In this document: one piece after another, positions 1-64,000 of the stretch
Position numbering within the stretch: the stretch's first letter is position 1
Layout: each line of letters opens with the position of its first letter
Assembly (NCBI GenBank): GCA_905235285.1
Contig: CAJOLI010000005.1
Coordinates: forward strand, 1 to 64,000
Direction: 5' to 3'
Source of the DNA: an uncultured Bacteroidaceae bacterium
GTDB lineage: Bacteria > Bacteroidota > Bacteroidia > Bacteroidales > Bacteroidaceae
DNA: 64,000 nucleotides
The notes under the pieces: generated by a model
The model's input: only the letters and a program-made list of their open reading frames with translations
Databases searched by the model: none
Told to the model about the DNA's origin: nothing
Program-made: the position numbers and the translations under genes

Positions 1-79
1 AAAGGTACGGCAACTTCGCGAAACCGCCAAACGTTTTGGCAACTTTTTTGCGAAAAGACTGAGATTTTATTGGAATATA

Positions 80-211
80 GCCACGAATCTGGTTGAAAAT
101 GGCCGCGAATACTGATGGAAACGGCCGCGAATTCTATTTAAGGCGAACGCGAAGTCTATTTAAGACGAACACGAATTTTATTTAAGGCGAACGCGAATTC
201 TATTTAAGACG
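80..211. repeat. 22-bp-period tandem array (about 6 units, GCCGCGAATnCTATTTAAGGCG / AACACGAATTTTATTTAAGACG type)
   Basis: Direct reading: consecutive 22-nt blocks from position 80 align with a shared CGAA core and a TATTTAAGRCGAAC body in the later units. Confidence 0.8.
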
Positions 212-621
212 AACACGAATTACACGAATTACACGAATTTATTTTCACGGAGTTTGTGGGGGAGGAGTAGTTTGTGGGGGATGAATTTAGACTTGCGCGC
301 GCGTACATTATATTATATGTGCTGCGGCGTTTACTGAATGATACGGCAGGCGCGGCACAAAAGGTTTTTAATCTCCGCGTCATGGCGTGCGTTACAAACG
401 AAGCTTGTCATATCTTCTGGTCATGAGCCTAAATCTACGTAAGATTTATGTAGAATTTATGCAGGATAGATAAACAAGCACCTACAAGATAACTGAAATA
501 TAATATAGACACCTACTATGTATTATATTAATATACAATAGGTTGTATAAATATATAGTAGTGTAGGTGTATATTCTCAACTTAATGGGAAATGAATAGA
601 GATTCCGATAGGAAGGATTAA

Positions 622-731
622 GGGTGGGTTGGGCGATGAACGCGGGTGAGTTGGGCGATGCACGCGGGTAAGTTGGGCGATGCACGCGGGTGGGTTGGGC
701 GATGCACGCGGGTGGGTTGGGCGGAAGTCCT
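622..731. repeat. 22-bp tandem array (about 4.6 units of GGGTGGGTTGGGCGATGCACGC)
   Basis: Four near-identical 22-nt units at 622, 644, 666 and 688, plus a partial unit. Confidence 0.9.
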
Positions 732-888
732 TTACGTTTGGGGTAAAGGATGAAATTCTGCTCCGAAGAGAGGCCGTATGGAAAAAAGGTGATACGATGG
801 CATAAGACGCCTCAACCTGCTCATCGGAGTCAGCTATCATTTCTGAGTCAGACGAGAAGGCGGCGGTGAAACGAAAAAAAATCAGGTG

Positions 889-1854
889 CTAAACGGGCAA
901 CGGTTTTACGATTTTCTCCAGAGGATCGTGACCTTCTTTCTGTTGCCTGCGAATGTCTTTGTGTAGTTGGAATTTCTCCTTGGCGCGTGCCTCGGCGGCC
1001 TCGGCAGCGGTGTTTCCGGGTGTGTCTTCGGGTGTGATGCGCATGGTACCGGCCAAGTTGATGAGGTCTTTCACAACTTCGCCGCCGACGATGAGCCCTG
1101 CGGCAGCAGGCACGAACGCGTTTGATGCGGGAATGTCGCGCCGCTCGGTACACTTGCGCATGCCTTTGTCGGGGCAGATGCAGTGGAAGCGGCACGAGAT
1201 GTCGGGCTGGTCGATGGGGCGCAGGGGTTGCTCTTCGCTATATACCACTTTCAGGTGGGTGATGCCTTCCTTGCGGAGGGTCGTGCGCATGACTTTCGCC
1301 AGCGGATCCATTTGTGTCTTCGAGAGGTCAGTCACGCGGAACGCGGTCGGGTCGAGCTTGTTGGCAGCGCCCATGCAGCTGATGATGGGAATATGGAGTC
1401 GGTGGCAGCGCCGTACGAGCTCGAGCTTTGCCTTCACGGTGTCGATGCAGTCGACAACGTAGTCGAAGGCAGAGAGGTCGATGTCGTCGGCATTGTCAGG
1501 ATGGTAAAACATCTGGTAGCGGTGTACGATGCAGCGAGGGTTGATGTCGCGGATGCGCTCGGCGGCGACGTCCACCTTGTGCTTGCCGATGGTTGAGATG
1601 AGCGCATGAATCTGACGGTTGATGTTTGTCATGCACACGCGGTCGTCGTCAAAGAGGTCGAGCTCGCCGACACCGCTTCGTGCGAGTACCTCAACGACAT
1701 AACCTCCCACGCCTCCAACGCCGAACACGGCGACGCGTGCGCCGTGCAGCGTGTCGATGGCTGGCCGGCCAAAGAGCAGTTGGGTTCTTGAGAATTGATT
1801 TTGCATTTTGAAGTTGTTTTCCTCCTTGACTTTGTCTACCTCTGTCGCGGACAC
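889..1854 (-). CDS. tcdA: tRNA threonylcarbamoyladenosine dehydratase (ThiF/E1-like, TcdA family); start probably at the internal Met near 1806 (MQNQFSRTQLLFG)
   Basis: FSRTQLLFG..., VAVFGVGGVGGYVVEVLARSGVGELDLFDDDRV nucleotide-binding motif and TNINRQ are typical of TcdA/CsdL. Confidence 0.9.
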   Translation of the reverse strand: MSATEVDKVKEENNFKMQNQFSRTQLLFGRPAIDTLHGARVAVFGVGGVGGYVVEVLARSGVGELDLFDDDRVCMTNINRQIHALISTIGKHKVDVAAERIRDINPRCIVHRYQMFYHPDNADDIDLSAFDYVVDCIDTVKAKLELVRRCHRLHIPIISCMGAANKLDPTAFRVTDLSKTQMDPLAKVMRTTLRKEGITHLKVVYSEEQPLRPIDQPDISCRFHCICPDKGMRKCTERRDIPASNAFVPAAAGLIVGGEVVKDLINLAGTMRITPEDTPGNTAAEAAEARAKEKFQLHKDIRRQQKEGHDPLEKIVKPLPV

Positions 1855-1971
1855 GGCAACACAAACGAGCTTGATAGCCCTCGGTTTGTTGTCATCTGGG
1901 TTGCAAAGGTAATAAAAAAATGAAAAGATAAGAGCTAAAAAGGTGAAAAGTAAACAAAGAGTGTAGAAAAT

Positions 1972-2434
1972 ATTACCCCTTCATACCAATATACCTACGA
2001 TTACAACAACACGGACAACGCCCTCTATCGACTGGATATGTTGGCCGAAAGGGATAGTTCGACATTCGACATGCTGCCTTCTTCGCGTGACAACCTGAAG
2101 GCGGTGACGGACAGGCAAAACAGCTATGATTTCCGCGAACATACGCATACGCATACAGCTATGTTGAACCTTGGCGGCGACAACGACAAGTTCCTGAAGA
2201 CGAGTGGGCATTGGACATTACGACTGCCCTTGCGCCTTGCCAAGGGGAGCCTCGACTACCACCGGCATTCTTGGAGTCAAGGCATACGATATCCTGGGAC
2301 AGATAAACAGCCGCACTTACTTTATTGACGCACAGGGACGCACGGAGATGACGTCCAACGTCATTCCACGTTACATCTTATTCAGCGCTGCATGGAAATT
2401 CCACAAGTCGCCAAAGAAGAGAACGGATAAGTAA
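1972..2434 (+). pseudogene. 3' remnant of an outer-membrane beta-barrel (OMP_b-brl / TonB-receptor-like) gene
   Basis: Frame 1 reads ITPSYQYTYDYNNTDNALYRLDML...GHWTLRLPLRLAKGSLDYHR. It then shifts to ILGVKAYDILGQINSRTYFIDAQGRTEMTSNVIPRYILFSAAWKFHKSPKK, which resembles barrel C-termini. No 5' portion is present. Confidence 0.7.
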
Positions 2435-2540
2435 CCATATATTCAGCTATTGAGTTCACCGTCACTGCCAATAACGCCCTATGGTCCGGTGTGTTACGAG
2501 CAGAATGGTCGGAATGTAGATGAGTTTTAGCGGACAGCAA

Positions 2541-2576
2541 AAAGAGAGCCGCCACGGATGTGTGGCGGCTCTCTTT
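2541..2576 (-). terminator. Rho-independent terminator of the 2618-6496 gene
   Basis: Perfect 15-bp stem AAAGAGAGCCGCCAC/GTGGCGGCTCTCTTT, 6-nt loop, T-tract on the minus strand. Confidence 0.85.
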
Positions 2577-2617
2577 AGTGTTAGAGTTAGATCAGCTTAT
2601 GCTGATTGTTGCGTACG

Positions 2618-5600
2618 TTACTTCACGAAGACCTTCTTGCCATTCATGATGTACACTCCGGCAGCAGTGGGCTTGCTGATGCGACGGCCCTGCAGGTCGA
2701 AGATACCGCTTACGCTGGTGCTTGCCTTCTCGATGTCGGCAATACCGTCGCCGGTGCCATTCAGTTCAGCGAGCAGAGTCTCCAGATCTTTGGCCGAACC
2801 CATTCTGGTGATGATGAAGCTGGTAGCATCGCTGCCGATGAGAGTGAAGTTCGGGTTGCTGATGGTGAGGTCTGTAACTTCGGTGAGGGCAGCGCGGAAG
2901 GCATCCTTGGTAGCTCCATCGAACTTGTTGCCGCTGTCGCCCAGGAAGTAAGCCACGTTGGCATTGCGTGCGCTGAGGTCGAAGTAAACGAGGAAGCCTT
3001 CCTCGCCGATGGTGTACTCTGTGTTGCTAGCATTGCCACGGAGATGCTGCTCGTTGACGACGGCAGTCTCGCTGAAGGCTGCAACGGTAGAGGTGTAGCC
3101 GAGCTTCATGTCGCCGTAGTTCTGCGTAACTCCGGAAACAAATGCAGTAGGCAGAGCCACGTAGAACACAATCTTGTGGTCGCCAAGGTAGAATTTATCT
3201 GTAGCGTTCTTAATGTCGGCACGCTTGTTGTTGTCGGTACCGGCGTTGGCTGTCATGGTGCCATCCTCGTTAACGACTACAGAACCGCCTGTGCGGGTGG
3301 AAACCCAGTTTGTGGAGATAGGCCAGTAGTTGACGGGATCAATCCGCTCGGGCTCGTTGAAGTTGCCTTCGAGGTAGTAGAGCTCAATCTCGGTAGCGCT
3401 GAGCGGGTTGCCTGCGTTGTCGCCCTTGATGGCGATGTAGTTGAACTTCTCTTTGCCTGTGTTGATGAAGGTAATGGAACGCTCGTCAGCATTGGCTGAT
3501 ACAGCTCCTGAGAAGCCGGTGTGCTGCCAGAGTCCACCACCGTTGGGGACGTAGTTGCCGTAAGCATCGGTAGCGACGTCGAGATCTTCTATGGTGTAGA
3601 AGAAGACGTTGGTGGAGTACTCATTGCTGCCTTCGGTGGTCTTGTAGAACACTTTCAGGCTTTGGAAGTCCTTGAGTCCTTCGGGCAGGGCGATGACGTA
3701 GTAGACGTCGGCGCGTCCGTCGGTGAGAATAGCGTCGGTGTTGCCGTCGGTGAGTTCTGCAATCTGGGCTGCGTAGGTCTCGGTGACATCGGCATTGTCG
3801 GCAGTAACAGCCTTCATGTAGTCTGTGAGATACTTAACCTTGACAGTCTCTTTGCTCTCCTGTCCTTCGCCGGGCTTGTCCTCGAAGTTGCCATCGTCGT
3901 AGTAGTAGAACTCGATTTCAGTAGCGCTGAGCGGGTTTTCGCCGTTGTCGCCACGTAATGCGATGTAAGCTACGCTCTCGTTGTTAGTGTTTGAGATGGT
4001 TGTTACGCCATTAGCTGCATCGTTCTCGACAGCTCCAGAGAAGCCGGTGTGTTGCCAGAGTCCGCCGCCATTGGGTACGTAGTTGGCGAAGTTGTCGGCA
4101 GTGACATCGAGCTCGTCGGCGGTGTAGAAGAAGACGTTGGTGGAGTAGTCGTTGCCGCCCTTGTAGTAGACTTTGAGGCTATGGAACTTGCGAATGGCCT
4201 CGGGGACGGCGATGACGAAGTAGACGTCGGAGGTGCCGGAGGTGAGGTTCTCGGTGGTGTTGCCGTCAGTGAGCTGTGCGATGGCGTCAACGTAAGCATC
4301 GGTGAGGTCTCCGTTGCTTGCGTTCATAGCCTTGATGTACTGTCCGAGGTATTCAACCTTCTTGACGTCGTATTGAGGAGCCTCATAGACGGGGTTCTCA
4401 GGCAGTGTAGCCACTACAGCTGCCTTCTGGTCGGCGGTGAAGCTCTCCTCGGGTATGGCGTCGATGCTCTCATAAGGTCGAATCCAGTCGATCATGACGG
4501 CTTGCTTGGTACTCTGGAAGGTTGCGTTCATACCCATATACTGAGCAGAATAGCCAACCTGACCTACGGTGAAGCCGCAGTCGGTGAGGTGCCAGTAGTA
4601 GACGTCGCCCTTATGTCCGGCAGCGTTGGCGAGGTTGAGCTGTGGCTCGATGCCGCCCTTCTGGATGAAGAAGGAGAAGCTCCAGCCGCTGAGATCTACA
4701 TTCTCGTCGGTGCCTGCAATCTTGACGGCGATGTAGGGGCAGTAGATGGGGTTGACAATCTCGAGGTAAGTGGAGTCGCGCACCTGGTCAATGGGGTCGC
4801 GCGAGGACTGATTGGCATACTTGCCATTCTCACGGCAGATGCCGGCGCCGTTGTTGGCCGAGGTGAGCATGCTCTGCTCGTCAATAGCGGGCACGATGGG
4901 CGTCTGTGCGAGGGTGTCCTCGTTGGCATAGTATGGGTTGTCGACAGAGATGGTGAATATACCGTTAGTCTGACCTACGCGGGTGTACATACGCCATTTG
5001 TTCAAGCGCCAGCCTTCGACGATGTTGCCGGCGTTGAGGCCGAACTTGTCAGCGAACTCATCGGTAACCTTCTTGGCTGGTTCGTTGAACTCCCAGCCCT
5101 TGAAGTTGACTGCAGCCTCTTCGTCGTCCTTGATGTAGGACGAGGGTGTGAGCATGAAGGTGTAGGGGATAATCTCCTCGAACGACTCGTAGGCGGGGAA
5201 CTCCTCGGTAGTGGCGAGTGAGCCGTCTTCGTCAAGATAGTAGAAATAGTTGCCTGCCTTGAAGTCGTAGAGGGCATCCTCGCCGTCGCTGTAGCGCATG
5301 GTGAACACGAACTTGGCAGGATTGCTTGATGTGACCTGCTTAGCATCGACGAGCATCAGCGTGGAGCCGGTCTGGATGACTACGCCGTCAGCCGTAGCGA
5401 GCTGATAGGACTGCTGCCCGTTGATAACATCGCTCTTGGAAACAGAGAAAGGCACAGCCTCGTCGGGCAGGCAGCTTTGGAGTACGTAGCCCGTGTAGTT
5501 GCCCACGGTGGTCTGTTCGGAGGCAAGCTTAAGACCACTCTCCTGCGAAGCGGTGGTGATGGTGCAGTAGAACTCATCGTCGCCGAGCTTGTAGGTGATA

Positions 5601-6496
5601 TTGCCCATGAAGGCTTCGGTGGCAGCAATGAGCTTGTCGCCAGCGGCAGCGAGCTGAGCCTCGTCGGTGACGTTGTTGTCGAGGAGAGCCTGAGCTTCGG
5701 CGATGGTGCCGTTGAGGACGCTTACGGCATCGGGGTCGCTCATGGCGAACTCGGTGGTGTAAGTCTGAGCCTCAGCGATAGCACGCTCGAGGTCGAGTTG
5801 CTTGTCGCTGTAAGAGCTGTTCTTGAGCAGAACGCCATAGATCTCTACTTCTGAGAGGTAGAAGTAGTTGGACCAGTCGTACACGGCAACGTAGCGGTAC
5901 TTGATGTGGTTGCCAGCCTTGACAGTCGTGGCGTAGTAGCCTGGCTCGTTCTCCGAGGGGTTCTCGGTGCCGGTTACCCAATTATTGACGTTTGTCACAA
6001 TTGACGAGAACGACTGGTTTGAGCCGTTGGTGCGAAGAAGCTTAGAATCATTAGTCTCATATTGAGCCTTCTGATATTTGGCTTCGACACAGCTCTCGGT
6101 GAAGGGGCCGTCGGCCGTGGGGCCTGCGAAGGCCACGAAGACAGTGCCCTGCTGGTGGCGCTGGAAGTAACCGTCGTTGTAAAGGACAATCTTCTGCAGG
6201 TCGATACCTTCCTCGCCGAAGTCGAAGACAAGGAATCCTTGGTTGGCACCAACGAAGTTCTCGCCGTCGTAGTCGCCTGCTTCGGAGCTCTCGATGCCGC
6301 GGCAGTCGATGAACTTGCCGTCGTAGGCATAGGCGATGCGTGGATAGGGATCGGCCATGATGTCGTTGCCATCGGCATCGACGCCGACCTTCAAGGGCTC
6401 GAGAGCCTGGTAGTTGCCAGCACGCATGTAGTACACGGTGCAGACATCAGGGTCAGCAAGGTTGAGCTTGTACTTTGTCAGAGCATCTCCTGCCAA
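2618..6496 (-). CDS. Large secreted protein with repeated discoidin-like modules and a T9SS-type C-terminal tail; apparent TTG start, signal peptide out of frame (see finding)
   Basis: C-terminus SGIFDLQGRRISKPTAAGVYIMNGKKVFVK. Two homologous internal repeats (KYLTDYMKAV...AQIAELTDGNT.../...YYVIALPEGLKDFQSLKVFYK...SATEIELYY). Confidence 0.75.
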   Translation of the reverse strand: MAGDALTKYKLNLADPDVCTVYYMRAGNYQALEPLKVGVDADGNDIMADPYPRIAYAYDGKFIDCRGIESSEAGDYDGENFVGANQGFLVFDFGEEGIDLQKIVLYNDGYFQRHQQGTVFVAFAGPTADGPFTESCVEAKYQKAQYETNDSKLLRTNGSNQSFSSIVTNVNNWVTGTENPSENEPGYYATTVKAGNHIKYRYVAVYDWSNYFYLSEVEIYGVLLKNSSYSDKQLDLERAIAEAQTYTTEFAMSDPDAVSVLNGTIAEAQALLDNNVTDEAQLAAAGDKLIAATEAFMGNITYKLGDDEFYCTITTASQESGLKLASEQTTVGNYTGYVLQSCLPDEAVPFSVSKSDVINGQQSYQLATADGVVIQTGSTLMLVDAKQVTSSNPAKFVFTMRYSDGEDALYDFKAGNYFYYLDEDGSLATTEEFPAYESFEEIIPYTFMLTPSSYIKDDEEAAVNFKGWEFNEPAKKVTDEFADKFGLNAGNIVEGWRLNKWRMYTRVGQTNGIFTISVDNPYYANEDTLAQTPIVPAIDEQSMLTSANNGAGICRENGKYANQSSRDPIDQVRDSTYLEIVNPIYCPYIAVKIAGTDENVDLSGWSFSFFIQKGGIEPQLNLANAAGHKGDVYYWHLTDCGFTVGQVGYSAQYMGMNATFQSTKQAVMIDWIRPYESIDAIPEESFTADQKAAVVATLPENPVYEAPQYDVKKVEYLGQYIKAMNASNGDLTDAYVDAIAQLTDGNTTENLTSGTSDVYFVIAVPEAIRKFHSLKVYYKGGNDYSTNVFFYTADELDVTADNFANYVPNGGGLWQHTGFSGAVENDAANGVTTISNTNNESVAYIALRGDNGENPLSATEIEFYYYDDGNFEDKPGEGQESKETVKVKYLTDYMKAVTADNADVTETYAAQIAELTDGNTDAILTDGRADVYYVIALPEGLKDFQSLKVFYKTTEGSNEYSTNVFFYTIEDLDVATDAYGNYVPNGGGLWQHTGFSGAVSANADERSITFINTGKEKFNYIAIKGDNAGNPLSATEIELYYLEGNFNEPERIDPVNYWPISTNWVSTRTGGSVVVNEDGTMTANAGTDNNKRADIKNATDKFYLGDHKIVFYVALPTAFVSGVTQNYGDMKLGYTSTVAAFSETAVVNEQHLRGNASNTEYTIGEEGFLVYFDLSARNANVAYFLGDSGNKFDGATKDAFRAALTEVTDLTISNPNFTLIGSDATSFIITRMGSAKDLETLLAELNGTGDGIADIEKASTSVSGIFDLQGRRISKPTAAGVYIMNGKKVFVK

Positions 6497-6601
6497 AGCA
6501 TCCTGCGCACAATGCTATGCCTGAGAGCAAATTACGTAGAATGTTTCTCATAATGTTTGTTATTAAAAAGTTAGTTAATAGAATTAGTTGAACCTTTCAA
6601 T

Positions 6602-9343
6602 TTATTTATGTATATAGATGGTACGCCGGCCTGTAATATACAAGCCGGAACGCGTAGGGAAAACACGGCGCCCCTGTAAGTCGTAGACAGCCGAGAGCTT
6701 GGCGGCCTTGGGATTGGAGATGGCATCGATGACACTGCCCTCGGGCGCGCTGAGTTCCAGGCGTGTGAGGTACGATGCCTTGGTAGCTATGCCATTGGCC
6801 CAATAGTCGATGCCGGCAGTGCGCTCGTTGGTGATAGAGAAGGTGTTTGTCTGTCCGGGAAGCAGGTGGCCGCTGACATCCCAAGGCTGGTCGTAGGAAT
6901 CATTGATGTCGAGCTGTGCGCCGTCGGGGCATACGAGCTTGAGGTTCGTCCGGTTGTAGTTGTGGGTCTTATAGGGATGTACGAACACGGCTGTCTGATA
7001 GCGCGGCTCGGCAGGGACGTCGACCTTCCACGTGTCGGGGTGATCGTTGCGGGCGTATGCGCTGCCGGCTCCTGCTGTGGATGTAGCTATGGTGGCTATG
7101 ATGGTCTGTCCGTCGGCCGGATGTTGGAGCGCCGTAGCTTCCACGGCATGATTCGGCATGGCGAATATGCAGCCATTGTCAGTAGCTACGCTTGCAAGCT
7201 TTTCGTCAGCCGTGGGGTCGTAGATAATGAGAGAGCCGTCAACGATGCTCTCGTCAGCCGTCACGGTTACAGATTGTCCTTCAGCTGCTTGTGTAGGGCA
7301 GTTGAGTCCTTCGGGGACACTGATTTCGTAGGTTTGGAAGTCGGCTTGAAATGTCAAGGTGCTAAGTTTGGCTTCGGCGTTCTCACCTTGTATGAGGATT
7401 TTCACTACATGTACGCCTGCCTCGAGCTTCTGCACATTCCAGCTGCTCTCGGCATATGCGCCATGCGTGTCTTCGCTGAAGATGTCGTCGCGCTCCTCAT
7501 TATCAATGAATAAAGTAATCATAGGGGAGTCTTCACCCGTAAGGTAACGAAGGGTGAAAGTGTAGTCGCCGGTTTTGGGTACACTGATGGTGTATGTCAG
7601 CCACTCCATATTTCTGAGAACTGCGACCCAGTTGCCGTCGCCCTCCTCAACAAGCACGGTGCCGTCTGGGCGATAGTCAGAGACGGTGGTGTTTCTTGTC
7701 TGGTAGGTACGTCCGTTGCCGTCGGCTGCAAAATAGTCGTAGTCGGCACAGCGAAGCGCCTCGAAAGGTTGATGTATGCCCATCACACGACGACCGCTTT
7801 GATAGCTGACGGGGTCGCCTACCATATACTCTTCACGGTGCTTGCTCAGGGTGCCCCAACCGCACCACTCATAGTAGTGGCCGCTGTCTTTGCCCCAGTT
7901 CTCGGTCTTGAACTTGGCTATCATGTAGTCGCGGAAGCGCTTCAGCCACGGCATCTCAGTGAGAGGCATCCCCATGCGCACGTTGTAGTGGGCGAGGGCC
8001 ATCTCTCGGCAGCCGCTGGAGCCGAGGCCGTCGCCGGCGTCGGCTGTAGTGAGATCCTTGTAGAAAACGCGCCCGCAGCGGTCCCACGTCTGATAGAAGG
8101 TGTCGGGGCTCTCAGGCTCGACATTTGTCGAGAGGTCAGCCATTGTCGGATCCCAGTTGGCAAAGTTAGGATGTGACGAGGGGGCGCGCACGCTCCAGGC
8201 CGAGGGCGTCCATTGTCCGCTCCAATCCTTGTCTTTCATGTATTTGGAATAATCACTGATGGCTGTAGTGTTAACCCTAAAGCTATACTCGATACCTTTA
8301 AGGATGCGGTTGTCTAATGCGCCATAAAGGTCTTCGCCCTGATTCCAGCATTGTTCGGCTATGCTAGTGTACATCATCACGCCACAGAGTGTATGGGCTT
8401 GGTCGCGGCACGATTCCTGACACTGCCCGTTCTTGAAGATGTAGTACTGCAGCTGCTCGCTGTAGCCGTAGTTGCGCACGTATGAAGGGTCGCTCTCCTT
8501 GACGACGGTTGATGTGGGCCAGGAATACATGTAGGCTGTATTCTCAATGCTGCCGAAAGGCTTGTAGCCATAGCCCGGTCCTGGCTTGTAGTCGATGTCA
8601 TCGTAGTTCTCGAAGTGCTGCCACTGGTTGCCGCTCAAGTACTGATAGGCGCGGTCGAAGATGGTGTCGTTGTCGAGGTAGACGCCCATAGCGAGGAGCG
8701 CACGTGCAGCAAACATTCCTTGGTTGCCGAAGCGGCCGGAATCGAAGTTGTAGCAGTTCCAGTAGAAGGTGATGCCGTTGTTGTCGTCAGTCATCGAGGC
8801 GTATTTCACGTACAGGTCTTCCTTCGTTGTGAAGTAAGGGTAGGTGAGCATGTCCTTGAAGCGCTGCTGATCGGAGGCAGCCCACCCTGTATAGTCGCGC
8901 ATTAGTTCGGCGGCTTCAATCAGGAGGTTAACCTTGCCATTATCGAGCGGCCCTGTCCCACGCGCGCTTGTGTTTGTATAATAACTGTTGGCATTAAGAA
9001 TCTGCACAGCCTTGTCGGCATATTTCGTATCACCCGTGAGCACATACAAGAGGGCAAGGTCGTGTGCTCGACGCCCGTCGATGCCGACGGTGCCGTTGAA
9101 CTGGCCCTCCTTAATCTGTGTCCCACGCTGCGACACAGAGACGGTGGGACTACTGTAAGAGCTGTTCTTAAGTGCCGTGAAAGCACTATAGTAAGGCTCC
9201 TGCTTCGCTGCTATAAGGGAGCGCATGCGGTCGATATCAGCCTGGGTGTATGATATGCCAGGGTGCACGAAGGTGCGTCCGGCAAAGGCAAACTGGACAC
9301 ACAGTAATGTCGTTGCGACAAATATCAAAATTTTTTTATTCAT
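6602..9343 (-). CDS. Secreted alginate-lyase-like (polysaccharide lyase) protein with CBM6-like module and T9SS-type tail
   Basis: Signal peptide; HPGISYTQADIDRMRSLIAAKQEPYYSAFTAL N-terminus typical of alginate_lyase-type proteins; NWVAVLRNMEWLTYTISVPKTGDYTFTLRY CBM6-like; VYDLQGRRVFPTRSGLYITGRRTIYIHK tail. Confidence 0.7.
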   Translation of the reverse strand: MNKKILIFVATTLLCVQFAFAGRTFVHPGISYTQADIDRMRSLIAAKQEPYYSAFTALKNSSYSSPTVSVSQRGTQIKEGQFNGTVGIDGRRAHDLALLYVLTGDTKYADKAVQILNANSYYTNTSARGTGPLDNGKVNLLIEAAELMRDYTGWAASDQQRFKDMLTYPYFTTKEDLYVKYASMTDDNNGITFYWNCYNFDSGRFGNQGMFAARALLAMGVYLDNDTIFDRAYQYLSGNQWQHFENYDDIDYKPGPGYGYKPFGSIENTAYMYSWPTSTVVKESDPSYVRNYGYSEQLQYYIFKNGQCQESCRDQAHTLCGVMMYTSIAEQCWNQGEDLYGALDNRILKGIEYSFRVNTTAISDYSKYMKDKDWSGQWTPSAWSVRAPSSHPNFANWDPTMADLSTNVEPESPDTFYQTWDRCGRVFYKDLTTADAGDGLGSSGCREMALAHYNVRMGMPLTEMPWLKRFRDYMIAKFKTENWGKDSGHYYEWCGWGTLSKHREEYMVGDPVSYQSGRRVMGIHQPFEALRCADYDYFAADGNGRTYQTRNTTVSDYRPDGTVLVEEGDGNWVAVLRNMEWLTYTISVPKTGDYTFTLRYLTGEDSPMITLFIDNEERDDIFSEDTHGAYAESSWNVQKLEAGVHVVKILIQGENAEAKLSTLTFQADFQTYEISVPEGLNCPTQAAEGQSVTVTADESIVDGSLIIYDPTADEKLASVATDNGCIFAMPNHAVEATALQHPADGQTIIATIATSTAGAGSAYARNDHPDTWKVDVPAEPRYQTAVFVHPYKTHNYNRTNLKLVCPDGAQLDINDSYDQPWDVSGHLLPGQTNTFSITNERTAGIDYWANGIATKASYLTRLELSAPEGSVIDAISNPKAAKLSAVYDLQGRRVFPTRSGLYITGRRTIYIHK

Positions 9344-9430
9344 CTTCGTGTTTCTGTTTTTACTCTGTTACGCAGTTGAATTTCATTCGACCGTTTCTCG
9401 CCATGGCAAAGCCCAAGCAAGCTTGGCTCT

Positions 9431-9462
9431 GCTCATCTGGCTTAATGAAAACGTTCTTTATG
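9431..9462. repeat. Dispersed repeat copy GCTCATYTGGCTTAAYGAAAACGTTC
   Basis: Near-identical to 12289-12320. Confidence 0.7.
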
Positions 9463-9478
9463 TTGTCTCGCTGTAGTC

Positions 9479-9679
9479 TTATTCCCAGGTGTCGCCCCAG
9501 TCTTGACCAGAGAAACTGGACTTGCCCCAGATATCTCCATGGTCGCGCTTCGTCAGTCCGGAAGCGCCATCATCGGCATAATCGTCATAGACATCAGAAC
9601 CTATTGGAGAATTGGCCAGCATCTGATGGAGATGGATGTCAAATTCACTCGTTTCAGGGGTTATATATATCTTTTTCAT
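9479..9679 (-). CDS. Short conserved-looking orphan peptide (66 aa), 'MKKxYIxPE' type
   Basis: Starts MKKIYITPETSEFDIHLHQMLANSPIG; a recurrent Bacteroidales small-protein pattern. Lies between secreted-protein genes on the same strand. Confidence 0.6.
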   Translation of the reverse strand: MKKIYITPETSEFDIHLHQMLANSPIGSDVYDDYADDGASGLTKRDHGDIWGKSSFSGQDWGDTWE

Positions 9680-9714
9680 ATTCTTAAAAAATTATATTAA
9701 CTGACCTTGTTTCC

Positions 9715-11697
9715 TTATTTAACTAACACTTTCTTGCCGTTGATGATATATAAGCCCTTCTGTGTTCTGTTCACGCGCTGGCCGGCAAGGTTGTAGATTT
9801 TTTCGTTAAGGTTAACGTTACGGTTAACGTCCCCAATGCCGTCAGCTCCGCCGAAGTCAATCATCAGAGCCTTGACGCCGGATCCGTAGGCTGTGAGATA
9901 GGCGCGGTTGGCACCTACTGTGTTGTTGTTAGCCTTGTAGAATCCGATGGGCTTATCATCGCTGGCAAACAGTATATACGACTCTTCCGGCACGCTGGTT
10001 GTCTCGTAAACACCGGTCAGGGCACCAAAGGTATGTGTGCCGCTGCCTGCCGTGGCTTCATCTACAATAGTTGTGTTGACAAACCAATATTTATTGTCTG
10101 CTTCTGCATTAACGAGCACGGGGGTGTTGGCGGGCAGGGTGCTGTTAACCTGGGCAGCGGTGGCGCTTTCTGCGCCAGCGGTGTAACTGAGTGTATAGAG
10201 GCTCACTCCTTCAGGAATCTTGCACTCAAAAGGAAGGATGAGCGTCGAGGCGCCGTACTTATTCATTGTAAGAGTATAGGCTTCAGTAAGGATGTGGTCG
10301 GCATTACTTGGCTTAAAAGCAAGTCCGAAGTTGTCGTTCACGACCTTGAACCAAGAAGTCCTATCTTGATAATTACCGCCCATACTGAGTACTACAGCAT
10401 TCAGGGCTGCATTCTTCCTGTAGATTGTGATAGGTGCTGCCGGCTCAGACATATCGCCTATGCGCAGGAATTGTTCTGCAAAGAAATCATTTCCGATGCA
10501 ATTGACAAATAAGATGTTTTGTTGGACAGAAACGTTGGTTGTACCAACGAATATAATACCTGAATCATCATTCTGGGTTGATGCCGTGCACCCCTCAAAG
10601 ACGCAGTTCTTCAGATAAAGTGTTCCGCCTCCTTTGTTGTTAATGATGCCTCCTTGTCCGCTGCTATTTGTTGCTTTAGAGCTGATGCAATTCGTGAACT
10701 TAATGTTGTTGAGCGTAGTAGTGCTGTTTCCACTCACTTCCAAGTGATTGGCATTGTTGGTGATATTGTTGCCATCAATTGTAATCTGATAGTCTTCTGA
10801 ACCGATAGTGAGCTTGCCACTACCGTTGTTGTTCAATATCCAAATGCTGCTATTCAATGAACTTGAGATCTTTACATCCTTAACAGCAGTCACAATGATG
10901 TTCTTTGCACCTGTATTGCAACGGCTCGTAATGGTGATATCATCAAACAAGGTAATTGTTCCGGACGACGTAATGGCGTCGAAAGCTTCATTGAGTGTTC
11001 CGCAATAAGTATTTGAAGTGACACCGTCAATTTCTTGCTGTACTAAGGCTGTAGGGTAAGTCGCGGAAATATATGGGCGGCAAGTTTCGGTGGCGTGCCC
11101 GCTACTGTAGTACTTACGTTGAGTATCTGATTTGAGATCTTGAGTGCGATTTGTAATAAGCAGAGAGAACGTATTGTCAGTAGCAGCCTCTTTAAGTCTG
11201 GTTAAAGCGTCTCCTTGAATCACAAAATGGCAGTATTGCACGTCATCTACAGTCTCCCTGTTTTGACCACAGGTATTCATGAGGTAATCGGTGCTGGCAT
11301 CGCCTTCGGTGGCGTGAGGTGCGATACCCACGATTTCCGTAACTTTGCCTGTCAACTCTTCAGCAGAAGAAATTTCTGTCCAAGCATTGTCGGAAAAGAC
11401 CCAAAGAGCAATGGCATCCGTGCCTTTATCTTTTGGACCTGCAATGTTTAATGTAAGACTGGTTGCAGCGTCGAGATTTGTTATGGTATACTTCTGCAAA
11501 GCATAAAAGCCAGCCCAATATTTCATTTCAAATTCATAATTGGTTTCAGATGCAGACTTAGGGAAGCCTGACACCCAACTGGTGTTATCGTTGCTAGTAC
11601 GAAAAAGCTTTTCTGCCACCGGCGAGAAATCTTCTGCCCAGATTGGCAGTGCTGCAATGAGCAGTACAAAACTCAGAAATGTTTGTCTTGTGTTCAT
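9715..11697 (-). CDS. Secreted protein with right-handed-parallel-beta-helix-like central region and T9SS-type C-terminal tail
   Basis: Signal peptide MNTRQTFLSFVLLIAALPIWA; NNKGGGTLYLKNCVFEGCTASTQ-type helix repeats; IYNLAGQRVNRTQKGLYIINGKKVLVK. Confidence 0.7.
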   Translation of the reverse strand: MNTRQTFLSFVLLIAALPIWAEDFSPVAEKLFRTSNDNTSWVSGFPKSASETNYEFEMKYWAGFYALQKYTITNLDAATSLTLNIAGPKDKGTDAIALWVFSDNAWTEISSAEELTGKVTEIVGIAPHATEGDASTDYLMNTCGQNRETVDDVQYCHFVIQGDALTRLKEAATDNTFSLLITNRTQDLKSDTQRKYYSSGHATETCRPYISATYPTALVQQEIDGVTSNTYCGTLNEAFDAITSSGTITLFDDITITSRCNTGAKNIIVTAVKDVKISSSLNSSIWILNNNGSGKLTIGSEDYQITIDGNNITNNANHLEVSGNSTTTLNNIKFTNCISSKATNSSGQGGIINNKGGGTLYLKNCVFEGCTASTQNDDSGIIFVGTTNVSVQQNILFVNCIGNDFFAEQFLRIGDMSEPAAPITIYRKNAALNAVVLSMGGNYQDRTSWFKVVNDNFGLAFKPSNADHILTEAYTLTMNKYGASTLILPFECKIPEGVSLYTLSYTAGAESATAAQVNSTLPANTPVLVNAEADNKYWFVNTTIVDEATAGSGTHTFGALTGVYETTSVPEESYILFASDDKPIGFYKANNNTVGANRAYLTAYGSGVKALMIDFGGADGIGDVNRNVNLNEKIYNLAGQRVNRTQKGLYIINGKKVLVK

Positions 11698-11735
11698 AAT
11701 TTATAATTTTTATAAAATGTCCTTATATATAGTTG

Positions 11736-12404
11736 TTATGCACCTATGCACTTACGTATATATTCGCGCATCTCTCGTCGGCCGATGGCGAGGTGGTTTT
11801 CTACGGTGCGGACTGAGAGAGAGAGTTCTTTGGCTACTTCAGGTATCTTCTTCTCTTCAAATCGCACCATATTATATATTTTTCGGCGCTGCGGCGGCAA
11901 CAATTGCATGCGAGCTTGTTCGTGGCGTGCGATGTCGGCTGCCGAGACGAGGCTTTCGACGTTGATGGTGGTGGCTTTATTCTCCAGCATCGTTGCGTCA
12001 ATAGGATGTTGTTGCGCACAACGGCAGTAGTATCGGCGCAAGTAATCTATCACTAAGTTCCGGGCTATGGTGTAAAGCATATTGCGAGCTGTCTGCATAC
12101 GAACCATCTGACCGCATTCCATCAAATGCAGAAATACGTCTTGTGTAAGATCCTCGGCAACGTCGGCATTCCTCAATTTGCAAGTGATGTAGCACTTAAT
12201 GCTCTGATGATACTCGCAATAGCACTTACCGATGATGTCATAGGCTGACAGCCTCTCCTCTAACCCCTCCCCTGAAGGGAAGGGGGACGGCTCATTTGGC
12301 TTAACGAAAACGTTCATAAGGCAATGATTTTTGACTTTCACAACAGCAAAGATAAAAGCCAAACAAATAAAAATAACAAAATAAAATGCGTTAAAGTGTC
12401 GCAA
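11736..12404 (-). CDS. RNA polymerase sigma-70 factor, ECF subfamily (start probably at 12317 or downstream)
   Basis: AEDLTQDVFLHLMECGQ region 2 and LPPQRRKIYNMVRFEEKKIPEVAKELSLSVRTVENHL region 4. Confidence 0.9.
   Translation of the reverse strand: MRHFNAFYFVIFICLAFIFAVVKVKNHCLMNVFVKPNEPSPFPSGEGLEERLSAYDIIGKCYCEYHQSIKCYITCKLRNADVAEDLTQDVFLHLMECGQMVRMQTARNMLYTIARNLVIDYLRRYYCRCAQQHPIDATMLENKATTINVESLVSAADIARHEQARMQLLPPQRRKIYNMVRFEEKKIPEVAKELSLSVRTVENHLAIGRREMREYIRKCIGA
12255..12320. repeat. Dispersed repeat block (CCCCTCCCCTGAAGGGAAGGGG + CTCATTTGGCTTAACGAAAACGTTCATAAG) inside the sigma factor 5' region
   Basis: Matches parts of 33130-33165 and 9431-9462. Confidence 0.7.
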
Positions 12405-12493
12405 TCAATTTAATGGTACAGGCTCAAATCTTTAAGTCTGTAAACCAATCCATTAATAAAATGAGACTCGAAGAGTAAAAGAGACACAAAGGG

Positions 12494-15361
12494 CTACTTC
12501 TGTAGGCCCTGAACGTACTCATTGGGCGTCACGCCTGTCACCTTCTTGAAGTTGCGGAAGAAGGCAGCACGCGACGAGAAACCACACTGCTCGCCCAGTG
12601 CAGACAGGGTGTAGAGGTTGAGGTCGACATGAGTCACGAGGTCTTTGAATTCTTCAACGCGGAATTCGTTGACATAATCGTAGTAGCTCACGTTCAGGTA
12701 CTGGCTCAGCAGGAAGCTCATCATGTACGGCGTAGTGCCTACGGCCTCGGCCAAGTCGGCAATCTTGAGGTCGGGGTTCTTGTAGAGTTTCTGCTCCCGC
12801 ATCTGCGCGGCCAAAGTCTCGGCCAGCTGTATGCAGTCTGCCTCGGAGATGTTTACGTTACGATATTTGTCCTTATCGCCAGGCTTGAAAACAGAGGCCA
12901 TTTCATCGTCTCCTGCCAGATCACTGTCTCTAACATGTGATTCGGTTTTGGCCGTTTCTTCAGTGTCGGCATGATGCTTGCTACCACGAAGCTCTCTCTT
13001 GACTATGTCTAAGAGCCGCTTGATGAACCTCTTATTAATGTACAGCCAGACAAACAAGGCTATGATGAAAAGTAGGAAAAGAAAGGCTAAGCAGAGTTCA
13101 GCAATGTCGGACTTGGACATCGGAACATGAATCTTGAACTCACATTCGTAGCCAGGGTATGCGCTGTTGCGGACCCTGAACGTCCAGCGTCCCCATCGAA
13201 GGGCGCGATACGTGACCTCCGAGGTGCCTGAAAGCTGGTGCCATTCTTTGTCCACGCCGTCGAGTTTATACTCATAGCACATTGCTTTCTCGCTGGTAAA
13301 GCTCAGTTCTGAGAGCAGGAACGTGATGTTGAGCGGCTTAGATGACAGGGAAATGCGCTTTTCCTTAAAGAGGTCCGCCAAAGCTACTGGCAGCTTTTTG
13401 CCGTCAATCAAGAGTCCAGTGATGTACCGCGATGTGTTGGCCAAGTCGGCTGTGTCGTTTTTCACGTCGATATAGAGCAGTCCTGCCTCACTGCCCAGCC
13501 ACAGTCGTCGGTTCTCGTCAACGACGGGTTGGCAGAAAGTGAAAGCCATACTATTGAGGCCGTCGGCAAAGTCGTAGGCCTGCACCGTGTTGCCGAAAGA
13601 GTATAGCCCATGTTGCGTTCCTACCCATAGTTTTCCCTCCGGATGCTCATAAACAAACATGGCGTCGGAAATATCCGAGGGCATCTCATGAGAGAAGTCA
13701 ACAGGTTGCAGGGAGAGTGTCCAAGCAGAGAGGTTGCCTTGATCAGGCACAAAGATAAGTCGATGCTGGGAATCTTCGAAAACGTCGCGTATCTTTTGCT
13801 TGTTGATGAATCCGTCACGGAAGATGTCGGTGCGCAGTGAATTGCTCAGTTCGTCGTAGACGCATAAACCACTTTCAGTACAAACCCATCCTCGGTGCGA
13901 GCTGTCGAAGAATACCTCATAGACATTGCCCTGTGGCAAAACGGAATTCTTGCTGTTGAAATGGTTCAGCCACTGGCCGCCCTGTCCAAATTGATATAAG
14001 CCTCCTCCAGTACCGACCCACAGAGTGCTGTCTGGTGCGAGAGTGATGCAGAATATCTCGCGCTCAGAAAGAGCCTCCTTGCCAACTGGCGCAAAGGGCT
14101 CCAGCAATAAGCTGGTGGGGTCGAAGACGTACATGCCTCCGCCATAAGTCCCTACGTAAAAAAGGCCGTCGAGGTAGCATAGTGAAAAGACAATCTGACA
14201 ATTGAGCATCTTAGGTCCCATGGGATAGGTAAGACCACGGTCAGTATCGATGAAGCACAGTCCACCGCGATAGCCTATTAAGTACTGATTTCCGTGCTTG
14301 GCGAAAGCACGCACGGCGAGCGATTTTGTGTCAAAACCAGGTACGTCAAAAGTGCTGATGAACGAACTCTGATAGAGTGAATAGTCGAGCCCACTCTGGT
14401 ATGAGCCAACCCATAGTTGCCCTCGGCTGTCGCACATCACGGAATAAACCGAGTTACTCGAAATGTCGGAAGCTCCCGAGCCTTGGCTGAACTGTTGGAT
14501 GATTCGGTCGTCCTTGGTGTCAAGTTTATAGACCCCATTACCGTCTGTGCCTACGAAGAGATTCCCTTCGGCGTCGGCGCACAGGTCATAGACTATGGGG
14601 CAGTCGAGACTGATGTACCTGTGGATAGCGTTTTGTGAGCTGCCTAGATAGAAAAGACCGGAATCTAAACTGCCAAGGAAAATGCGCTTGCCAGCCTTGG
14701 CCATATGACGGAAACCTTGCTTGCTGTTTACGTCGACGTAGTGATGCAACCATTTGCCTGAGGCCTGCTTCCAAGAGTGTAGTCCCTCTTCTGTAGCAGC
14801 CCACAACACGCCGTCTGTTCCGAGCATCAGGTCATTGACGATGTTCTCTGCAGAGAGTTCATTAGGGTTTATCAGCAAGCGTACAATCTCGCTTGTGCGT
14901 AGGTTTATATCATAGACGCCACCCTCAGTGCCCACATAGAGATGGCGGGACGAGCCGTCCAACGCAAGAGCGTTAACGGGATGTGCTATCTCGGTTTTCC
15001 ATACCTGTACGAAAGTTGTGTCGTTTGGTAACAACCTCCAAAGTCCGTCGCCATTGCCTGCCCACACAGTCAAGTCTGGTGCGCTCACAATGTCCTGGAT
15101 TCGTTTGTTACGGCTCTTGGCGCCTGGCAGTTGATATTCAAAGCAGTGTACGCCGTCGTAACGAACTACGTTAGACGCCGTGCCTATCCATACCTGCCCT
15201 ATGCCATCTTGATGTATTACGTTTACGAGGTGGTCTGTCAGCCCATTCTCTTCTGACAGATTGTGGAATATGAATGAGCGCGCGCTTGTCGCTTGTACTA
15301 CAAAGAAAGCGGCAAATAGGAGTATCAAATTCTTACGGTGCTCATTCATAGGGCGTAACAA
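12494..15361 (-). CDS. Membrane-tethered regulator: reg_prop beta-propeller + Y_Y_Y domain + TM + AraC-type HTH, no histidine-kinase core
   Basis: Repeated VWIGT/LWVGT propeller motifs; LEYKLDGVDKEWHQLSG Y_Y_Y region; TM LCLAFLFLLFIIALFVWLYI; C-terminal LSALGEQCGFSSRAAFFRNFKKVTGVTPNEYV HTH_18. Confidence 0.9.
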   Translation of the reverse strand: MLRPMNEHRKNLILLFAAFFVVQATSARSFIFHNLSEENGLTDHLVNVIHQDGIGQVWIGTASNVVRYDGVHCFEYQLPGAKSRNKRIQDIVSAPDLTVWAGNGDGLWRLLPNDTTFVQVWKTEIAHPVNALALDGSSRHLYVGTEGGVYDINLRTSEIVRLLINPNELSAENIVNDLMLGTDGVLWAATEEGLHSWKQASGKWLHHYVDVNSKQGFRHMAKAGKRIFLGSLDSGLFYLGSSQNAIHRYISLDCPIVYDLCADAEGNLFVGTDGNGVYKLDTKDDRIIQQFSQGSGASDISSNSVYSVMCDSRGQLWVGSYQSGLDYSLYQSSFISTFDVPGFDTKSLAVRAFAKHGNQYLIGYRGGLCFIDTDRGLTYPMGPKMLNCQIVFSLCYLDGLFYVGTYGGGMYVFDPTSLLLEPFAPVGKEALSEREIFCITLAPDSTLWVGTGGGLYQFGQGGQWLNHFNSKNSVLPQGNVYEVFFDSSHRGWVCTESGLCVYDELSNSLRTDIFRDGFINKQKIRDVFEDSQHRLIFVPDQGNLSAWTLSLQPVDFSHEMPSDISDAMFVYEHPEGKLWVGTQHGLYSFGNTVQAYDFADGLNSMAFTFCQPVVDENRRLWLGSEAGLLYIDVKNDTADLANTSRYITGLLIDGKKLPVALADLFKEKRISLSSKPLNITFLLSELSFTSEKAMCYEYKLDGVDKEWHQLSGTSEVTYRALRWGRWTFRVRNSAYPGYECEFKIHVPMSKSDIAELCLAFLFLLFIIALFVWLYINKRFIKRLLDIVKRELRGSKHHADTEETAKTESHVRDSDLAGDDEMASVFKPGDKDKYRNVNISEADCIQLAETLAAQMREQKLYKNPDLKIADLAEAVGTTPYMMSFLLSQYLNVSYYDYVNEFRVEEFKDLVTHVDLNLYTLSALGEQCGFSSRAAFFRNFKKVTGVTPNEYVQGLQK

Positions 15362-15481
15362 AAGGTGTTTAGCTTTTGCAAAGTTATTAATTAATTCTAT
15401 TCTAATGAAAAAATACTTGGGATTTAATATTAATTAACACTCGCATTACGTGATGCATTGATGAGTTGAGGAATTAGGATT

Positions 15482-15528
15482 GGGATGCGCTGGGGAAAAC
15501 CCTGCGCCGCAGCCCGAGTAGTGAAAAG
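15482..15528. repeat. Dispersed hairpin repeat GGATGCGCtGGGGAAAACCcTGCGCCGCAGCcCGAgtAGTGAAAAG
   Basis: Near-identical copy at 35535-35580. Confidence 0.8.
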
Positions 15529-15641
15529 AAGAGGGATGTGTGGGGGTTGTAATGATTTTTTTAGTTTCTCATTAGGTGTGTACTGTGGTAAATGCGTAGT
15601 ATAAAGAAAAAAGAGACTTTAAAAACACACCATAAACTGCA

Positions 15642-17714
15642 ATGAAACATCATTTGTTATCCGCGATTCTCTGCCTGAGCTTCAGCTTGATGGTGGCAGG
15701 TTGCTTTGACTCTGACGATGTAGGCGACAGCTACACCACATTCACGGGTGAGAAAATTGCCGACTTCCTCAATGCCCATCATGCAGAGTATTCAGAGTTT
15801 ATCCACGTGCTGGAGAAGGCTGAAGCCTGGCCCTTGATGGAGTCCTACGGCAAATACACGCTGTTTGTGCCCACCAACGAGGCCATGCGCGCTTACTATA
15901 TGAAGAAGGGCAACGGCGTCAGTCCCATGAACGTCGACACGCTCAATGCCAAGGACCTGCGCAAGTTGGTGTTCTACCACATCATCGATGGCGAGACGAA
16001 TGCAGCGAAGGCCTACACGACCTTCGACTTCGAGGAAGGTGCCATCCCGACGAAGAATATGGTGGGCCGCTACATCATCGTGCACTTCCCGGAGAATGCT
16101 GCCAGCACAGCCTGGCTTATCAACGACGAGGCTAATATCATTGATGCCAACGGCGAGATGATCAACGGAGTAGTTCACGTCATCGACCACGTCATCGAGG
16201 GCAACAACGACCTTTTGCCAAACCTCATCAAGACCAACGGCCAGTACAACATCTATGGCGACGCCATAGCAGCCACGGGTCTGGACACTAAGATGATGCT
16301 TATCGAGGACGAGAGCTACGTGGCTCCCACCACCCTTCCTGACGGCAGCGCCATCACCACGCGCGCCCATTATCCCGAAGAACGCAAGTACGGCTGGACT
16401 GCTCTCCTCGAGCCTGACGAGCTGCTCGCAGACTGGAAGGATAAGTACACACAGGCCGCAGGCATCGACGGCATCCACAGCGTCGACGACATGGAAGCCT
16501 ACGCCCGAGCCATCTACAAGGAGATGATTGACAACGGTAGTGCCGTGCCCGTAGACCTTACCATCACCGACCGCAAAGACCCCCGCAATGCGCTGAACCA
16601 CTTCGTGGCCTACCATTTCCTTCAAGCAGCCGTGCGCACCGACAACTTCGTGACCACCTACGGCTACGTCTCGGAGTACGACTGGTTTGAACGCAAGGCC
16701 GAGATCTGCGACGAGAACTATCGCATCGAGCAGTACTGGCCTACGATGGCTGCGGGGGCGTTGATCCAATGCCAAAAGTACAACATCATCAACAGTATCG
16801 ACAACCCCTGCTGGCTGCCTGGCATGGCCAACAGCGACGACTATATCCATTTCGTGTCTGCCAACTCCAACAAGGACTGCCAGAACGGCTTCCTTCACCA
16901 ACTCAACCGCGTCATGGCTTACAACAGCTATGTCGAAAACGAAGTACTACACCGCCGCCTGCGCATGGAGCTGCGGACGTTCTTGCCCGAGCTGGTGACG
17001 AACGACGTGGTGGCGTACACGAACAAGTACAACCAGTGGCACCGCTACATCCCCACGGGCTATTGCAAGAACCTGACGTTCGAGGAGCAACGCCCGAGTA
17101 TCTACATGGTGTACTATGCGGCGAACGTCCACCACTACCTCTACGGCGACGAGCTGAATGCGATGGGCTTCTTCGATGTGACGTTCCGCATCGGTCCGAT
17201 CCCTGCGGGCAAATACGAGATTCGCTTCGGCTACCATGTCTACGGAACTGCTAAGTCCAACTCCGAGGCTGGCGTGACTCAGATTTACTTCGACGGCACT
17301 CCGTGCGGCATACCCCTTGACATGCGGGCGAACGCGCTGGAGGGCGATATCGGCTGGCAGCAAGACTATAATATTATTGAGACCTACGGGAGCGCCGGCG
17401 TGCAGCTGGCGCGCGACGCGAGCTACAGCGCGGACGACCCCTATGGGTACGAGAATGACAAGTCGCTGCGCAACCGGAACTTCATGAAAGCACCTGACAG
17501 CTACGTAGGCACCAACTGGCACAACGACTACGGGACTTACTTCGGGACGGCGCGGAACTCGTCGGCCGACCTGCGGTATATTCTCGGGACGTTCTCGTTC
17601 ACGGGTAACGAGGAGCATGACCTCCGCTTTGTGCAGATGCTGGCCGGCAAGGGTTTGTTTGACTACATCGAGTTCATACCCACCGACCTCATTGAGGAAG
17701 AGGACCAGCATTGA
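15642..17714 (+). CDS. Fasciclin-domain lipoprotein 1
   Basis: Lipobox LMVAGCF; KYTLFVPTNEAMRAYY and LRKLVFYHIIDGE...NGVVHVIDHVI fasciclin signatures. Confidence 0.85.
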   Translation: MKHHLLSAILCLSFSLMVAGCFDSDDVGDSYTTFTGEKIADFLNAHHAEYSEFIHVLEKAEAWPLMESYGKYTLFVPTNEAMRAYYMKKGNGVSPMNVDTLNAKDLRKLVFYHIIDGETNAAKAYTTFDFEEGAIPTKNMVGRYIIVHFPENAASTAWLINDEANIIDANGEMINGVVHVIDHVIEGNNDLLPNLIKTNGQYNIYGDAIAATGLDTKMMLIEDESYVAPTTLPDGSAITTRAHYPEERKYGWTALLEPDELLADWKDKYTQAAGIDGIHSVDDMEAYARAIYKEMIDNGSAVPVDLTITDRKDPRNALNHFVAYHFLQAAVRTDNFVTTYGYVSEYDWFERKAEICDENYRIEQYWPTMAAGALIQCQKYNIINSIDNPCWLPGMANSDDYIHFVSANSNKDCQNGFLHQLNRVMAYNSYVENEVLHRRLRMELRTFLPELVTNDVVAYTNKYNQWHRYIPTGYCKNLTFEEQRPSIYMVYYAANVHHYLYGDELNAMGFFDVTFRIGPIPAGKYEIRFGYHVYGTAKSNSEAGVTQIYFDGTPCGIPLDMRANALEGDIGWQQDYNIIETYGSAGVQLARDASYSADDPYGYENDKSLRNRNFMKAPDSYVGTNWHNDYGTYFGTARNSSADLRYILGTFSFTGNEEHDLRFVQMLAGKGLFDYIEFIPTDLIEEEDQH

Positions 17715-17758
17715 TGAGATTACGAATTACGAATTATGAATTACGAATTGAAAAAGAT

Positions 17759-20287
17759 ATGAAGATACGTTTGTTCTTTGTCCTTTCGCTGCTTGCAACG
17801 GCATTCCTGACGGAGTCGTGTACCGACCGCTTCGCTGAGGAGGAGAATAATGAGCCGTCGTGGCTGGGGCCCAATGTGTACGACTATCTCAACCAGCGCG
17901 GCGACTGCAAATATTTCTGCCGTCTCATCGAGGACTGCGGCTACTACGAATCGCTGAAGCGCACGGGGAGCAATACGCTGTTCTTCTCGCCGGACTCGTG
18001 CTTCGAGAGTTTCTTCCGCTCGTCCGATGCTGTGCGCAAGGGCTACACGTCATACGAGAAGTTGCCTCAGTCGATGAAATATCTCATGCTGCGCTCATGC
18101 ATGGTCGAGAACGCACAGCTCATCGAACGTCTGGCCCTGACCGACCATGGCGGGACACTCTTCCGTCGCACCACAATGATGAGCGTCGAGGACACCATTC
18201 CTGTGATGAACTACGCCGAATTGCCTCACAACAGCTACTTCGACCGCTACAAGGACACAGAAATCCGCCTGCTGATGGATGCCACACCTTGGACTCTCGT
18301 TCAGTTCTTTCCCGATGTCATGTCAGCACTGAAGATAACCGACAATGACATGAAGTATATCTGCGGCGCAGACGCTTCGACAGAGAAGACCTACTTGTTC
18401 CAGAGCCAGATCGTGCGTCAGGACATCACGTGCAAAAACGGCTACCTGCACGAGCTGGACCGTATATGCATGATGCCCGACAATATGGCTGGATATATCC
18501 GTGGCGAAGAACGCCTCTCGACGTTCAACCACCTGATGGACCGCTTCTGCGAACCTGTGCTGTACCGCACGACAACGGACGGCGAGCGCATCTACGAGCT
18601 GCGCTATTTCAACGAGTCGGCAGCCCATCCCCACCGCACGGACATCGACGGCCGCATCTCCCCAGGAACCTTATACTTCGACCCAGGCTGGAACCTGTAC
18701 CAATATGGTTCGTCGGGCTCAAACAGCGACAATGCCTACGAAGGCGACATGGCGGCCATGTTTGTTCCCACGAACGAAGCTATGGCAGAGTATTTTAGCG
18801 CCGACCCATCGGCAGAAGGCCACGACATCTATGAGTCGTTTGGCGGCGAATGGGATAATGTCCCTAACCAGATTGCCGCCGACCTGGTGAAGAACCATCA
18901 GCTCTCGTCGTTCGTCAATTCTACCCCGAGCCACTTCGGCACACTGAAGGATATGGCCGGCTACGAGATGGAAATCAGCGAAGACAACATCGTCGGTTCG
19001 TACGTAGCCCGCAACGGTATCGTCTATCTGATTAACAAAGTGCTGCCTCCGCTGGACTATCGCTCGGTCATGGGTCCTGTGAAAGTCGACCAAGGGCTTA
19101 AGATATTCAACCTGGCGATGGGCGACAACTATTGCCAGTTCCAGTATTACCTCCGCTCGCTGAAGTCGACTTACAACTTCTTCGTTACCCCAGACGAGTA
19201 TATGAAGGATTACCTGGATCCCATCTCGGCAGGCTACAGCGGCATCAGGCTGAATACGACGTGGGACTTCCGTCTGAACGAGAACACCAATTCAATAGAG
19301 GCTGTCATCCGCGGTGCGGCTACAGGCGACTCCATCGGCATAAACACCTCCGGCGGTATCGCCGGTGCACTGACAAGCCGACTGACGGACATCCTCAACC
19401 AGCAGACGCTGGTGGGCGAAGTGACTCCGAATCAGGAATGGTATATCACGAAAGGTTATGCTCCCATCCGTCTGGTGTGGCAGGGCGAAAAGGTCGTGGC
19501 TGCACAGGGCGCCGGCAATGCCGAGCCTGTCGAAGTCGTGGACGAATACGAGAAGACCAACGGCACGACGCGATACCTCCGCGGCATCCTCCGCACCTCA
19601 CCCCGCTCGTTGTATGCCATGTTGCGCGAGCACGCCGGAGCCTCAGCCTCGGGCAGCGCGGACGACAGTTTCAAGGCGTTCTACGATATGTGCGAGTACT
19701 GCGGCCTGTTCGAGAAGAATCCTACGACGACGTGTGCTGCCATCGACTACCGCCTCTCGTTCCTAAGCCAGTACCACTACAGCGTATACGTACCGGGCAA
19801 TGCCGGCGTGGCAGCGGCCATTGCCGATGGCGTAGTGCCTTCGATTGACGCGATAGAGCACTGCACACTGACGGACGAGGAGGAAGCAGCGGGCATGGAC
19901 CTAAGCGAGAAGCGCGACTCGCTGCGCCAGGAGATGATACGCTTCATCCGCTATCATGTCCAGGACTACTCCATTATCAGAGGAGGCGCACGCGAGAGTG
20001 AAGGTGAATACCTCTCTAACACGCTGAACCAGACGACGCACAAGTTCTATCCCATCTTCGTGGATCACGACGGCACCAATATATCACTGCTCGACAACTA
20101 TAATTATCAGCGTCGCCGCCGTGGCGAGAGCTTCGAGAAGATCCGCGTCGACAATGAGCTGTGCAACCTGATGGTGCGCGACCTGATTGTAAACAGCGCC
20201 GCCACGACAGCAGCAACCGGCATAGAGACCTACTCATACAGTGTAATGCATCTTCTCGAAGATGGCAAGTATTTAAGATTCGAATGA
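17759..20287 (+). CDS. Fasciclin-domain lipoprotein 2 (ORF opens at 17711; likely start MKIRLFFVLS at 17759)
   Basis: Lipobox FLTESCT; FVPTNEAMAEYF, NGIVYLINKVLPPLDY. Confidence 0.8.
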   Translation: MKIRLFFVLSLLATAFLTESCTDRFAEEENNEPSWLGPNVYDYLNQRGDCKYFCRLIEDCGYYESLKRTGSNTLFFSPDSCFESFFRSSDAVRKGYTSYEKLPQSMKYLMLRSCMVENAQLIERLALTDHGGTLFRRTTMMSVEDTIPVMNYAELPHNSYFDRYKDTEIRLLMDATPWTLVQFFPDVMSALKITDNDMKYICGADASTEKTYLFQSQIVRQDITCKNGYLHELDRICMMPDNMAGYIRGEERLSTFNHLMDRFCEPVLYRTTTDGERIYELRYFNESAAHPHRTDIDGRISPGTLYFDPGWNLYQYGSSGSNSDNAYEGDMAAMFVPTNEAMAEYFSADPSAEGHDIYESFGGEWDNVPNQIAADLVKNHQLSSFVNSTPSHFGTLKDMAGYEMEISEDNIVGSYVARNGIVYLINKVLPPLDYRSVMGPVKVDQGLKIFNLAMGDNYCQFQYYLRSLKSTYNFFVTPDEYMKDYLDPISAGYSGIRLNTTWDFRLNENTNSIEAVIRGAATGDSIGINTSGGIAGALTSRLTDILNQQTLVGEVTPNQEWYITKGYAPIRLVWQGEKVVAAQGAGNAEPVEVVDEYEKTNGTTRYLRGILRTSPRSLYAMLREHAGASASGSADDSFKAFYDMCEYCGLFEKNPTTTCAAIDYRLSFLSQYHYSVYVPGNAGVAAAIADGVVPSIDAIEHCTLTDEEEAAGMDLSEKRDSLRQEMIRFIRYHVQDYSIIRGGARESEGEYLSNTLNQTTHKFYPIFVDHDGTNISLLDNYNYQRRRRGESFEKIRVDNELCNLMVRDLIVNSAATTAATGIETYSYSVMHLLEDGKYLRFE

Positions 20288-20288
20288 T

Positions 20289-23200
20289 ATGAAAGGAATA
20301 ATGAACATAATGGCATCAGCACGGGCTCTGCTCGTATGCGCGTTCACACTGCTGCTCAGCTCTCAGGCTTGGGCGCAGAACGACCTTGCCATCAGCGGCC
20401 ACGTAGAAGATGATTTCGGCGAACTGCCCGGCGTGTACATTGTAGAGCTTGACCCCAACGACCGCGTCCTTGGAGGTGTAACGACCGACATGAACGGCAA
20501 CTTCTTCCTTCGCGCCAAGAGCACGAAGAATCGCATCCGCGTGCAGTTTATAGGCTACGAGACTCAAGTGTTCGCCATAGGAGCCGCGAAGAGGTTCAAC
20601 ATCAAGATGAAAGAGACGGCTCAGACGATGAAGGAAACGGTCGTCAAAGCCGACCGCCGTCAGGACGTAGGCATGGGCAATATCCCAAGCCGCGAAGTGT
20701 CGATGGCCATCTCTCACTTTGAGTTGGGCGAGAATGTCGAAGGCATCTCCGTTGCCTCAGCCGAGGACCTGCTGCAAGGCCGCATCGCAGGTCTCGACAT
20801 CGTGGCATCGTCAGGTGCGCCCGGCGCCGGCAGCCAAATGCGAATCCGTGGTACGACGACCTTGTCTGGCAATGCCAACCCTCTCATCGTGCTCAACGAT
20901 ATACCCTTTGAGGGCGACGTCGCCGCCGACTTTGATTTCAACAATGCCACCGACGACCAGTATGCTGACCTTCTCTGTGTGAACGTCGACGACATCCTGA
21001 GCATCGACGTGCTGAAGGATGCCTCGGCCACTGCCCTCTATGGTTCGAAGGGCTCGAACGGTGTAATCAAAATTACGACGCGCAAGGGTAGCCGCGGCAA
21101 ACCTATAATAAAGTATTCCTACAAACTTACAGAGAAGTACCAACCTGCAGGGATGAAAATGCTCTCAGGCGACGACTACACGATGCTGATGAAGCAGGAA
21201 TACTTCAACCGCACGCTCGCACGCACCGAATCCTACTCCCAGTACAGCCGTGACGAGTACAACTACAATCCCTCGTTCTCAGAGTTCGAGCAGTTCAACA
21301 ACAACACAGATTGGGTCGACGCCGTGACTCAGCACGGCTGGACCCACGACCACTACCTGAGCGTTAGCGGCGGTGGCGAGCGAGCCACATTTATGATTTC
21401 GGGAGGCTACCTGACGCAGTCTGGCACGACCATAGGGCAGGACTACACGAAGATGACCAGCCGCATGAACCTCGATTACGACATCTCAAAGCGTATCAAA
21501 GTCATCACCGAATTCCAGTTTACATACAGCAAGAACAAGAAGAATCTCGAGAACTACGGCACAATCCTCGGCATAGCCTACAAGAAGATTCCTAACGTAG
21601 GCATCTACGAGCAGGATGCCGAGGGCCACGACACCGACAACTACTACAACATCCGCAGCAATTCCCAGCTCGCCGGTTCGCAGAAGAACCTGATGAACCC
21701 CGTGGCGTTGGCCCGTCTGGCCAAGAACGAGGAGGTAAACCGCCGCGTGTTGCCTACGGCCCGCCTGCAGTACTACATCATAAACCCCACGCTCGACAAT
21801 AAACCCTTTTCGCTGAAATACGCTGCCTACATTAATTTCGACATCAACAACCTCAGCCGCAGCCAGTTCCTGCCCGCATCAGTGTCTAACTACAACTGGG
21901 ACAGCGAGATGGTGAACAACGCTCAGGAGTACAGCACCGAGCGTCTGAACATACTCACGGAGAACAAACTCTCTTTCGAGTCAGACTGGAACAACGGACA
22001 TTTCCTCGTGGCCAACATGGCTTGGCAGACAGCCAGCGCCACGCAGTCGGCAAATACCACAAAGTCATATGGTCACCCCGACGAGTCGCTCACCGATGCA
22101 ACTACTGCCGCCTACCTCAACTACCTGAGCAACGGCAATTCCAAGTCGCGCTCGCTGGCCGGACTTGGCAACATACATTATTCTTATAAAGGGAAATATA
22201 TCGTCAGCGGCGTACTGCGCATCGACGGGTCGACGAAGTTCGGAGCCTCACGCCGCTGGGGCGTATTCCCCGGAGCCTCGGCCAAATGGATTATTTCAGA
22301 AGAGAAGTTCATGAAGCCTCTTGAAAAATACGTCTCGATGCTTGCCGTACGTCCTGGTTGGGGCATCACGGGCAACCAGCCCGGCAGTGACTACTCGCAG
22401 TACAGCGTCTATTCCATCGACAACTACGGCTACATGGGTGGCACGGTGGTGCGCCCAACAAACATTCCTCTCACTAACCTGCGTTGGGAGAAGACGCGCT
22501 CTTACAACCTTGGCTTTGACCTCGGTTTCTTGGGCAACTTGGTCAATGCCAAGATTGATATCTACGACAAGCAGACAACCGACCTGCTGTGGTCAGGTTA
22601 TTCCATATCCACAACCTCAGGCTTCTCGTCACTGACGTATAAGAACGACGGCAAATTGCAGAACCGAGGCTGGGAACTGGAACTGAGCACCGACCGCATC
22701 ATCAAGAAGGGCAAGTTCTCGATGGACTTCAACCTCAACATCGGCAACAACAAGAACGTCATAAAGAAAATTGACGAGAGCATCATGAACCAGTTCAACG
22801 ACAATGCGGCAGCCATCAACAACGGTGTCTATCTTACCCGCATACAGATGAACAACTCCTATGGTTCAATCTACGGTTTCCGCTACAAAGGTGTCTACAG
22901 CTATAGCTACGAGAAGTTCGACAAGGCACAGGCCGAAGGCAAGAGCTGCCCCATAGCTCGCGATGCCGAGGGCAACATCATGTATGACTATGACGGCAAT
23001 CCCAAGCAGATGAAATACGACTATCTGGGCACTAATTACAAGTTCCAAGGCGGCGATGCCATCTACGAGGACATCAACCACGACGGTTCTATCGATGAAT
23101 ATGATGTCGTCTATCTTGGCAACTCGAATCCTAAGCTCGAAGGCGGTTTCGGCACTACGCTGCGCTATGGCAGCCTCTCGCTCACCATCTTCTGCAACTA

Positions 23201-23633
23201 CCGCTATGGCGGCAAGATAATCAACAACGCCCGTATGCAAGCCGAGAACATGTACACCGACGACAACCAATGCCGCACCGTCAACTGGCGTTGGCGCAAA
23301 GAAGGCGACCTGACCGATGTGCCGCGTGCCCTCTACCAGCAGGGCTACAACTGGTTGGGCTCAGACCGCTACGTAGAGAATGGCTCATTCCTGCGTATCA
23401 AGTACGTCTCGCTGCGCTACACAGCCCCAAAGCGTTGGGCTGATGCCATCCGTGCGAAGGCCATCAACGCTTACCTCACGATAAACAACCTCTACTGTTT
23501 CACCAAGTACTCAGGAACCGACCCGGAGGTAGCCGTGCAGAACTTCAACGCCTCGTTGCCCGGCGTAGCCTACGACTCGTCGCGTACGCCGCGTTCGAAA
23601 GACTGGACGCTCGGACTCTCGGTTACGTTCTGA
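20289..23633 (+). CDS. SusC/RagA-family TonB-linked outer membrane protein
   Basis: CarboxypepD-like N-terminus; plug MRIRGTTTLSGNANPLIVLNDIP; VLKDASATALYGSKGSNGVIKITTRKG. Confidence 0.95.
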   Translation: MKGIMNIMASARALLVCAFTLLLSSQAWAQNDLAISGHVEDDFGELPGVYIVELDPNDRVLGGVTTDMNGNFFLRAKSTKNRIRVQFIGYETQVFAIGAAKRFNIKMKETAQTMKETVVKADRRQDVGMGNIPSREVSMAISHFELGENVEGISVASAEDLLQGRIAGLDIVASSGAPGAGSQMRIRGTTTLSGNANPLIVLNDIPFEGDVAADFDFNNATDDQYADLLCVNVDDILSIDVLKDASATALYGSKGSNGVIKITTRKGSRGKPIIKYSYKLTEKYQPAGMKMLSGDDYTMLMKQEYFNRTLARTESYSQYSRDEYNYNPSFSEFEQFNNNTDWVDAVTQHGWTHDHYLSVSGGGERATFMISGGYLTQSGTTIGQDYTKMTSRMNLDYDISKRIKVITEFQFTYSKNKKNLENYGTILGIAYKKIPNVGIYEQDAEGHDTDNYYNIRSNSQLAGSQKNLMNPVALARLAKNEEVNRRVLPTARLQYYIINPTLDNKPFSLKYAAYINFDINNLSRSQFLPASVSNYNWDSEMVNNAQEYSTERLNILTENKLSFESDWNNGHFLVANMAWQTASATQSANTTKSYGHPDESLTDATTAAYLNYLSNGNSKSRSLAGLGNIHYSYKGKYIVSGVLRIDGSTKFGASRRWGVFPGASAKWIISEEKFMKPLEKYVSMLAVRPGWGITGNQPGSDYSQYSVYSIDNYGYMGGTVVRPTNIPLTNLRWEKTRSYNLGFDLGFLGNLVNAKIDIYDKQTTDLLWSGYSISTTSGFSSLTYKNDGKLQNRGWELELSTDRIIKKGKFSMDFNLNIGNNKNVIKKIDESIMNQFNDNAAAINNGVYLTRIQMNNSYGSIYGFRYKGVYSYSYEKFDKAQAEGKSCPIARDAEGNIMYDYDGNPKQMKYDYLGTNYKFQGGDAIYEDINHDGSIDEYDVVYLGNSNPKLEGGFGTTLRYGSLSLTIFCNYRYGGKIINNARMQAENMYTDDNQCRTVNWRWRKEGDLTDVPRALYQQGYNWLGSDRYVENGSFLRIKYVSLRYTAPKRWADAIRAKAINAYLTINNLYCFTKYSGTDPEVAVQNFNASLPGVAYDSSRTPRSKDWTLGLSVTF

Positions 23634-23664
23634 CTTACCGATTCAATAATCCACTCTTTTCATT

Positions 23665-25350
23665 ATGAAAAAGACATCTCATATTATAGTTTCAACCTTC
23701 GCTTTAGCTGCTTCTCTCTTGTTTCTCTCTTGCAACGACTGGCTCGAACTCATGCCCGAGGACAGCACCATCGAAGAGGAATTCTGGAAGAACGGCAATC
23801 AGGTGGAGAGTGTCGTGCGGGCATGCTACCGCTATATGCAAGAGGACAACCTCATGCAGCGCATCATTCTATGGGGCGAGCTGCGCTCCGACGAGGTGCA
23901 GAACGGCGCCAGCATCTCAGCCAGCGAGACCGATATCATCAACGCCAAGGTGAAGTCGAACAACGCATACTGTGACTGGGCTTCGTTCTACACAGTCATC
24001 AACGACTGCAACAAGGTGCTTGAGTTTGCTCCAGCAGTGCGCCAGCTTGATGCTAATTTTGACGAGGTAACCTGTAAGGCATATATGGCTGAGGCTTACA
24101 CGCTACGAGCCCTGTGCTACTTCTACCTCTTACGCACCTTCCGCGATGTGCCTCTCGTGCTCGAAAGCAGCAAGACAGACGAACACGACTACAACGTGAG
24201 CAACCGCGACACGGCAGAATGGATAAGCTACTACGCCCTGCCCATCAATGTCGCTGCCTTCACAGCCGAAGCCTATCCGCTGGTCAATCAGGAGCACTAC
24301 GTACTCGACCGCATGATAGACGACCTTAAGATAGCCCGTGAATATGCCGCCACAGAATGGGAGAGCGATGCCGAGAGCCACGGCAGAGTTACGCGCCGCG
24401 CTGTTGAAGCCCTCTTGGCCGACTATTACCTCTGGCGCGCCTCTATCAACCAGCCTATCGATGCATCGCGAGCCACCGACGACTACCACCAGTGCATAGC
24501 ACTCTGCGATGCTGTAGTCAACGAAACGGCAGAGATGGAGGAGGCAGAGCTCGTCGAAGGCGCCGACCTCCTCGGCGATGTCTTCTATACGGGTAACTCC
24601 GGCGAGAGCATCTTCGAGCTGAACTTCACCACCAACGGCCATGCCAACAATGCCACTGCCACGCTCTACGGCAATACACTCAAGAATCGCAATCCACATC
24701 TACTTGCCGCCGTGAGCATTCAGGCACTGTTCAATCAGAACAAAGCCAGCAGCGACGAGGCCGACTACGACTACCGCAGCAAGGATTTCTTCAATGCCAA
24801 GGACAATCACATCTTCAAATACGAAGGCCAGACGCCGCCTGCCGAATTCAGCTCTCGGTCTGCCACCTACACCTATCGCGGAGCAAGCAGCCAGGCTAAC
24901 TGGATTTTCTATCGTCTGGCCGACATCTATCTGATGAAAGCCGAAGCTTTAGCTCAGATTGCCGAGTCAGCCGAGGAAATCAGTAATGTTGTCACCCTCT
25001 GCAACATGACTTATATCCGAGCTTGCACTGACAACGCTGACGTGAAAGACTCACTCGACCATGCCGCTTATGCTTCTCCCTCGGATGTCCAGCGTCTCGT
25101 CCTCGCAGAGCGCCAACGTGAACTGATGTTCGAAGGCAAACGTTGGTTCGACCTTCTGCGTCTGGCACGCCGTGAGGCCAATGTTGCGAACAGCTGGCAG
25201 TACCTCGAATCGCGCTACGACGAGGACGTCACTACCATCCGCAACAAGATGACCTCCATCGAGGCATGGTATCTGCCTATTTACTTCAACGAAATTAAGA
25301 TCAATGGCAATCTTCGCCAGAATACATATTATGAATCTCAAGATGAATAG
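23665..25350 (+). CDS. SusD/RagB-family nutrient-binding lipoprotein
   Basis: Lipobox LLFLSCNDWLE; LADIYLMKAEALAQ; LAERQRELMFEGKRWFDLLRL. Confidence 0.95.
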   Translation: MKKTSHIIVSTFALAASLLFLSCNDWLELMPEDSTIEEEFWKNGNQVESVVRACYRYMQEDNLMQRIILWGELRSDEVQNGASISASETDIINAKVKSNNAYCDWASFYTVINDCNKVLEFAPAVRQLDANFDEVTCKAYMAEAYTLRALCYFYLLRTFRDVPLVLESSKTDEHDYNVSNRDTAEWISYYALPINVAAFTAEAYPLVNQEHYVLDRMIDDLKIAREYAATEWESDAESHGRVTRRAVEALLADYYLWRASINQPIDASRATDDYHQCIALCDAVVNETAEMEEAELVEGADLLGDVFYTGNSGESIFELNFTTNGHANNATATLYGNTLKNRNPHLLAAVSIQALFNQNKASSDEADYDYRSKDFFNAKDNHIFKYEGQTPPAEFSSRSATYTYRGASSQANWIFYRLADIYLMKAEALAQIAESAEEISNVVTLCNMTYIRACTDNADVKDSLDHAAYASPSDVQRLVLAERQRELMFEGKRWFDLLRLARREANVANSWQYLESRYDEDVTTIRNKMTSIEAWYLPIYFNEIKINGNLRQNTYYESQDE

Positions 25351-25354
25351 CCAT

Positions 25355-27121
25355 ATGAAAACCATATACAAGCAGCTGCCGCGTTTCCTGTTCATTGCCG
25401 CAGTGGCTGGGCTGACCTGCCATGCCTGCCAGGATGCCGAATGGGACGACCACTACTCCGCTTCAGGCTCTACGGCCACGGCTTCGCTCATCGAACTATT
25501 GCGCAGCCACAGCGAGTTCTCGAATTTCATGACGTTGCTGGAGCAGACAGGCGGCGACAGCATACTCGCCTACGACCAGACGTTCACCGTCTTTGCTCCT
25601 ACCAACGACGCCTTGGCTGAGTTTGGCGCTACAGAAGGCGCAATGACTGAGGTCGTAAAGAATCATGTCGCCCGCTATCTCTATGGTTCTTCCAACCTCG
25701 TCGACACGACCTATCTGCGCGTCAAGATGCTTAATGGCAAGTATCAGGAACTCACACGCGAAGGCTCGGAGATCTGTTTCGCAGGCATACCACTTCCGTC
25801 CAATCCCCTCATCGCCACTAACGGCATAATCTATGCTCTCAACAAGAAAGCCCAGTACTATGGCAACCTCTGGGAGATACTTGCTAACGGAACTGGGCGC
25901 TACGACTCGCTCTACCACTACATAGCAGCCTTCAACGACACTACGACGACAAAATCGGCCGTTGAAGTAGGCGAGAACAACCGCGGGCAGAAACTTTACT
26001 TCCACAACCAGTGGATGAAGAAATACGGAGCCATAAACCTCGAGGACAGTCTCTATACGGCTTTCCTGCCGACGAACGAAGGATGGAACGTTGCCTACGC
26101 TGCCATCAGCCCCTACTTTCGCACCTTCGGCTCGCTAATCGAGGACCGTACGCCCACAAGTTCTTTCAACTATCGTAGGAGCTACGAGACCGACACCCCT
26201 GTCAGCGACTCGCTGCAGGACATACACACCCGCGAGACTATAGCCCGCGACATCCTTTTCCGACGCCGGCCCGACTTCATGACACCCGCAGGCGATACAC
26301 TTATGACCACCTCGGGCGACACCTACCACCATCCAGCCTACCTCGTCGAGGGACTCACGCCACAGACCGCAAGCAACGGCCAATACTATTCTGTAGACCG
26401 CTTGCCTCACCATGCCGACGACCTTTTCCTGAAGACAATAAAGATTGAAGCAGAGAAATCGGCTGGCCGCGAATTCCTCTATGCCACGCTGACCAATCGC
26501 AGTGCCGCAGAAGGCAACCTCAGGGATTCCGTATCTAATATGCAATTCCTTGAGGTCGTAAATACGTCGACCAACAACCTCACGCCCCCGCAGGTCGTCT
26601 TCAATGTTCCCAACGTCCTGGCTGCGAAGTACAATATCTATGCAGTATTCGTGCCTGCACAAGCGTTCGACACTCTGGCCGTAGGCTACCGACAGCCAGA
26701 CACTATCGTCTGCCGGCGCGACACCGTCATCAACCGCATACAATACCACGCAGGCGATGAAGCTGTCATCAAGTACCCCTACTATGATGCCGACAGCACA
26801 AAGGTGTGTTTCTACCTCAGCTACGTCCACGAGCAGCCTAACAGCTCAGGATATAATATGTACCGCGATGACAAGATCGAGAGCGACCCCGACACGGGCG
26901 AGTACTTCATCACTAAGGGCTACGAAACCACTACGTTTCTTGTGGCGCGCAATTTCCAGTTCCCTTTCGCCAACTATTCCGGTTCGGCTTTCGCAGAGAA
27001 AGATGTTCAAGCGGTCAACACAAAGATATGTGTTGCCACAAATCTCACCAATGCCGACAAACGAACCATGGGCTATAACATGCGGATAGACTACCTTATT
27101 CTTGAACCTGTAATCGAATAA
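25355..27121 (+). CDS. Fasciclin-domain lipoprotein 3 (ORF opens at 25304; likely start at 25343 or 25355)
   Basis: Lipobox LTCHACQD; QTFTVFAPTNDALAEFG; NGIIYALNKKA. Confidence 0.85.
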   Translation: MKTIYKQLPRFLFIAAVAGLTCHACQDAEWDDHYSASGSTATASLIELLRSHSEFSNFMTLLEQTGGDSILAYDQTFTVFAPTNDALAEFGATEGAMTEVVKNHVARYLYGSSNLVDTTYLRVKMLNGKYQELTREGSEICFAGIPLPSNPLIATNGIIYALNKKAQYYGNLWEILANGTGRYDSLYHYIAAFNDTTTTKSAVEVGENNRGQKLYFHNQWMKKYGAINLEDSLYTAFLPTNEGWNVAYAAISPYFRTFGSLIEDRTPTSSFNYRRSYETDTPVSDSLQDIHTRETIARDILFRRRPDFMTPAGDTLMTTSGDTYHHPAYLVEGLTPQTASNGQYYSVDRLPHHADDLFLKTIKIEAEKSAGREFLYATLTNRSAAEGNLRDSVSNMQFLEVVNTSTNNLTPPQVVFNVPNVLAAKYNIYAVFVPAQAFDTLAVGYRQPDTIVCRRDTVINRIQYHAGDEAVIKYPYYDADSTKVCFYLSYVHEQPNSSGYNMYRDDKIESDPDTGEYFITKGYETTTFLVARNFQFPFANYSGSAFAEKDVQAVNTKICVATNLTNADKRTMGYNMRIDYLILEPVIE

Positions 27122-27126
27122 ACCTC

Positions 27127-30100
27127 TTGACCACTATGAAAAGAATTCTTTATTCACTTTTCTCTTTTCACTTTTCACTCTTCACTCTTTTGTTGGCCTG
27201 TTGTGCACAGGCAATGGCACAATCCGACAAAGGCGTGGTTGAGGGGCGAGTCGTTGACGTGGCTACAGGCCAAGGCATCGTAGGCGTCACCGTGAGCAGC
27301 GGTACGGCACAAGTCTTCACGGACTCGTTAGGCCATTATCGACTGCCGGGCCTCACGGGTGTTGCTGCCTTAGCCTTTGACGGCGAGGGCTATATCTCGC
27401 GAACGATGCTTGTCCCGGTGACGTCAGACAGCGTCCACGCCAATATTGTCTATCTATCTGGTGTCGTTTTCTCCCCGATTGCGGCTCAGCGCAATGCATA
27501 CACCAACACGGCCAGCCTTTCTGTTGACGACGCCGTTTCCGACTATCTGGCCCACGACGTACGCGCCGTACGCCGAAGCGGACAATACGGCATAGGCAAT
27601 CAGATGTTCATTCGGGGGCTTAACTCTCTGAATGCCACCGCGCATCCGCTTATCGTTCTTGATGGTGTCGTCGTTGATGAGTTCCCTGGCGAAACGTCTA
27701 TCCACGAAGGCTTCTACATCAACCGCCTGCTCGACATCGATCCACAGGACATTGACCGCGTAGAGGTTATCAAGGATGCCACCGCGCTCTACGGCTCCAA
27801 GGGAGCTAACGGCGTAATTCTCATCTACACCAAGCGGGGCCTCACAGACCAGACCCGCATAACGCTCAATGCCAGCCTTTCCACCAAGCAACGCCCTCAT
27901 CTGCCGCAGATGATGAACGGCGCGGAGTTCCGCCGCTACGTCTCTGAGATTTATCAAGGTAGCGACAATGGCAATGCTGCGGCAGGTGGCTTCGATGGTA
28001 TCTTCAACGAAAACACAGCCGACCGCACCTACAATGCCAACCACGGTGCTACCGACTGGAACGACGAAGTCTACCATACAGGCCTGCTCCAGCGCTACTC
28101 ACTCGGCATACAAGGAGGCGACGACGTAGCTCGCTACAATGTTTCCGTAGGTTATCTCACTGGCAACGAGGTCGTGCGCAACGTTGATTTCTCGAGAATC
28201 AACACCCGTGTCAATGCCGACATCAACCTTACGAAATGGTTTGACCTAGGGGCTGAAGTGTACTTCACTCGCGTCGAGCGTGAGTTGCGCGACGATGGCA
28301 CTGATGCTTTCACCTCACCAACCTACACCGCACGTATTAAATCGCCGTTCTTCAATCCTTTCAGTTTCACTGACGATGGCTCAACACTCACGCGCACCCT
28401 CGCTAACGTAGATGCACTCGGAGTAACAAACCCCCGCGCACTCATTGAAAATGCCAAGGGAGAGCACAAGCAGTACCGCTTCAGCATTAATGCTACACCA
28501 ACTTTCCACATAGGCAGGGACTGGACCGTACGCGGTCAGTTCTCTTACTATCATGACAAGACCGGCGAACACTACTTCTCGCCAATGATGGGCGTCACGC
28601 CACAGAAACTCGAAGGCCTTGGCACCAGCCGTAACACCGTAAAGGAACAAGACATAAGGCAGTCGAGCATATACGCTGACGTCAACCTGGGCTACCACCA
28701 TCTTTTTGCCGATGCCCATGATTTACGTCTCAGTCTCGGGCAGCGCGTCTTTGCCAACTCCTACAAAAGCACTTACGGAGAGGGCCACAACACCGGCGAC
28801 GACCAAATATATAACCTGTCAACGAATCTCGACTTCCTGCAAACTGGCGGCAACGATGTCCACTGGAACAGCACTTCACTCTACCTGCAGGCCAACTACA
28901 CGCTCCACAACAAATACAGCCTGTGGGCCGTAGCCGCTGCCGACGCTTCGTCGCGTTTCGGGGCTAAGGCTTCCGGCTCCCTTGCAGCCTTAGGCACACG
29001 CTGGGCTCTCTTCCCCTCAGCAGGTATCAGTTGGGATGCCAAAGGCGAGCGCTTCCTCAACAACGCCTCGTGGATTGATGCCCTCAAGGTCAAGGCCTCA
29101 TGGGGAATGAGCGGCAACGATGCCATCGATGCCATAGCCTCATGGGGCTATCTCTCGCCAATCAACTACGCTGGCGTAGCAACAGGCCACATCATCGGGA
29201 ATCTCCGCAACGACAAGCTGAAGTGGGAAACGACGACCAAACTCACGGCTGGCATCGAGATGGCCTTCTTGCACGACAGACTCAGCCTCGGCTTCGACGT
29301 ATATCGCCACACGACCGACGACCTGCTCAACTATCGCAACGCCGACCGCCTGTCAGGAAAATCATACTATCTCACCAATGCTGGCAGCCTGCGCAACCAA
29401 GGCTTCGAGGCTCAGGTCAACGGTAAGCTCATAGCTTCGCGCCGCTTCAACTGGCACATGGGGCTCTCGCTGAACCACTACAAGAATGAGATTACCGACC
29501 TGCCCGAAGGCGAATTCATCACAGAGGTGCTCGATGGCTATGTACTCTCGCGCAAAGGAGAAGCTGCGGGTGTTTTTTATGGATATAAGACGGCAGGAGT
29601 TTTCGCTACTACCGCTGAAGCGGATGCTGCAGGCCTGAAGATTCGCAATGCCGACACCTCGCTCAGCAGCTTTGCGGCTGGTGACATACATTTCCTCGAG
29701 CCTAATGCCGAAGCGGCCGACGGCATCATCGACGAGAACGACCGCACCATCATAGGCGACCCCAACCCAGACCTCACCGGTGCCCTGCTTAGCCGCTGGC
29801 AGTGGCGTCACTGGGAGTTAGACCTCCACTGCTCGTTCCAGCTCGGAGGGGACATTTACAACTACCAGCGCAGTCAGCTCGAAGCAATGAGTTCGCTGCA
29901 CAACCAAAGCGCAAGCGTACTCAACCGCTGGCGAGGCGAGGGACAACTCACTGACGTGCCACGCGCCGCCTACGCCGACCCCCTTGGAAACAGCCGCTTC
30001 TCCGATTGTTGGATTGAGGATGGCTCCTTCTTCAAAATCAGGCAGCTGCGCCTCGCCTACAACCTACCCATCAACAATCCTTTCATCGAAGGCTTCTCGG

Positions 30101-30255
30101 TATGGGCTGCTGTCGACAATGTCTGCACATTCACACGCTACCTCGGCGCAGACCCGGAATGCTACTATGGCAACTCCGTCTTAACGCAAGGAATTGATTT
30201 CGGCCTCATGCCATCATGCCGCACCTTCACTTTTGGTATTAAATTGAATCTCTGA
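27127..30255 (+). CDS. SusC/RagA-family TonB-linked outer membrane protein 2 (likely start 27136)
   Basis: MFIRGLNSLNATAHPLIVLDGVVVDE; VEVIKDATALYGSKGANGVILIYTKRG. Confidence 0.95.
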   Translation: MTTMKRILYSLFSFHFSLFTLLLACCAQAMAQSDKGVVEGRVVDVATGQGIVGVTVSSGTAQVFTDSLGHYRLPGLTGVAALAFDGEGYISRTMLVPVTSDSVHANIVYLSGVVFSPIAAQRNAYTNTASLSVDDAVSDYLAHDVRAVRRSGQYGIGNQMFIRGLNSLNATAHPLIVLDGVVVDEFPGETSIHEGFYINRLLDIDPQDIDRVEVIKDATALYGSKGANGVILIYTKRGLTDQTRITLNASLSTKQRPHLPQMMNGAEFRRYVSEIYQGSDNGNAAAGGFDGIFNENTADRTYNANHGATDWNDEVYHTGLLQRYSLGIQGGDDVARYNVSVGYLTGNEVVRNVDFSRINTRVNADINLTKWFDLGAEVYFTRVERELRDDGTDAFTSPTYTARIKSPFFNPFSFTDDGSTLTRTLANVDALGVTNPRALIENAKGEHKQYRFSINATPTFHIGRDWTVRGQFSYYHDKTGEHYFSPMMGVTPQKLEGLGTSRNTVKEQDIRQSSIYADVNLGYHHLFADAHDLRLSLGQRVFANSYKSTYGEGHNTGDDQIYNLSTNLDFLQTGGNDVHWNSTSLYLQANYTLHNKYSLWAVAAADASSRFGAKASGSLAALGTRWALFPSAGISWDAKGERFLNNASWIDALKVKASWGMSGNDAIDAIASWGYLSPINYAGVATGHIIGNLRNDKLKWETTTKLTAGIEMAFLHDRLSLGFDVYRHTTDDLLNYRNADRLSGKSYYLTNAGSLRNQGFEAQVNGKLIASRRFNWHMGLSLNHYKNEITDLPEGEFITEVLDGYVLSRKGEAAGVFYGYKTAGVFATTAEADAAGLKIRNADTSLSSFAAGDIHFLEPNAEAADGIIDENDRTIIGDPNPDLTGALLSRWQWRHWELDLHCSFQLGGDIYNYQRSQLEAMSSLHNQSASVLNRWRGEGQLTDVPRAAYADPLGNSRFSDCWIEDGSFFKIRQLRLAYNLPINNPFIEGFSVWAAVDNVCTFTRYLGADPECYYGNSVLTQGIDFGLMPSCRTFTFGIKLNL

Positions 30256-30261
30256 CCCGCA

Positions 30262-31914
30262 ATGAAACACATACTCTTAAAGCTGGTTATTCCCATAGCA
30301 GCCTTTTCGGTCACGCTGGCTGCCGTCTCCTGTGGCGACTTTATTGAAGTCGATTCCAACAGCGTCATCAATTCTGATGGCTACAAGATCAACGACCGTG
30401 CCACAGCACGCTACACTATGTTCGGCATACTCGCACAACTGCAACGTGTTGCCGACAAGTATGTCGTCGTTGGCGAGCTGCGCGGCGACCTGCTCACCAC
30501 TACTGACAACTCCACGCAGGACTTACGCGACATCGCTGACTTCGCTGCCGACTCGCTTAATGCCTACCACCTTGATTCAGACCTCTACGCCATCATCAAC
30601 AGCTGCAACTACCTACTCAGCCGCATCGACACATCCATTGTCGTAACAAACGATGAAGGCGAACGCGAGCAGGTGCTCAAGTACGAGATGGCTCAGGCAC
30701 GAGCCATCCGGGCCTGGTGTTACCTGCAACTGCTGCTCGACTACGGCACAGCGACCTACTACACCGAGCCTATAACAGCCGTTGACCAAGACATCGACGG
30801 CCAGGAGATGGACCTCGACGCCCTCGTGCCTGTGCTCATCGCAGACCTCCAACCATGGATTCCCACAGATGCCGAAACCCGCGAGCACCTGCCCGACTAC
30901 GGCACCATAGACCGCTATGCCTCAAGCCAGCTTTTCATTCCTTTGCGCGTGCTTCTCGGCGATCTCTACCTCTATATCAACGACTACGAACGAGCCGCCC
31001 AGATGTACTATGCCCACTTGCTGAGCAACAACCTCACCGTGCTGGCACGCCGCAACGTATGGACCGACAACACCTTCACCAAGGAGTCGGGCAACTGGAC
31101 AAGTCTCCTCTCGACAGCCAGCGAGATGCAGACCGTCATCCAGTGCACTGACGACTACATCGAGAGCCAGTCGCACCTCGTACAAATCTTCAGCCCTACA
31201 GAAGACTACCTCCTCGCACCATCAGCAGCTGGGCTAAACATCTGGGAGTCTCAAACCTATGCTTATGGCTCATCGGTAAGCACCCAGGGCGACCTGCGCG
31301 GACGCTACGGCACCTACGACTACGTCACCCTAGCCAAAGGCACGACCGAAACCGAGGTCGCTGCCGTAACAAAATACAAGAACTTAGAACAGGCAGTGGC
31401 TCTTTACCGCACTTCCACCGTTTATCTGCGATATGCCGAGGCTATCAACCGACTCGGCAAGTACAATATGGCGTTCGCTCTCCTGAAGTTTGGCCTCAAC
31501 CGCGAAAAATTAAATGTGCCGTCATACGTGCCTTCGTCGGAATTCACAGATGCGGAAGGTAAAGTAATCTCTTACCTCGACTTCGGTCAAGGCAACCTCA
31601 ACTATGACCAAATATTCGCGGGCAACGCTGCCATGCACTCACGCGGATGCGGTGAGCGTATATCGGACTTCCGAAGCTATTCCATAGAATCGGGCGTAGA
31701 CAGCCTTCTCTTCGTCGAGAATCAGCTACTGAACGAGATGGCTCTTGAGACTGGCTACGAGGGTAATCGCTTTGCGGACATCTTACGCATAGGGCGCCAC
31801 AGAGCCAGCACGGCCTTTGTAGCGGCCAACATAGCAAAGCGCAAGCCTGCGCTTGAATCCCTCCTGCAGGACGAGCGCAATTGGTACCTGCCACATTCCG
31901 CCACAAAGAAATAA
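30262..31914 (+). CDS. SusD/RagB-family lipoprotein 2
   Basis: LAAVSCGDFIEVDSNSV; QARAIRAWCYLQLLLDYG; ETGYEGNRFADILRIGRH. Confidence 0.9.
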   Translation: MKHILLKLVIPIAAFSVTLAAVSCGDFIEVDSNSVINSDGYKINDRATARYTMFGILAQLQRVADKYVVVGELRGDLLTTTDNSTQDLRDIADFAADSLNAYHLDSDLYAIINSCNYLLSRIDTSIVVTNDEGEREQVLKYEMAQARAIRAWCYLQLLLDYGTATYYTEPITAVDQDIDGQEMDLDALVPVLIADLQPWIPTDAETREHLPDYGTIDRYASSQLFIPLRVLLGDLYLYINDYERAAQMYYAHLLSNNLTVLARRNVWTDNTFTKESGNWTSLLSTASEMQTVIQCTDDYIESQSHLVQIFSPTEDYLLAPSAAGLNIWESQTYAYGSSVSTQGDLRGRYGTYDYVTLAKGTTETEVAAVTKYKNLEQAVALYRTSTVYLRYAEAINRLGKYNMAFALLKFGLNREKLNVPSYVPSSEFTDAEGKVISYLDFGQGNLNYDQIFAGNAAMHSRGCGERISDFRSYSIESGVDSLLFVENQLLNEMALETGYEGNRFADILRIGRHRASTAFVAANIAKRKPALESLLQDERNWYLPHSATKK

Positions 31915-31935
31915 GCCACCTATCTGACATCATAA

Positions 31936-31975
31936 AAGCCCTCGGTAGACTTTAAATAGGCTCTGCCGAGGGCTT
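31936..31975 (+). terminator. Terminator-like hairpin after SusD 2
   Basis: AAGCCCTCGGTAGA / TCTGCCGAGGGCTT, 14-bp stem with one G-T pair, 12-nt loop. Confidence 0.8.
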
Positions 31976-32548
31976 GAATATTGTATTTTGAATTATTGCT
32001 GTCCGCTAAAACTTAAAAATGCATCAAATATCCGTCCTCAATGCCCATAAACAGGTGTTGCGGAATCTTTCCTCAGTAAATTTGCCGAAATTTGCTGTCA
32101 CGCTGTCACCGCCGTCGTAAGATATTGGTTTCCTTATGAGTAGCGGTGACAGATGGGTGACAGATACCCCCTTTTGGTGACAGATAAACCCTCAAAAAGG
32201 GCCTTTTATCCAAAATGGTGCTGGATTTTAAATCATAGGTGTCCGCTAAAAATCATTGGTGCTTTCGGCAATCGTTAATTCCTCGGACAGCCGTTGACAC
32301 TCCTTAAGGGGGCTTGTCTAATGCTAAAAGCCACGTGAGTTCGGTATAAGAAATATGCCTGGGAAATTACAGGAGTGCGAATTAGTTTGTACCTTCGCAG
32401 CAGCGAAACAACGAGTTACGGACAATTTCTTTGCGAGGCTTATTGCATACAATCTACTGCCAAGGAAACCAGGAATGAACATTGAAATCTTTGGCAAAAA
32501 CATATTAGTTGCATAGAGCTAATCACCTGCTTACGTTGCATTATGGAG

Positions 32549-32596
32549 CCAATAGTTTTAGGTGTCCCACCTAGGTGGGACACCTAAAACTATTGG
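32549..32596. repeat. 48-bp perfect palindrome
   Basis: CCAATAGTTTTAGGTGTCCCACCTAGGTGGGACACCTAAAACTATTGG is its own reverse complement. Confidence 0.98.
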
Positions 32597-32606
32597 TTGC
32601 ATCCGC

Positions 32607-32672
32607 CATTTCAACCGGTTGAGTTGAGCATTTCGACCGGTTGCATTGAATGTTTCGGCCAGTTGTCTTCGC
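32607..32672. repeat. 22-bp tandem array (3 units, CATTTCRACCGGTTGnnTTGAR)
   Basis: Units at 32607, 32629 and 32651. Confidence 0.8.
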
Positions 32673-33122
32673 CAAATAAACATTCAAAATTATGGGTGTC
32701 CGCTAAACGTACTTTTGTGCCTAAACTTACGGCTTTTAGCATTAGACAAGCCCCCTTAAGAAGTGTCAACGGCTGTCCGAGGAATTAATGATTGCCGAAA
32801 GCAACAATGATTTCTAGCGGACACCCATTATTTTGAATCCAACCTCATTTTGGATAAAACACCCTTTTTGAGGGTTTATCTGTCACCAAAAGGGGTATCT
32901 GTCACCTATCTGTCACCGCCTACCCACAAGATAATCAGCGCCTTGCAAGCGCGGTGACAGCGTGACAGCAAATTTCGGCAAATTTACTGAGGAAAGATTC
33001 CGCAACACCTGTTTATGGGCAATGCTGACGATGATTATTGCACATCTGAGTTTTAGCGGACATCAATAATATGGAGGTTGGGATTGAGTGTTTACGCGTG
33101 TGGGTGCGTAGTAATAAATAGT

Positions 33123-33216
33123 GAAGGCCTCTCCCCAGCGCCTCCCCTGAAGGGAAGGGGAGTATCACTGCAGAAGTACTTCCTTTTAGGGAAGGATTTA
33201 GGGGAGGCTGTGAAAA
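33123..33216. repeat. Dispersed GC/purine-rich repeat (CCTCCCCTGAAGGGAAGGGGAG ... TTAGGGAAGGATTTAGGGGAGG)
   Basis: Core identical to 12266-12287 within the sigma factor ORF; palindromic CTCCCCT/AGGGGAG. Confidence 0.75.
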
Positions 33217-33231
33217 AATGAGAAGTTAGAA

Positions 33232-35526
33232 ATGAAAAGAAGGGTGATATTATGCGTCTTGCTGACGCTTTTGATTTCTTCAGCGGCGGCCCAACTGCCG
33301 CGGCATGAAGTGCTAAGTCTGAAGAGGCGGACCGACGTTTGGCGTGACAGCGTCATGAAGCAGCCGGACTGGTTGTTGTCCCGCTTGCAGATGTACTGGT
33401 CGAGCCATGCGACGGATGTCTTCATCAACAACGAGACTTTCGACCATCCAGGGGGTGAGAGGGCTCCGGTGCCGACAGTGAAGTACAACGGCACCCGAAG
33501 TTTTGCGAGCCAGTATGACCGTCCGAAGCTGGCGGATGTGGTGCCCTACGACGATGACGCTGAGGGCGACGTAACGTTTATCAACAGGTCAACGGGTGAG
33601 ATGGAAAAGACTCATGCGTCAAAGACAGGCTGCAACATTGCTTCCCTCAACCGACAAATCCTAGGCATAGCCCGCGACGCGGCGCTCCTCTTCGCTGAGA
33701 GCGGCGATGAGAGTTACGCGAAGATGGCGTTGGACGTGTTTGACACGTTCCTGAAGGGCATCTACTACCGCAACGTGCCGACGGACTTGACGCACGGGCA
33801 CATACAGACGTTGGTAGGCATGACAACATTCGAGGTCATCCACGAAGATGCCATAAACGAACTGACAGAGATGTACCCGCTGTTGAAGAAGAGTGGAGCG
33901 TTCAAGAGCGAGAATACAGCGTTATACGATGGAGCGTTCAAGAAATGGGCGGATAACATCATTGCGAACGGCGTGCCGCACAACAACTGGGACTTGATAC
34001 AAGCGAACTTCATCGTAAGTATAGCCCTGGTTTTGGGGCATGACGAGGACTATGGCGACGGGAAGGGTCGCGAGTATTATCTGGACTACGTGCTGAACCG
34101 CTCGAGCATCCGTCAGTGGAGCATGAAACGTCTGGCGGCCTTCGGCTTCGACGAGCGGACGCACATCTGGTGCGAGTCGCCAGGCTACAGCACGATGGTC
34201 GTAGGCGAGTTCGCGACGTTTGCAAACACTATGGACGAGAAGGCAGGCGTGGACATGTTCCAGGAGATACCAGCGATAGAGAAAGCCATCTTCGCCTCGC
34301 CACAGTACCTCTTCCCGAACCGGATGATCTGCGGCTGGGGCGATACGCACCCAAACTATCTGAGCTCTCATGCTGCTGACCTTATGAAGAAATATGCGGA
34401 GCGGCATGAAGATAAAGATCTTGCCGCCCGTCTGTCAGGCTTGCTGGATGCCATCAAGCCGGAAGCGCCTGCTGCTGAGATTGAGAAATATGTCAGCAAG
34501 ACGTTTTATAGCCCTAATGTCTCATGGCTGATGCAGCGCACGGGCATGGACATTCAGCACGACTTGGCAATCTCGCTGAACGGTGCCCTTGGCAACCACG
34601 AGCACGCCAACGGCATCTCTATGGAGCTGTATGGCAAGGGCTTCGTGCTTGGTCCTGATGCGGGGATAGGTCGGACGCTCTACAGCGGTGCGGACTACAA
34701 TGAATATTACTCGCGCTTCCCTGCGCACAACACGGTTTGCGTGGACGGCGTGTCGGACCACGCGGTGATGATGTCGCAGCATGCTTTTGAGGTGCGTTTC
34801 CTGAAGGCTGAGGAGGAGGCTACGGTGAGCCAGGTGGCATTCGTTGAACCGGAGACGCAGAGCGAACAGCTGCGCACGAACGGCATAGTAAAAACGCGGG
34901 ATGGCGGCTATTACGTGGATATTTTCCGCAGCCGTCGGAAGGACGGGCAGGACAAGTTCCACGATTATTTCTACCACAACCTGGGACAGACGATGACCCT
35001 CACGAGCGATGACAACAGCGACCTGGGCTTGCAACCGACAGACGAACTCGCCTTCGCAGGCGGGCACCTGTACGCCTACAGCTATATCTGGGACAAATAT
35101 TCGGCCCGCACGGACAAGGATGTGATGGCAACATTCACGACGGAGTGCCCTGACGGCAGGTTGATAGAGATGACGATGTGGATGGAGGGCGCGGCGGACC
35201 GCGAAGTGTTCAAAGCTCTCTCACCTGTAAACCTCGAATATGAGCGCCTAGGCAACTTCATGCCTTATAAGGTCGACGAGCAGCCGGTGCTGACATTCGT
35301 AGCGCGCCAGTACGGAGAGGCGTGGCACCATCCCTTCGTGGCGGTCTTTGAGCCGAGCGACACGAATGAGCCTTCGGAAATAGAAAAGGTGGAGTTCTTC
35401 ACTCCGAAAGAGCCGGATGCGGTAGGCATTAAGGTGACACTAAAGAACGGGCGGGAAGACGTGATTGTCGCGACCCCGGAGCATTATAGAGTAACTTCAA
35501 ACGGAAAAACCATTATAGAAGAGTGA
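33232..35526 (+). CDS. Heparinase II/III-family-like secreted polysaccharide lyase
   Basis: Signal peptide; (alpha/alpha)-toroid-like N-half; GNHEHANGISMELYGKGFVLGPDAG...RFPAHNTVCVDG in the C-half. Confidence 0.75.
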   Translation: MKRRVILCVLLTLLISSAAAQLPRHEVLSLKRRTDVWRDSVMKQPDWLLSRLQMYWSSHATDVFINNETFDHPGGERAPVPTVKYNGTRSFASQYDRPKLADVVPYDDDAEGDVTFINRSTGEMEKTHASKTGCNIASLNRQILGIARDAALLFAESGDESYAKMALDVFDTFLKGIYYRNVPTDLTHGHIQTLVGMTTFEVIHEDAINELTEMYPLLKKSGAFKSENTALYDGAFKKWADNIIANGVPHNNWDLIQANFIVSIALVLGHDEDYGDGKGREYYLDYVLNRSSIRQWSMKRLAAFGFDERTHIWCESPGYSTMVVGEFATFANTMDEKAGVDMFQEIPAIEKAIFASPQYLFPNRMICGWGDTHPNYLSSHAADLMKKYAERHEDKDLAARLSGLLDAIKPEAPAAEIEKYVSKTFYSPNVSWLMQRTGMDIQHDLAISLNGALGNHEHANGISMELYGKGFVLGPDAGIGRTLYSGADYNEYYSRFPAHNTVCVDGVSDHAVMMSQHAFEVRFLKAEEEATVSQVAFVEPETQSEQLRTNGIVKTRDGGYYVDIFRSRRKDGQDKFHDYFYHNLGQTMTLTSDDNSDLGLQPTDELAFAGGHLYAYSYIWDKYSARTDKDVMATFTTECPDGRLIEMTMWMEGAADREVFKALSPVNLEYERLGNFMPYKVDEQPVLTFVARQYGEAWHHPFVAVFEPSDTNEPSEIEKVEFFTPKEPDAVGIKVTLKNGREDVIVATPEHYRVTSNGKTIIEE

Positions 35527-35534
35527 ATAAAAGA

Positions 35535-35580
35535 GGGATGCGCAGGGGAAAACCTGCGCCGCAGCTCGAAGAGTGAAAAG
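35535..35580. repeat. Dispersed hairpin repeat, second copy (GCGCAGG-GGAAAA-CCTGCGC stem)
   Basis: Near-identical to 15482-15528. Confidence 0.8.
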
Positions 35581-35614
35581 TTAAAAATGAAAAATGAAAG
35601 GTGAAAAGAAAAAA

Positions 35615-37555
35615 ATGAGAAAGCCCCTGTTCATAGTCTTACTAAGCCTGCCGTTACTGGCGATGGCGCAGTCGCTGTCCTCGCCCGACGGCAAGTACAC
35701 TATCACGGTAGAAGGAATGAGCTATTGCGTGACCTTCTCTGGCAAAACGATTATTGAGAAGAGTCGTCTGGGTGTAGACATTGACAATCGCCTTTTTGAG
35801 TCGGCACTGGGCGTGCCGCGGGGTGAGCATGAAGACTGGTGTAGCGACCTACAGCTGAAAAGCGAAGAGCGCACGGCAGTAGACACCACATGGGCCCCGC
35901 TTTACGGCGAGAACGCTCAGATCCGCGACCACTTCAACGAGCTGGTGCTGCATTATGAGAAAGGTTCTAACGGCCAAGGCACGGTCTCTGATGGCTACGA
36001 CAAACGTAAGTATTACGCGATGGACATCATTGTCCGCGCTTACGATGAGGGTATAGCCTTCCGCTATCATTTCCCGGAGACAGCCAACAGCCTATTCCTT
36101 CATATCAGAGGGGAGCAAACGACCTTTGATATGCCTGAAGGCACAAGGGGGTGGTATGAAGAATGGGCCCAAGGGCCCTTCTACGAAGTCCCGCTGAAGA
36201 ACGACATCGCAGCCATAGAGTCCACACGAGCCTTATCGGCGACGGAAGGTGGGCCGGCCCAGTGGTTCGAGAGCGAGCGCCCTCTGCTGCTTCAACTGCC
36301 CGACGGCACTTACGTAGCCTTGCTCGAAGCTGCCATGAAGGACTATGCCCGCGGTAAGTTCCGTTTGGCTAAAGACAATGCGCTGCAAGTGGCTATGTAC
36401 GGCAGCGCCGACATCATATCGCCCTACGATACGCCGTGGCGCGTCATCATGGCAGGCGAGCGCGCCGTAGACCTGATAAATCACAAGGAGTTGGTTCTCA
36501 ACTTGAATGTTGAACGTGCTGGAATCGACTGGTCTTGGGTACGACCTGGAAAAGCTTTCCGGTCATGCCGTCTGGATAAGGCCTCTATAATGAAGTCTAT
36601 AGACTATTGTGCCGAATTTGGTATTCCATACGTAGAGCTTGATGCCGGATGGTACGGCCCGGAAGGAAAAGTAAGCAGCGATGCCCGTGCAGTCATCTCG
36701 ACACGCGACTTCACGATGCCCGAGATCTGCGAATACGCAAAAAGCAAAGGCGTCGGGGTGTGGGTCTACGTCAACCAGCGTGCCCTCGAGAAACAGCTGG
36801 ACGAGCTGTTGCCGCTCTATCAGCAATGGGGCATCAAGGGCATCAAGTTCGGTTTCGTGCAGATAGGCAGCCAGCAGTGGTCCACATGGTTGCACGACGC
36901 CGTGGCCAAATGTGCCGACTACAAGATTATGGTAGACATACACGATGAATACCGCCCTACAGGTCTCTCACGCACCTATCCGAACTTGCTCACGCAGGAA
37001 GGCATCCGCGGAAACGAGGAGATGCCTGATGCAACGCACAACACTCTCCTACCCTTCACACGTTACCTCTGCGGACCTGCCGACTACACGCTGTGCTACT
37101 TCAACAATCGCGTGAAGAACACCAAGGGACATCAGCTTGCCATGATGGCTGTCTATTATTCGCCTCTGCAGTTTCTGTTTTGGTACGACAACCCCTACCC
37201 CGATGGTTGGGAATCGGCCGAACTGAAGTTCTGGCGCGAGTGCCCCACCGTATTCGACGAGAGCATAGCCCTCGATGGCATTCCTGGTGAGTACATCATT
37301 CAAGCCCGCCGATCAGGCGAGGACTGGTACGTCGGCGCTATGACCAACACAGAAGGACGCACCGTCAACATACCCACCGACTTCATGCCGGCAGGAAAGT
37401 ATCTGGCGGAAATCTATAACGACGACCCTGCACTCGACACCAGGACAAAGGTTTCTGTCAGCACTCTTAAGGTTAAAGCGGGAAAGCCCATCACCCTGAA
37501 GTTGCAACCTTCTGGTGGCGCAGCCCTACATCTGACAAGAGAAAAAAGGAAATAA
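35615..37555 (+). CDS. Glycoside hydrolase family 97
   Basis: SLSSPDGKYTITV N-terminus; ELDAGWYGPEG; VDIHDEYRPTGLSRTYPNLLTQEGIRGNEE GH97 motif. Confidence 0.92.
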   Translation: MRKPLFIVLLSLPLLAMAQSLSSPDGKYTITVEGMSYCVTFSGKTIIEKSRLGVDIDNRLFESALGVPRGEHEDWCSDLQLKSEERTAVDTTWAPLYGENAQIRDHFNELVLHYEKGSNGQGTVSDGYDKRKYYAMDIIVRAYDEGIAFRYHFPETANSLFLHIRGEQTTFDMPEGTRGWYEEWAQGPFYEVPLKNDIAAIESTRALSATEGGPAQWFESERPLLLQLPDGTYVALLEAAMKDYARGKFRLAKDNALQVAMYGSADIISPYDTPWRVIMAGERAVDLINHKELVLNLNVERAGIDWSWVRPGKAFRSCRLDKASIMKSIDYCAEFGIPYVELDAGWYGPEGKVSSDARAVISTRDFTMPEICEYAKSKGVGVWVYVNQRALEKQLDELLPLYQQWGIKGIKFGFVQIGSQQWSTWLHDAVAKCADYKIMVDIHDEYRPTGLSRTYPNLLTQEGIRGNEEMPDATHNTLLPFTRYLCGPADYTLCYFNNRVKNTKGHQLAMMAVYYSPLQFLFWYDNPYPDGWESAELKFWRECPTVFDESIALDGIPGEYIIQARRSGEDWYVGAMTNTEGRTVNIPTDFMPAGKYLAEIYNDDPALDTRTKVSVSTLKVKAGKPITLKLQPSGGAALHLTREKRK

Positions 37556-37559
37556 CTAT

Positions 37560-39191
37560 ATGAGTCATTTCTGCCGTATCATTTCGTTCGTGCTTCTCCT
37601 GGCGACGTCGCTTGCTGCGGAAGCACAAGTAGTTGACACGAAGGCTCGTGGCGAGCGCTTTGAGCATCTCTGGAGCGTTGGGACATGCGCCGGACGAGCC
37701 AACGAGGGGTTGCGCACGGCGTGGGTAGAACAGCTGCGACTGGCGAAGGAGCACTGCGGCTTCCAGTACCTGCGCATGCACGGGATCTTCGACGACGACA
37801 TGTGCATCTACCATGAGAAGACGAACGGACAGGTTGTCTACAACTGGCAGTACGTCGACGAGGTCTACGACCGTATGCTCGAACTCGGCGTGCGCCCGTT
37901 CGTAGAGCTGTCGTTCTTCCCTAAGGGCATCGATGCCGATGGCGGAAAGACGCAGATGTGGTACTGGAACCGCGTGTCGTTCGACAGGGAGAAAATGCCC
38001 AAATGGGGCGCACTGGTGAAAGCTTTCACGCAGCATGTCGTCGACCGCTACGGACTCAACGAGGTGCGGCAGTGGTATTTTGAGGTGTGGAACGAGCCTA
38101 ACCTTGACTTCGGCTTTTTCGACGGTACGAAGAGCGACTATTTCTATCTCTACAAGGTGACCGCCGACGCCGTGAAATCGGTTGACAAGGAGCTGAAGGT
38201 GGGCGGTCCAGCTACGAGCAACTTCATTGCCGACCATCGCCACGACGGCGAACGAACGGACAACAAGAAGTCTGTGTTCTATCCGCAGGATCAGATCAAC
38301 AAGCAGCAGTGGAAAGGCATCTGGATAGAGGAGTTACTGACATATTGCGCACAGAACGCGCTGCCCGTAGACTTCATCTCAACCCACGCCTATCCCACCG
38401 ACTATGCCCTCGACCCCGTAAGCGGCAAGGGCAAAGGTGCTATTCGCTATGCTAACTCACTGCGCGACGACCTGACATGGCTGCGAAAGACCATTGCCAA
38501 GAGCGCATTTCCCAAGGCAGAGATACACATCACAGAGTGGAGCACCAGCCCCAGCAGTCGCGACCGCATGCATGATTTGATACCGCCAGCAGCCTACATC
38601 CTGAAAGCAAACCTCGACAACATCGGCGGAGCCAACAGCGTGATGTACTGGACGTTCACCGACATCTTTGAGGAGAAGGGCGGCGGTGAGGAGATATTCC
38701 ATGGAGGCTTCGGCATGATCAACTTCCAAGGCATTGTAAAGCCCTCGTTCCACGCCTATCGCATGCTACACCAGCTGGGCGACGAGCGTCTGAGCTACGA
38801 CGGACATGTATTCGTCAGCCGCCACAGCGACACAGGGAAGATTACCGCCTTGGCATTCAACTACCCAGAGGAATTCACAGAAATAGTTCCCTCGTCGAGC
38901 AATGCCGGCAGCTACATGAACGCTTCGCCGCGCAACATCACACTGACGCTGACGGGGCTTACTCCAGGCAAGCCCTTCATCATTGAGACGCTCGACAAGG
39001 ATCATGGCAATGCCTACGACGCATGGCAAGCCATGGGAGCGCCCCACTCGCCGACACGCGAACAGACGGCCTACCTGAAAAGCAAAGGATGGGGCACACT
39101 GAAAGAATCGGTCCTCGCCGGGGCTGACGGCACGCTGACCATCAGTCGCCAACTGCCACCCTGGACATGTATATTGATTAGTCAACCATGA
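37560..39191 (+). CDS. Glycoside hydrolase family 39
   Basis: QYLRMHGIFDDDM, WYFEVWNEPNLDFGF (acid/base NEP), HITEWSTSPSSRD. Confidence 0.9.
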   Translation: MSHFCRIISFVLLLATSLAAEAQVVDTKARGERFEHLWSVGTCAGRANEGLRTAWVEQLRLAKEHCGFQYLRMHGIFDDDMCIYHEKTNGQVVYNWQYVDEVYDRMLELGVRPFVELSFFPKGIDADGGKTQMWYWNRVSFDREKMPKWGALVKAFTQHVVDRYGLNEVRQWYFEVWNEPNLDFGFFDGTKSDYFYLYKVTADAVKSVDKELKVGGPATSNFIADHRHDGERTDNKKSVFYPQDQINKQQWKGIWIEELLTYCAQNALPVDFISTHAYPTDYALDPVSGKGKGAIRYANSLRDDLTWLRKTIAKSAFPKAEIHITEWSTSPSSRDRMHDLIPPAAYILKANLDNIGGANSVMYWTFTDIFEEKGGGEEIFHGGFGMINFQGIVKPSFHAYRMLHQLGDERLSYDGHVFVSRHSDTGKITALAFNYPEEFTEIVPSSSNAGSYMNASPRNITLTLTGLTPGKPFIIETLDKDHGNAYDAWQAMGAPHSPTREQTAYLKSKGWGTLKESVLAGADGTLTISRQLPPWTCILISQP

Positions 39192-41995
39192 ACAAGCTAT
39201 TAGGTATTCTATTATCCCTGTTTACTTGCTTGTTAAATAGCAATGCACAGGCGCATCCCGTGACAGGCTGTTACTGGGAATGGATGAATGGTAATATTTC
39301 AAAAGAGGGTATTACCAAGGATTTAGAGTATATGAAGGCTGCAGGCATCGAATCCGCCTTTATCTTCGACGCCTGGGTAGGTGTTGAACGTGGTCCAGTG
39401 GATTATGGCTCACGGGAATGGATTGATGCTGTCAAGCATGCTTGCAAAGAAGCGAAGAGATTGGGAATAGTGCTGGGCCTACATAATTCACCAGGTTATA
39501 CAGCGATGGGCGGACCATGGATACGTCCCGAGGAGTCGATGAAGGAACTGACGTGGAGCATATCTTCGAAAAAGAACCCGCCAGTACCAAAGCATAAGAT
39601 GGGTTTCTATCGTGATATCATGACTTTCCGCACCAGCTGTGCTGACGAAATGCAGGATATTGGCAAGCGACTGGAAGCAGGTGAATCTGTGGTCATCACG
39701 CTCGAGAAGATGAAACCGCTGCAGGGCTTCAACCTGTGGCGGGGCGATCGCGAAAAACCGCTTGATCCATTCGACGGGCCAAGGGACTATGCTCCGACGT
39801 TGACGGTGGAGGCAAGTGCAGACGGCAAGAAATGGACAAATCTGGGCACAGCTTCAGGGCCGGCACTCAAAGCGCGCGACATACCCATATACTTTAAGTG
39901 TGAGACCACCATGTGCCGCCATATCCGATTGACGAGCAACCGCGGGACCAACCTTGACAGGATTGAAATCTTAACGGCTGAAGGATCTGGCACAACCTAC
40001 CGACGAGTGGGCTATACCACGACCGGACAAATGGTGACGGCTGCTTCAGAGGCAGGTTTGGGACTTGAGGTAGATAAGCTATCAAGGAAAGGCTTGGAGG
40101 CTCATTTTGAACACTTCTTAGGGCCATTACTTGAGGAGTTGAAAGAATACTGCGGCACTACCCTATGTTATGTCATTTTGGATAGTTGGGAGGCAGGCGG
40201 ACAAGACTGGACGGAATCGCTGAGGGCAGATTACTTAACGACGGGTGAAGGGCGAGATTTCCTTACTGGTGGTATCGGCAAGCCGACCATCACCAAGCAG
40301 CGACTCTTCATGCAGGAATTCTTCCTACCGTTGAGAGAGAAACTGCATGCCTACAATCTGCAATTAGTAGGCGAGCCTTATGGCAATGGTGACTTCGACC
40401 GTAAAGAATATGGTCTATCTTTCGACCTTCCTATGAGTGAATACTGGGCGCGTAGCCACTATGGCACTATCGAACGACCTCGTTTTGTATCACGCTATGG
40501 CCATACGGCTGGCCGTGAAGTCATCGGATGCGAATTTGGCACAGCCTACCCTGGCGATGCCGACATACCCGCCACACTGAGCAACTTCCGCAACGACATC
40601 GATAAGGTTTGCAATGCTGGCGTGAACTTCTTTGTGCTCCACTGTGTAGCCCATCAAGACAACGACAACCGCCCTTTGACGATGGGTCCCTTCGGTACGC
40701 GCTTCGACCGGCTCCATGCCAACGTCGACTCCGTACGTGCCATCACCGACTATATTCGGAAGCGCGTCGCCCTACAGCAGCAGCACGTAATATGGGACTT
40801 TCAGACAGGCGAGGAGGGGTATCGTGCTTACCTTCGTCTACCGCGTGGCAGCAAGGAAGTGAAAGCTGTTCTCTACTGTCATCAGAACATGACCGAGGAA
40901 GTGTTATTCCGTAGTAAGTCTTTCTGCGCGAAGATGGACTCGCTGGGCGTGGCGATGGCATTTATCCAGCAAGGGTCACAAAACTGGGATGTGAACGTGA
41001 AGGACGCCACGGGGCAGACCTGTCAGGATCGCTTCGAGCAACTGATGAAAGACTTTGCCCAGGGCACAGAGCACCCGGAGATAGCGACAGCCAAGATTAT
41101 TCCCTTCGGTCATTCCGCTCAGGCCACATTCCCTTGGAACTTCGGAGCATGGAACCGAGAGCGCACCCTCTGCATCATCTCCTATCATGGCGATGCGCCG
41201 CGTACGAATCTCTGCGGCTACGGCCGTGAGAACGTAGAATGGGGCCGCACACGCAATATCGACCGTATTCCGGCTCTGATGGTAGAAGGTGAGTATGAGT
41301 GGTGGGAAGCGCGTGTAAATCCCGCCCTGGCCTTTCGCATGCACTACCCCGACTCGCGCATCTCATTTCTCTGCGATGCCGGCCGCGGGCACTTTGACTT
41401 ATGCGAAGCGACGCAGGACTATATGGCATTGTTTATTGAAAAAGCTCTTCATTATCAACCTGTCTCCACACAACCCACAGGCCTCGAGCAGAATCCTTTC
41501 GTGGCTGAAGCCGCCGACGGCGTCTACTATTCACGCTGGTATGAGGACGGACACGAGAGCACCGATAAGCATGACCAGTTCTGGTACTTCGACGACGAGA
41601 TGGTGGCGCTGACTCGTGCCCGATATCAGGCAACACGCGGCAAGCGCGAACAGAATGTCTCAGCCTGCGTGAACGGCCAGCTCATTACCTATGACCCTAA
41701 TAGCCATATCAAGCTGAAGACGACCGTCAGCGGCGAGACCTTCACCGTGGAGCCAGTCTTCGTGGACAGCACCCACAACGCGCTCAGTGACCGCCATGCA
41801 CAGGTCCGTCCGCGTGTGGTGCTCATCTCTGGCGCAGCCGTACAGACAGGCGAATACACCTTCCACTATGATCCAGACTACTTTGGCTTTGACCCCAAGC
41901 GATTGTGGGACGGCATCACCCTCTGCATCGAAGCCGACGGTGACGATGTCTTCAAACCAGCCGTTCGAGAGCTGAACATCCAAATCAAACGATAA
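39188..41995 (+). CDS. GH106 alpha-L-rhamnosidase family
   Basis: CYWEWMNGNISKEGITKDLEYMKAAGIESAFIF and LGLHNSPGYTAMGGPWIRPEESMKELTWS; overlaps the GH39 gene by 4 nt. Confidence 0.9.
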   Translation: MNKLLGILLSLFTCLLNSNAQAHPVTGCYWEWMNGNISKEGITKDLEYMKAAGIESAFIFDAWVGVERGPVDYGSREWIDAVKHACKEAKRLGIVLGLHNSPGYTAMGGPWIRPEESMKELTWSISSKKNPPVPKHKMGFYRDIMTFRTSCADEMQDIGKRLEAGESVVITLEKMKPLQGFNLWRGDREKPLDPFDGPRDYAPTLTVEASADGKKWTNLGTASGPALKARDIPIYFKCETTMCRHIRLTSNRGTNLDRIEILTAEGSGTTYRRVGYTTTGQMVTAASEAGLGLEVDKLSRKGLEAHFEHFLGPLLEELKEYCGTTLCYVILDSWEAGGQDWTESLRADYLTTGEGRDFLTGGIGKPTITKQRLFMQEFFLPLREKLHAYNLQLVGEPYGNGDFDRKEYGLSFDLPMSEYWARSHYGTIERPRFVSRYGHTAGREVIGCEFGTAYPGDADIPATLSNFRNDIDKVCNAGVNFFVLHCVAHQDNDNRPLTMGPFGTRFDRLHANVDSVRAITDYIRKRVALQQQHVIWDFQTGEEGYRAYLRLPRGSKEVKAVLYCHQNMTEEVLFRSKSFCAKMDSLGVAMAFIQQGSQNWDVNVKDATGQTCQDRFEQLMKDFAQGTEHPEIATAKIIPFGHSAQATFPWNFGAWNRERTLCIISYHGDAPRTNLCGYGRENVEWGRTRNIDRIPALMVEGEYEWWEARVNPALAFRMHYPDSRISFLCDAGRGHFDLCEATQDYMALFIEKALHYQPVSTQPTGLEQNPFVAEAADGVYYSRWYEDGHESTDKHDQFWYFDDEMVALTRARYQATRGKREQNVSACVNGQLITYDPNSHIKLKTTVSGETFTVEPVFVDSTHNALSDRHAQVRPRVVLISGAAVQTGEYTFHYDPDYFGFDPKRLWDGITLCIEADGDDVFKPAVRELNIQIKR

Positions 41996-41999
41996 AAGA

Positions 42000-43880
42000 A
42001 TGAGAAGACTTCTGCTTTCTATATCATTTATCATTTGTCATCTATCACTTTGCTTTTCCCAGCAAAGCGTGCAACCATTCGCACTGAAGGACGTTCGCCT
42101 GCTGCCCTCACGCTTTCAGAGAAATATGCAGCGCGACTCAGCGTGGATAGCGTCCATTCCCATCGGCCGACTGCTCCATTCCTTCCGCAACACCGCTGGC
42201 CTTTATAGCGATCGGGAAGGAGGCTACGACACAGGCATTGCGCTCAGCGGCTGGGAGTCGCCCGACTGCGATCTGCGCGGACACATTACCGGACACATGC
42301 TCTCCGCGATGGCCTATTTGCAGATGCGCGAGAAAGCCGACTCTCTTGTGCAAGGATTAGCTGAAGTGCAACGACAATACGGCACCGGCTATCTGTCTGC
42401 CTATGGCGAGGGACTAATCGACCGAAATATCCAAGGCAAGTCGGTTTGGGCACCATTCTATACGCTTCACAAAATACTCCAAGGACTCATCGACCAATAC
42501 CAGCTCTGTCAGAATGAGACCGCCCTGCAGGTAGCACGCGGCATGGGCAACTGGGCCTTCGACAAGCTGAAACCGCTCTCCGAAGAAACCCGCCAGCGGA
42601 TGATACGAAACGAGTTCGGCGGTTTCAACGAGGCCATGTACAACCTCTATGCCATCACCCACGAGGAGAAATATCTCTGGGTGGCCCGATTCTTCTATCA
42701 CAACGACAAGATTGATCCGCTGAAACAAGGCCTCTCAGATCTTGGGACTAACCATGCAAATACCTTTATCCCCAAACTGTTGGGCGAGTGTCGCAACTAT
42801 GAGCTGTTTGGCGCTGAAGACAGCCGTCGGGCCGCCGAAAACCTTTTTTGGACACTCGTCAATAACCATGCCTTTGTCAACGGCGAAGTATCCGATAAGG
42901 AACACCTCTTCAAACCCTCTGAGCAGTCGAAACACCTTTCGGGCTACGACGGAGAGAACTGCTGCACGTACAACCTACTGAAGCTTGCTGATAGAATCTT
43001 CACCTATCAGCCCGACTCGAAGATTGCAGACTTCTACGAACGGGCTCTTTACAATCACATCCTGGGGCAACAGGACACACTATCGTCTATGGTCTGCTAC
43101 TTCACGCCTTTGATGACAGGCGGCTACCGCCTCTATAGCACGCGCGACAGTTCGTTCTGGTGTTGCGTCGGCAGTGGCTTCGAAAGCCATGCCAAGTATC
43201 AATCGAGCATCTATTTTAAAAGCCTCACCCCCGACACTTCTTCAAAGAGAGAGGGGCATAGCAGCTACAAGACGTTGTATGTCAATCTTTTTATTCCTTC
43301 GGAAATCAACTGGGATGGCACCATCATCAGTCAAAGAACAATGTTCCCAGAATCAAACAAGACTGTTATAACGTCTTCGTCGATGATTAATATGAAAATA
43401 CGCTACCCCTACTGGGCCACATATATGAAAGTGAATGGCAAGAAGGCAAAGGCAGGAGCTGACGGTTACGTCACGATAATGAGTGAAAAACTAAAGGTGA
43501 AAAATGAAAAGTATATTGCTGAAGTGGAGTTCGGAATGACGTTGCGCAAAGAAGCCACAAAGGACAATCCCGCTTGCGTCGCCCTGCTCTATGGCCCTAT
43601 AGTCCTCGGTGGCCGCCTGGCCGAGGTGCCCAAACCCTTCAGCAACCCCACAAAGCACAACGACTACTACACCTTCGACTACGGACAACACTGCGACATC
43701 AAGCTCGGTGAGGTCAAGCATCTCAGCGGGCTGAAATGGTCAACAGCCCCCTCCATGGGTTCAGTGGCTGGCGGTTCGTCCGCCAGCTCCGCCACGCCCC
43801 CTTCTACGGAAAAACCTATCATCATCCAACCTTTCTACGACCTCCAGCGCTGCCGATACGTAGTATATTGGAGACAATAA
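42000..43880 (+). CDS. GH127 (DUF1680) beta-L-arabinofuranosidase family
   Basis: VQPFALKDVRLLPSRFQ; SGWESPDCDLRGHITGHMLSAMA; DGENCCTYNLLKL and FWCCVGSGFESHAKY Cys motifs. Confidence 0.93.
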   Translation: MRRLLLSISFIICHLSLCFSQQSVQPFALKDVRLLPSRFQRNMQRDSAWIASIPIGRLLHSFRNTAGLYSDREGGYDTGIALSGWESPDCDLRGHITGHMLSAMAYLQMREKADSLVQGLAEVQRQYGTGYLSAYGEGLIDRNIQGKSVWAPFYTLHKILQGLIDQYQLCQNETALQVARGMGNWAFDKLKPLSEETRQRMIRNEFGGFNEAMYNLYAITHEEKYLWVARFFYHNDKIDPLKQGLSDLGTNHANTFIPKLLGECRNYELFGAEDSRRAAENLFWTLVNNHAFVNGEVSDKEHLFKPSEQSKHLSGYDGENCCTYNLLKLADRIFTYQPDSKIADFYERALYNHILGQQDTLSSMVCYFTPLMTGGYRLYSTRDSSFWCCVGSGFESHAKYQSSIYFKSLTPDTSSKREGHSSYKTLYVNLFIPSEINWDGTIISQRTMFPESNKTVITSSSMINMKIRYPYWATYMKVNGKKAKAGADGYVTIMSEKLKVKNEKYIAEVEFGMTLRKEATKDNPACVALLYGPIVLGGRLAEVPKPFSNPTKHNDYYTFDYGQHCDIKLGEVKHLSGLKWSTAPSMGSVAGGSSASSATPPSTEKPIIIQPFYDLQRCRYVVYWRQ

Positions 43881-43900
43881 ATAAAAATAAGCATTATTAT

Positions 43901-45145
43901 ATGAGAAAAACTGTTAAGACCTTAACATTTGCTGCATTAACAGCACTCACATCCGCATCGTGCGCACCTACGGCAGGCAACATAAACGCCTTTAACACCG
44001 ACCTTGAATACTGCGACATCCAAGTGCGCCGCACTCTTTCAGAACTTGCAGATTCAACCGGAACAATAGACTACACCATGTCGCCGCGCAACATCCTTGA
44101 CGGCGAGAGTCACTGGAACCTGCGCAAAGTGGATCGTACAGAGTGGTGCGGCGGCTTCGTCCCAGGCATCCTGTGGTACGACTATGAAGTCACGGGCGAC
44201 AGTGCCATCCTCACGCAGGCGCGCCGCTTCACCGAGCCTCTGCTGGCTCTCGCACAGACGCCCGTCTACGACCACGACATCGGCTTCCTCGTCATCCCCA
44301 GCATCATGAACGGCTACCGCCTCACGGGTGACGAGACATACAGGCAAGCACTCCTGGACTGTGCCGACTCTCTCGCCACGCTCTATAATCCGCGCGTAGG
44401 CACCATCCTCTCTTGGCCGCGCCACGTCGGCGACTACGGCGGTCACAACACCATCATGGACAATATGATGAACCTCGAGCTGCTCTTCTGGGCTGCTGAC
44501 AACGGGGGCGACGACCGTCTGCGCCAGATAGCCATACACCATGCCGACACGACGATGGCTTACCACTTCCACGACGGCATCGCTTACCACGTCGCCGTCT
44601 ACGACACCCTCGATGGCCACTTCCTGCGCGGTTGCACTCATCAAGGTCTTGCAGACTCCACGATGTGGGCTCGTGGACAGGCGTGGGCCATCTACGGCTA
44701 CACCATGTGCTACCGCTTCACCCACGACGAGCGTTACCTCAGCTTCGCACAGGAAGTTGCCGACGCCTATCTGAAGAACCTTCCTGCTGACGCCGTACCG
44801 TTTTGGGACTTCAACGACCCGCGCATCGCCAACTCTGCACTCTCTGACCTTACGCCTTCTGACTCGGTGGCTCCGCGCGATGCCTCAGCTTCATGCGTGG
44901 TGGCCTCTGCACTCCTTGAGCTCGCCGGCTATGTCGGCAAGGAGAAGGCAAAGGAATATCTGAGCGTGGCACGCCAGACATTGACTACACTCCACCAGCC
45001 GCAATGGCGCGGCGGCGAGCATTGCCCCGCCTTCCTGCTTCACAGCACAGGCAACTTCCCCGCCGGTTCAGAAATCAACGCCTCCATAAGCTATGCCGAC
45101 TACTACTATATCGAAGCCCTTATCAGAGCACGAAAAACATTATAG
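43901..45145 (+). CDS. GH88 unsaturated glucuronyl hydrolase family lipoprotein (ORF opens at 43736; likely start 43901)
   Basis: Lipobox TSASCAP; DRTEWCGGFVPGILWYDYEVTGD; HDIGFLVIPSIMNGYRLTGDE; STMWARGQAWAIYGY. Confidence 0.9.
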   Translation: MRKTVKTLTFAALTALTSASCAPTAGNINAFNTDLEYCDIQVRRTLSELADSTGTIDYTMSPRNILDGESHWNLRKVDRTEWCGGFVPGILWYDYEVTGDSAILTQARRFTEPLLALAQTPVYDHDIGFLVIPSIMNGYRLTGDETYRQALLDCADSLATLYNPRVGTILSWPRHVGDYGGHNTIMDNMMNLELLFWAADNGGDDRLRQIAIHHADTTMAYHFHDGIAYHVAVYDTLDGHFLRGCTHQGLADSTMWARGQAWAIYGYTMCYRFTHDERYLSFAQEVADAYLKNLPADAVPFWDFNDPRIANSALSDLTPSDSVAPRDASASCVVASALLELAGYVGKEKAKEYLSVARQTLTTLHQPQWRGGEHCPAFLLHSTGNFPAGSEINASISYADYYYIEALIRARKTL

Positions 45146-45250
45146 CTTATAGCTCCATAATAACAAATCAGTCATCAGAATTTCGCGGTGCTTTATGGCA
45201 GTTAAGCGCGAGTAGACTTTTCACCCAGCCGAAAACATTTAGTCGTATGC

Positions 45251-45296
45251 ATTATTCCATGACCACTGAATGATTATTCAGTGGTCATGGAATAAT
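45251..45296. repeat. Perfect 21-bp inverted repeat, 4-nt loop
   Basis: ATTATTCCATGACCACTGAAT-GATT-ATTCAGTGGTCATGGAATAAT. Confidence 0.95.
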
Positions 45297-45384
45297 CAAA
45301 ACATATAGATAGAACGATTGACGTAACATGTCCCCTTACGATGGATAATCGCTGTTGTGGGGCTTATACTTGGGAAAAAAGATA

Positions 45385-45413
45385 GCCCAACTTCTGTTTG
45401 CAAGAAGTTGGGC
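45385..45413 (-). terminator. Terminator-like hairpin (purE side)
   Basis: GCCCAACTTCT/AGAAGTTGGGC stem followed by TATCTTTTTT on the minus strand. Confidence 0.7.
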
Positions 45414-45493
45414 ATACAATATTATGGTTTAGGGGACGCTGAGGTTTAGCGGTCAGCAATACTTTTTATTCACCCTATATTTTTATATTGAGT

Positions 45494-45997
45494 TCACACT
45501 TTGAACTTAAACTTTACCTCCGCCAGCTCCTGATTGGCCTTGACGATTTTCTGTGCCAAGCCTTTCTTATACTCGCGCATACGTCCGGCCAGGGCCTCGT
45601 CGGTCAACGCCAGCATCTCGCAAGCCAGTACGGCAGCGTTTTGAGCTCCGTTGACGCCTACGGTGGCCACGGGTATGCCCGGAGGCATCTGTACGATGGA
45701 GAGCAGAGCATCAAGGCCGTCGAGCATCCCCTTGATAGGTACGCCGATGACGGGCAGCGTCGTCTGAGCTGCTATGACACCTGGCAGGGCGGCTGCCATG
45801 CCTGCTGCGGCAATAATAACTTTGAGGCCGCGTCCTTCGGCTTCGCTGGCAAAACGCTCGACCTCAGCAGGTGTGCGGTGGGCCGATAATGCATTCATCT
45901 CAAACGGCACTTCGAGTTCGTCGAGGAACTTCGCCGCTTTCTCCATGACAGGCAGGTCGCTGGTGCTGCCCATGATTATTGAAACGAGGGGGGACAT
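45494..45997 (-). CDS. purE: 5-(carboxyamino)imidazole ribonucleotide mutase
   Basis: [63 protein letters not shown]. Confidence 0.97.
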
Positions 45998-46025
45998 GTT
46001 TTTATAAGTTGAAAGTTGTGAGCAG

Positions 46026-46097
46026 TAGCCCCGAGGGGAATCGAACCCCTATCTAAGGTTTAGGAAACCTCTATTCTATCCGTTGAACTACAGGGCC
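46026..46097 (-). tRNA. tRNA-Arg, anticodon CCT
   Basis: Minus strand GGCCCTGTAGTTCAACGGATAGAATAGAGGTTTCCTAAACCTTAGATAGGGGTTCGATTCCCCTCGGGGCTA folds as a cloverleaf; loop TTCCTAA; CCA not encoded. Confidence 0.9.
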
Positions 46098-46295
46098 CCA
46101 ACGTTTTCGGCTGCAAAGGTATGAATTATTGGCAAAAGAGGAAAGAGAAACAGAATATTTTTTCTTTCAAAACTCACCAGACCCTCAGAACCTCACTTCA
46201 CGTCCTCACTTTCCACCAACACTTCCGCATACCCCCGTTGGCCCTTTGCAACGCTCAGCCACTCGTATCGGATGCACCACATACTCGTTGCTTAG

Positions 46296-46796
46296 TCAAG
46301 CTTTAGTCAACAAATAAGAGACCACAGCATCCCAGTCAGGGAACGTGTCAGAACCGAACGGAATCCACTCGCCCTTGAACTCGCTGGTGCCGTTCTTGCC
46401 TCGGTCGTCAATCAGATAGTCGCCTTCGACAAGGTCTTTCCTGTGAGTGATAATCATTCGTCTATGGAACACGTCATCAAGGTACTTGGTCACCCACGTA
46501 ACCTTGTCCGACCATGCGGAAGGATTCTTCCAAGGAGCCGTAGAGAGAATATAGACATCAAACACCTCTGCCAGTTTGTGAACTGCCTCGATGGCTCCCG
46601 GCATAGGATCCATCTTTCCGAATAAGCCAGGTATCTCGTCCAAACGGTCTTTCTCACCAGGTCTCTTTGCCTTGTACTGGTTCTTGGTCTCTTCGTCAAT
46701 TCTATCCAGTCCTGATTGGAAATCAACCAGCACGTTGTCCATATCAAAAAACAGCCTTTTCTTCATAATCCCTTTTAATCCCACAATTTCATACAT
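46296..46796 (-). CDS. HAD-family 5'(3')-deoxyribonucleotidase / NT5C-type (likely start 46766)
   Basis: KRLFFDMDNVLVDFQSGL, VYILSTAPWKNPSAWSDKVTWV, LIDDRGKNG. Confidence 0.85.
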   Translation of the reverse strand: MYEIVGLKGIMKKRLFFDMDNVLVDFQSGLDRIDEETKNQYKAKRPGEKDRLDEIPGLFGKMDPMPGAIEAVHKLAEVFDVYILSTAPWKNPSAWSDKVTWVTKYLDDVFHRRMIITHRKDLVEGDYLIDDRGKNGTSEFKGEWIPFGSDTFPDWDAVVSYLLTKA

Positions 46797-47065
46797 TTAA
46801 ATAGCTGTTATTTAAGTTTTTTTACTTTTTATTCTTATATGAGAGTCGCTTTGCTCTGCGAAGAACGTTTTTACTCGGTAAAAAATGTTAATCTCGCAAA
46901 TATTCCTCCCACTTGCTGAAGGCCAGAACTTTATTTTTCTCACTTGGTTTTCTCCTGTAGTATTTTCCAAACCTTCGGCTACAGTCATGGCTGCCGTCAA
47001 CAAGAATAACAAGAGTTTTTTTCTTAAGAATATTTATTTGTCATTGAATATGATTTGAATACACC

Positions 47066-49342
47066 TTATTTTAAAATAACCTTCTTACCGTTTATGACAT
47101 GCAGGCCTCTTGCAGGTTTAGTAACCCGCTGACCGGAGATATTGTAAACATACGACTTGGTCGTTACTGACGTAGCAGATTGAATCCCGACCATACCAGC
47201 AGGCACAAACGTGGCAACAATATTCATCTCCCCGGAGACCGACATTGAACTATTGTTGCTGACTGCATTGCCGTTAACCATCAAGCTTGCCAATTCATAA
47301 TCAGTATATGGTATCGCCAGAATCGTAAGCAGGCTATTCTCTTTGGCCAGAGTTCCGCTTTCAATCTCATTGCCATCAACGGCCACGATAAGTATTCCAT
47401 TGTCAGGCTCATTGAAAGTGATAGCATATTCTTGCTCCACAACAACAGGCCTAAACGAAGCAGAGATGTTGACAGACTCTGTCACAATAATAGTGCTATA
47501 GTTTTCGACGATAGTCCCATTCACCATAAGGTAATCTACTTCAAAGCCCTCATCAGGTTCGGCGACAACAGTGAGCGTGCCATTTTCTTCGACTCTCGTT
47601 CCACTGTTTATTTCTGAGCCATTATATGTGACATGAATCTTTCCGTTTTCAGGACTGCTGAAACTAACCACATATGTTCTGATTACACGGCTGAAAGATG
47701 CCTCAATGGTTATTGGCCCATAAACCTTCACAGAACTGTTGTTTGCTATAGGGCTGCCATTTACGTTCAGGTTCTCCAGTTCGTAGTCTGAATATGGTAT
47801 TGCAGAAATCTCAAGCACGCTACCTTCTTCTACTTCTGTTCCACTTTCAATCTCATTGCCGTTGTTTGAGACGATTAAGAGGCCATTATCTGGAGCAGCA
47901 AAGGTTACGGGGTAATATTTCTTTTCCGGTATAGCCTTGATGGTGCCAAAAGCACGCCAGCCTGGGGCTATTGTATAAAGGTCTATACTTTCTGCTGGAA
48001 CATAAAGGGTGTCTGTTTTGACATCATTCTCTCTCCATTTTCCTATTGGAGACTCAGCATAGCATGTCACCTTCCTATTTACAGATGCAGAAGACATTTT
48101 GCGGAACGTGTCATCTGACAAAGCCACTAATGATGCAGGTAGCTCAATTTCTGTGATGTTATCACAACGTGGAAACGCGCCATCGATATTTTGAACGCCA
48201 TCAGGCAAAACGACCTTAGTCAGTTTGCCATAATAAAAGGCATCTTCACGTATCACTCGAAGAGATAAGGGGAAGGTCACCGTCTCTAAGTTTGACATGT
48301 TAAAGGCATTATTGCCAATGGTCACGGTGCCTTCGGGGATATCATAGTGTTTATCTTGCCTACCCCAAGGCCACATAATAAGTATGTCTTTTGAGGCATT
48401 AAAGAGCACACCGTCAATGGTAGACAAATAAAGACTTCCCGTAGCGACCTCAAATTGCTTGACAGTAGGACATTCCCTGAACGTAGAGCCGTCAATATCA
48501 TACAATGAAGCTGGCAACTTAATCTTCTCTGGCAGAGAAAGACATTTCCTAAAGGCACCTTCGTCAATACTCTCGATAGAATTAGGCAGAATCAACGATT
48601 TTAGAGACTGACAATTGCGAAAAGCAAAACGACCTATGGAACGTAAGGTGTTTGGGAAAGCTACTGTTGTCAGGTTCCTTGCGCAATCAAAAGCATCTTC
48701 GTCAATCTGTTCCAGTTTGCTTGAAAGGTAAATCGTTGAGAGAGAAGAATAGGCAAAGGCATTCTGACAAACCTTCACTACATTCTCATTCATATCATAA
48801 TGCCCGGTGCGACCTGCAGGGAAGAGGACGAGCGACGACATATCCTTTGAGAAAATGATACCTCCTGATGCTTTCCATTCTGGATGATTGCTATCCATAT
48901 AGAAATTAGTGAGAGAAGAACATCCCTCAAAGCTGTCCCACACTTTCTTCAGATACGGCGAGAATGTTACGGACTTCAAGTTGCTACAGCCTTCAAAAGC
49001 AGCAGCGTCAACAATCACACTTGATTCCGAGCCGTTCTTGGCAAACACTACTTTCTCGAGACTCGTACAGTTCTTGAAGGCATATATACTGACATAGTCT
49101 ACCGTCGAAGACAACGTAATAGATTTCAATGTCGTGTTTCCATCGAAAGCATACTCGCCGATCTCCTCTACATTATTTAAAAGGTATGAGTCTGCAGTGA
49201 AATCTATTTCTGTTTCCGGCCCTGTCCATTTATTCAAAATGCCATTACTGATATCATAGCTCGTCTTCGGATACGTGATAGCAAAAGTGCACAGCGCTGA
49301 TATCAGCGCCGTGCATATAGTGAGGATTCTTTTCATTGTCAT
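47066..49342 (-). CDS. BspA-like leucine-rich repeat surface protein with InlB-B-repeat-like modules and T9SS-type tail
   Basis: AFDGNTTLKSITLSSTVDYVSIYAFKNCTSLEKVVF LRR_5 repeats; three FxxPxNGxLxVxxNGxxIxSGTxVxExSxLxIxAxPxxxYExxxLxVNG repeats; YNISGQRVTKPARGLHVINGKKVILK. Confidence 0.85.
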   Translation of the reverse strand: MTMKRILTICTALISALCTFAITYPKTSYDISNGILNKWTGPETEIDFTADSYLLNNVEEIGEYAFDGNTTLKSITLSSTVDYVSIYAFKNCTSLEKVVFAKNGSESSVIVDAAAFEGCSNLKSVTFSPYLKKVWDSFEGCSSLTNFYMDSNHPEWKASGGIIFSKDMSSLVLFPAGRTGHYDMNENVVKVCQNAFAYSSLSTIYLSSKLEQIDEDAFDCARNLTTVAFPNTLRSIGRFAFRNCQSLKSLILPNSIESIDEGAFRKCLSLPEKIKLPASLYDIDGSTFRECPTVKQFEVATGSLYLSTIDGVLFNASKDILIMWPWGRQDKHYDIPEGTVTIGNNAFNMSNLETVTFPLSLRVIREDAFYYGKLTKVVLPDGVQNIDGAFPRCDNITEIELPASLVALSDDTFRKMSSASVNRKVTCYAESPIGKWRENDVKTDTLYVPAESIDLYTIAPGWRAFGTIKAIPEKKYYPVTFAAPDNGLLIVSNNGNEIESGTEVEEGSVLEISAIPYSDYELENLNVNGSPIANNSSVKVYGPITIEASFSRVIRTYVVSFSSPENGKIHVTYNGSEINSGTRVEENGTLTVVAEPDEGFEVDYLMVNGTIVENYSTIIVTESVNISASFRPVVVEQEYAITFNEPDNGILIVAVDGNEIESGTLAKENSLLTILAIPYTDYELASLMVNGNAVSNNSSMSVSGEMNIVATFVPAGMVGIQSATSVTTKSYVYNISGQRVTKPARGLHVINGKKVILK

Positions 49343-49353
49343 TTCAGATTAAA

Positions 49354-52300
49354 TTATTTTACAGAGAACTTCTTTGACTTACCATTAGATAATGTCGCTA
49401 TGTAAATGCCTGCAGGCAGATGGCTGATGCGTATCAGTGCCTTTCCAAAGCCATCTGTCTCGCCCTTAGCAATAATCTCGCCCTTGAGTGAGAACAGAGT
49501 GACAGTGATGTCAGGCTCTGCATTCTCTACCTTCAGCAAGTTCTTGCTGAGATGAATCTCGGTCTGTTTCTCTGACTCGGTTTCCACTTGCTCAATGCTG
49601 TCAGGCTTATCTAGATTAAACATCTGGAACAGACGTCCTTGATTACCTGCCAGGTCGTTGGCTGTAATGAAGACTGTCATCATATAGTCCAAGTCCTTAG
49701 ATGTCAGTTCAACTTCAAAGTCAGACTCGCTTAGCATCGTGAAGTCACGTGCTTCACCATTGATGAACACCCGCAAGCTACTCGTCCTGACGGCTATATT
49801 ATCTGATACATGGATATGCAATGTATAGGCATCATCATTCAATGTAGCCTCAACTACAGGAGCCAAAGGATCGTTCTTAATGGAGGTAGCCATCATATAT
49901 TTACCCATTCTATCAACCTCGAGAGGTGTCCCTGCAGGGCCAACATATTGCCATACATCATCACTACCAGCTTCTGAATAGTAGACATCCAAAGCCTGGT
50001 CTTCGCGGAATCCAAAGGGTGTAAGGTCATCAGCACCTATTGATGATTCCAATTTAAATTTTCCAGTTTGTGTTGATGCCAATGCTGTAGCCCCTTCGTT
50101 AGCAGACAGGTCGCAAACCTCACTAATCACAAACAAAGTATCTCCTTGTTCCGTTATACCTAATAAATCACCAGCAGGATAGAAATGCGAAAATCCCAAA
50201 TTTACTCCTTCTTCAAAATTCTGGATACCATCATTTAGCGTAAACGTAAATGTGCAGATATTAGTCTGCTTTTGTTCCGCCAAGAGTGGTCGTCTGCGAC
50301 GAATTGATTTAGTATAAACAGCATCTGCCCCTGTCGTATAATAATGTTCCAATCCATCAATCGTGAAAACGGTATTTATACCTACTACAGATCCTCTACC
50401 ATAGACATCGTTCATCCTAACATAAGTTTGGCCTATTTCCGCTTTATCATCATCACCAAAAGCCTTATCAAACTGAGCCTGCAAGTATGCTGTAGCATTC
50501 TTACTCATTGCCGCCAATGGTAAATTAGACCTTGCGACGACAGGCAAGAAACGCTCATCAGCAAAACTATAATAACTAACTGAAGGATAATAAGTGAAAT
50601 CCAAGGATACACCACAATCCAGTTTTACATCTATTAGTCCCCATTTTGCCAAAGGCAGCGCAAATTTCAGTTCAGCCTTATCTGTTTCCTGCATTTCAAC
50701 TTTAAATGCGTCCTTAACTGAATATGTTCCTGACAATCTGGAAGAAACCAACTGCAAAGCTTGAGCAAGATGGTCTCCTGTCAACATACCATGAACGGTA
50801 GTCGGGGCTTCTATTATGTATTTGCTTTTCGTGTGACCGAGAGCCGGATATAGGCCATTAACATAATCTGGGTTTGATTTAGCTAAGTTTTGCAAATCTC
50901 TTGCAAACGCCCCCTGACTAGATATTTTCCATTTCCAACCGACACCTTTACCTATAGATATAGACGCTTTGGATGAAGCCGAAGTATTCTCCTTCATCCA
51001 TTCTGGACATAGATAATCTTTTAAATAATCAGAGGACAACTTGACACCAGCCTCAACGGCAAGAGTATTAGAGATTTTCTCAAGAAATGTATGATTTGAT
51101 GTAGTATACATTTCTTCCTCTTGCGTACTCAGTGTACAAAAAGCATTTGCACTAATACTATTCAAGAAACTCTTTTCATAAATTCCAGAGAAAGTTTTAA
51201 GGCTGTTGCTTGGAAGAGGTTTAAACATAGGAGCTTTTAAAGGGGACAAAGTCCCAAAAGCAGCACTTATATTTCCAGAAAACTTTCCTTTCAATTGCCT
51301 ACTAATACCATAAAGGGTTTTTGATGATTCAAAATTGTATTCACGCTTCTGGGGTTCACATTTAAATGTGGCCTCAAGGCCAAACTTCAGGCTTCCATCT
51401 GTATAGCTTGTAAACACCGGTATTTGAGGGAAAGCAACGCCTGGTAAGACCCCATAAGAGTTCGGCCAACTTTTCATTGATTTAAAATTGCCGTTCCCTG
51501 ATAGAGCCCAGAATTCACTATTTTTTTCATTTTCCAAAATAGAATCAAAGAAGCCCTCTTTTTCTTCATGTTTGACACCAAACCATGACTCGATGGCTCT
51601 TATTGATTTCAAAGTATTGGAACTGGTAAAAAGTTGCGTTGCTTCAAACCAAGAAAGCAAAATTGCTAAAGCCGTACGTTCAGGCTTCGTCCAATTATAA
51701 GTTATGCTTTCTTTTAATCCGCCTTCCACACCTGTTCCCAGGTCAAAATAATCGCCCAAGTTCAGGTTGGCCTTTCCACTTAATTTACTTTCTGATTCTA
51801 TCTCAGTCAAGAATTTACCATCACTCCATTTAAGAGATGTTTTCAACGGAAATGATAAACTAGCCGAAGCTGAAGCTACGCTCCCAAATTTTGCCTCGCC
51901 GGTCAACCCTCTATCAATAGTAATGGCAAACGACTGAACATTTTCAAAACCTGTTGCCTCAGAGAAACTATTACCTTTATGAAGTTTTAAAGAGAATTCG
52001 CCATTAGATGAATTTGCATTTCTCCAAGTTATATTCTTATTGTTTTGGTTAATGAGATCAGAAAAAACGAATCGCACATTTTCGCCTCTACTGGCAAAAG
52101 CTTCTGAACCGCTGGATGATAGCGAGAGAATGGCATAGCCATTTTCATCTGAAAAGTCAGTCTCTACGAACGATTTTGTTGAGGATCCAGAGCATCGGAA
52201 TTTGGCTTTAACATCTTTTAAAGGCTTCCCATCTTTATCGGTCATTCTAAAGTAATAAAACACCTCATCTCCCTCATTAACCTCAGAAGGTGCACAATTT

Positions 52301-55038
52301 TTAGAGACGAGTTCCATTAATGCTTCCGCGATTTCTGTTTGTTCATCACTACTAGTTATAGAAACTGAAATTGGATTAGAGAATCCATTTGATTCCACCC
52401 GCTTCCATCCAGTTTCGTTATCTGTTTTATAATTTACAGAAATTAGACTAAGACCCGCTAAAGAAGGTGTCCAATTTGCATACAATGTATGAAAACCACC
52501 ATTGCTGATTTTTGCAGACTCCGTTTTAATTACTTTAGTTCCATCCGATAGCTGAAGTATACCCGACCATACGTCAGATCCGCTATTCTGGACTTTTGCG
52601 ACAATCGTTGCGCTATTACCTTGCACAATAGAGTTAGGGCAGGTTATTGCCTCTTTCAGCTTTATGCCGCTGTTAACTGTCGGGTCAGCTATAGCATGAA
52701 TGGTTATACTGCCCATTGGAACACCGCTGCCTGTGCCACCTGTCTGGTAGTAAAGCGTCAGCGTGTGAGAGCCCACCGTTTGGGGCGTATAATCGCACTC
52801 CAGCGGCTGGCCACAGTCTTTTGGTATCGAATTGCCATACCATGGATGGATATCCGTTGTTCCCTCCTTCAGATAGAAGGAGCCTTTCCATGTCTCGCTG
52901 CCATTGTTCTTGACTATGACGCTATAATGCGCACTTTGACCTACTGTAATTGTGGCCGAGTTGGCAAGTCCATTATTCTTGAATATACTCAGATTTACAG
53001 TTTGCGTTCCGCTACTCGGCGTCTTTATAGTACTCGACATCGCGCTCCAATCGCTATTCAGACTGCTGTTGCCATTACGTGCGCGTACCTTGAATGTGTA
53101 AGATGTGTTGGGCGAAAGTCCTGAGACATCGGTTGATGTCGTGGCAACGCTCCGATAGAAGCACAGATTGGATTCTCCTGTCTTATAGACATAACAATCG
53201 TAAATAGTAGCACCTGAGACTGATCCCCAGTTGGCAATAAATCCTGACGAAGTAACACTCGTTGCGCTCAGATTACGAGGTGTTGTCAGTTTTGTTGTTG
53301 AAGTAATATTCGTAGTGAAAGACCATACGGGACTCGTGGCATGCCCGCCGCTTCCGTTGTATACGATAACCTTCCAGTAGTATGTTTTTCCTTCGTTAAG
53401 CCCTGAGAAAGAGCACGACTTACCGCTGCCACTTCTATAAGGCTTACTCACATTACTGAAGCTGTTATTAACATCGAGATATAAATCATAGTTCAAAGTA
53501 CTACCGCCGTCGTTTGCTGCTGTACTCCAAGAGAATGTACCTGATGTGGCGACACCAGTTGAACCAACTGAAGGATAAGGCGAAGATGGTGTGGTAGGAT
53601 TAATCACAGGAGCATCTGCGACTGTTACTACGAATGGGTTCTGATAGCTACCTGCCGACACAGGAACGCCACTTCCCGTATTGCCCGTCTGATAATAGAA
53701 CGTCAGAGTCTTGTTGCCTGCAGATTTCGGAGTATAAGAATCCGTCAGCGTCTTCGTAGCTCCTGCATCAATTGTTATATTACCCCATGAAAGCCAGTCC
53801 TCGCTACCATTTTTAAGATAGAATGAGCCGTTCCAGGCTGACGTACCATTATTCTTGACCTTTATAGCAAACGTATATGCCTTGCCCGTTGTCAAGATTG
53901 AAGTATTAAAGAACGATCCGCCTGCAATATAGAGATCGGGAGTGGTTAATGGCGCCTGAATGGTTACCGTGAACGGATTGCTGTAGCTGCCGCCGTCTAT
54001 GACTTCACCACTGCCATTGTCATTCGTAAGATAGTACAGCGTGAACGTCTTGCTGCCAGTTGTCGTCGGGGTATACGACAGCGTGACTGTACTCGAACTG
54101 CCAGCACTCAGGCTAAGACTTGTCTTATCGATATCCTCGCTGCCGGACTTCAGGTAGATGCCGCCCTTCCAAGCAACAGAGGCATTGTTCTTTATCGTAG
54201 CCTTGAACGTATAAGTCACGCCTTTCGTCAAGGTTGTCGTGCCAAAATATGTGCCGTTCGTTATCTTAAGATCTGCCAATGTCTTGAATGTCGACGAGCT
54301 GCTCTTACTCCAGGTGCTGGTCGTTGAGCTGTTGGCTGCCTGAATCTGGAACTGATATTCTGTGCCTGGGTCTAAGTTAACCACGCTTACGGAGTTGGTG
54401 GTGATGCCGGACTTGGTAAATGCCGGACTGCTGTAATCCGAATCCGAAGCCTTCTTCACATTGATGTTGTACTTGGTAGCACCGGTAACCGTACCCCACT
54501 TTGCCGTGAAACTGGTCGTCGAGATGTTCGAGGCCGTAAATGTGGTATTGTCAGGCGTGGAAAGGGTTGCTGCAGAATTTGCGGTAATCGTAATGGCGCG
54601 TGTACAAAACATCACACCATTCCCAGATTTCAAAAGGAAAGTATATGTATGACTTCCACTGGTGAAATCAGGAGTTACATCTAAAGATCCCTCAGAATCA
54701 CCAGCATTAACAGTCGTCCAATATTTATTCTCTTCGTTTGAGGTATTGACGTCACGAACGAGTCTCGCTGTTGTAGTATATTGGAATGTTCCGCTGTTTT
54801 TCTTAAATGAAAAAGTTATGGTTTTGTCGCTATTTACAATGGCTTTAGCTCGAATGTAAGTGCCTCCATCAGATGTGGAAGCAAGAAAAGTTTTATTCGC
54901 ATTTTCCCAATATACATCACCTGATGGCATGTTAGTCCAACTTGTCGCTGAAGAAGTATACGTTTGAGCCATTGTATTTGTCAATGACAGCAGCCACGCT
55001 AAAGTAAGAAGGACGGTTAGGAACGAATGATTTTTCAT
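49354..55038 (-). CDS. Giant (1894 aa) secreted multidomain protein with FN3- and CARDB-like repeats and T9SS-type tail
   Basis: FTAKWGTVTGATKYNINVKKAS (FN3); repeated FYLKxGxxD...TLTxYYQTGxTGSGVPVxxGSYQNPF (CARDB-like); VTLFSLKGEIIAKGETDGFGKALIRISHLPAGIYIATLSNGKSKKFSVK. Confidence 0.8.
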   Translation of the reverse strand: MKNHSFLTVLLTLAWLLSLTNTMAQTYTSSATSWTNMPSGDVYWENANKTFLASTSDGGTYIRAKAIVNSDKTITFSFKKNSGTFQYTTTARLVRDVNTSNEENKYWTTVNAGDSEGSLDVTPDFTSGSHTYTFLLKSGNGVMFCTRAITITANSAATLSTPDNTTFTASNISTTSFTAKWGTVTGATKYNINVKKASDSDYSSPAFTKSGITTNSVSVVNLDPGTEYQFQIQAANSSTTSTWSKSSSSTFKTLADLKITNGTYFGTTTLTKGVTYTFKATIKNNASVAWKGGIYLKSGSEDIDKTSLSLSAGSSSTVTLSYTPTTTGSKTFTLYYLTNDNGSGEVIDGGSYSNPFTVTIQAPLTTPDLYIAGGSFFNTSILTTGKAYTFAIKVKNNGTSAWNGSFYLKNGSEDWLSWGNITIDAGATKTLTDSYTPKSAGNKTLTFYYQTGNTGSGVPVSAGSYQNPFVVTVADAPVINPTTPSSPYPSVGSTGVATSGTFSWSTAANDGGSTLNYDLYLDVNNSFSNVSKPYRSGSGKSCSFSGLNEGKTYYWKVIVYNGSGGHATSPVWSFTTNITSTTKLTTPRNLSATSVTSSGFIANWGSVSGATIYDCYVYKTGESNLCFYRSVATTSTDVSGLSPNTSYTFKVRARNGNSSLNSDWSAMSSTIKTPSSGTQTVNLSIFKNNGLANSATITVGQSAHYSVIVKNNGSETWKGSFYLKEGTTDIHPWYGNSIPKDCGQPLECDYTPQTVGSHTLTLYYQTGGTGSGVPMGSITIHAIADPTVNSGIKLKEAITCPNSIVQGNSATIVAKVQNSGSDVWSGILQLSDGTKVIKTESAKISNGGFHTLYANWTPSLAGLSLISVNYKTDNETGWKRVESNGFSNPISVSITSSDEQTEIAEALMELVSKNCAPSEVNEGDEVFYYFRMTDKDGKPLKDVKAKFRCSGSSTKSFVETDFSDENGYAILSLSSSGSEAFASRGENVRFVFSDLINQNNKNITWRNANSSNGEFSLKLHKGNSFSEATGFENVQSFAITIDRGLTGEAKFGSVASASASLSFPLKTSLKWSDGKFLTEIESESKLSGKANLNLGDYFDLGTGVEGGLKESITYNWTKPERTALAILLSWFEATQLFTSSNTLKSIRAIESWFGVKHEEKEGFFDSILENEKNSEFWALSGNGNFKSMKSWPNSYGVLPGVAFPQIPVFTSYTDGSLKFGLEATFKCEPQKREYNFESSKTLYGISRQLKGKFSGNISAAFGTLSPLKAPMFKPLPSNSLKTFSGIYEKSFLNSISANAFCTLSTQEEEMYTTSNHTFLEKISNTLAVEAGVKLSSDYLKDYLCPEWMKENTSASSKASISIGKGVGWKWKISSQGAFARDLQNLAKSNPDYVNGLYPALGHTKSKYIIEAPTTVHGMLTGDHLAQALQLVSSRLSGTYSVKDAFKVEMQETDKAELKFALPLAKWGLIDVKLDCGVSLDFTYYPSVSYYSFADERFLPVVARSNLPLAAMSKNATAYLQAQFDKAFGDDDKAEIGQTYVRMNDVYGRGSVVGINTVFTIDGLEHYYTTGADAVYTKSIRRRRPLLAEQKQTNICTFTFTLNDGIQNFEEGVNLGFSHFYPAGDLLGITEQGDTLFVISEVCDLSANEGATALASTQTGKFKLESSIGADDLTPFGFREDQALDVYYSEAGSDDVWQYVGPAGTPLEVDRMGKYMMATSIKNDPLAPVVEATLNDDAYTLHIHVSDNIAVRTSSLRVFINGEARDFTMLSESDFEVELTSKDLDYMMTVFITANDLAGNQGRLFQMFNLDKPDSIEQVETESEKQTEIHLSKNLLKVENAEPDITVTLFSLKGEIIAKGETDGFGKALIRISHLPAGIYIATLSNGKSKKFSVK

Positions 55039-55357
55039 AATTGTATTGTTGACTGTGAATATTGTTAAAGCGAATGAATTGTTGTTCTTTATTAAGCCCC
55101 TGTATTACTTCTTCTGATAATGTGCATCCGTTGATTCGGATGCCATCGAGATGGCCAAGGTGCTGCAAAATTAATAAAAAATCTAAAGAGTCCGCAATGA
55201 AATGTGACTTTTTTCTAAATAATTTGACTTTCGCAAGCTCTGCTTACTTAGAAGTTCTTGAAGTGTCAAGCGAAAATTGAATAAATAATGCAATGGCGCT
55301 TTGTTTTTCTACACCATGGCTTTTTCAGAGAGTTTTTTCAGGAAACTACCGCACATG

Positions 55358-56020
55358 TCATTCGTCATCAGTTCCGAGGGCGGACTCAGAGAGCATCCAG
55401 ACGCGGTGGGTGCCGCGGCCGCGGCTGATGATGCCGGCATGCTTGAGCTTCACCATGTCCTGTAGCTCGCGCTGGGCGCTGGTGAGTGAGAGGCCGGTGA
55501 TGGAGGCGTAGTCGGCGACGTGCATGAAAGTGTTCTTGCGCAGGAAGGCGTGGGCGGCGGCGAGGCGATCGCTCTGTAAGCTGTCGTCGATGGTTATGCG
55601 CTTGCCTCTGCGGCCATAGACGCGGGTTAGCGTCTGGCGGGCAAACCGCGAGCCTACGTCATGGAACAGTTCTTTGTCGAGGCGGAAATTGACGTGGTGC
55701 AGCTCCAGGTTCGCAGAATTTGGCTCCTGCTCGTCATCAAGATGCTCACGACGTTCTTCTTTAAGGCGTATGCCTAAGCTGAAGGAACCTATTCCGGGCA
55801 CCGTGACAGCCGCCCCTTCGCCAAGCAGCAGGGCGAGCTCGTCGGCGACATCTGAGAGTACGCCCTCGATAATCGTCTCGCTGAAGCCGTAGCGATGAGC
55901 CACCATGCGTACGAAGTCTTTGCCTGAGAAGCGTCTGTCGCGCTTCAACTTATACACGGTTCGCGTTGCCTTCATGTCGAAGTTGTCGCGTTGTTCGAGT
56001 TTGTAGTAATGCAGTTCCAT
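55358..56020 (-). CDS. HU-like DNA-binding protein fused to a C-terminal winged-helix-like region
   Basis: N-half: VYKLKRDRRFSGKDFVRMVAHRYGFSETIIEGVLSDVADELALLLGEGAAVTVPGIGSFSLGI. C-half: VADYASITGLSLTSAQRELQDMVKLKHAGIISRGRGTHRVW. Confidence 0.75.
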   Translation of the reverse strand: MELHYYKLEQRDNFDMKATRTVYKLKRDRRFSGKDFVRMVAHRYGFSETIIEGVLSDVADELALLLGEGAAVTVPGIGSFSLGIRLKEERREHLDDEQEPNSANLELHHVNFRLDKELFHDVGSRFARQTLTRVYGRRGKRITIDDSLQSDRLAAAHAFLRKNTFMHVADYASITGLSLTSAQRELQDMVKLKHAGIISRGRGTHRVWMLSESALGTDDE

Positions 56021-56148
56021 ATTATTCGTTCTTTTTCTGATGGCTTTCCGCCGTATTTCTGCAGTTTAGTAACAAAAAGTGGGGTTCGACCAGACAAAAA
56101 TACAAAAACCTTCAGCGAGGAACAAATCTTCGTCATTAAAGAAAGTTA

Positions 56149-56232
56149 AAATCACTCGGTGGGTTACATAATTCACTGAATGATTTTTGTAATTCACGCA
56201 GTGAATTTTATAATTCATTCGGTGAATTATAA
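56149..56232. repeat. 21-bp tandem array (4 units, consensus AATTCACTCRGTGAATTTTAT, units near-palindromic)
   Basis: Units at 56149, 56170, 56191 and 56212. Confidence 0.85.
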
Positions 56233-56361
56233 AATATGGTTATATTTGATAGTTTAGCCTGCTGGACGTTTCTGGCTTTTTGGTTGTTTGCTCAGATGTT
56301 GTCCCCAGCGTGAAAGTGGGAATAGTGAAGGGCGCATTTGACGGTATAATAGACTGTGTAC

Positions 56362-56499
56362 CAACTTGATGGCATTTTGCATGAAGGTCTTGACAACGTC
56401 ACGTTTGCGATGAACACTTCCGCCTATATGGGCGAGATGCTGCGTACAGGCATCGAGGGTATCGACAGAGGGCAGCGTGAGGCGGGTCTGGCGTTACGA
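56362..56499 (+). pseudogene. Remnant of amino-acid ABC transporter permease (BPD_transp_1)
   Basis: Plus-frame QLDGILHEGLDNVTFAMNTSAYMGEMLRTGIEGIDRGQREAGLALR* resembles the conserved '...NSAYMAEIxRxGIxxIDKGQxEAAxxLG' loop of polar amino-acid permeases. Confidence 0.6.
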
Positions 56500-57904
56500 T
56501 GACGCGTTCGTTCTTGCGAGGGATGCGGTTGTTCTTGATGATGGTGCGGAACTCGGGATTCACTTTGTAGAGGAATTCGGTCATCTCGTCGGGGATGAGG
56601 AAGTAGGTGCCGTTGTCGGAGTAGTAGCCGGCGAAATAGAGATAGATGGATTTCTTTATTGCGCTGCCGTTCTCGTCGACGATGCGTATGGGGCGGCAGT
56701 CTCCTTCTTCAACCACTTCCTTGGCGACGTAATAAGTGCTGCCCAGCATGATATATGGCGACTCGTCGCTTATTATCTTGCTCTTTGGCGTGAGGTCAGT
56801 GAATTTATCGGCTCTCTCTCCGAAGGCTTCCTTGGAAATTGTCATGTTGAATGGCGCCAGCGATTTCTGGTAGTAGGTGAGAGTGCCGCTGCCTTCTTCG
56901 GTGGTGAAGATGCGGATGTACTGCGTCGTTGAGTCCTGCAGGAAAGTGGCAAGGTCGTGGGTGGTGATGCTGTCCTTGCCATCGAGGATGGCGTTATGGA
57001 TTGTTTTCTTTATGTAGAGGGTAAGTACGTCTTCTCCGAGGAACAGGGCCAGGACGGAGCCTTTGCTGACGAACTGGTCGTGGTTGCTCATGTTCAGGAA
57101 GTCCGATTCCTCTGCGCTCATGGCGGAGAGGCAGACGGGGTAGAAGAGCTTGGCGTTCCTTGCGTTCTTCACGCCGTGGTGGTGAATGACCTCGCTGGTG
57201 ATAATGGGCCACGATGTCTTTGTCGGTACTGAGATGCAGATGGAGTTATCGTAGTGATATAGATTGCCGATGTCCTCATATTTTTCCAGACAGTTGACGG
57301 CAGATCCTCCGCCTATGAACAGTAGTGTCACGGGGTCGGTGTTCCCGAACAGGCGGAAGAGCAGGAACAGAATGGCGAGGAGCGATACTGCAGCCCACGC
57401 TTTCAAGGCTCTCATTTTCTTTTTGGGCGAAACGTTTGACCCAGCCACGCGTTCCTCAACCTCTTGAGTGAGTCGCTCCTTGACCTTTGCCTCGAGGTCT
57501 TCAAGATTTGAGTAGTCGACATAATAGGAGTTGGAGTTCTCGCTGAAGAGTTTCTCTACTTCCTCAATCTCGGGCGTCCTGGTCTGGAACTCTCGCATGA
57601 AGGAGAGAATTTTAGGGCTGCCTTTTTTCTTTTGGGCTTGTGAAGCGAGCAGGTATTCCTCCCTGGTTTTGTCGCCCATCTGATCCTCGACGATGAAGAT
57701 TACAATGTCGGACTTGTTCATGATGAAGTCGTCATAGTCGGCCTGGTTGTCACCAAGGTTGACGTATGAGAACATATTCAGGGTTACGGGGTACCCTTTC
57801 AGGCGATACTCTCCATTGAGGTTGTTGACGAGTGCCTTCAGCCTCAGGCGGTGTTCTTTCAGCTTCTTAGAACCCGAAACGAATATGGTAATTGATGATT
57901 TCAT
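56399..57904 (-). CDS. N-terminal TIR/DUF4062-like Rossmannoid domain + single TM + C-terminal periplasmic-binding (PstS)-like domain
   Basis: SSITIFVSGSKKLKEHRLRLKALVNNLN...DYDDFIMNKSDIVIFIVEDQMGDKTREEYLLA; TM AWAAVSLLAILFLLFRLF; VTLLFIGGGSAVNCLEKY...IRIFTTEEGSGTLTYYQ. Confidence 0.55.
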   Translation of the reverse strand: MKSSITIFVSGSKKLKEHRLRLKALVNNLNGEYRLKGYPVTLNMFSYVNLGDNQADYDDFIMNKSDIVIFIVEDQMGDKTREEYLLASQAQKKKGSPKILSFMREFQTRTPEIEEVEKLFSENSNSYYVDYSNLEDLEAKVKERLTQEVEERVAGSNVSPKKKMRALKAWAAVSLLAILFLLFRLFGNTDPVTLLFIGGGSAVNCLEKYEDIGNLYHYDNSICISVPTKTSWPIITSEVIHHHGVKNARNAKLFYPVCLSAMSAEESDFLNMSNHDQFVSKGSVLALFLGEDVLTLYIKKTIHNAILDGKDSITTHDLATFLQDSTTQYIRIFTTEEGSGTLTYYQKSLAPFNMTISKEAFGERADKFTDLTPKSKIISDESPYIMLGSTYYVAKEVVEEGDCRPIRIVDENGSAIKKSIYLYFAGYYSDNGTYFLIPDEMTEFLYKVNPEFRTIIKNNRIPRKNERVIVTPDPPHAALCRYPRCLYAASRPYRRKCSSQT

Positions 57905-57931
57905 AGGAGTTGTGTGTTTGTGAAATGTTGA

Positions 57932-59413
57932 TTATTGAGGTTTCCCGGCTCCTGCTGGTTTGCCATTAGCTCCTGCTGCCTTTTCTGAGCCTCCCGCGGG
58001 GGAACCACCTGCCCCTGCAGGCATCCCATTGCCTGCGGCTGAGGCTTTGGGCGTGATGGAAGGTGTGGCGGCAGGCGTACTATTGCCATCGTCGAACCAT
58101 TTGCTGCGCAGGTCGTTGAAGCTCTCGGTGAGCTTAGTCGTCTCGTAGGAATAGAGCGATGTGGCGGCCGGGTCGGTTAGCGTGGCAATCCATCCTGAGC
58201 CTTTATATGCCTGAACAATACAGTTCCATGCATTCTTCCATACGGAATCGCCCTTGCGTCGGGCTTTCATGGCTTTCCATTCCGTTTTCCACTTAGCCTT
58301 GTCCCATTTCTTCTTGCCTGGCGTAGCATCTGCGAATGCCACCTCTTTTCCGTTGCCGGCCTCGCGAATCTGATAGTAGCTGTCCTTGATGGAGCAGTCC
58401 TCAGTGATTTCCATCTCGATGCGGTATTGTCCGGTGCCCCATGAGGGTTGGTAGTTCTGGGCGTCTGTCGTTCCAGTGTAGCTTCGTGGTACGATGTACG
58501 AGTCGCCTTCTATGGTCACGAGTCTCTGATAGGCAGGGTCGTCTTTCTTGTAGATGAACCGTCCGAGTGAATCCACCTTATTGGCATCAATCTTTACGTG
58601 GACGGTGAATTCGCCCAATTGCTCGTCGTTGGTGATCATGGTAGCCTGATTCATCCAAGAGGAGAAGAGGCGAGCCTTGAGGGTCATCTTCAGGTCTTTC
58701 CGTTTGTCGAAACTAAAGCGGTTGTCGGCAGTCCCGCTTAGATCGTTGGGCAGGTTGCAGTATTTAGGAATGAAGATGAGCGTGTCAATCTCGACAAGGA
58801 ACTTGGAATGATTCACGATATGACTTATACCGACGCTGTCTCTTCGCATCTTGCAGAAGATATAGAAGATGTTGGTGCCCCGTCCAGGTTCGTCGCTCAG
58901 CTCGATATAGTTCTTGCATCCGAAGCCCTCGAACTTCAGGTTCTCGGGGTCCATGGCCCCTTTGACGGAGGGCGCTGCATAGAAGTCGTTGATACTGCTT
59001 TCGGAAGAAAGGACTTGGTTGAAGTGGCATTGCTCTTGAGCCGCCCGATACCATTGCGTACGTTCTCCTTTGATGGATTCAGCAAGATAGTTTACTCCGA
59101 GGCTGACCAGGTTGGATGTGGCATTGACGGTCTTCTGTATGATAGATGTCGAATAGGCCGACCAAAGCAGGCTGCCGAAGGCGCCTATGGCTCGTTCCTT
59201 GGAGGCCGCCTGCTGCTCCTGCATCAGTTCGTTGCTATTGCGGATCACGCTCTCGCGGTCGACGTTCTTGACTAAGATCTGGAACTTACGTTGTGCCGGA
59301 CGTGCCTGCTGGCCCTTGGCTTGGGCTTGTGCCCCACCGCCTTTCGAAGGCTGAGCGCTGAGGACTCCGGCGGAGAGGAGAGCAATGAACAGAATGTATT
59401 TTTTTTTCATCAT
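57932..59413 (-). CDS. Secreted protein of unknown function, Ala/Gly/Pro-rich C-terminus
   Basis: Signal peptide MMKKKYILFIALLSAGVLSAQ; no recognised domain; tail GNGMPAGAGGSPAGGSEKAAGANGKPAGAGKPQ. Confidence 0.75.
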   Translation of the reverse strand: MMKKKYILFIALLSAGVLSAQPSKGGGAQAQAKGQQARPAQRKFQILVKNVDRESVIRNSNELMQEQQAASKERAIGAFGSLLWSAYSTSIIQKTVNATSNLVSLGVNYLAESIKGERTQWYRAAQEQCHFNQVLSSESSINDFYAAPSVKGAMDPENLKFEGFGCKNYIELSDEPGRGTNIFYIFCKMRRDSVGISHIVNHSKFLVEIDTLIFIPKYCNLPNDLSGTADNRFSFDKRKDLKMTLKARLFSSWMNQATMITNDEQLGEFTVHVKIDANKVDSLGRFIYKKDDPAYQRLVTIEGDSYIVPRSYTGTTDAQNYQPSWGTGQYRIEMEITEDCSIKDSYYQIREAGNGKEVAFADATPGKKKWDKAKWKTEWKAMKARRKGDSVWKNAWNCIVQAYKGSGWIATLTDPAATSLYSYETTKLTESFNDLRSKWFDDGNSTPAATPSITPKASAAGNGMPAGAGGSPAGGSEKAAGANGKPAGAGKPQ

Positions 59414-59428
59414 GTATGTATTTTGAGA

Positions 59429-61594
59429 TTAGAATGCATCGATTAGGATGAAGGGGTTGGTATGTCGTGGGGTGTTGTATTTGATGACATCATCTTGGAT
59501 GGAGAGTGTCGCGGCATCGAAGCGGAAGTATGGCCGCTGTTCGTGCATCAATCGTTGGCGGGCCTGTAAGAAGGCGTCATGGATGTCGGCGGTGGCGTCT
59601 TGCTGAAGAGCCTCGTAGAAATAGCGCATAAGTAAGCTGCACGAGATGTCGTTAACGCGCCAGAGCGAGACAATCACGGCCTGTGCGCCAGCTTGTTTGA
59701 GTGCGCGCTGAATGCCATAGATGCCGTCGTCGGTCAGGTGTCCTAACCCCGTCTCACATGCCGAGAGCACAATGAGTTTGGTGTGGCTAAAGTCTTGCCT
59801 CGACAGCTCCACCGCGGATAGTATGCCATCGTAGAGGTCCTCGTCGAAGGTCTTGGCCGACAGCGTCGTGGAAGCGCCTGCAAACAAGAGTCCGCTTTTC
59901 GACATAGACTCATCGTTGCTCAAGGGCTTGATATCGCTGTAAATGCCGATATTCCCATTATAGAATCCATGAGTTGACAGATGTACGACGTCATAGCCCT
60001 TGTTGAGCAGGCGGATGAAGTTCTCATCTGTAGCTGCCGTCCCGGTCAACAGGGTGTCTTGCGGATTGGCTCTGACGATGAATATTGAGTCAACCTCTTT
60101 CTTGGCATCTGGCAGTTCGCTGATGTGCGAGGTCACATTAGCGAGGTAGCGGTAGGCTGTTACGTCGTTTCCTCTTTCCGTCGGCTTGATGTTATCGCCA
60201 TACGTGATACCTCCGCAGATGAGAGCTTTGTTAAGCTGCACTGGTTTCCGTTTCTTCTGGATTAGGCGTGTCGAGGTGAGGCGATAGCACATCTTTTGAG
60301 TATCGGGCATCAGGTACTCGACGGCCCATTGGTGGAGCAGTCCGTCAGCCGAGAAATACACTTTGCGGGCGTCGCCGATGGCAGCCATCAGCGCAGGGCT
60401 CCAGATGAGATGCGGCAGGCGCCGGTCGTTGTAGAGCGTATCTTTCACCGCCGGCAGTGTGGCTGTCAGGGCCTCGCCAACGGTATAGCTGCTGGTAAGT
60501 GGCAAGCTTAGGAGGCTGTCGGTGGAGAAGAGGTCAATGAATCGTGGACGGGCGCTGCCCTGTCGAAGGACGAGGCAGCCCATCCTCACCTCTTCGCCAG
60601 GGCCGAAGTACTGAAGGAATTCTATTGCACAATCCTTTTCGCCCAGCTCTCTTCGCACTTGTTGCCAGTTCTTCTGGGCAATGTCCTGATTCCTTTCATA
60701 AGCGACGAGGTAGCCTTTGCTGAACAATGCGAGGTCATAAAGCATTTCTGGAGAATGGTTCCCCAGCCGGACGCAGTCGTAGAGGAACTGATGGTTGGCA
60801 AGCCAGTATTGTGCCCGCTGCGAAGCATCCATCGAAGCAAGCTGCCGGCCTATAGAGGTGTATTGTTCCTTGACATACTGTTCGTAGCACTTTGCGGCTT
60901 TGGCATAGTCCCCGTCGCCTTCATGCTCAGCCTGTAGCATCAGGATTTTCCCTTTCTTGCGCACAGCCTCGTGATATCCCTCCTGGGGATGCCTCTTGTA
61001 GTAGAGCAAAGCCTCATCGATTAATGACAACGCCTCGCTGAACAGCCCTAAACGGGCCTTGCATATCGCAAGCTGCGAGACGACCTGATAGCGGTCAGCG
61101 TCGTAAGATGGTATGTCGCTTTTATCGTCGTAGTAGATAAAAATGGTATCCAGCTGAGCGTGTGCTTTAATGTAGTCCTTGGTCTTGTAATAGAGCTGAG
61201 CCAGTTCCTTGTGCAAAGTGAGCTCATTCTTATGCATGCCCCATATATTATTTGTGGCCACTCGGCCGCGGAACAGCTCGAGGCTCTTGCGGTAATAATC
61301 TTCGGCCATTGCAGCGTAGGCCGGGTCTTCGGCCCAGCCATAATAGTATGAGCCGCACATCTTGAAGAAGTAAGCCTCATAGACATCCAGGGAGTCGGAG
61401 AGAAGATTAGTGTTCTGCGAGTATAGGTCGTAATACTCCTGGATGCAGACGTGCAGCTGCTGGTAATCATCAATCAAGTAGCAGCTTTCAGCTTTTTCGA
61501 GCAAAAGGGCGAGCCTCTGCCTGACATCGTCTTTCGCACGAACGGCTCCAAACGAAGTCAACAGTATGATGAAGAGCAGCAGGTGACGTCTCAT
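59429..61594 (-). CDS. TPR-like + CHAT domain (caspase-like) protein with signal peptide
   Basis: YDVVHLSTHGFYNG (catalytic His motif); HTKLIVLSACETGLGHLTDDGIYGIQRALKQAGAQAVIVSLWRVND (catalytic Cys motif); alpha-helical TPR-like N-half. Confidence 0.9.
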   Translation of the reverse strand: MRRHLLLFIILLTSFGAVRAKDDVRQRLALLLEKAESCYLIDDYQQLHVCIQEYYDLYSQNTNLLSDSLDVYEAYFFKMCGSYYYGWAEDPAYAAMAEDYYRKSLELFRGRVATNNIWGMHKNELTLHKELAQLYYKTKDYIKAHAQLDTIFIYYDDKSDIPSYDADRYQVVSQLAICKARLGLFSEALSLIDEALLYYKRHPQEGYHEAVRKKGKILMLQAEHEGDGDYAKAAKCYEQYVKEQYTSIGRQLASMDASQRAQYWLANHQFLYDCVRLGNHSPEMLYDLALFSKGYLVAYERNQDIAQKNWQQVRRELGEKDCAIEFLQYFGPGEEVRMGCLVLRQGSARPRFIDLFSTDSLLSLPLTSSYTVGEALTATLPAVKDTLYNDRRLPHLIWSPALMAAIGDARKVYFSADGLLHQWAVEYLMPDTQKMCYRLTSTRLIQKKRKPVQLNKALICGGITYGDNIKPTERGNDVTAYRYLANVTSHISELPDAKKEVDSIFIVRANPQDTLLTGTAATDENFIRLLNKGYDVVHLSTHGFYNGNIGIYSDIKPLSNDESMSKSGLLFAGASTTLSAKTFDEDLYDGILSAVELSRQDFSHTKLIVLSACETGLGHLTDDGIYGIQRALKQAGAQAVIVSLWRVNDISCSLLMRYFYEALQQDATADIHDAFLQARQRLMHEQRPYFRFDAATLSIQDDVIKYNTPRHTNPFILIDAF

Positions 61595-62220
61595 TATTTC
61601 TGTGGGTTGTAGTTGAGGATGGTGAACGACTCCTGCTCGGCCACGTTGTCTGGCGCAAGAGAGATGGAGAACGTGATGCTATCTTGCAGGGCTACGCGCC
61701 CTAAGCTAATCAAGACGATGCCTTCGTTGTCGGGAGTAGAACTCTTGTCGTTGACGGCGACGGAATACCTGGCTTTTGGGTTGAAAGGTATGAAGGCGAA
61801 CTCCTGAGGTCCGAGATGGCTGGTGAGAGTATATGAGACGGTTTTCCCTCTTGGCACGGTCTTTTCTATCGCGGAATAGAAGATGCCTTTCTCCGTGCTG
61901 TTGAAGAATTCCCCTTTCGACACGAGGCCTCTGTTTTGCCGGTCGTAGACGAAGGTTACGACCTGATTCATCTTGAATTTGTTGGCCCCGGCACCCCTAT
62001 ATTCATCAGCGGCTCGTCCGATTTCGTCCATCAGCGTAATCTTAGGCTTCCCCGCTTCAGACCATCTGAGCACGGTCTGATTCAGTGCTGTTTTTGAGAC
62101 CTTCGTCTTTCGCAGGGCAATGACGTCCTTCACTAGTGAAGAGAGATGGGACGCTTCTTGAGCAGAGGGCCCTTGGAGGCAGAGGGCCGTCAAAAGTAAG
62201 AAAAGTATAATTCGCTTCAT
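61594..62220 (-). CDS. Small secreted protein of unknown function
   Basis: Signal peptide MKRIILFLLLTALCLQGPSA; start overlaps the downstream CHAT gene as TAATG. Confidence 0.7.
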   Translation of the reverse strand: MKRIILFLLLTALCLQGPSAQEASHLSSLVKDVIALRKTKVSKTALNQTVLRWSEAGKPKITLMDEIGRAADEYRGAGANKFKMNQVVTFVYDRQNRGLVSKGEFFNSTEKGIFYSAIEKTVPRGKTVSYTLTSHLGPQEFAFIPFNPKARYSVAVNDKSSTPDNEGIVLISLGRVALQDSITFSISLAPDNVAEQESFTILNYNPQK

Positions 62221-62786
62221 AATTCAATCATTTCTTCTGGCCAATTGTCGTAGCTTGGTGTAGGTGAGATTCTGGCTGGGCCTTGCGCAGCTATGGCCTG
62301 CCGCTTTTCGTGCAGGCATCTGGCCCGTTCTTTCTCGGCAATGTCCTGAAGCTCCTGCACGCCGGGCCGTTCTGCAGGGTTCCATGCCAGGCATCGTTGC
62401 ATGACAGGCGTCAAGGCCTGATGCTTTTTCTGCAATCCGGGTAATGCCACCTTAGGGTAAGCCTGTTGGTATTGTCCTCCATAACCTCCGAAGAGAATGC
62501 GCCCGGACGAGGCAAAGTAGATGTTCGCACCTAAAGCCCACACGAACTGGGCTTCAGACGCGGTCTCCATCATGCCCTGACATTCGGGCGGCAAGAATTC
62601 GGCCTTTGCCTCTTGCGAGACATCCATCAGGAATCTGTCTGCATCTACGATGACAGACTGGGGTGTGGGCAGAAACTGCTTCATGGGGTTCTTCCTTACG
62701 ATGTCACACAGGTCGATAATCATCGTCCATATGGCATCCTCGGTGCAGAATCCTGCTATGTGATGAAGTCTTAATGTCTCATTCAT
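62217..62786 (-). CDS. Degenerate protein-kinase C-lobe (pseudokinase-like)
   Basis: LPTPQSVIVDADRFLMDVSQ aligns with the HxDLxPxNILxDxxGxxxLxDFG region without catalytic residues; ...LTPVMQRCLAWNPAERPGVQEL matches the kinase subdomain XI pattern. Confidence 0.6.
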   Translation of the reverse strand: MNETLRLHHIAGFCTEDAIWTMIIDLCDIVRKNPMKQFLPTPQSVIVDADRFLMDVSQEAKAEFLPPECQGMMETASEAQFVWALGANIYFASSGRILFGGYGGQYQQAYPKVALPGLQKKHQALTPVMQRCLAWNPAERPGVQELQDIAEKERARCLHEKRQAIAAQGPARISPTPSYDNWPEEMIEL

Positions 62787-64000
62787 TGTCAGGGCCTCCT
62801 TTCATGTTTAGAATCACCGACGATGGCACGGCACGCTTGAAGATGCCGCTGCTTATGCTATCTACGCGTGATACGATTCCCACAGCGACGATGCCATCGG
62901 ACGTTTTTGTCAGCACCGGCCCTCCCGAGAAGCCGTGGTTGATGTTGGCCTCAAAGACGATGTTCTCTGCCTCAGGATGTAAGTCTTGCTTGATGGTGCC
63001 TTCGCTGTAGGTGACGCGTCGGGTATTCGAATTAGTGATGGGATATCCGCAAACCATCAGCGAAGCACCTTTGGGCAGCTCTTGCAACTCCTGCTCAGAG
63101 GCAAGGGCAATCTTTCCTTTCTCTGCGAAGCCGTCAATCCACAGGACGTCTCCCATTTCCATTTGTGAATCCTGAAAGTAAGGCTGGATGGTGCGCCAGT
63201 AATAGTCTTGGTTGAAATCGGCCAAAAGGAAGATGCCGTCTTTTGCCGTGTTGATATGTACGCGTGGATCCGCCGAATGGAACGCAAATTTCTGTTCTCC
63301 CATGAAGTCGTAGATGCTAAAGAAAGCCCGTAGCTGCATCGTCGAGTCCTCGTGCTGCGCTTGATTGAACGTCTCAGTTTCTATCGCCCATTTAACGATA
63401 TCGTCGTCGGCAAGGCTCTTGTACTTCCGGGTCAGGTCAACGCTCGCGCCAATCCAGTATTCCACACAATGCCGGGCCGTAACGAGGATGCCGTCAGTGG
63501 TGAGGAACGCTGTCCCAGTGGGCGCTTCGCCCGAAAGAATCTTGACGCGTCGTTGTTCAATCTCATTACCATGATGGATCAAGAGCTGCTTCACGGAATC
63601 CGTCCTGATGAGGTAAAGAGATTCCTCGAGAGGCGTCACGTCGGCCACGCTTATCGGTTCCTGTTTTCTCCCGAAGAAGAGGAATACGACCGCAAAGAGC
63701 AACAAGCCAACGGCAAGCCAAAGCGCTGCCCCCCGCATTGTCGTATTGGACTCCTGCTTGCGATGGACTTGGAAGAGCAGGGCCATCTGCTGCCCTTCGA
63801 AATGGATGATATCCCCGTTTACGAGCCGACAGGCATAGCCAATCTCGCCTTTTCCCTCAATCGAGATGCCGGTGTGTTGCGAGCGTCTGATGATATACCA
63901 GCCACGGCAATCGTCGTCGTGGATGATTGTTGCATAGTATTCAGGCTGAAACGAGGCAGAGTCATAGCGGATGTCGCAGTCGGCACTCTCGCCGATATTA
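62779..64000 (-). CDS. FHA domain - TM - trypsin-like serine protease (CDS continues beyond the window; ORF track starts at an internal Met at 63786)
   Basis: Open frame continues to the edge: NIGESADCDIRYDSASFQPEYYATIIHDDDCRGWYIIRRSQHTGISIEGKGEIGYACRLVNGDIIHFEGQQ (FHA-like). Then TM GAALWLAVGLLLFAVVFLFFG and GTAFLTTDGILVTARHCVEYW...NINHGFSGGPVLTKTSDGIVAVGIVS. Confidence 0.8.
   Translation of the reverse strand, partial: NIGESADCDIRYDSASFQPEYYATIIHDDDCRGWYIIRRSQHTGISIEGKGEIGYACRLVNGDIIHFEGQQMALLFQVHRKQESNTTMRGAALWLAVGLLLFAVVFLFFGRKQEPISVADVTPLEESLYLIRTDSVKQLLIHHGNEIEQRRVKILSGEAPTGTAFLTTDGILVTARHCVEYWIGASVDLTRKYKSLADDDIVKWAIETETFNQAQHEDSTMQLRAFFSIYDFMGEQKFAFHSADPRVHINTAKDGIFLLADFNQDYYWRTIQPYFQDSQMEMGDVLWIDGFAEKGKIALASEQELQELPKGASLMVCGYPITNSNTRRVTYSEGTIKQDLHPEAENIVFEANINHGFSGGPVLTKTSDGIVAVGIVSRVDSISSGIFKRAVPSSVILNMKGGPDNE

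What the first reader, a model, noticed from the sequence alone, without database searches (positions are those of the whole stretch)
62779..64000. FHA-TM-trypsin fusion truncated by the ORF caller
Reading past the predicted Met (63786) upstream, the frame stays open to the window edge and encodes an FHA-like stretch (IGESADCDIRYDS...LVNGDIIHFEG). A cytoplasmic phosphopeptide reader tethered through one TM to a trypsin-like protease suggests transmembrane control of proteolysis.
Basis: partly seen in the sequence, partly recalled or inferred. Interest (0 to 1): 0.7.

Follow-up and report, generated by a model that had tools for sequence, protein, structure and literature searches.

The report
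Membrane protease cassette, phosphate reader lost

Summary
In detail: the frame runs past the window edge to an ATG at contig position 64095, giving a 438-aa protein with an FHA fold, one TM helix and a trypsin-like domain (His209, Asp286, Ser390). The interpretation 'phosphopeptide reader' does not hold for this family. In 52 of 52 relatives the phosphothreonine-contacting Arg, Ser and His of FHA domains are absent; in a sister family (14 of 14) they are present, next to intact Ser/Thr kinases and PP2C phosphatases. Here the neighbouring 'kinase' is only a C-lobe remnant. The protein is the second gene of a cassette conserved in about 50 Bacteroidales loci (mostly ruminant-gut MAGs): tandem-RCK/RyR-like cytosolic protein, pseudo-FHA-TM-trypsin, pseudokinase (+TM/exported domain), exported TPR-CHAT protease, exported partner. 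About half of the loci (23/45), the window's own included, carry TIR genes nearby; the sister family has none (0/12). Best mechanism: a cytosolic nucleotide signal (TIR-made ADP-ribose species?) sensed by the RyR-like protein is passed by protein contacts through the membrane to periplasmic trypsin and CHAT proteases. Anatomy and loss of the pocket are shown; ligand, direction and outcome are inferred.

The parts
63763..63999 (-). Pseudo-FHA domain (aa 33-111 of 438; aa 1-32 lie beyond the window edge, C5:64000-64095)
   Evidence: FHA fold by AlphaFold/Foldseek; pThr-pocket residues absent
63673..63729 (-). Single transmembrane helix, aa 123-141
   Evidence: Hydropathy; model helix 116-142 in L014; net charge +1.4 before and -0.6 after the helix on average in 52 relatives, N-terminus in
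62779..63618 (-). Trypsin-like protease domain, aa ~160-438; His209 63469-63471, Asp286 63238-63240, Ser390 62926-62928
   Evidence: Pfam, PDB profile search, fold, triad 52/52, coordinates
62217..62786 (-). Pseudokinase: C-lobe remnant only, 189 aa, no N-lobe, HRD or DFG
   Evidence: PF07714/PF00069 match only to the profile's last 100 positions; motif counts; alignment A2
61594..62220 (-). Exported X domain (208 aa, N-terminal signal-like stretch); fused after the pseudokinase via a hydrophobic segment in many relatives
   Evidence: Alignment A3, gene maps
59429..61594 (-). Exported TPR-CHAT caspase-like protease, 721 aa, signal peptide-like N-terminus, His542/Cys613
   Evidence: PF12770 142 bits; alignment A5; N-terminal hydrophobic segment in 40/48 relatives
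57932..59413 (-). Exported partner protein EXP, 493 aa, no Pfam family
   Evidence: Conserved in 38 loci; alignment A6; N-terminal hydrophobic segment in 34/37
56399..57904 (-). Possible accessory gene (501 aa, weak TIR-like N-terminus, E=0.063); shared with L014 and L023
   Evidence: not part of the conserved core

Best explanation
The protein is the membrane link of a five-gene signalling-proteolysis cassette. In the cytosol, a tandem-RCK protein with a C-terminal RyR-like domain binds a nucleotide, most likely an ADP-ribose-type product of the TIR enzymes encoded beside many cassettes. It acts with the pseudo-FHA domain and the pseudokinase, which serve as protein-contact adaptors, not phosphate readers or writers. 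The signal crosses the inner membrane through the single TM helices and switches on the periplasmic trypsin domain, which acts on or with the exported TPR-CHAT protease and its partner, probably damaging the cell's own envelope or destroying an envelope target (abortive-type defence). Shown: anatomy, conserved gene order, catalytic residues, loss of the pThr pocket and of the kinase catalytic lobe, RyR ligand residues, TIR proximity. Inferred: ligand identity, inside-out direction, protease cascade, defensive outcome.
For: Core order RyR-like > FHA-TM-trypsin > pseudokinase(+X) > CHAT (> EXP in most) recurs in about 50 loci. Pocket loss 52/52 vs 0/14 in the sister family with intact kinases and PP2C. 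The sensor's model resembles the Slo1/GsuK tandem-RCK gating ring (full-length TM-scores only 0.2-0.37). Its C-terminus aligns with channel-linked paralogues (P=3.5e-23), and these with true RyR domains (P=2.9e-11), with the residues corresponding to RyDEP H75/W78/H100/D117 in register (PMC13232231). TIR genes lie in 23/45 cassette loci vs 0/12 sister loci (p=8e-4). Charge bias puts FHA inside; CHAT, EXP and X carry export-signal-like starts, so trypsin and CHAT share a compartment.
Against: No functional data. Half of the loci show no TIR gene within the DNA held, so TIR may be cargo, not the signal source. Direct similarity of the core sensor to RyR domains is weak (P=8e-4). Ligand binding by RyR domains was shown for phage proteins, not these. 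No known defence system matched apart from generic protease and TIR models; no copies on held phages or plasmids. Whether trypsin cuts CHAT is untested.
Confidence: 0.4

Rival explanations
1. Phosphopeptide-gated protease: the FHA domain binds a phosphothreonine protein made by a Ser/Thr kinase and thereby controls the periplasmic trypsin.
For: FHA fold retained; a sister family pairs an intact FHA-TM-trypsin with STK-FHA, DZR-FHA and PP2C.
Against: Arg, Ser and His of the pocket absent in 52/52; adjacent kinase lacks catalytic lobe motifs; no PP2C in the cassette.
Confidence: 0.07
2. Outside-in envelope sensor: exported EXP/X/CHAT detect envelope damage, the trypsin domain changes state, and the pseudo-FHA and pseudokinase report it to the cytosolic RCK/RyR protein.
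For: Three exported components; single-TM proteins with small cytosolic domains; some loci carry a sigma-factor-like gene beside an RyR-domain gene.
Against: The only recognisable small-molecule sensor is cytosolic; TIR enzymes nearby act on cytosolic NAD+.
Confidence: 0.25
3. Housekeeping protein-processing module for secreted or surface proteins, with TIR genes nearby only because of genomic islands.
For: Several exported proteins; PrsW-type proteases in some loci; no EXP in some loci.
Against: Patchy presence (5 of 301 genomes of the family; 1 of 396 in the phylum sample); RyR, TIR, SIR2 and nSTAND neighbours typical of conflict systems.
Confidence: 0.18

Closest known systems
FHA-FHA-trypsin protein NP_811686.1 of Bacteroides thetaiotaomicron (architecture listed in PMC2605481)
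   Same: FHA domain(s) N-terminal to a trypsin domain in a Bacteroidales protein
   Different: Reported as a single architecture without function or gene context; its relation to the type 1 cassette was not tested here
STK/PP2C/FHA-TM-trypsin sister operons (L065-L076, L079, L080; this work)
   Same: Homologous FHA-TM-trypsin protein, aligned over nearly the full length in several members
   Different: Intact pThr pocket, intact kinases, PP2C; no RyR-like, exported CHAT or TIR genes found nearby
NTP-dependent conflict systems with trypsin/caspase/TIR effectors (PMC7159879, PMC8195603)
   Same: Trypsin-like and caspase-superfamily peptidases, TIR and STAND genes in one neighbourhood; predicted counter-invader role
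   Different: No vWA-MoxR core, VMAP or EAD found here; a membrane-spanning design with exported CHAT and a RyR-like sensor is not described in the passages read
Thoeris and RyDEP (PMC13232231)
   Same: TIR enzymes and RyR-type nucleotide-binding domains
   Different: There RyR proteins are phage evasion proteins; no SIR2-ThsA-type effector is part of the core here
MarP (Rv3671c) and DegS
   Same: Membrane-tethered trypsin-like protease, structural match
   Different: No FHA domain; different membrane part; DegS has a PDZ domain

Membership tests
FHA domain (PF00498) | FHA beta-sandwich fold | tested here: met
   TM-score 0.76 to 3po8 and GarA, on the L014 relative
FHA domain (PF00498) | Pfam gathering score | tested here: not met
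   14.8 bits against 20.7 for the window protein
Phosphothreonine-binding FHA | GR arginine, SxxH serine and histidine | tested here: not met
   0/52 in this family; 14/14 in sister family
Trypsin-like serine protease (PF00089/PF13365) | Fold and His-Asp-Ser triad | tested here: met
Ser/Thr protein kinase | N-lobe, HRD and DFG motifs | tested here: not met
   0 of 52 fused or kinase-only proteins
CHAT protease (PF12770) | Profile match and His/Cys dyad | tested here: met
   142 bits; H542 and C613 invariant in A5
RyR domain (PF02026) | Pfam gathering score | tested here: not met
   2 of 42 members match, best E=0.075
RyR domain (PF02026) | H, W, H, D ligand residues in register | tested here: met
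   Transitive profile alignment core-channel-RyR; H417, W420, H456 invariant and D478 at least 90% in 42 members
vWA-MoxR ternary / EAD conflict systems | vWA, MoxR and VMAP/iSTAND or EAD components | tested here: not met
   None among the Pfam hits shown for the core and the sampled neighbours; EADs have no model that I searched specifically
Thoeris | TIR enzyme making a cADPR isomer that activates a paired effector | not testable with these tools
   TIR genes present in 23/45 loci; product unknown

The most novel reading that the evidence does not exclude
A bacterial transmembrane immune cascade in which a TIR-derived ADP-ribose signal bound by a soluble gating-ring/RyR protein switches on periplasmic trypsin and caspase-like (CHAT) proteases, evolved from a kinase/FHA phospho-signalling system whose catalytic and phosphate-binding parts were lost together.
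Probability: 0.3. Interest if true: 0.85.

Novelty: new variant of a known kind. Interest (0 to 1): 0.6.

Why it matters
It would be a conflict-type system that executes proteolysis outside the cytosol while sensing inside, using pseudo-domains for transmission. It gives RyR-like domains a candidate host-side role as receivers of TIR signals (in the paper read here they are phage evasion proteins), and offers a natural pair (sister family against cassette) for how phospho-signalling parts become pure adaptors.

Tried and rejected
Pfam alone for FHA and RyR: too weak, replaced by fold and profile bridges. Direct profile comparison of the full sensor with RyR proteins: inconclusive. Exported X domain as a homologue of the sister family's exported c7 protein: not supported (P=0.22). 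Single-sequence search of genome contigs found nothing; an alignment query found 64 loci. PDB sequence search for the sensor: no real hit. Mobile-element origin: no match in held phages or plasmids. PADLOC and NCBIfam gave only generic partial matches. A paper on nucleotide-centric systems that I recall (NAR 2015, 10.1093/nar/gkv1267) is not held, so prior mention of such RyR-TIR neighbourhoods there cannot be excluded.

Full report
1. The observation. The minus-strand frame 62779-63999 is open to the window edge. The window is contig C5:1-64000 of an 84,410-bp contig of a 2.76-Mb MAG. The next DNA completes the gene: C5:62779-64095, 438 aa, overlapping the preceding gene by 4 bp. Met 63786 was only the first start codon inside the window. 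The product reads FHA-like (aa ~7-111), one TM helix (123-141), trypsin-like (~160-438). Pfam gives trypsin above its cut-off and FHA below. An AlphaFold2 model of the 67%-identical complete relative in L014 (44-row alignment, mean pLDDT 90.7) matches FHA structures at TM-score 0.76 and HtrA-like proteases. The window protein itself was not modelled, because it is cut by the window edge. His209, Asp286 and Ser390 are invariant in 52 relatives.

2. Relatives and gene context. Protein and alignment searches found relatives in 5 of 301 genomes of the family, 1 of 396 in a phylum sample (the window's own) and 64 named loci, mostly Bacteroidales MAGs from ruminant guts. Gene maps of these loci show a recurrent order: RyR-like, FHA-TM-trypsin, pseudokinase, X (fused to the pseudokinase in 23 proteins), CHAT, EXP. 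The window has pseudokinase and X as two overlapping genes. Some loci lack EXP or have CHAT displaced. Some loci are near-duplicates; 45 remained after I removed the obvious ones.

3. The FHA domain has lost its phosphate pocket. In type 1 (52 proteins) the GR arginine is Q37 E10 D2 S1 F1 N1; the position of the SxxH serine is P27 D22 A1 L1 E1; the histidine position is Y/F/I/L/S/V/M. Structural positions stay invariant (G35, W66, G81, D95). In the sister family (14 proteins; L065-L076, L079, L080) Arg, Ser and His are all 14/14 (Fisher p about 1e-14, ignoring relatedness). That these residues contact phosphothreonine is established knowledge of FHA domains. The sister operons carry STK-FHA, DZR-FHA, PP2C and full kinases, 14 of the kinases with HRDxK and DFG. 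In type 1, the kinase-like gene matches only the last 100 positions of the kinase profiles and has neither HRD nor DFG in any of 52 fused or kinase-only proteins. Kinase activity and phosphate reading are thus absent together. That the cassette descends from a phospho-signalling ancestor is the simple reading; no rooted tree was made.

4. The cytosolic sensor. The first core gene (C5:64092-65597, just outside the window) encodes about 500 aa. The model of its L014 relative (pLDDT 91.7) resembles Slo1 and GsuK tandem-RCK gating rings at probability up to 0.98 but with low full-length TM-scores, so this is a fold-level lead. Its C-terminal EHNRW domain aligns with channel-linked paralogues (P=3.5e-23), which in turn align with Pfam-confirmed RyR domains (P=2.9e-11), placing histidine, tryptophan, second histidine and aspartate in register (RyR identity of that set). 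In the phage protein RyDEP the matching residues H75, W78, H100 and D117 contact the ADP-ribose ligand (PMC13232231). Direct comparison of the core protein with RyR is weak, so I call it RyR-like.

5. Neighbours. TIR domains occur in 31 ORFs of 615 in 45 type 1 loci (23 loci), and in none of 12 sister loci (p=8e-4). The window genome has two TIR genes above cut-off, one of them upstream of this cassette (C5:67285-67671). That TIR keeps a WxxxE glutamate (sequence). Other neighbours are SIR2-TIR, nSTAND1 NTPases, RyR proteins beside sigma-like genes, RCK-RyR channel-like proteins and PrsW proteases.

6. Topology. Flanking charge averages +1.4 before and -0.6 after the TM helix over 52 relatives, favouring FHA inside and trypsin outside. 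CHAT, EXP and X begin with signal-like segments, judged by hydropathy, not by a signal-peptide predictor.

7. Mechanism. Best reading: nucleotide sensing inside, adaptor contacts through pseudo-FHA and pseudokinase, proteolysis outside, probably defensive. Steps shown: parts, order, catalytic residues, pocket loss. Steps inferred: ligand, direction, trypsin-CHAT relation, outcome. The outside-in sensor is the main rival; a phosphopeptide reader is unlikely.

8. Known or new. An FHA-trypsin fusion was already listed for Bacteroides thetaiotaomicron (PMC2605481). Conflict systems combining trypsin, caspase-like and TIR domains are known (PMC7159879, PMC8195603). The cassette with a RyR-like sensor, pseudo-FHA-TM-trypsin, pseudokinase and exported CHAT was not found in the literature held here, which omits many subscription papers. 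I rate it a new variant of a known kind.

Noticed in passing
L002:13791-15962 (-), C5:67791-69962, outside the window: 723-aa protein with N-terminal TM helices, RCK-like and RyR-like regions, channel-like but without a TVGYG filter (LIDTNALNNLY); paralogue of the cassette sensor.
   Followed up: partly
L002:12424-13683 (-), C5:66424-67683, outside the window: TIR domain followed by a TM and a coiled-coil-like C-terminus, upstream of the cassette and on the same strand.
   Followed up: partly
L022:5836-8133: nSTAND1 NTPase fused to a glycosyl hydrolase 25 (lysozyme-like) domain beside a SIR2-TIR gene and a cassette.
   Followed up: no
L016:518-1997, L057:15077-16571, L060:15663-17295: Small sigma-70-like gene overlapping a gene with a C-terminal RyR domain, next to the cassette; possibly a nucleotide-controlled sigma/anti-sigma pair.
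   Followed up: no
L065-L076, L079, L080: Sister operons with DZR-FHA, STK-FHA, canonical FHA-TM-trypsin, exported c7 and PP2C; function not assigned here.
   Followed up: partly
window 49354-55038: 1894-aa exported repeat-rich protein with what looks like a sorting-type C-terminus.
   Followed up: no
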